Positions 1 through 24,965 of a stretch of DNA of 24,965 nucleotides are shown in pieces (position 1 is the stretch's first letter; each line of letters opens with the position of its first letter). Position numbers and translations under genes: made by a program. The DNA lies in NCBI GenBank assembly GCA_002343075.1, contig DDRH01000050.1:1-24965 (forward strand), written 5' to 3'. A model generated the notes under the pieces. The model ran no database searches and had not been told where the DNA came from. It saw only the letters and a list, made by a program, of their open reading frames with translations. The stretch comes from Phycisphaerales bacterium UBA2421. Lineage in GTDB: Bacteria > Planctomycetota > Phycisphaerae > Tepidisphaerales > Tepidisphaeraceae.

Positions 1-13
1 GGATCACCTCCTT
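1..13 (+). rRNA. rrs: 16S rRNA, 3' terminal fragment
   Basis: The window opens with GGATCACCTCCTTT, the near-universal 3' end of bacterial 16S rRNA containing the anti-Shine-Dalgarno CCTCC. Only the last bases of the gene are present; the rest lies left of the window. The exact mature end (about base 13) is inferred from the family. No 23S, 5S or tRNA follows, so this 16S gene is not part of a classical linked operon, as often found in planctomycetes. Confidence 0.9.
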
Positions 14-176
14 TCTAAGGGATTACTTAGAACGCCCGAACGCGGAATATCCAAGTTCTTGCAGAGCAATCTGCGGGCGAACAAGTCAGAACAGTCTCGT
101 TCTCTCTAACCGGAGAAAACAATGGTGGCGACACCGTTGGATGGCACCGACTATTCCTTTTTATACAACAGCGATG

Positions 177-214
177 CGCCCGGATGATTTCTATCATCCG
201 GGCGTTCTCGTTTT
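177..214 (+). terminator. Rho-independent terminator of the 16S rRNA gene
   Basis: A perfect 12-bp inverted repeat (177-188 with 193-204) closes a four-base TTCT loop and is followed by the T-rich run TTCTCGTTTT. It lies about 165 bases after the 16S end and before the first protein gene, so it most likely ends the rRNA transcript. The stretch from 14 to 176 holds no gene; a small hairpin GCAGA-GCAA-TCTGC at 61-74 may be part of the trailer's processing structure. Confidence 0.85.
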
Positions 215-265
215 GCTCAAGGCCACTCACTCGGCGCGTCTTCAGTTGAGTGTTGAGTGTCGTTG

Positions 266-293
266 TTGACGTATGGGGTAGCCCACATAGAAT
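266..293 (+). promoter_or_regulatory. Sigma-70-type promoter upstream of the lipoprotein gene
   Basis: TTGACG (266-271, five of six matches to the -35 consensus) is followed after 16 bases by TAGAAT (288-293, five of six matches to -10). A transcript would start near base 300 and give a leader of about 35 bases before the ATG at 337. It sits just after the 16S terminator and would drive the lipoprotein gene and the closely spaced glycosidase gene. Confidence 0.6.
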
Positions 294-336
294 CCTGTTT
301 CGGGCGTTTCATGCCAAGCCATAGATTGGACCACAC

Positions 337-723
337 ATGTCAAAGTTCCTTTTTCTCATCTCTTCGGTCGTACTTATCGCCCTCTGTCCGGGTTGCGGCG
401 ACTCACACGAGAGCCTCACCGCCGAGAGCATGTCTACGATGAAGAAGCTTGTTTCGGTGCTAGACGGAGTGACAGACGGTGCCACGGCTAAGTCTGCGAA
501 GCCCAAACTTAAGTCTCTGATGGAAGAGATGGAGAGCTTAAAGGCTCGGCAAGCCAAGCTAGGTATGCCCGACGAGGCCGACTTTAAGGCGATTTCGGCG
601 AAGTACGGGACTGAGCTGGAAGATCTCCAGAAGAAAATGGTGGGTCACATGATGCGCATGGCATTTGACCCGGCCATTCGAGTCGAACTTGACGATATGA
701 AACTCGGCGATGCCCCCGGGTAG
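337..723 (+). CDS. Small putative lipoprotein, coiled-coil-like
   Basis: A 128-residue protein starts at ATG. The N-terminus is MSKFLFLISSVVLIALCPGC: a short hydrophobic signal segment ending at Cys20, which is preceded by Gly as in lipoproteins although the rest of the lipobox is imperfect. The remainder is rich in Lys, Glu, Met and Leu (residues about 30-110), suggesting helical or coiled-coil structure at the cell surface or in the periplasm. No enzymatic motif is visible and I do not recognise a characterised family; short helical lipoproteins of this sort are frequent in planctomycetes. No good Shine-Dalgarno is seen. A promoter lies at 266-293, and the next gene starts 17 bases after the stop, suggesting co-transcription. 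Confidence 0.75.
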   Translation: MSKFLFLISSVVLIALCPGCGDSHESLTAESMSTMKKLVSVLDGVTDGATAKSAKPKLKSLMEEMESLKARQAKLGMPDEADFKAISAKYGTELEDLQKKMVGHMMRMAFDPAIRVELDDMKLGDAPG

Positions 724-740
724 TTCTTGCACCAAGCGAA

Positions 741-3026
741 TTGCTCGATCATTTCAACATAGTCTGGACAAGCCCCAGTCGAAACGCCGGCGAGTCCATG
801 CCCTGCGGTGGGGGCGATGTTGGGCTGAATGTCTGGGTGGAACAGGGCGACTTGCTCTTTTACATCGCCCGCTCGGGCTGTTTTGACGAACTGGGTCGCA
901 TGCCCAAGCTCGGGAGAGTGCGGGTGGCGCTCGATCCATCACCATTTCAGAATGATGCTGAAGCTGCCCCAACTCAGTTCCGGCAGGTCTTAGACCTCGC
1001 GCGCGGCTGCGTGCAGGTCCACGCCACCTCAGCAGCGTGTGCTGCGACCATCGATGTCTGGGCTGATGTTCATCGGCCCGTTGTCCACGTCGGGGTGGTC
1101 ACCGATCGCCCGGCAAAACTGAGAGTTGCCTACGAAAATTGGCGATTGACAGACAGGCCATTCGAGAAGGCTGAGCATCACTCGGCGCGCTCGTGGGCGG
1201 GCGCGCCGGTTACCGGCGTTGTAATGCGCGATAGCGTTGGTTTCGATACCGACGGAGTCACCTTTTATCACCGCAACGCCGGGGAGACTGTGTTTGATCT
1301 GCTCGCTCGGCAGCAGGGCCTGGATGCGGTGAAGGCCGATCTGTGGGATCCACTTGCCGATCTCACCTTCGGCGGCAGGCTTGCGGGTGCCAACCTGGTT
1401 CCCGCGGGCACCGTGGACGGCGTGTACGCATCCACACCGTTTCGCGCCTGGCGATTGCAAAGCCGCGTGCCTGCCCGGGAGCACCATGCGCGCATCGTCA
1501 TGCACACAGCCCAGTCGGCAACAACGCAGGTGTGGCAAGAGGAGTTGAAGGAGATCGAGGCAAGCGATGATCCTGTCGCAGAGCGAGCCAAGACTGAGCA
1601 ATGGTGGGCCGCGTTCTGGCAACGAAGCTGGATTGCGGTAGACCCTCTCAACGGCGGGCCGGAATCGAGGCCGTGGCAGGCGGGACGCAATGCGCAACTC
1701 TTCCGCTATCAGCTCGGCTGCAATGCGAAAGGCAAGTATCCCACAAAATTCAACGGCGGGCTCTTTACATTTGACCCAGAGTACATCGACCCGAAGAAGC
1801 CGCTCGATCCCGACTTTCGCGCCTGGGGCGGCACATCGTTCACCGCGCAAAATCAGCGGCTGGTCTACTGGCCCATGCTGGCCAGCGGCGATGGTGATCT
1901 GATGCTCGCCCAGCTTCAGTTCTATCGCCGCTCGTTAGGCAATGCGCGGGCGCGCAGCCGAGCGTATTGGAACATCGATGCGGCCTGTTTTGTCGAACAA
2001 ATTGAGCTCTTCGGATTATGCGTCGGCTACGAGTACGGCTGGAAGCGTAAGCCCGAAACCCCGTTGGGCGTGGAAGACAGCGCGTGGGTGTGCTACCAGT
2101 GGGACACCGTGTTTGAGTTCTGCCAGATGGCCCTCGACCGTGGGCGCTATTTCGGTGCAGACGTCTCGGCGGACATACAATGGATTGAGAGCTGTCTGGA
2201 TTTTTACGAGTCTTTCTACCAGTTGCAGTCGATGGAGCGCACCGGTCGCCCATTCGACGGCACGGGCAAGCTGACGATTTTTCCCGGGACTGCCTGTGAA
2301 ACCTACAAGGATGCACTCAACCCCACACCAACGGTTTGCGCGCTGCGCGGAGTACTCCGGTCGCTGCTGGAGCTACCCGACCGCCTGCTGCCTGCGGTGC
2401 GGAAGCAGCGATGGCAAAGCATGCTCGCTACCGTGCCGGAAGTCGCCACGCGCACGATGGAGGGCCGACAGGTTTTCGCGCCCGCCAAGTCGTGGTCGCG
2501 CAAGCAGAACTGTGAATTGCCGCAGTTGTATTCGGTCTATCCATGGGGGGAGCACGGCCTCTTTCGCTCGCAATTGCAGACCGCGATCGACACCTGGCGA
2601 TACGGCTTTGATGCGCCTGATCAGAAGCAGACCAAGAGCTGGCACCAAGACCCAATCTTCTGCGCGCGGCTTGGACTGGTGGACGAGGCTGCAGAGGGAA
2701 TGTTGGCAAAACTCACCGATGCCCCGCGGCGATTTCCGACGTTCTGGGGGCCGGGCCACGACTGGGTGCCCGATCATAACCAAGGGGGCAGCGGGTTGAT
2801 CGCGATGCAAGAAATGCTGATGCAGACGGTCGGCAACCGCATCTATCTCCTGCCCGCCTGGCCGCAAGCGTGGGATGTGCACTTTAAGCTGCACGCACCC
2901 TACCAGACGACGGTCGAGGTAAGGCTTATCGGGGGCAAGATCGAGAGCCTGATCGTCACGCCGCCGGAGCGGATGAGCGATGTGGTGATCGCAGCAGCGT
3001 GGCAGCGGGAGTCGGGCGAGCACTGA
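741..3026 (+). CDS. DUF5703 family glycoside hydrolase-like protein
   Basis: A 761-residue protein whose first 70 residues match the DUF5703 N-terminal pattern: NIVWTSPSRNAGESMPCGGG, then DVGLNVWVE and GDLLFYIARSGCFDELGR. The middle has the feel of an (alpha/alpha)6-barrel glycosidase of the GH95/GH65 type, with RYQLGCNAKGKYPTKFNGG and FTAQNQRLVYWPML, and the C-terminus has the small beta domain with LLPAWPQAWDVHFKLHAPYQ. Substrate cannot be deduced. The start is TTG at 741: it is the only upstream start in frame before stops and keeps the conserved NIVWTSP motif, whereas the next ATG (798) would cut it off. No signal peptide is visible, odd for a family often exported, so a cytoplasmic role or a misplaced start is possible. 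The 3' end overlaps the convergent membrane gene by 71 bases. Confidence 0.82.
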   Translation: MLDHFNIVWTSPSRNAGESMPCGGGDVGLNVWVEQGDLLFYIARSGCFDELGRMPKLGRVRVALDPSPFQNDAEAAPTQFRQVLDLARGCVQVHATSAACAATIDVWADVHRPVVHVGVVTDRPAKLRVAYENWRLTDRPFEKAEHHSARSWAGAPVTGVVMRDSVGFDTDGVTFYHRNAGETVFDLLARQQGLDAVKADLWDPLADLTFGGRLAGANLVPAGTVDGVYASTPFRAWRLQSRVPAREHHARIVMHTAQSATTQVWQEELKEIEASDDPVAERAKTEQWWAAFWQRSWIAVDPLNGGPESRPWQAGRNAQLFRYQLGCNAKGKYPTKFNGGLFTFDPEYIDPKKPLDPDFRAWGGTSFTAQNQRLVYWPMLASGDGDLMLAQLQFYRRSLGNARARSRAYWNIDAACFVEQIELFGLCVGYEYGWKRKPETPLGVEDSAWVCYQWDTVFEFCQMALDRGRYFGADVSADIQWIESCLDFYESFYQLQSMERTGRPFDGTGKLTIFPGTACETYKDALNPTPTVCALRGVLRSLLELPDRLLPAVRKQRWQSMLATVPEVATRTMEGRQVFAPAKSWSRKQNCELPQLYSVYPWGEHGLFRSQLQTAIDTWRYGFDAPDQKQTKSWHQDPIFCARLGLVDEAAEGMLAKLTDAPRRFPTFWGPGHDWVPDHNQGGSGLIAMQEMLMQTVGNRIYLLPAWPQAWDVHFKLHAPYQTTVEVRLIGGKIESLIVTPPERMSDVVIAAAWQRESGEH

Positions 3027-5175
3027 TCGCGCAAAGCTGGTGCATCGAAGGGGAGACAAACGAGTCAAAGTCAATCGAAGTCGGCTCGTCGAGGAGTGCA
3101 TAGCGCGCCCGTGTGGAGGTCGGTCGCGAAGTCGGCTGGGTGGTTGATTTTCTTTCCTTTCGCTGCTTCGCCTCTTTGCGCGCTTTCGCTTCGGCTGCGG
3201 CCTGTCGCTGCAATCGCTCGTCGCGGGCGGCGATGAAGGCCTTCCGGGCGGCAGCTTCTTTACGCGCCTTGGCGTCGGCTGCCAGACGTCTTGCCTCCAG
3301 ATCTGCTTTGCGCGCGGCGGCGGCCTTGCGTTCGGCGGCGGCGCGGCGTTCGGCAATCTCAGCCTTCCTTGCGACCGCCTCCTTGCGCTCGCGGGCAGCC
3401 CGCCGCTCGGCGACGGCAGCTTTCCTCGCTGCTGCCGCGCGACGCTCTGCTGCGGCGAGCTGCTCTGGAGTCCGCTTGGGCTTCTTCGCCACCGGTCTTG
3501 GCGGCGCCTTCTTCTGAATCGACAAATCGCGCCAGTCTTCCCCCGGCGGGGGCGCGATGGTCTGCACGCGGCACAGCTTCCATCCGGCATCGATCGTTGC
3601 CACTGTCTCGAGCGAACGAATCACGCGGCGGTCAATCATTCGCGCGATGTCCGGATCAACCGCGCGGTATGGATCACCCGGCAGCACGGCCCATGGCACG
3701 TTATGTTCTTCTAACACATGGGCATAACTCTTCGGGCTTCTGCGCGGTGGCAACAGTTCGCGCTGCATCAGAACGTCCCGGCCGGACAAGTATCGCAAAA
3801 CTTGCGCTTGCGGACCAATAACGCGTTGCCCGACCGGTACATGCGACCGAATCTCCTTTGCCATCGCGATTGTCGGAACAAATTTTCCATCGCGATACTG
3901 GCTTATGAAGGGCGTGCTTCGCTGCTCAATGATGAATGGAATGACCTTTGCAAGGTTCATCAATGTGACCATTCCCAGCCCGCCGAGCAAGATCATCTCG
4001 CCGGCGCGCCCACTGATGAGCCGCTGCACGCGATGGAGCAACAAAAGCCATGCGAGAAGCAAGAATGGCATCACCATGAGGTAGTACCGTGGCGTTGTTG
4101 AGAGCATGAGCGTGACTGCCACTGTGCCCAGGATCATCAACGACCAGACTGCATGCCTGCGGACCATGGCGATCGTGGCGGCTATGAGCAGGAGGGAAAA
4201 CGCGAGTCCGGTTTTCCACGGCAGTCCTTGCCCGAGGAATGACTCAGGAAAGTTTGCGGTGAGCAGGGTGGGGACGTTGGTCTGCAGTCGCGTGAGTAAG
4301 CCTGGCGACCGTGAATCAACATCGGCCCCAGCGTCCTGAAGGATCGCGAGCAACTCCCGCTCATAACCGCCGTCAAACAGTCGCCAGATGCGGGTGCGTG
4401 GATCGACCGCGAACATAAACAACACGACGATGACAATCAGCCCAAGCGCCAAGACCGACTTGCGATCGCGGTGCAGTAAGACATGCACAAACGACACCGC
4501 TGCCCAAACCAGCGCAACAATCCAGAACGTCGGCCGCATGGTTGCAGCGAGCACAAGCCCAAAGAAGCTGAGCAGCACCGCACGATATAACGCGCCCGTG
4601 CCTTGGGCGCGCCTAAGTAGTTCCCAGCCGAGCAGCGCGGTGACTGTGCCGAAAAGAAAAGGTATGTCTGTAAGGAGTTCGTGCGAAAGTTGGACGAAGC
4701 GTGAGTTGAGGGCCAGCCCGCACACCACGGTGACCGCGATCCACCTTGGGTAGTGGTGCAAGATCAGTTTGTACACGACATACAGCGTTGCGAGCGATGT
4801 GCAAGCCATCAACAACAGTGCCTGCCACGGCGCGAAAACATTCAGCCCAAAAAGCTTCTGTAGCCCCGCGAGCAGCACCGGCAAGCCGGGGTAGGCCGTG
4901 CTGCTGGCAAACTCGCCAAACGCGTAACCGCGCCCGCTGGCCAGCGAATCGGCCAGGCCGCGGTACAGCGCCGAATCGAGGCCGATCCGCCACTGGCCGT
5001 TGAAACTGGCGAGGGGAATGAGCAGACAACCCGCAAAAATGAACCACCGATAACGATCAATCATCCGTGCGGTCCAGCAGTCGGCTGTGGCGACTTCGGG
5101 GTGAAGTGGCGTGGTCGATTGCCGAGGGGTCGCTGGTTCGGCAGGCGTGTGGGGCACCGAGCCCGTTACTGACAT
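2956..5175 (-). CDS. GT-C (PMT/GT39-like) membrane glycosyltransferase with Ala/Arg/Lys-rich helical tail
   Basis: A 739-residue protein starting at ATG. Residues 1-37 are a hydrophilic Pro/Thr-rich extension. From about 40 to 470 there are multiple hydrophobic segments, probably 10 or more membrane helices. The early periplasmic loop has DSALYRGLADSLASGRGYAF and YPGLPVLLAGLQKLFG, the pattern of lipid-phosphate-sugar dependent PMT/ArnT-type (GT39/GT83) transferases, where an acidic residue in the first loop is catalytic. Residues about 470-550 form a soluble domain. Residues about 555-677 are a low-complexity run of Ala, Arg, Lys and Glu (repeats like AERRAAAARKA) predicted as a long charged helix or coiled coil, followed by a Thr/Ser/Pro tail. 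The acceptor is unknown. This tail is not part of the catalytic family and is the unusual feature. The last 71 bases overlap the opposite-strand glycosidase gene. Confidence 0.82.
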   Translation of the reverse strand: MSVTGSVPHTPAEPATPRQSTTPLHPEVATADCWTARMIDRYRWFIFAGCLLIPLASFNGQWRIGLDSALYRGLADSLASGRGYAFGEFASSTAYPGLPVLLAGLQKLFGLNVFAPWQALLLMACTSLATLYVVYKLILHHYPRWIAVTVVCGLALNSRFVQLSHELLTDIPFLFGTVTALLGWELLRRAQGTGALYRAVLLSFFGLVLAATMRPTFWIVALVWAAVSFVHVLLHRDRKSVLALGLIVIVVLFMFAVDPRTRIWRLFDGGYERELLAILQDAGADVDSRSPGLLTRLQTNVPTLLTANFPESFLGQGLPWKTGLAFSLLLIAATIAMVRRHAVWSLMILGTVAVTLMLSTTPRYYLMVMPFLLLAWLLLLHRVQRLISGRAGEMILLGGLGMVTLMNLAKVIPFIIEQRSTPFISQYRDGKFVPTIAMAKEIRSHVPVGQRVIGPQAQVLRYLSGRDVLMQRELLPPRRSPKSYAHVLEEHNVPWAVLPGDPYRAVDPDIARMIDRRVIRSLETVATIDAGWKLCRVQTIAPPPGEDWRDLSIQKKAPPRPVAKKPKRTPEQLAAAERRAAAARKAAVAERRAARERKEAVARKAEIAERRAAAERKAAAARKADLEARRLAADAKARKEAAARKAFIAARDERLQRQAAAEAKARKEAKQRKERKSTTQPTSRPTSTRARYALLDEPTSIDFDSFVSPSMHQLCAISARPTPAATLLRSPHRSSAPAA

Positions 5176-5275
5176 TTCGGCATTGTCCGCCGGGCCGCGC
5201 GCGCGTCAAGTGTTAACAAGCTGCACAACGCTGGATTCGCGGCAGCTTCGCGGTGCCGCTTCTGAAAACGTCGCT

Positions 5276-5305
5276 TTGCCCGTGCGAGGCGGTTGCGGGT
5301 ATCCT
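5276..5305 (+). promoter_or_regulatory. Possible promoter giving a leaderless cysteine synthase mRNA
   Basis: TTGCCC (5276-5281) and TATCCT (5300-5305), each four of six matches, are spaced by 18 bases. Only seven bases separate the -10 from the ATG at 5313, so transcription would begin at or next to the start codon. The lack of any Shine-Dalgarno before 5313 agrees with this. The divergent intergenic region 5176-5312 shows nothing else that I can name. Confidence 0.35.
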
Positions 5306-5312
5306 CAACTGC

Positions 5313-6287
5313 ATGCAGAGAAGCAGCACCTCAGCGTGCCGTTCGGTTTTGGATCTCATCGGCAACACGCCGGTGCAGCTATTGGATCGCATTGTGAACC
5401 GATTGGGGCTGGAGGGTCAACTCGTCGCCAAGCTGGAGAGTGTCAACCCCGGCGGGAGCATGAAGGACCGCGTGGCGCTAGCGATTATCCGCCAGGCCCG
5501 CGCGTCTGGTGCGCTTGCTGAGGGTCAACCCGTTATTGAAGTCACGAGTGGAAACACGGGAATCGGGCTTGCGCTGGTCTGCAAGGCCATGGGACACCCG
5601 TTTATTGCCGTCATGAGCCGGGGAAACAGCCCGGAACGCGCGCAGATGATGCGGGCCTTCGGCGCGGAGGTTGTGCTGGTCGATCAGTGTCCGCCCGCGC
5701 ATGCGGGAAGGGTGACGGGTCAGGACATGGCCGCGGTCAAAGAGCGCGCTGCGGTGCTGCAGGCAGAACGTGGGGCGTACTTTTCAAATCAGTTTGAGAA
5801 TCCGTCGAACCCGCAGGCGCACTTTGAGACAACCGGCCCGGAGTTGCTTCAACAGTGTGGGGGAAAGGTCGATGTTGTTCTGGCTTTCGCCGGCACTGGC
5901 GGCGCGCTGGGCGGGTTGGCCAGGTTTTTTCGCGAAGCAAGCCCAGACACAAAGGTCATCGCGGTGGAACCCGAATGCGCAGCATCGCTGGCGTTGGCGT
6001 GTTGTATGGAAGCTGCACACCTCATCCAGGGCGGCGGTTATGGCAAACCAGCGTTGGTGCATCTCGATCCGGCAACCGTGGATGGTTACATCTGCTGTAG
6101 CGACGAAGATGCCATTGCCGGCACACGCCTGCTCGCGGAGGAAGAAGGCATCTTTGCCGGCTATTCCAGCGGTGCCCACCTTCATGCCGCCACAACGCTG
6201 CTTCGCGGGCCTGCCCGTGGCAAGCGCGTGGCATTTCTCATCTGCGATACCGGGCTGAAGTACATGTCCACGGGGTTGTTTGGCTGA
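5313..6287 (+). CDS. cysK: Cysteine synthase / cystathionine beta-synthase-type PLP enzyme
   Basis: A 324-residue fold-type II PLP enzyme. It probably makes cysteine from O-acetylserine and sulfide in the cytoplasm. Visible motifs: SVLDLIGNTPVQLLDR at the N-terminus; NPGGSMKDR with Lys51 as the PLP Schiff base; the phosphate/substrate loop VTSGNTGIGLA; a glycine-rich GTGGALGG loop that binds the PLP phosphate; and EEEGIFAGYSSGAH and DTGLKYMSTG near the end. Length fits CysK. I chose ATG 5313 over GTG 5253 because the conserved family sequence begins just after it and a candidate promoter overlaps the 20-residue extension. The GGSMKDR form and the IQGGGYGKP segment differ from textbook CysK (ASFSVK type), so a cystathionine beta-synthase or other O-substituted-serine lyase is a possible alternative. 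It stands alone, divergent from the glycosyltransferase. Confidence 0.88.
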   Translation: MQRSSTSACRSVLDLIGNTPVQLLDRIVNRLGLEGQLVAKLESVNPGGSMKDRVALAIIRQARASGALAEGQPVIEVTSGNTGIGLALVCKAMGHPFIAVMSRGNSPERAQMMRAFGAEVVLVDQCPPAHAGRVTGQDMAAVKERAAVLQAERGAYFSNQFENPSNPQAHFETTGPELLQQCGGKVDVVLAFAGTGGALGGLARFFREASPDTKVIAVEPECAASLALACCMEAAHLIQGGGYGKPALVHLDPATVDGYICCSDEDAIAGTRLLAEEEGIFAGYSSGAHLHAATTLLRGPARGKRVAFLICDTGLKYMSTGLFG

Positions 6288-6310
6288 TGACGCCGGTTCC
6301 GCGTAACCAA

Positions 6311-6344
6311 AGAGAAAAGGCGGGCTGGAGCGATCCAGCCCGCC
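6311..6344 (-). terminator. Intrinsic terminator between cysteine synthase and the kexin-like protease gene
   Basis: A perfect 11-bp stem (6319-6329 with 6334-6344) closes a four-base loop. Reading the minus strand, the stem is followed at once by CTTTTCTCTTT, a good U-tract, so it terminates the kexin-like protease gene that ends at 6391. On the plus strand there is no U-tract, but the hairpin may also slow the cysteine synthase transcript. Confidence 0.8.
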
Positions 6345-6390
6345 GTCGTTAGATTGGCAGTCGTTCAGTCAGGCGTCTATCGTCCGCCGT

Positions 6391-9300
6391 CTAAATGCCC
6401 GGTGCACCAATGAGCAGGATTTCCTCGCCGATGCGTTTGTCCCCGAACGGGGAAACGGCTGCGATGGTGGTCGTGCTCGGCAGCCCTGCCGTGCGGGGCA
6501 GCCCTGCCGGCGCGGTGTTGCCGAAGTTGGCAGCAAGGGCGGTGAAGTCGCCGAGATTCACGGCACCGTCATAAGTGAAGTCGCCACTCGACCAGATGCT
6601 CGCCACGCCGAAGCCGACCGCGAGGCTTGTGAAATCATCGAGGTTGACTGTTCCATTCAGGTTGGCATCGCCCGCGAGGGTGTATCGCGCAACGACGGTC
6701 GTGGCGTCGACAGTTTCGCCGGCAAAAGTTCCCGGCGTGGTCATGATGGCCGAGGCTTCTGCGTAGCCGATAGCATCGGCAATGGCGGACGCGTTGGCGG
6801 TTGAGGAGCGAATGCCCGATCCGTTCCACGCGCCGCTGGCATGTCCAGAAGTCAATGCGGCCTGCACCGCCGCCAGGGGCGACGCGCCTGCGTAGTCAAC
6901 GATGAGCGAGCCGTCGCGCAGATCGAGGCTTGCAGCGCCCGAAGAACTGAACGCGCCGGTGCGGATGAGTCGGTCGTCCGCCGTCAGCGAGAACTGCCCG
7001 TTTCCGCTCATTGCCAGCGACGCCAGATGCTGCGATGCCGTGGCGGCAACGCTGCCGGTGCCGTTGATGATGAGATTGAGCGAGCTATTTTGCGTGTTAG
7101 CATCCACGCCGTAGAACCACACGCCTGCGGAGACGGTGAGCGTGTTGACTCCTGAGCCGCCGATAAACGACGGTGCCGCAGACGAACCGAGGTAGGTAAG
7201 CGAATCGGGGCCGCCGTTGCCGTGGAAGCTCACATTCTCGGCATCGCCGTAGTTGATCGTTCGCCCACCGATCACAATGCTGGAATTCTCAAAAGTCGCC
7301 GCGTCGGCATTGTCTCCGCCGACAAGGGTCGCGGAATCAGTCCCAGCGAGGCCGCTGAAATTGATGCCACCAGTTGGGATTGGGTTGCCGTTAACGAGAT
7401 CGACAAACAACCCATCATTGGCGGCCGAGCCGATCAGGTTAAGGCTTGCGGTTGAGACAGGCAGCGTCAGGTCGGCTGCACCAGCGCCGGTGGTATTCCG
7501 GAAGATCTCGATCATGTCGCCTGCACCATTCAGCCGGACGTACAAGCCGGTGTCGCTCTGAACCGTGGTAATGTTGGCGTTGCCAAAGTCGCGAGAGAGC
7601 ACCTCCGCCGCCGCCGCGGCGACGTTGTAGCCGCCGGTGGCTGGGTTGGTGAACGAGAAACCGCCTCCGAGTGGCTCCTGGCGTAGCACATAACTGCCCG
7701 CCTCAAGCGGCGTGAAGCTGTATGAGCCGTCGGCGGGCGTGACACGGTTGGGCTCGATCGAAATCTGGAAGAGAGACCAACTGTTCAGGGTGCCGGAGTC
7801 GCCCCCCGCATCGTCGGTGATCTCCAATTGCCAGGTGCCGTCGAGCGGCTCGCCATTAAGACTCGCCAGCGAACCTTCTGGACGCCATGTCCCCGTCACA
7901 GGTCCGACGCCCGACGCCGTTGGCCACGAGGTAACCGAGTTGGCGGCCGAATCCAGCAGCGTGACGTTTGCGCCGTCCGTACTGCTGCCATTATCGGTGG
8001 TCAACTCAACGCGCGTGCCCTGCGGGCTGATCAGGAAGATATCAAGGTCACCCATGAAAGTGTGGGTGATGTTGAGACGTACGCCGATGTTGTTCACCGT
8101 TGCTGCGGTCCCAGCGATAACAAGATTGGAAAACCGGGTGGTGCGGTCATCGGGCAGCGGCAGGGCGGTGTTCTGGGCGAAGTCGTGATTTTGATTATCA
8201 AACAGGCCATTGTTGTTGGTATCGAGGTAGACGCGCGCCCCGCCGATGCCATTCTCGCCGCCGTCCTGGGTGCCGTTGCCGTTGGCGTCGTTGTAGACCG
8301 CGCCAGCGATTCGCACTGCCGAGGTGACGCCGAAGTGGTTGTTAAGCGACGCAAGCGACGCCGGCGCGATGTTGACATTGTGTGCAGTCGCCGGCGCTGT
8401 CTGCCGGGTGGCTGCGGGGGCAACAATGCGGACGTTGTAATTGCCATCCGCAAGGCCGGTCAGTGCGTACGCGCCCTGTGCGTCGGTGACGACAGAAGCC
8501 TCGCCACCGTCGAGGGTGGAGTTGTTGTTCGCGTCGAGATAGACGGTCACCCCGCTGCGACCGACTTCCCCGGCATCAAAGACGCCGTCGTCATCGACAT
8601 CGGTAAAGACTGTGCCGGTAATCTTTGGATTGACAAAACCAAAGTTGGCGCCCGTCGCAATGGGCGTTGAGGAATTGAGGGTAAAGTTGTAAACACTCGC
8701 GCCGGTGGGACGCAGCCCACTCGGAGCGACGGCGCGCACCGCATAGCTGCCATCGGGCATGTCATTAAACGCGTAGTTGCCCGTAGCAGTGGTGATAGAG
8801 GTTTCTTCGCCGCTGTCGAAGATGCCATTGTTGTTGCTGTCCAGGAATACGGTGATGCCGCCAAGACCGGGTTCGCCGCCGTCACGATTGCCTGAGCCAT
8901 TGCTGTCTTCAAACGCGGTGCCGTAGATTCCCTGTCCTTGTTGGGTGCCGTAGATGTTGAGCGCCCAGTTGTTCCACGTGCCTGAAGTGCCGCTGACGGT
9001 ATCGGTGACGGTGAGCGTCCATGTCCCGGCGGCTTCTTCGTCCCAGAAATGTTTGGAGGTGAAGCTCCAGTTACTGTAGTTGTCGCCGGTATCGGCGCGC
9101 GGCTCGGCAAGAATCGATTGAGTGCCGCTGGGCGAGGTAAGAACGAGTCGCAACTGCCCTCGACTGAGGTGCGAGGCGTTAAGTACGACTTCAACCGTTT
9201 CGATCTTGACCGGGTCGCTCACGACGATGCTTCTGCTGACACCGGTCGTGTTTCCATCGGGAATTGCTGCCGCGACATTGCTGATGCCCGACAGCGCCGA

Positions 9301-10728
9301 GACTTCTGGTGCGACGTTGGTCCACGCCTCGGCCAGCGCAACCGCGGGGGCGGCATCGACCGCGCCAAAGCCGTAGCGGTCGTTGAAATCGTGGCCCGCG
9401 CCATTGATCTCCCAGCCGGCACCGGTGGGGTCGGTCTTTCGGGCCGAGTTGACGAGAACGTGCTGCACGTCGCGCCAAGTGAGGTTCGGGTTGGCTTCAA
9501 GAATCAATGCAATCACGCCCGCGGCGAGGGGGGCGGCTGAACTCGTGCCGCCGAAGGTGCTGGTATAACCGCTGGAAGATGTTGTACTGATGCCGAGCGA
9601 ACCACCGTTGGAATACGCACTCACGAGCACCGGCGCGCCGCGTTCGGAATAACTGGAGCGCACGCCGGTGTTGGTGATCGCGCCTACCGCGATCGTATAC
9701 CGACTGTTGGCGTACCCGTCGTAGTTGACGTTGTCACCATTGCCACCGTTGCCGCCAGCCCAGGTGTAGATGCTTCCCAGGCCGTTACGGCCATTCTGCA
9801 CGGCATTGGCGAACGCGGCGAGGGTGAGGGGGCCGGGGCCAGAGAGCGTAGTGCCGCCGTCGTTTGGCCCCCAGCTGTTGTTGTAAATGTCGATATCGTT
9901 GTTGGCAAACGTCAGTGCATTGGCTTCGGTGGCGTCGGAGACGGCCGCTGCGATCAGGCGGATGCCCGACAGGCCTGCATTGAACGCGGCGCCGGCAACA
10001 CCGACGCCATTGTTTCCCTTTGCTGCCATGACGCCCGCTACACTCGTGCCGTGAGAACCGGGCGACGGATCAGGCTCATTGCTGTTGAAGTCGTAGCTGA
10101 ACGCGGGAAGGTAGTTTGGCGCAAGATCCTGGTGGGTGGTGGTGATACCGTCATCGACCGATGAGACGACGACGCCCGCGCCGGTGTATTGATCCCAGAC
10201 GCTGGTGACGTTGGCATCGGCATTTGCCGTTCCGCCGCCCTGGCCGGTGTTGCGCAAGTGCCACTGGTTTGGGAAATTGGTGTCGTTCGGAATCAGCCTT
10301 GGAGTGTGCTGCCGCTTGAGCATCGGTGCCATGAACATGGCACCCGACTCCCGCAGGAGCATCTGCGATTGCACGCCCGGATCGACGGTAATGATGTAGC
10401 TGTTGTTGACGAACGGGGCAGGCTCAATGGACTTAGCTCCTATTGCCTGTGCGATCGCCTCAGCGCGAGCCGGCGAGCGCGCTCCGATCAGCCACTCGGC
10501 GGCGCTGTTTAGCTCTGCCTGAGTATACATCTCAAGGTCGGCAGTGCGGATGAGAGATGCCTTTACGGTCTCATCAGTGCTGACCAGCGCCGCTTCGGCG
10601 AAGGTGGCGGTGGAAGCAAGCAGACGTCGCGACTCGAGCGATTCGAGGGTGACGCTGGCAGCCCGCGCAACGGCAGTTGTGTTGTGGTTTACCAAAGAGG
10701 CACGGCGGTTAACGAAACTTTGGGGCAC
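6391..10728 (-). CDS. Giant secreted kexin-like (S8B) serine protease with P domains, SdrD/CNA-B modules and dockerin-like repeats
   Basis: A 1445-residue protein. The start is GTG 10728, supported by a strong AGGAGG six bases upstream. The N-terminus carries the planctomycete LESLESRRLLAS signature (residues 28-39). Protease domain about 145-470: catalytic Asp192 in SVDDG, His226 in SHGTSVAG, oxyanion Asn327 in AGGNGGN and Ser396 in GGTSSAAPLAAG. Stretches such as NYDGYANS and LEANPNLTWRDVQ are typical of kexin/furin (S8B) rather than bacterial subtilisins. A P (Homo B) domain follows at 483-597, as in kexins. Then come SdrD/CNA-B-like domains at about 600-698, 703-800 and 806-1050, the last with a second P-like domain (855-990) inserted. 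A Gly/Asn/Ser-rich beta-rich region runs 1055-1345, and two dockerin-like repeats (GDANLNG... and GDFTYDG...) lie at 1352-1403. Likely exported and cell-surface; substrate unknown. It is downstream of and paralogous to the next protease gene. Confidence 0.9.
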   Translation of the reverse strand: MPQSFVNRRASLVNHNTTAVARAASVTLESLESRRLLASTATFAEAALVSTDETVKASLIRTADLEMYTQAELNSAAEWLIGARSPARAEAIAQAIGAKSIEPAPFVNNSYIITVDPGVQSQMLLRESGAMFMAPMLKRQHTPRLIPNDTNFPNQWHLRNTGQGGGTANADANVTSVWDQYTGAGVVVSSVDDGITTTHQDLAPNYLPAFSYDFNSNEPDPSPGSHGTSVAGVMAAKGNNGVGVAGAAFNAGLSGIRLIAAAVSDATEANALTFANNDIDIYNNSWGPNDGGTTLSGPGPLTLAAFANAVQNGRNGLGSIYTWAGGNGGNGDNVNYDGYANSRYTIAVGAITNTGVRSSYSERGAPVLVSAYSNGGSLGISTTSSSGYTSTFGGTSSAAPLAAGVIALILEANPNLTWRDVQHVLVNSARKTDPTGAGWEINGAGHDFNDRYGFGAVDAAPAVALAEAWTNVAPEVSALSGISNVAAAIPDGNTTGVSRSIVVSDPVKIETVEVVLNASHLSRGQLRLVLTSPSGTQSILAEPRADTGDNYSNWSFTSKHFWDEEAAGTWTLTVTDTVSGTSGTWNNWALNIYGTQQGQGIYGTAFEDSNGSGNRDGGEPGLGGITVFLDSNNNGIFDSGEETSITTATGNYAFNDMPDGSYAVRAVAPSGLRPTGASVYNFTLNSSTPIATGANFGFVNPKITGTVFTDVDDDGVFDAGEVGRSGVTVYLDANNNSTLDGGEASVVTDAQGAYALTGLADGNYNVRIVAPAATRQTAPATAHNVNIAPASLASLNNHFGVTSAVRIAGAVYNDANGNGTQDGGENGIGGARVYLDTNNNGLFDNQNHDFAQNTALPLPDDRTTRFSNLVIAGTAATVNNIGVRLNITHTFMGDLDIFLISPQGTRVELTTDNGSSTDGANVTLLDSAANSVTSWPTASGVGPVTGTWRPEGSLASLNGEPLDGTWQLEITDDAGGDSGTLNSWSLFQISIEPNRVTPADGSYSFTPLEAGSYVLRQEPLGGGFSFTNPATGGYNVAAAAAEVLSRDFGNANITTVQSDTGLYVRLNGAGDMIEIFRNTTGAGAADLTLPVSTASLNLIGSAANDGLFVDLVNGNPIPTGGINFSGLAGTDSATLVGGDNADAATFENSSIVIGGRTINYGDAENVSFHGNGGPDSLTYLGSSAAPSFIGGSGVNTLTVSAGVWFYGVDANTQNSSLNLIINGTGSVAATASQHLASLAMSGNGQFSLTADDRLIRTGAFSSSGAASLDLRDGSLIVDYAGASPLAAVQAALTSGHASGAWNGSGIRSSTANASAIADAIGYAEASAIMTTPGTFAGETVDATTVVARYTLAGDANLNGTVNLDDFTSLAVGFGVASIWSSGDFTYDGAVNLGDFTALAANFGNTAPAGLPRTAGLPSTTTIAAVSPFGDKRIGEEILLIGAPGI

Positions 10729-10733
10729 GATGC

Positions 10734-10739
10734 CCTCCT
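10734..10739 (-). promoter_or_regulatory. Shine-Dalgarno deciding the GTG start of the kexin-like gene
   Basis: On the minus strand AGGAGG lies five bases upstream of GTG at 10728 (AGGAGG-GCATC-GTG) and matches the anti-Shine-Dalgarno at the window's own 16S end. It is among the few strong ribosome binding sites in this window. Confidence 0.75.
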
Positions 10740-10807
10740 GCTGAATGGGGTTGGTCAGCCTGCTGTCAATCGCCCGGCGGTAGTCGCGCGGGTTATCTCA
10801 AGCAGTT

Positions 10808-10839
10808 GCCCGGCGGGATGGTTGTCCGTCCCGCCGGGC
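10808..10839 (-). terminator. Large GC-rich hairpin between the two protease genes
   Basis: A perfect 11-bp inverted repeat (10808-10818 with 10829-10839) has a ten-base loop. No clear U-tract follows on either strand, so it may be a weak terminator, a transcript-stabilising element or an attenuator between the permuted subtilase gene (ending 10917) and the kexin-like gene (starting 10728). Confidence 0.5.
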
Positions 10840-10843
10840 CTAT

Positions 10844-10876
10844 GAACACACATTATAGAACACACATCGAACACAC
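10844..10876. repeat. Short direct repeats GAACACAC(AT)
   Basis: GAACACACAT occurs at 10844-10853 and 10858-10867, and GAACACAC at 10869-10876. The steps are 14 and 11 bases. They sit between the hairpin and the 3' end of the permuted subtilase gene. Function unknown; possibly a protein-binding site or chance. Confidence 0.45.
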
Positions 10877-10916
10877 TTTCGACAACCAACTTCAGACTTT
10901 GAGCGTTAGCTTCTGC

Positions 10917-13900
10917 TCATATGGTGACGTCCGATTTTTCCTTTGCGAGCAAATCATCACGATTCAGCGGCTGCAGCGACACCTGCGAGAAAACGCCCGG
11001 CGCCCGAACTGGACCCGTTGCCACCGCTTCGGAGGTGGATTGAACTGGGCGCGGCTGCGGCAGAGACTTCCCGAACTGCGTCGCAAGGATGGTGAAATCG
11101 TTCAAATCGGTGCTGTTGTCATAATTAAAATTGCCCTGTGAAAACACCGTGCCCGTGAGGCCAAAACTGGCCGAGAGTGCGGTGAAGTCATCGAGATTTA
11201 CGTTGCGGTCGCGCGTGGCGTCGCCGGCGAGCACGAAAAAGCTCCCGGCGGCAGCACCCGCGGTCGCGTTGCCGTACGGGTCGGCGGTGGTGCCGGCGGG
11301 GAGACTGACGGTGTAGTTGCCATCCGGCAGCACGCCAGCGGGCCCGCCTGGAATGTAGGCGAAGCTCGCGACGTCCGCATTGGCATCATAAGTGACGGAT
11401 ATATCAGCACTTGCGAGGGTCTGACTTGTCGTGGTGTTGGTCAGCACGAGGTCACTGCCCGAAAGACTCGCCGCGACATCCTCGCTGAAGCCTATCTGTA
11501 CGCGCTGAGCGGTCTCGAAAACGAAGGTCGGCGCCGCCGCTGTCGGGGCAACGATGTCTTTCTGGCCAAAAAGATTGGCTAGCGACGATTGTCCCGACAC
11601 GACGGTCACGTTGATGGCGCCATCCGACCCGCCGCGCGGGGCGAGCAGATCGGCGAAGTCGATTCGCCCGTCGCTGTTGACGTCGTTGGCTTTACCGACA
11701 CCAATGTTGATTGGGTTGTTCAACTCGGCCATGGAAATGTAGCCGTCGTTGTTGATGTCGGTGAGGTTTGCCAGCCGGGTCGCGGGAATCTCGGCTTGGT
11801 TGATCCAAATGTTTTGATAAAGATCTGGGTGTCCCATTGCCACGCCGTCGTCGGTGACGCCCACCGTGATGCGCGGGTCGCCTAGCGTGGTATCCCATGC
11901 AAGGTTGTTCTGCATCAGCGGGTGGTGTGCCTGCGAGCCATACTGCGGGTCATTCGGGGTGTATTCGCGCGGATCAAAGTTGTAGACGAGATTCGGCTCG
12001 GCGTATTGAATGAGTGCCAGACCCTGCAACTGGGCAATGGCTGCTTCGGGATTGGCGCCAGCGCGAAGCTGAATCGAGACGACTGATTCGGAATGAATCT
12101 TAAAAAGCTCGCTCGATTGCGCGACGTCGATCATTGCCGCAAGGGGCGAGTTGGGGTTGGCTGCCAGATACGCCTGCAGCGCGTCAAGGCCGGCGGCATC
12201 GTTGATGCGCGCGATCACTTCGGTCGGGCTGATCGTGACGCCATCGGGCAGCTCATTGGTCTGCCCGGGGTTGAGTTTGTCGTTATTGGCCGGTGCGGTG
12301 GTGCCCGCGCGTGCCGCTCCGACGATGAAGGTACGCGTGAGGGCATCACCGCCGATGCCGTCGGCGTTGCCATCGAGCGCCTGGCCGAACGGATCTTGCA
12401 GATTGGCCGATGCGGTGAATCGGTAGCGGTCTGGAGCCATCGCGCCGTTGACCGTGAAAAACAACCGATTGGTGCCGATCTGATAGCCGTGCGTGGGGGC
12501 AGAGGCATCGCCGAAGCCGAGCGTGAGCGGGATGATCGTATCGTCGGTAGTGCCGAACTGCTGATCGGCGCCATCGCCGCGCAACTCGAAGTTGCTGGCG
12601 ATCATCGTTGCGGGATCAAACACATTGGCCACATCCAGCGTGAACGAAGTGGGGGCCGAGGCGACAGTGGCACCTTCCGCGGGGAGTCCGGGTAGCAGCG
12701 GGGTCTGCGTGGTGTTCTTAAACTTGGGTGGGGCGATGGGCTGGTTTAGCGCCTTGTTGGAGTTGACGCGCCCGCTGCCGAGCAGGCCATTGACGGTCGA
12801 AGTTTGCAGTGCGTTGATGTTGTCCGTCGAGGCGATGAGCGCCGCGGCGACCTGTTCTCGCGTCCAATCAGGGTGTTCCGACCAGATCAGCGCCGCCACG
12901 GCCGCAGCGTTCGGCGTGGACATGCTCGTGCCGGTAAAGCTCTCATAAGTGAACGTGCTGACGTTCGCCCCGAGTGTTGTTGAGAGGATGCCCGTTCCGG
13001 GGGCGGCGAGATCGATGCCCCAGCCGTAATTGCTTCCGCTGTTGCGTACATCGTTCATTTGCGTGTTGGCGACGTAGAGCGTCGTATCAAACCGTTGCCG
13101 CGGGGGATTCAGCGCGCCGTTGTTGCCGGCGGAGTTAAAGTGGAGGACGCCGGCGTCGTACATCACATTCAGCGCATCGTGAAACGCCTGCTGCGACACA
13201 AATCCATCGACGTTGTAGCTCGTGGTGAGAATCTTCAGATTGTTGGCGGCGGCGTAGCTGTATGCGTTGAGGACGATCGTGCTGGTCCAGGTGCCGCCGC
13301 TGGTTGAATAGAAGCGCAGGGGCACGACGGTGACGCCGGGTGCGGTTCCTGCAACGCCCACGCCGTTGTCGGCTGTCGCCGCAACGATGCCCGCGACGTG
13401 GCTGCCATGGTCGTCCGAAGCCTGGCTGGGGTTGGAATTGTTGTCATTGGTCCAGAAGTCACGGCCAACGATGTCATCGGCAAACCCGTTGCCGCCCTGG
13501 TCAAGCCCGTCAGCCCACCCGCCGGAGCCGTCGTCGGCGCCGGGCGAGGTCTGCTCAAAGCCCGATTGCAGCACCGCGCGCACCTTGTAATCGCCCGGAG
13601 GGGATTCAATGCTGTAAGAGCCATTAGCACCGCTGATCTGTGAAGGTTCACCGGCGTTGAATGCGCCGTTGTTGTTTAAGTCGACATAGACGGTCCATCC
13701 CGCCAGCCCGGGTTCGCCGGGATCGCGGACGCCGTCGCCGTCGTAGTCGCCGAAGACGGTGCCATCAATCGTGCCCGGCGGTTGACGATTGCCGAAGTTA
13801 ATGCCGGTCGCCGCGCTGCCGGCGTTTGCAAGGTCGATGGTGTGGAAGCCAGCCGCCGGCGCAGTCTGATTGAAGCCCGCCTGGTTGATCTGTCGCACCA

Positions 13901-14621
13901 CATGAGTGCCGGCCGGGAGATTTTGGAACGTATACGAGCCGTCGGCACCCGAAACGGTAGAAGCCTCACCGCTGCTAAAGACCAGGCCCCAACTGTTAAG
14001 GGTTCCGGCGTCGCTGCCGGCGTCGTCGGTCCATTCGAGGCGCCAGAGTCCATTGGCTGTAAGGCCGTCGAATGATGAGAGCAGCCCTTCAGGCCGCCAA
14101 GAGCCGGTAACCAGTACACCCGACGTGGTTGGCCATGTAGTTACCGATTGGGTTGCTTCGTCATCAAGGATGACATTCATTCCATCGCTGCTGCTGCCGT
14201 TATCGGTTGTCAGTTCAACGCGTGTCCCGTCGGGGCCGATGAGGAAGATGTCGAGATCGCCGTTAAAGGTGTGGGTGATGTTGAGCAGAACATTGACATC
14301 ACTGATGGTCCCCCCAATGCCTGCAACGGTTAGATCGGAAAAGCGGGTTGTCCGGTCGTCAGGCATAGGCAGCGGGGTGTCGGTGGACGGGCGCGTCTCC
14401 TGCACGCCGTCGAAGCTGCCGTTGTTGTTCTCGTCAACAAAAACGGTCCAGCCTTGCAAGCCGGGTTCCGCGGCTTCGCGCAAGCCATTGGCATTGAAGT
14501 CGTTAAATACAGCCCCGGCGATCGAGGCCATGAGGGTTCGCCGCTCGACAGCTTCGAAGCACACTGAGGACAAACGTGCGTACCGGCGCGCCGCCGTCTT
14601 GCGGCTGATGTGATGAACCAT
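10917..14621 (-). CDS. Secreted subtilase with catalytic segments in circularly permuted order (His-Ser-Asp)
   Basis: A 1234-residue protein. ATG 14621 was chosen over GTG 14750 because GGGAG lies nine bases upstream, it places FEAVERRTLMAS near the N-terminus, and the extension would run over the guaB promoter. Order (residues from this start): SdrD/CNA-B domain with a P-like domain inserted (33-277); a second SdrD domain cut short after QTSPG (284-361); the C-terminal half of a subtilase (365-625) with His405 in DDHGSHVAG, Asn500 in SAGNNG and Ser566 in TGTSMSTPN; an Ig-like domain (652-769); an inhibitor/propeptide-like segment (795-879); the missing N-terminal half with Asp924 in VTDDGVAMGHPDL and two EF-hand-like loops (882-995); another Ig-like domain (1002-1132); and dockerin-like repeats (1133-1184). 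In ordinary subtilases the order is propeptide-Asp-His-Ser. Whether this chain is active is unknown. Confidence 0.88.
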   Translation of the reverse strand: MVHHISRKTAARRYARLSSVCFEAVERRTLMASIAGAVFNDFNANGLREAAEPGLQGWTVFVDENNNGSFDGVQETRPSTDTPLPMPDDRTTRFSDLTVAGIGGTISDVNVLLNITHTFNGDLDIFLIGPDGTRVELTTDNGSSSDGMNVILDDEATQSVTTWPTTSGVLVTGSWRPEGLLSSFDGLTANGLWRLEWTDDAGSDAGTLNSWGLVFSSGEASTVSGADGSYTFQNLPAGTHVVRQINQAGFNQTAPAAGFHTIDLANAGSAATGINFGNRQPPGTIDGTVFGDYDGDGVRDPGEPGLAGWTVYVDLNNNGAFNAGEPSQISGANGSYSIESPPGDYKVRAVLQSGFEQTSPGADDGSGGWADGLDQGGNGFADDIVGRDFWTNDNNSNPSQASDDHGSHVAGIVAATADNGVGVAGTAPGVTVVPLRFYSTSGGTWTSTIVLNAYSYAAANNLKILTTSYNVDGFVSQQAFHDALNVMYDAGVLHFNSAGNNGALNPPRQRFDTTLYVANTQMNDVRNSGSNYGWGIDLAAPGTGILSTTLGANVSTFTYESFTGTSMSTPNAAAVAALIWSEHPDWTREQVAAALIASTDNINALQTSTVNGLLGSGRVNSNKALNQPIAPPKFKNTTQTPLLPGLPAEGATVASAPTSFTLDVANVFDPATMIASNFELRGDGADQQFGTTDDTIIPLTLGFGDASAPTHGYQIGTNRLFFTVNGAMAPDRYRFTASANLQDPFGQALDGNADGIGGDALTRTFIVGAARAGTTAPANNDKLNPGQTNELPDGVTISPTEVIARINDAAGLDALQAYLAANPNSPLAAMIDVAQSSELFKIHSESVVSIQLRAGANPEAAIAQLQGLALIQYAEPNLVYNFDPREYTPNDPQYGSQAHHPLMQNNLAWDTTLGDPRITVGVTDDGVAMGHPDLYQNIWINQAEIPATRLANLTDINNDGYISMAELNNPINIGVGKANDVNSDGRIDFADLLAPRGGSDGAINVTVVSGQSSLANLFGQKDIVAPTAAAPTFVFETAQRVQIGFSEDVAASLSGSDLVLTNTTTSQTLASADISVTYDANADVASFAYIPGGPAGVLPDGNYTVSLPAGTTADPYGNATAGAAAGSFFVLAGDATRDRNVNLDDFTALSASFGLTGTVFSQGNFNYDNSTDLNDFTILATQFGKSLPQPRPVQSTSEAVATGPVRAPGVFSQVSLQPLNRDDLLAKEKSDVTI

Positions 14622-14630
14622 TGCGATTTG

Positions 14631-14635
14631 CTCCC
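14631..14635 (-). promoter_or_regulatory. Shine-Dalgarno-like GGGAG for the permuted subtilase gene
   Basis: On the minus strand GGGAG sits nine bases upstream of ATG 14621. It supports this start over the upstream GTG at 14750, for which no ribosome binding site is seen. Confidence 0.5.
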
Positions 14636-14743
14636 GCTCAAAATGTTGAAATGATGCCAACCGTGGCAGTTTCAACTCCAATTTAACCGCAACCCGCCTG
14701 GGTTCAAGCAAAATCTCGTGTTCCGCCGAAGCCAGTCGGCATC

Positions 14744-14770
14744 TTGACACCGCGCCACAACCCGTTTAAT
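14744..14770 (+). promoter_or_regulatory. Promoter of guaB, placed for a leaderless or near-leaderless mRNA
   Basis: A perfect -35 TTGACA (14744-14749) is followed by TTTAAT (14765-14770, five of six matches to TATAAT) with a rather short 15-base spacer. Only eight bases separate the -10 from the guaB ATG at 14779, and there is no Shine-Dalgarno, so the transcript would start at or within a base or two of the ATG. It lies in the divergent region between guaB and the permuted subtilase gene. Confidence 0.5.
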
Positions 14771-14778
14771 CGTGACAC

Positions 14779-16332
14779 ATGGAACACCCCCAGTCATCGC
14801 ACGGCAAGATTTTGCATGACGCAATCACATTTGACGATGTGCTGCTCATTCCCGCGCGCAGCGATTTTGTGCCCGGCGACGCGCAGACGTCGACCCGACT
14901 TACCCGTGGGATTGAGATCAATATTCCCCTCATCAGCGCCCCCATGGACACGGTGACCGAAAGCGCCCTGGCCATCGCTTTAGCTCAGGAAGGGGGGATC
15001 GGGATTATTCACAAGAATATCTCGGTGGACACGCAGGCCCGCGAGGTGGAGAAGGTGAAGCGCAGCGAAAATGGCGTGATTGTCGACCCCATTACGCTCC
15101 CGCCGTCGGCGACCATCGGGGAGGCCCGGCGGATCATGCACGAATACAATGTTTCGGGCATTCCCATCGTGGAAGGAGGCCGCGAGCGCCGGGCTGACTC
15201 CGCCGAGCCGCGTCAGGGTGTTGCCTCTGCAACACTTGGCGCGCTCAAGGGCATCCTTACCCGTCGCGACCTGAAATACCAGGAAGACGACAGTCGCTGG
15301 GTGGGCGATGTGATGACCAAGGACAATCTCATCACCGCCGAGGAGGGGACCAACCTCGATGTGGCGGAGCGCATGCTCTACAAGGCGAAGGTTGAGAAAC
15401 TGTTGCTCACCGACAAGCAGGGTCGGCTTGTGGGCCTGATTACAATGCGCGACATCGATAAGCTGCACCAGTTTCCGCACGCCTGCAAAGACACGCGCGG
15501 ACGGCTCCGTGTGGGGGCGGCGACGGGTGTGAAAGATTTTCCCCGGGTCGAGGCACTGATAGCAGCAGATGTGGATGTGATCGTAGTCGATACAGCGCAT
15601 GGCCACAGCCTGAACGTGATCGAGACGGTGAGATACATCAAGAAGCATCACCAGATTGAGGTGATTGCCGGCAACGTCGCCACCGCGGAGGGCGCGCGCG
15701 ACCTGATCGATGCCGGTGCCGACGCGATCAAAGTGGGAATCGGCCCCGGCGCGATTTGCACAACGCGAATCGTGAGCGGTGTGGGCGTGCCGCAGATCAG
15801 CGCAATCATGAACGCGGTGAGCGTTGCGGAGAAATCGGGCGTGCCCGTCATCGCCGACGGCGGCGTGCGGCACAGCGGCGACATTACGAAAGCAATCGCC
15901 GCCGGCGCACACTCTGTCATGATGGGATCGCTGTTCGCAGGCCTTGACGAATCGCCGGGCGAACTGGTCATTCACCAGGGCCGGCGATACAAGACCTATC
16001 GCGGGATGGGATCGCTTGGCGCGATGGTGCACGGGAGCAAAGACAGGTACGGCCAAAGTGGCGTGTCGCAGCTAAGCAAACTAGTACCCGAAGGCGTTGA
16101 AGGTCTGGTACCCTATCGCGGGCCGTTGAGCGATTTTGTCTATCAACTGGTAGGCGGTTTGCGGGCCGGAATGGGTTACTGCGGGACCCGAACGCTCGAC
16201 GCGCTGCGGAGCGACGCGCGGTTTTGCCGGGTGACATCGGCGAGCATGGCTGAGAGCCATCCGCACGATATTCGAATCACCCGGGAATCGCCCAATTACA
16301 CCATGGATCATTCCAGCGGTGGGAAGAACTGA
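14779..16332 (+). CDS. guaB: Inosine-5'-monophosphate dehydrogenase
   Basis: A 517-residue IMPDH, which oxidises IMP to XMP with NAD+ in the cytoplasm, the first committed step to GMP. N-terminal [14 protein letters not shown] and the barrel start [12 protein letters not shown] are diagnostic. Two CBS domains span about 98-233, then the barrel resumes with VVDTAHGHS, the NAD/IMP loop [11 protein letters not shown] with catalytic Cys327, the phosphate-binding [15 protein letters not shown] and MMGSLFAG, the GMGSLGAM loop, and the flap KDRYGQ. The first CBS domain holds an insert of about 20 residues (roughly 134-155, Arg/Ala/Glu-rich) compared with usual bacterial IMPDH. The stop codon shares one base with the ATG of the following lipoprotein gene, suggesting translational coupling. 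Confidence 0.97.
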
Positions 16333-16640
16333 TGTTGACGCGGGAGAAGAAGAGCCTGAGAGACGCAGACATGACGTGGTGCGGTCGCGCGCCACGGGCA
16401 GTCAAGGCGATTCAATTCATAATGTCTTCGGTACTTGGCTTGTCGCTCGTGGTGCTTGTCTCTCATCATCTGGGTTGCTCCGGTTCCCCCGCCCCAAGCG
16501 CCCGCGAGCGACAAGATGCGCTGCTTCGAGACCCGTTTTCGTATAAGAATGAAGACCCGGCCGATATAAGTGGCGGAAAGTTGAACGAGTTTGACCGCAA
16601 GGCAATGCAAAAGGATCTCGATCATGTTTTCAATCCGTAA
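16332..16640 (+). CDS. Small putative lipoprotein coupled to guaB
   Basis: A 102-residue protein whose ATG overlaps the guaB stop (TGATG). GGGA seven bases upstream may serve as ribosome binding site. Residues 1-28 are basic, 29-48 hydrophobic (IMSSVLGLSLVVLVSHHLGC), and Cys49 after Leu-Gly is a plausible though imperfect lipobox. The start could also be the later ATG at 16422, giving a short signal peptide with little positive charge. The mature part is about 53 hydrophilic residues ending DLDHVFNP with no motif I recognise. It overlaps the next gene by 17 bases. The guaB link is positional only; no role in purine synthesis is implied. Confidence 0.65.
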   Translation: MLTREKKSLRDADMTWCGRAPRAVKAIQFIMSSVLGLSLVVLVSHHLGCSGSPAPSARERQDALLRDPFSYKNEDPADISGGKLNEFDRKAMQKDLDHVFNP

Positions 16641-17076
16641 TCGCATCGCAATCACTTCAGCCGTCGCACTCCTTGCCGCGGGAATGGGTTGCCAGCGGAA
16701 CAATCAGCCGGTTGCGGCCGAGTTCAACACGGCTCCGATCGCCGAAGACGATGCCATGAAGCACCGGCGGTGGACCCAGACCAGTGCGATGGTGCCCAAC
16801 GGGCAAACAGTGGCAGGCCCCACGCTGTTTAACCGCGAGCCTCGCCGGGGGATGAGCGAGTATCGGTATACATACACCGACGGTGGGGTGTTTCTGGGCA
16901 ACGTCTTCATGTTGCCGTATCGATTTTATAAGATTCCGCCGTGGCGCGAGGTGGTCTACCCAGGAGAGGTGATTACCCCGACCCACACCGCCATGCCCCC
17001 ACTGCCCCCATCGCTCGACGAGCTGCCGCTGCCGGCACCAGTGACCGAACCGCTGCCTGCGACGCAGCCCGGGTAA
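16624..17076 (+). CDS. Putative lipoprotein with Pro-rich C-terminus
   Basis: A 150-residue protein starting at ATG 16624, preceded by AAGGA eight bases upstream, which favours this over a longer in-frame start at 16591. Signal segment MFSIRNRIAITSAVALLAAG is followed by MGC, so Cys23 is the probable lipidation site. The mature domain contains RGMSEYRYTYTDGGVFLGN and FMLPYRFYKIPPWREVVYPG, and ends in a Pro/Leu-rich tail. Family not recognised. The gene overlaps the preceding lipoprotein gene by 17 bases and is the last of the guaB-led run. Its 3' part is overlapped on the other strand by the eroded end of the toxin pseudogene. Confidence 0.7.
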   Translation: MFSIRNRIAITSAVALLAAGMGCQRNNQPVAAEFNTAPIAEDDAMKHRRWTQTSAMVPNGQTVAGPTLFNREPRRGMSEYRYTYTDGGVFLGNVFMLPYRFYKIPPWREVVYPGEVITPTHTAMPPLPPSLDELPLPAPVTEPLPATQPG

Positions 17077-17310
17077 TTTGTCCGACGCGTTGGATCTCGA
17101 CTACCTGTATCGTATCCGGAACGGAGTAGATGAACCGGTAACGACCGACCCGTATCCGCCAGAGATTCGCTTTGGCGTGCAGTTAAACGCACCCTGTAGC
17201 CGTGGGTTTGCCGCAAGCGGCTCGATCGCTGCGCCAATTCTCTTGCGGTCGGGCAGTGCGAGCGCCAAAAACTCTCGCATTGCAGGGGGACGCCACTGGA
17301 TGCTGAACAT
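17072..17310 (-). pseudogene. RelE/ParE-family toxin gene with a frameshift
   Basis: ATG 17310 opens MFSIQWRPPAMREFLALALP, a typical RelE/ParE beginning, but the open frame changes character after NPRLQGAF and stops at 17101. In another frame the DNA continues with KANLWRIRVGRYRFIYSV and VVEIQRVG, the family's conserved C-terminal strands. Adding one base in the TTTAAC stretch near 17184-17187 restores a continuous protein of about 80-90 residues (GAFKLHAKANLWRIRVGRY). Beyond RVGQIT the repaired frame runs on to a stop at 16973, antisense to the lipoprotein gene, so the original C-terminal end also looks eroded. The start shares one base with the antitoxin stop (TGATG). Family RelE toxins cleave mRNA at the ribosome; ParE toxins poison gyrase. 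This copy is probably inactive unless the missing base is a sequencing error. Confidence 0.75.
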
Positions 17311-17570
17311 CAGGTTAGCCCTGCGAGTTTCTTGACTTCCGCCCAGGGAATCGACTTTTGCCGTCGATCCGACATGCGCCTCAGGGCGATTGCGACGTCG
17401 GCGGCATCTTCGACCGCATCGGCTCCAGCACTCTCGGGCGCGCGTTTGGGTCGGTCGGTCTTGCTTCGGACCGTGATCAGTTTTTGGTATTCGCGCTCGG
17501 GAATCACCACAAACTTCTTTCCATCGATCTTTAGGGTCGCGATTGCCTTGGCACCAATTCTACCCGTCAA
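17310..17570 (-). CDS. Type II antitoxin, RelB/Phd-like
   Basis: An 86-residue acidic/basic protein. The N-terminal part (IATLKIDGKKFVVIPEREYQ) resembles the DNA-binding strand-helix of Phd/RelB-type antitoxins. The C-terminal part has the frequent antitoxin ending RRQKSIPWAEVKKLAG. Its partner is the broken RelE/ParE-like gene that starts on its stop codon; antitoxin-before-toxin order fits type II systems, where the antitoxin binds the toxin and represses its own promoter. The first codon is TTG at 17570, eight bases inside the end of the oligopeptidase gene, which suggests read-through from that gene or translational coupling; no ATG is available. With its toxin frameshifted it would be an orphan antitoxin. 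Confidence 0.65.
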   Translation of the reverse strand: MTGRIGAKAIATLKIDGKKFVVIPEREYQKLITVRSKTDRPKRAPESAGADAVEDAADVAIALRRMSDRRQKSIPWAEVKKLAGLT

Positions 17571-19656
17571 TCCCCAACTGCCAAAGCAAAAATGCCTGCT
17601 GCCGGGCTTCTTCTTTCAGGTCGTCGTAGCGGCCGCTCGGTCCGCCGTGGCCGCCGGACATGACGCACCTCAGGAGCAGGGGGTTGTTGTCGGTCTTTGT
17701 CGCGCGCAACTTGGCTGTGTACTTCGCTGGTTCCCAGTACATCACCTGGCTGTCATTCAGGCCGGTGTAGACGTACATCGCCGGATATTCCTTCGCGGCG
17801 ATATTGTCATACGGGCTGTATGACAGCATGTAATCAAAGGCGCTCGGGTCGTGTGGGTTGCCCCACTCGAGATACTCTTGTGTGGTCAGCGGCAATGAGT
17901 CATCGAGCATGGTGTTGATGACATCCACAAACGGCACGCCGACGATGGCTGCTTTGAAAAGCTCGGGTCGCATGTTGAGCACCGCGCCCATCGTCAGCCC
18001 GCCGGCGCTAAACCCGCTGATGACAAGCTGCTGCGGCGATGTAACGCCTTGATTAATCAGGTGTTCGGCGCAAGCGATGAAGTCGGTGAACGTATTGCGC
18101 TTGTTCATCAGCCGACCCTGTTCGTGCCAGATTTTGCCCATCTCCCCGCCGCCGCGAATGTGGGCGATGGCGAAGACCACCCCTCGGTCGAGCATGCTGA
18201 AACGGGTGGGGCTGAAGTCGTCCGTTTCCGGCAGCCCGTATGCCCCGTAAGCGTGCAGCCAAAGCGGCTTTGGTCCGGCGGGAAGGCCCCGCTTTCGAAC
18301 GATCGAAATCGGCACCTGAACGCCGTCCGGCGCCACCGCAAGCAGCTGCGCCACTTCATACTGGCTCGCATCATAACTCGGTGCAGGATCACGCTTTAAC
18401 AGGATCGATTTGCCCGTGGTTACATCAAAGTCAAACGTGCTCTCGGGGGTCACGGGCGACTCGTATTGATACCTCACCAGATGCGTCTCAAACACTTCAT
18501 TATGACTGATCGAGACATTGTAGATCGCTTCCTGCATCGGAATGACCTGCAGCGTGCCGTCGGCTGCGTGGCGAACACTCAACCGCGGCAGACCACCAGC
18601 GCGCTCCGATAGCACCGCGAAGCCGTCGAAACAGTTGTGATCCTCAATCATCACATCGTCGCGATGGGCAATCAGCTCATCCCAGCCGGCGCGGACGGAG
18701 GAGTTAACCGGCGAGGCAACCAGCCGGAAGTTGCGGCCGGTGTCGTTGGTGCGAATGAACAGCCGGTCGCCACCGGCGTGGTCGATGTAATACTCCTGGC
18801 CATTGATACGCTCCGCCACCAGGCGCGGCGGCTCGTGCGGGCGGCGGGCGTCAATCAGCCGGGCGTCGGCGGTGTCGGAGGATGCCGATGAGATCGCGAT
18901 GTACTTTCCGCTGCGCACACGCCCCACGCCGACATTAAACTGGCGATCTGGCTCATCGAACACGGCGACGACGGTTCCCGAGCCGATCACCGTGCGCAAG
19001 ACATGCGAGGGACGCTTGGAGTCATCCTCGACTGCATAGAAAAGCGTGCGATTATCCGCCGCCCACGCGAGGCTGGTGATGCGCTCGCTGCTCACGAGCG
19101 ACGTGTGGCCCGATTCAAGATCCCTTACATAAAGATGCAGATCGCGGAAGCCGGTGAAGTCGATGGCGTACGCGAGCCACCGGCCATCATCGCTGACTTC
19201 CATCGCGCCTCTACCGACATAATCATGCTGATCGGCGAACGCATTTAGATCGAGAATAACCTGTTCGGCTCCACCGGAAATGGGCGTGCGGCAATAGATG
19301 CGGTAGTCCTTTCCCGTCTCCGTCCGGCTGTAGTATTGCCAATCGCCCTGCCGGAACGGGACTTCGGTGTCGTCCTCTTCGATCCGCGCGAGAAACTCGC
19401 GATAGAGGGTCTTTTGAAGCTTTGAGAGTGGCGCGAGCGTCGCCTGGGTGTGGTCGTTTTCGCTGGTGAGATATTCGATGACCTCGGGATTGTCCTTCTC
19501 CCGAAGCCAATGAAAGTCATCGGCGCGCGTCGATCCGTGCACCGTCTGCACGAAGGGCTTGCGCGCGACCACGGGCGGCACCAAGTGCACAGCCGAACAA
19601 CCGCTGGCCAACAAAACCATGACTACTAACGCTTTCTGGAGCCGCCGGGTAATCAT
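17560..19656 (-). CDS. ptrB: Oligopeptidase B (S9 prolyl oligopeptidase family), lipoprotein form
   Basis: A 698-residue S9 serine peptidase that in characterised members cleaves after Arg/Lys in short peptides. The N-terminal beta-propeller region starts with DDFHWLREKDNPEVIEYL and covers roughly 30-430; the alpha/beta-hydrolase domain follows. The catalytic triad is Ser550 in SGFSAGG, Asp635 in TGLNDSQVMYWEPAKY, and His670 in SGGHGGPSGR. SYSPYDNIAAKEYPAMYVYT is characteristic of oligopeptidase B rather than prolyl endopeptidase. Residues 1-20 (LVVMVLLASGC) form a lipoprotein signal with Cys20, so the enzyme is likely membrane-anchored outside the cytoplasm, unlike the soluble E. coli enzyme. 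ATG 19656 has no obvious Shine-Dalgarno. The antitoxin gene starts within its last codons. Confidence 0.9.
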   Translation of the reverse strand: MITRRLQKALVVMVLLASGCSAVHLVPPVVARKPFVQTVHGSTRADDFHWLREKDNPEVIEYLTSENDHTQATLAPLSKLQKTLYREFLARIEEDDTEVPFRQGDWQYYSRTETGKDYRIYCRTPISGGAEQVILDLNAFADQHDYVGRGAMEVSDDGRWLAYAIDFTGFRDLHLYVRDLESGHTSLVSSERITSLAWAADNRTLFYAVEDDSKRPSHVLRTVIGSGTVVAVFDEPDRQFNVGVGRVRSGKYIAISSASSDTADARLIDARRPHEPPRLVAERINGQEYYIDHAGGDRLFIRTNDTGRNFRLVASPVNSSVRAGWDELIAHRDDVMIEDHNCFDGFAVLSERAGGLPRLSVRHAADGTLQVIPMQEAIYNVSISHNEVFETHLVRYQYESPVTPESTFDFDVTTGKSILLKRDPAPSYDASQYEVAQLLAVAPDGVQVPISIVRKRGLPAGPKPLWLHAYGAYGLPETDDFSPTRFSMLDRGVVFAIAHIRGGGEMGKIWHEQGRLMNKRNTFTDFIACAEHLINQGVTSPQQLVISGFSAGGLTMGAVLNMRPELFKAAIVGVPFVDVINTMLDDSLPLTTQEYLEWGNPHDPSAFDYMLSYSPYDNIAAKEYPAMYVYTGLNDSQVMYWEPAKYTAKLRATKTDNNPLLLRCVMSGGHGGPSGRYDDLKEEARQQAFLLWQLGIDG

Positions 19657-19697
19657 AGCTCACAAGTCCATGGCAAGAGTGGGAAACGGGGAAATGT

Positions 19698-19724
19698 CTG
19701 TAAGTATTTAATTTATATTAACTT
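19698..19724 (-). promoter_or_regulatory. AT-rich inverted repeat, possible promoter region of the oligopeptidase gene
   Basis: An AT-only core (about 19703-19718) flanked by GTAAGT and ACTTAC stands out from the GC-rich surroundings. On the minus strand it contains AATATAAAT, a possible -10, but no convincing -35 was found. It lies in the 94-base gap between the zinc-ribbon gene and the oligopeptidase gene. It could be a promoter, an operator or a weak hairpin. Confidence 0.3.
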
Positions 19725-19750
19725 ACGATCCGCCATAATCGGCAGAGGCG

Positions 19751-20119
19751 TCAATCGTCGTCCAAGTTATCGGGCGGACAAAGGGTTTGTGCGGCTCCGA
19801 CGGGCGTCGTCGGTTGGGTTGCCCGCCAGACCCCTTCGCCGCACTTGCAGCATCGTACATCCCCCTTCGAGATCGGCTGATCGCATCGCACGCACCGATT
19901 TGCCAACTGCCGCTCCGCGCGCCTGCGCACGACCCGCGATTCCCACGCAATCCACAACAGTGCGCCAACCACCAGTAGGCCCACCACACCGATTGCGACA
20001 ACCGCGGGGAGTGCGAGGGTTAGCGCGCCGGTCCCAAGGAAACTCCACCCAACCCACCACAAAAGTGCCAGACCAACAACGCCCCCGAGCGACATGACGA
20101 TGTACTCAACGTCCCTCAT
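19751..20119 (-). CDS. Small two-helix membrane protein with a zinc ribbon
   Basis: A 122-residue protein starting at ATG, nine bases after the ribBA stop, so probably in the same transcript. Two hydrophobic segments (about 7-28 and 31-58) make a hairpin membrane anchor. After a basic linker (RVVRRRAERQLANR) comes a zinc-ribbon-like knuckle pair: CVRC at 76-79 and CCKCG at 90-94, typical of a single four-Cys zinc site. The tail is acidic. Similar small membrane proteins with a treble-clef or zinc-ribbon end are common in planctomycetes without known function. No link to riboflavin synthesis can be shown beyond position. Confidence 0.75.
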   Translation of the reverse strand: MRDVEYIVMSLGGVVGLALLWWVGWSFLGTGALTLALPAVVAIGVVGLLVVGALLWIAWESRVVRRRAERQLANRCVRCDQPISKGDVRCCKCGEGVWRATQPTTPVGAAQTLCPPDNLDDD

Positions 20120-20128
20120 GTGAACTCA

Positions 20129-21358
20129 CTACAGCCGATGTCCCAGCCTCTGCTTTTTCGTAGCCAGATACTTCTGATTATTCTCCGTCGCAGGGACCTT
20201 GATCGGCACTTCTTCCACCACCTGCAAACCGTAGCCGTCGATGCCGTAAATCTTCTTGGGGTTGTTTGTCATGATGCGCAGCTTGCGCAGGCCCAGGTCG
20301 CGCAGGATCTGGCTGCCAATGCCATAGTCGCGCTTGTCGGCGGGAAGGCCTAAGCGCAGGTTGGCATCGACGGTATCGAGGCCCTGTTCCTGCAACTTGT
20401 ACGCATGCAACTTGTTGGCCAGGCCGATGCCTCTGCCTTCCTGCCGCAGGTAAAGCACGACGCCCTTTCCCGCCGTCTCGATCATTTGCATGGCGGTGTC
20501 GAGCTGCCCGCCGCAGTCGCAACGCCCGCTGCCGAAGACATCGCCGGTGAGGCACTCGCTGTGGACGCGCACGAGCACGGCTTCATCGTGAATGACCGCC
20601 TTGCCTTCGTCGTCCAACTCGCCGACGCTCCCTTTGCAAAGCGCCAAATGCGGCTGCGGGTCGATCGCGCTCTGGTAGGCGTGTAGTTGAAACACGCCCC
20701 AGCGCGTAGGTAGTGTGATCGATTCGATCCTGCGGATGAACTGCTCTTTCTTCAAGCGATAGCTGATGAGGTCGGCGATTGTGGCCATCTTGATGCCGTG
20801 TTTGCGGCAGAAGGCCTCCAGTTCGGGCCGGCGGGCCATTTCGCCGTCGTCTCGCATGATCTCAATGCCCGCAGCAGCCGGCGCAAGGCCGGCCAGGCGG
20901 CAGACGTCGATCATCGCTTCGGTGTGGCCGGCGCGCACCAGCACGCCACCCTCGCGGGCCCGGATCGGCTGAATGTGCCCGGGGCGGTCGAAGTCTTCGA
21001 TCCGCGCCTCGCTCTCGCTCAGCCGGCGGATGGTCGTTGCTCGCTCGAACGCGCTCACGCCCGTCGTAATGCCAAACGAGGCCGCTGCGTCCACGCTGAT
21101 GGTGTAAGCCGTGCCCCGCTGCGTGGTGTTATGGGCCGCCTGCGGGGGCAGGCGAAGCCGCTCGCAGGTGGCATCATCGATCGCCACAAACAGCATCCCG
21201 CGCGCCTCGCGCAGCATGAAGTTGACAGCCGCGGGCGTGATCTTATCCGCCGCGATGACCAGATCGCCTTCATTTTCGCGATCTTCATCATCCACCAGCA
21301 CGACAAACTTGCCTGCCTTGATGTCCTCCAAAACCTCTGGGATCGATGCAAATGCCAT
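20129..21358 (-). CDS. ribBA: Bifunctional 3,4-dihydroxy-2-butanone 4-phosphate synthase / GTP cyclohydrolase II
   Basis: A 409-residue fusion enzyme feeding both branches of riboflavin synthesis in the cytoplasm. The N-terminal half makes the four-carbon unit from ribulose 5-phosphate: VLVDDEDRENEGDLV (Arg/Glu/Asp active-site loop), FVAIDDATCERL, and GHTEAMIDVCRLAG are seen. The C-terminal half opens GTP: RVHSECLTGDVFGSGRCDCG holds the three zinc cysteines (269, 280, 282), followed by LYLRQEGRGIGL and DKRDYGIGSQIL. ATG 21358 is preferred to the TTG seven codons upstream because the conserved domain begins with IPEVLEDIKAGKFVV. Just upstream TATCAT lies nine bases before the ATG and could be a -10. 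No FMN riboswitch is visible upstream. Confidence 0.96.
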   Translation of the reverse strand: MAFASIPEVLEDIKAGKFVVLVDDEDRENEGDLVIAADKITPAAVNFMLREARGMLFVAIDDATCERLRLPPQAAHNTTQRGTAYTISVDAAASFGITTGVSAFERATTIRRLSESEARIEDFDRPGHIQPIRAREGGVLVRAGHTEAMIDVCRLAGLAPAAAGIEIMRDDGEMARRPELEAFCRKHGIKMATIADLISYRLKKEQFIRRIESITLPTRWGVFQLHAYQSAIDPQPHLALCKGSVGELDDEGKAVIHDEAVLVRVHSECLTGDVFGSGRCDCGGQLDTAMQMIETAGKGVVLYLRQEGRGIGLANKLHAYKLQEQGLDTVDANLRLGLPADKRDYGIGSQILRDLGLRKLRIMTNNPKKIYGIDGYGLQVVEEVPIKVPATENNQKYLATKKQRLGHRL

Positions 21359-21508
21359 AGCTGGAACATGATAGGACAATCCAGGCAGAAACTCACTTTC
21401 AAAACCGAATATGCACCGTGTTCGCGTCTCCCACGGCGTTGGGGTGCGGCAATTTCGCCTTCAAGGCGCGCCGGATGCCCGCGACTTGTCCTAACTGTTT
21501 ATTTGGCA

Positions 21509-21536
21509 TTGGTTTATGTGCTTCTGACGAGATAAT
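21509..21536 (+). promoter_or_regulatory. Candidate promoter of the APC/KimA-like transporter
   Basis: GATAAT (21531-21536, five of six matches to TATAAT) in an AT-rich patch is preceded after 16 bases by a weak -35, TTGGTT (21509-21514). The transcript would have a leader of about 110 bases before the ATG at 21655, including the hairpin at 21608-21646. Confidence 0.4.
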
Positions 21537-21607
21537 AAAATTCATCAAACGCGGTTGATCGGGGTGTTGCAGCCGAGGGGGTTGCCCGTTAGCGTCATGT
21601 CATCGCA

Positions 21608-21646
21608 AACCCGTCGAAGCTGCTTGATCTGCAGTCGCGACGGGTT
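21608..21646 (+). promoter_or_regulatory. Hairpin in the transporter mRNA leader
   Basis: AACCCGTCG (21608-21616) pairs perfectly with CGACGGGTT (21638-21646). Inside, after a symmetric 3+3 internal loop, CTGC (21620-21623) pairs with GCAG (21631-21634). The stem ends eight bases before the ATG of the transporter gene, no T-run follows, and no Shine-Dalgarno is left outside the structure. It may control translation; it does not match the c-di-AMP riboswitch core that I know. Confidence 0.45.
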
Positions 21647-21654
21647 CGCTCATT

Positions 21655-23550
21655 ATGGAACAAACGACCGAATCGAAGGCACTTCCCCCTGCATTGTCGT
21701 TGCTGAGCAGTGAAAGGCCGCGAAATCTTGGATGGCTCGGAGCCGGTGGCTTGTTGTTCGGCGATTGGGGCACCAGCCGGCTTTACGTCCTCGGGCTGGC
21801 ATTTCTCGTCGGCGGGCGGTCGGCATTTTGGCTGATCTGCGCAATGTCGCTGCTGACACTCGCAGTCGGCTGGGCTTACACCCAAATCTGCCGCATCTTC
21901 CAGACCGGAGGGGGAGTGTATTCATCCGGCCGGCAGCGCGCGCCGATCATCGGTGTCATCGGGGCCTTACTGCTGGTGGCCGATTACACGGTCACCGCCT
22001 CGCTCTCAGCCGTCGAGGCATTTCACTACTTTGGCGTGGGCCACCATGTTGTTGTCGTCGATGAGCATGCCGACCCCGGTCAGCACATCGAGATTCCCCG
22101 TCCCTCAGCCGACGCTGAACAGTCACCGCTGTTTGACGTTCGCAGCCCGGGTATCTGGGCAATTGCCGCCATCGCACTCATCGGCGCGTTCAACCTGCTC
22201 GGCCCGAAACACTCCGCCGGTTTCGCCATCTTTGCCGCGGTTGGGATGATGGGTTTGACCATGCTTATCGCGGCGTTTGCCATTCCGCAGATAAGATGGG
22301 CACACATCGACTGGGGGCAGTTCTTTCACCCTCCCAAGGACATGTGGCACGGGTTTGTCTTCATCGTGCTCGGCTTGAGTGGTGTGGAGGCGATCGCAAA
22401 TCTCACCGGCGTGATGCGCAAACCGGTTGCCAGGACCGCCGCCAAGGCAATTTGGCCGGTGACGATCGAAGTGGCATTTCTGAACATGTTTCTAGCGGTG
22501 GTGATGATCTCGCTGGCGTCGGCGAGCAGTTCGCCAACCGGGGAGCACATGTCGCGCGACGCTCATACCGAGGACATGCTGGCGTACATGGCGCGGGCCT
22601 ATGTTGGCGTGGGCGGGGAGTGGGCGGTGCGCATCCTGGGCGGGCTGCTGCTGCTTTCGGCGACGAACACCGCCGTCAACGGGTTAATGAGCGTGTTTTA
22701 TGTCATGTCGCGCGACCGCGAGCTTCCGGCGTTTCTGCAGAAGTTGAATGGGTTTGGTGCGCCGTGGATGGCCGCGATACTCGCCGCCGCCGTTCCGGGA
22801 ACGGTGCTGCTGTTTGCGCACGATCTCAGGACGCTCGCTTCGCTATACGCGATTGGTGTGGTCGGCGCCATCGCCATCGAGACCGGCCTGACCAGCCTGC
22901 ACCCGCGCCTGCGCGGGTGGCACCGAAAACTGCCGATGGGCGCGCTCAGTATTCTGCTGATTGTCATCTGGATCACGCTGGCCATGACCAAGGTGGAGGC
23001 GCTGATTTTTGTGACGACAGTGCTGGCGGTCGGCTTAACGGCGCGCCGGTTCACACAATGGAACTCCTCCCGCAGGCCCAAGCCCTCGCTGTTGCAGCAG
23101 GCCATTGTGGAACAATTGACGCCCGAGGCGCTGGCGAAACCCAAGTATCTGCTGGCAACCGCAGGTTCCGACGCAATGGCCATCCCCGCGCTGACTGCCG
23201 CGCGGGAAGCCGGGGCCGCGCTGGTGGTGTGCTTTATTCGGGAAGTCGCCCTGAGCTATAAAGCCGTCGGCGACGAACGGCGGCTGAACCTCGCCTCCGA
23301 TATCGCCGCGCAACAACTGTTCACCGACTTCCTCGCACACGGCCACCGAATCGGCGTGCCGATTATTCCGGTGTACGACATGGGTTCATCATCCCCGGAA
23401 CTCATCGCCGAAACCGCCGCCATGAACGCCGTGAACGCCGTCCTGATCGGCACCAGCCGCCGGGGCGCGTTCCACCGGTTGGTAAAAGGTAGCTTTCAGA
23501 AAAAGCTGGAGTCGCTGCTGCCTAGTGATATTCCGGTGAAGGTGCTGTAG
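21655..23550 (+). CDS. APC-superfamily permease with C-terminal Usp domain, KimA-like
   Basis: A 631-residue inner-membrane transporter. About 12 membrane helices lie between residues 28 and 465. Conserved APC signatures include FQTGGGVYSSGRQRAP, LLLVADYTVTASLSAVEAF, the segment LSGVEAIANLTGVMRKPVAR with its following AAKAIWP, and ATNTAVNGLMSVFYVMSRDR. Several of these resemble the potassium importer KimA (YdaO) of Bacillus, which shares the layout of an APC core plus a soluble C-terminal domain. Residues about 495-631 form a Usp-like alpha/beta domain (LLATAGSDAMAIPALTAARE at its start, VLIGTSRRGAFHRLVKGSFQ near the end), the kind that binds nucleotides and may sense c-di-AMP or ATP. An insert at 130-160 is hydrophilic. 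Potassium import is inference; an amino-acid substrate is possible. No clear Shine-Dalgarno; a hairpin precedes the start. Confidence 0.85.
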   Translation: MEQTTESKALPPALSLLSSERPRNLGWLGAGGLLFGDWGTSRLYVLGLAFLVGGRSAFWLICAMSLLTLAVGWAYTQICRIFQTGGGVYSSGRQRAPIIGVIGALLLVADYTVTASLSAVEAFHYFGVGHHVVVVDEHADPGQHIEIPRPSADAEQSPLFDVRSPGIWAIAAIALIGAFNLLGPKHSAGFAIFAAVGMMGLTMLIAAFAIPQIRWAHIDWGQFFHPPKDMWHGFVFIVLGLSGVEAIANLTGVMRKPVARTAAKAIWPVTIEVAFLNMFLAVVMISLASASSSPTGEHMSRDAHTEDMLAYMARAYVGVGGEWAVRILGGLLLLSATNTAVNGLMSVFYVMSRDRELPAFLQKLNGFGAPWMAAILAAAVPGTVLLFAHDLRTLASLYAIGVVGAIAIETGLTSLHPRLRGWHRKLPMGALSILLIVIWITLAMTKVEALIFVTTVLAVGLTARRFTQWNSSRRPKPSLLQQAIVEQLTPEALAKPKYLLATAGSDAMAIPALTAAREAGAALVVCFIREVALSYKAVGDERRLNLASDIAAQQLFTDFLAHGHRIGVPIIPVYDMGSSSPELIAETAAMNAVNAVLIGTSRRGAFHRLVKGSFQKKLESLLPSDIPVKVL

Positions 23551-23653
23551 GGGGGAATCTCAATTCTGGTCGGCTGGATCCGCGGTCCATTCGAGGGTAC
23601 CCCGATGCATCGTCCTTGGCCACATGGCAAGCCTCTTCTAAACTGTATTGTTG

Positions 23654-24238
23654 ATGAGCAGTGCACCGTTTGAGCCACTGATGGAGTTTTCATATGCACC
23701 ACCTGAACCGCATACAGACGCAGAGAGTTTGCTCCGTTTGCTAATGCTGCAGTCTGCTGGTTACGCGGCAGTCTTCTCTCCGGAGATTGTCAAAGACAAA
23801 GCAACTGGCCATAAAATTGTTCAACCGGCCGACTTGGTGCTGACAACGCCGGGCGCAGCATTTCTCCTGTTTTTCGGCTTAAACAGGAGGCGGGGTAGGG
23901 GCCATAATTTGAAGCAAGCGGCCAAGTCGCTAAACGTGCTTCGATCCGGCGCCACTTTACGTGGTACTAGCACTTTGGGAGATCTGAGCCTTCAAATCGA
24001 TCAATACGAAGTCGCAATTGTCTCGATCTCACACGATCGCTATCCCGCTGAGTTTCTGTACAAGGAATCGCAAGACTTGAGAGTTTCTGCAGCAGTAAAC
24101 CTTCCGTTAGACGTAGTGCGGGCATTTGCTATGGCGGGTGGTAGTTCGAGCGATCTGGCAGCGTTTATTGGTGGATTGCAAAAGTTAAACAAACCAGTAC
24201 CGATGACCTGCCCCCAATTCCTGTACCACTTGTTATGA
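23654..24238 (+). CDS. Orphan hypothetical protein, possibly cut short by an IS element
   Basis: A 194-residue protein. I use ATG 23654; two TTG codons lie directly in front. Features visible: an N-terminal Pro/Glu segment, then YAAVFSPEIVKDKATGHKIV, a hydrophobic stretch around TTPGAAFLLFFGLN next to a basic NRRRGRG, and mixed alpha/beta-like sequence to the end. I recognise no family. Its base composition differs: 27 of 60 bases are G/C at 23761-23820 against 46 of 60 at 23161-23220 in the transporter gene, which suggests acquisition by transfer. The stop TGA (24236-24238) directly abuts the transposase stop of the IS3-type element, so the last residues and stop may come from IS sequence. 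No clear Shine-Dalgarno or promoter was found in 23551-23653. Confidence 0.6.
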   Translation: MSSAPFEPLMEFSYAPPEPHTDAESLLRLLMLQSAGYAAVFSPEIVKDKATGHKIVQPADLVLTTPGAAFLLFFGLNRRRGRGHNLKQAAKSLNVLRSGATLRGTSTLGDLSLQIDQYEVAIVSISHDRYPAEFLYKESQDLRVSAAVNLPLDVVRAFAMAGGSSSDLAAFIGGLQKLNKPVPMTCPQFLYHLL

Positions 24239-24965
24239 GAGTAGAACCTTACGCTGCTTCGCGGGACGGGGCGCAGGGAGGGGCGAAGCCCCGACCGTAG
24301 CCCCGGCCCGCGAAGCGGCAAAAACCGCCGGGGCAACATAACCCAGCGATGAATGCGGACGGCGGTGGTTGTACTCCAGCCGCCATTGCTCACTCAACAT
24401 CTTCGCCTCCGCCAGACATGTGAACAGTTCGCTGTTCAGCAACTCATCCCGCACCCGGCTGTGGAAGCTCTCCGCGTATCCGTTCTCCCACGGACTGCCC
24501 GGCTCAATGTACAGCGTCTGCACCTGAGCCATTCCCAGCCAGGTGTTGAGCGCCTGGGCGATGAACTCCGGGCCGTTGTCCGAGCGGATGTGCGCCGGCG
24601 TCCCGCGGATCAGCAGCAACTCCTTCACCACGTCGATCACATCATCGCTCTTGAACGATCTTCTCACCTCCAGCGCCAGACACTCACGCGTACACTCATC
24701 CACGATGCTCAGGAACTTCAGCGGCCGGCCGTCCTCCGTCCGGTCATGAACAAAATCCCATGCCCACACATGATCCGGGTGCGTCGCGCTGAGGTGGACG
24801 ATCCCGTTCTCGCTCGTTCCCAGCCGACGCTTCTTATGCCGTTTTACCGGCACTTTCAGCCCTTCACGACGCCACAGGCGATAAACCCGCTTGCGATTGA
24901 TCTTGAAACCTTCGGCTCGAAGCAACGCCCACACGAAACGATAGCCGTAGCGGGGATGCTGCTTC
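24231..24965 (-). mobile_element. IS3-family insertion sequence, partial (one end visible)
   Basis: The element is identified by its OrfB-type DDE transposase; the other end and any OrfA lie right of the window. The visible end should lie close to the transposase stop. TGT at 24231 would be a typical IS terminal triplet, but without the opposite inverted repeat or a target-site duplication the boundary is a guess. Confidence 0.65.
24233..24965 (-). CDS. IS3-family transposase OrfB (DDE integrase core), 5' part outside window
   Basis: The C-terminal 243 or so residues are present. The frame is open to the window edge: codons before the first internal start read KQHPRYGYRFVWALL, which is the normal HTH_21/rve junction of IS3 OrfB. 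Next come VYRLWRREGLKVP and the RNase H-like core: first Asp in DHVWAWDFVHD, second Asp in IRSDNGPEF, and Glu in GSPWENGYAESFHSRVRDEL. The end YNHRRPHSSLGYVAPAVFA is the standard OrfB finish, with an extra Pro/Ala tail. The OrfB frame is intact as far as seen and may be active. In this family OrfB is usually made by -1 frameshifting from OrfA. Confidence 0.93.
   Translation of the reverse strand, partial: KQHPRYGYRFVWALLRAEGFKINRKRVYRLWRREGLKVPVKRHKKRRLGTSENGIVHLSATHPDHVWAWDFVHDRTEDGRPLKFLSIVDECTRECLALEVRRSFKSDDVIDVVKELLLIRGTPAHIRSDNGPEFIAQALNTWLGMAQVQTLYIEPGSPWENGYAESFHSRVRDELLNSELFTCLAEAKMLSEQWRLEYNHRRPHSSLGYVAPAVFAASRAGATVGASPLPAPRPAKQRKVLLS

Follow-up and report, generated by a model that had tools for sequence, protein, structure and literature searches.

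A planctomycete subtilase whose catalytic domain appears to be circularly permuted

Introduction

We consider it likely, from sequence comparison, that one gene in the stretch of DNA analysed here (the window; contig DDRH01000050.1 of Phycisphaerales bacterium UBA2421, 24,965 nucleotides) encodes a secreted multidomain subtilase whose catalytic domain is circularly permuted within the gene, that this arrangement is inherited in a small lineage, and that the enzyme is most probably active. The permutation itself is read from the order of the catalytic segments and from two relatives that share it; export, folding and activity of the permuted enzyme are what we infer from these. Subtilisin is a textbook case of folding assisted by a propeptide, which comes first in the chain and is followed by the catalytic domain. 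Peptidases of family S8 use an Asp/His/Ser triad, the motifs of which are given in that order in the available part of the family description (PMC1687212).

Results

Layout of the gene and of the encoded chain

The chain is built of SdrD/P-domain modules, a His-Ser half, an Ig-like domain, a propeptide, an Asp half and a tail, in that order (Table 1). The Asp, His and Ser motifs of family S8 are all present (His405, Ser566 and Asp924). Their linear order is His-Ser-Asp instead of Asp-His-Ser, and the protein is therefore filed as a permuted variant and not as an ordinary S8 member. The original prediction had placed the His-Ser part ahead of a propeptide-Asp part in a single chain; this was confirmed, with the triad codons lying exactly where it had put them, and translation of 10917-14621 (-) likewise gave the frame without stops through all junctions that it had described. 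The ATG at 14621 is preceded by GGGAG 9 bases 5' of it, and the frame itself is open up to a GTG at 14750. Two further details of the layout were revised. The SdrD modules predicted for the N-terminal part were recovered, together with a proprotein-convertase P-domain at residues 107-215 (Pfam, hmmscan) that was missing from the earlier account, and the spacer between the halves, put at 200-300 residues, in fact measures about 156 (the Ig-like domain plus a linker of about 30).

The Peptidase_S8 profile (PF00082) matches with an E-value of 3.7e-37 and 128.7 bits against a cut-off of 21.8. By hmmscan this match covers residues 368-617 and begins at profile position 26; in a genome search the local match to the same gene begins at profile position 9. 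A SAGNNG motif starts at residue 497. The propeptide directly precedes the Asp half, as is expected in family S8, and a segment HMM finds the two together at residues 800-963, the segment models having been built from matches that include the three permuted proteins described below. The Fervidolysin_NPro-like match at 841-877 (E 0.0017, 19.1 bits) lies under its Pfam cut-off of 21, so that the homology of the propeptide rests on the canonical relatives, which carry a propeptide before the Asp half.

These S8 relatives, among them the canonical planctomycete protein P0005 and the solved chains 3vv3 and 1thm, share the Pfam family, the triad motifs, the propeptide, the Ig-like domain and the tail with the permuted protein, and P0005 has the SdrD/P-domain front in common with it as well. 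In contrast to canonical S8 enzymes, the permuted chain has the order His-Ser-Asp, with the propeptide after the Ser in the C-terminal third.

Table 1 Features of the permuted subtilase gene, with positions in the window
Feature	Residues	Position	Strand	Basis
Permuted subtilase, whole gene	1234 aa	10917-14621	(-)	single stop-free frame in translation
N-terminal modules: SdrD_B-like stretches and P-domain	31-362	13536-14531	(-)	Pfam
Junction 1: SdrD module to start of His half	358-368	13518-13550	(-)	same place in P0003 and P0004
His-Ser half	371-641	12699-13511	(-)	segment HMM and match to solved subtilases
Codon of His405	405	13407-13409	(-)	motif DDHGSHVAG at 403
Codon of Ser566	566	12924-12926	(-)	motif TGTSMSTPN at 563
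Ig-like domain	647-765	12327-12683	(-)	segment HMM; name Ig-like by analogy
Junction 2: variable linker	769-797	12231-12317	(-)	alignment
Propeptide-like region	798-886	11964-12230	(-)	sub-cut-off Pfam match; before Asp half in canonical relatives
Asp half	887-948	11778-11963	(-)	segment HMM, solved-structure match, conservation
Codon of Asp924	924	11850-11852	(-)	motif VTDDGVAMGHPDL at 922
EF-hand-like insertion (DINNDGYISMAE, DVNSDGRIDFAD)	949-995	11637-11777	(-)	sequence; insertion also in some canonical relatives
Junction 3: end of Asp half to tail	994-1003	11613-11642	(-)	same place in P0003 and P0004
Tail	1018-1186	11064-11570	(-)	segment HMM; common to canonical relatives

The two halves fit a single subtilase domain

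In Deseasin MCP-01 (3vv3) the His-Ser half matches residues 73-327 and the Asp half 17-71; in thermitase (1thm) the corresponding stretches are 55-277 and 1-49. The coverage of the solved subtilases by the two halves is complementary and without overlap, the Asp-half matches to the solved chains being weak when taken alone (i-Evalues 0.00065 and 0.026). Each swapped half is homologous to a different, complementary part of a single parent domain, as is expected of a natural permutant. This complementary coverage and the conservation reported below support the proposal that the two halves make up one subtilase domain.

The break lies in an insertion of the Asp-His loop

The cut sits between the HPDL motif, which follows the Asp strand, and the His motif, and the break coincides with the end of an EF-hand-like insertion in the Asp-His loop that is known from some canonical relatives. 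The loop was measured in 107 of 118 canonical proteins, the pattern used having failed on 11; it is 101-116 residues long in 17 of the 107, including P0005 and P0014, and the median of all 107 is 47. EF-hand-like DxNxDG segments are found in the long loops of P0005, P0006, P0012 and P0014, which are those that were read. The label EF-hand is given by resemblance, because the Pfam matches fall below cut-off (EF-hand_6 at 953-968, E 0.0065) and a strict EF-hand pattern matches in just 8 of the 107 loops.

A second complete Asp motif just upstream of the His motif, which the original prediction had named as evidence against itself, was looked for and is absent. Two D[DST]G sites occur in the whole chain, and the one upstream of the His motif, DDG at 363-365, was rejected as a second Asp motif since P0005, which has a true Asp motif as well, carries the same TDDGTGGW within its Asp-His loop; DDG is loop sequence. 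Junction 3 contains GGSDG and junction 1 GADDG, both of which resemble GGAGTDDG in P0005; this short overlap weakly hints at a duplication followed by loss. Duplication/deletion is one of several routes to circular permutation proposed in the available part of PMC2395249. No duplication intermediate, that is, a protein with two copies of one half, was found among the 230 proteins compared.

Two relatives share the order and the junctions

The original prediction had called for a search of related Phycisphaerae for His/Ser ahead of Asp, and two proteins with this order were found. P0003 (1202 aa, source label lgn) and P0004 (982 aa, from an NCBI Phycisphaerae MAG) both cover 100% of the permuted core, at 71% and 66% identity over it, and are 68% and 61% identical overall to the window's gene product, P0001. 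In the alignment all three junctions fall at matching places in P0001, P0003 and P0004. P0004 is without the P-domain and without the first module, yet its junctions are unchanged. The swap is conserved in independent sequences, as a natural permutation would be.

The proteins compared number 230, of which 229 came from three protein searches and one is the product of the neighbouring gene, P0002. Among these matches both halves were present in 200 (197 canonical, 3 permuted), 29 had neither half, and P0231 had the His-Ser half only. Three of the 200 proteins that contain both halves show the permuted order, and their junctions match, so the order is not a matter of chance. The canonical order was found in 117 of the best 120 of 312 matches and in P0002; these 121 proteins, P0001 included, comprise 118 canonical and 3 permuted chains. 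A query spanning the Ig-like domain, propeptide and Asp half (P0004 residues 390-760) retrieved 78 proteins, and the permuted three were the only ones in which at least 99% of it was covered, the next best reaching 64%. The other two protein searches took the best 120 of 312 and the best 120 of 649 matches, and about 8,000 candidates were scored in each of the three, so weaker permuted relatives could be missed.

Genome searches covered overlapping sets of 61, 26, 392 and 397 genomes, as well as genome contigs (37 loci). In the searches of 26, 392 and 397 genomes, the latter two scoring at most 3 candidates per genome and keeping E-values up to 1e-30, the window's own gene was the sole source of a one-piece match to the core query. 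Within a scan of 92 loci, L093-L100 lying outside it, the listed ORFs with both halves were all canonical apart from those at L005 and L007, both of which are the permuted gene of the window itself. Two further loci, L058 and L070, belong to MAG records titled Bordetella parapertussis. Their large canonical subtilases resemble those encoded in unrelated environmental MAGs, and the titles look doubtful.

Conservation of the displaced half

All 18 of the Asp-half columns that are at least 95% conserved in 83 canonical proteins (those matching more than 85% of the profile) are kept in all three permuted proteins. For the His-Ser half, where the set was 117 proteins, the permuted three keep 54, 54 and 55 of the 56 columns conserved at the same level. 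A few highly conserved residues are altered. All three proteins have Gln in place of Asn606 (conserved in 99% of canonical proteins) and Tyr in place of Trp873 (94%), and P0001 has Ser in place of Thr407 (97%), near His405. Within the trio, Asp-half identities are 0.67, 0.59 and 0.70 at His-half identities of 0.74, 0.74 and 0.78. The 49 canonical pairs with a His-half identity of 0.73-0.80 have a mean Asp-half identity of 0.58 (sd 0.09), the compared pairs sharing proteins and hence not being independent. We see no sign in these comparisons of relaxed constraint on the displaced Asp half. Decay of this half was rejected, as the 18 columns are kept and its identity is not below that of canonical pairs.

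Trees of the two halves

Trees were built for each half from 54 proteins, numbered up to P0060, and a joint tree from 31 proteins, of which P0034 is the highest number. Whichever half the tree is built from, path length puts P0005 closest among the canonical proteins. The two halves therefore have a common history, and the same result led us to reject the idea that the Asp half was acquired from an unrelated subtilase. By identity, the nearest canonical His halves are those of P0013 (for P0001 and P0003) and P0020 (for P0004), slightly closer than P0005. In the joint tree the trio and P0005 form the starred group (100/98). A clade of the trio, which would consist of the three permuted sequences only, occurs in 0% of 200 bootstrap trees, yet with a p-AU of 0.214 it is not rejected, which leaves room for a single origin of the permuted form. 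In the trees of both halves and in the joint tree P0005 is placed either within the permuted trio or next to it. The trio may stem from a single permutation that P0005 does not share, or the permutation may have been followed by reversal to the canonical order in P0005.

Neighbouring genes and the tail

P0002 (6391-10728 (-), 1445 aa), encoded by the gene adjoining the permuted one, is an S8 protease of canonical order that contains P-domains and SdrD modules. Within this gene, 7576-8319 shares 55% identity with residues 31-279 of the permuted protein, a likeness that we read as a sign of module exchange between neighbours. The tail, from about residue 990 (11000-11600 (-) in the window), has nine more matches in the same genome at 41-53% identity, on contigs C6, C25, C31, C52 and C62, so that it resembles a surface or sorting module in shared use. 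Elsewhere in the window, the translation of 17560-19656 (-) reads like a prolyl-oligopeptidase-type (S9) peptidase, presumably a further protease, and 24233-24964 (-), at the window end, encodes what we take to be an IS3-type transposase/integrase.

Proposed folding and maturation

In the arrangement that we propose, the propeptide and Asp half would have been transferred from their place ahead of the His-Ser half to one beyond the Ig-like domain on its C-terminal side. An ordinary subtilase core would form when the Asp half folds back and packs against the His-Ser half, the Ig-like domain and linker spanning the gap between them, and the propeptide would, by analogy with the family, act as folding aid and inhibitor. 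The first residue of the solved thermitase chain pairs in the alignment with residue 887, the Y of YTPNDP; PNDP occurs in 98 of 118 canonical proteins and in each of the three permuted chains. Self-cleavage might then occur before residue 887, where propeptide and mature enzyme normally part. A cut at this boundary in canonical relatives would shed the N-terminal modules together with the propeptide. In the permuted protein it would leave one chain with the N-terminal modules, His, Ser, Ig-like domain and propeptide and a second with Asp and the tail, and hence an enzyme of two chains from which neither the propeptide nor the N-terminal modules have been lost.

We put forward tentatively, as a reading that could well be wrong, that maturation does yield two chains with the triad split between them, the propeptide and SdrD/P modules staying tethered to the His-Ser chain and assembly depending on Ca through the EF-hand-like pair. 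The built-in activation delay suggested in the original prediction is hypothetical and compatible with the permuted layout; the two-chain consequence follows more directly from the anatomy of the chain.

Discussion

The original proposal of a circular permutation that arose naturally, as opposed to a join made in assembly, is strongly supported by two proteins with the same order and junctions at 61-68% overall identity. The window does come from an assembly of 67 contigs, and the second S8 gene adjoins the permuted one and shares a module with it, so fragments from one canonical gene, or from paralogues lying side by side, might have been wrongly joined. Such an error would need repeating at the same places in proteins this diverged, which makes misassembly not credible. 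P0001 is moreover found on 6 contigs (which may or may not be independent samples), the frame is open across every junction, and GC3 is 0.70-0.79 in every segment. There is no N anywhere in the window, and repeats within 10700-14900 are at most 26 nt long and 73-89% alike. We regard an artefact as wildly improbable.

A natural permutation could still have left a dead protease, retained for its adhesive SdrD, P and Ig modules, and the changes of Asn606 and Trp873 in all three proteins lean that way. In a dead enzyme, however, the displaced half should go first, and it is here that the triad residue and all the near-invariant columns are intact, along with the rest of the triad, and that identity is no lower than in canonical pairs; loss of activity is accordingly unlikely in our judgement. 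It is similarly improbable that the halves pair between two molecules by domain swapping, activity then needing a dimer. The Ig-like domain and linker separate the halves, so either pairing is possible, but a connection that includes a linker of this length should let one chain close on itself. We therefore favour a single permuted chain that folds into an active subtilase.

Naturally permuted peptidase-type folds are known from the circularly permuted NlpC/P60 papain-like enzymes (LRAT-like and YaeF/YiiX-like), as described in the available part of PMC3142127. The likeness to the subtilase is that of a natural permutation which changes the order of catalytic residues and was kept by evolution; the NlpC/P60 permutants differ in having an unrelated, cysteine-type fold and in being described there as widespread, whereas the permuted subtilase is represented by the three sequences found. 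A natural circularly permuted subtilase was not found among the matches listed when the open-access literature was searched by titles and the starts of abstracts, most subscription papers lying outside this search, nor is one described in the available portions of PMC2837397, PMC1687212, PMC3482391 and PMC2395249.

The swap has the appearance of a genuine rearrangement, passed on by descent, in an enzyme that ranks among the best studied. Because synthesis of the propeptide and Asp strand follows that of most of the catalytic domain, the importance of their order becomes directly testable, with canonical P0005 as a matched control. The finding bears on how permutations arise in secreted multidomain proteins and on whether a protease can function with its triad divided over two chains. 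If the two-chain reading is true, it is the permutation that would determine which parts the mature enzyme retains, and activity could be held back until the C-terminal part has been exported.
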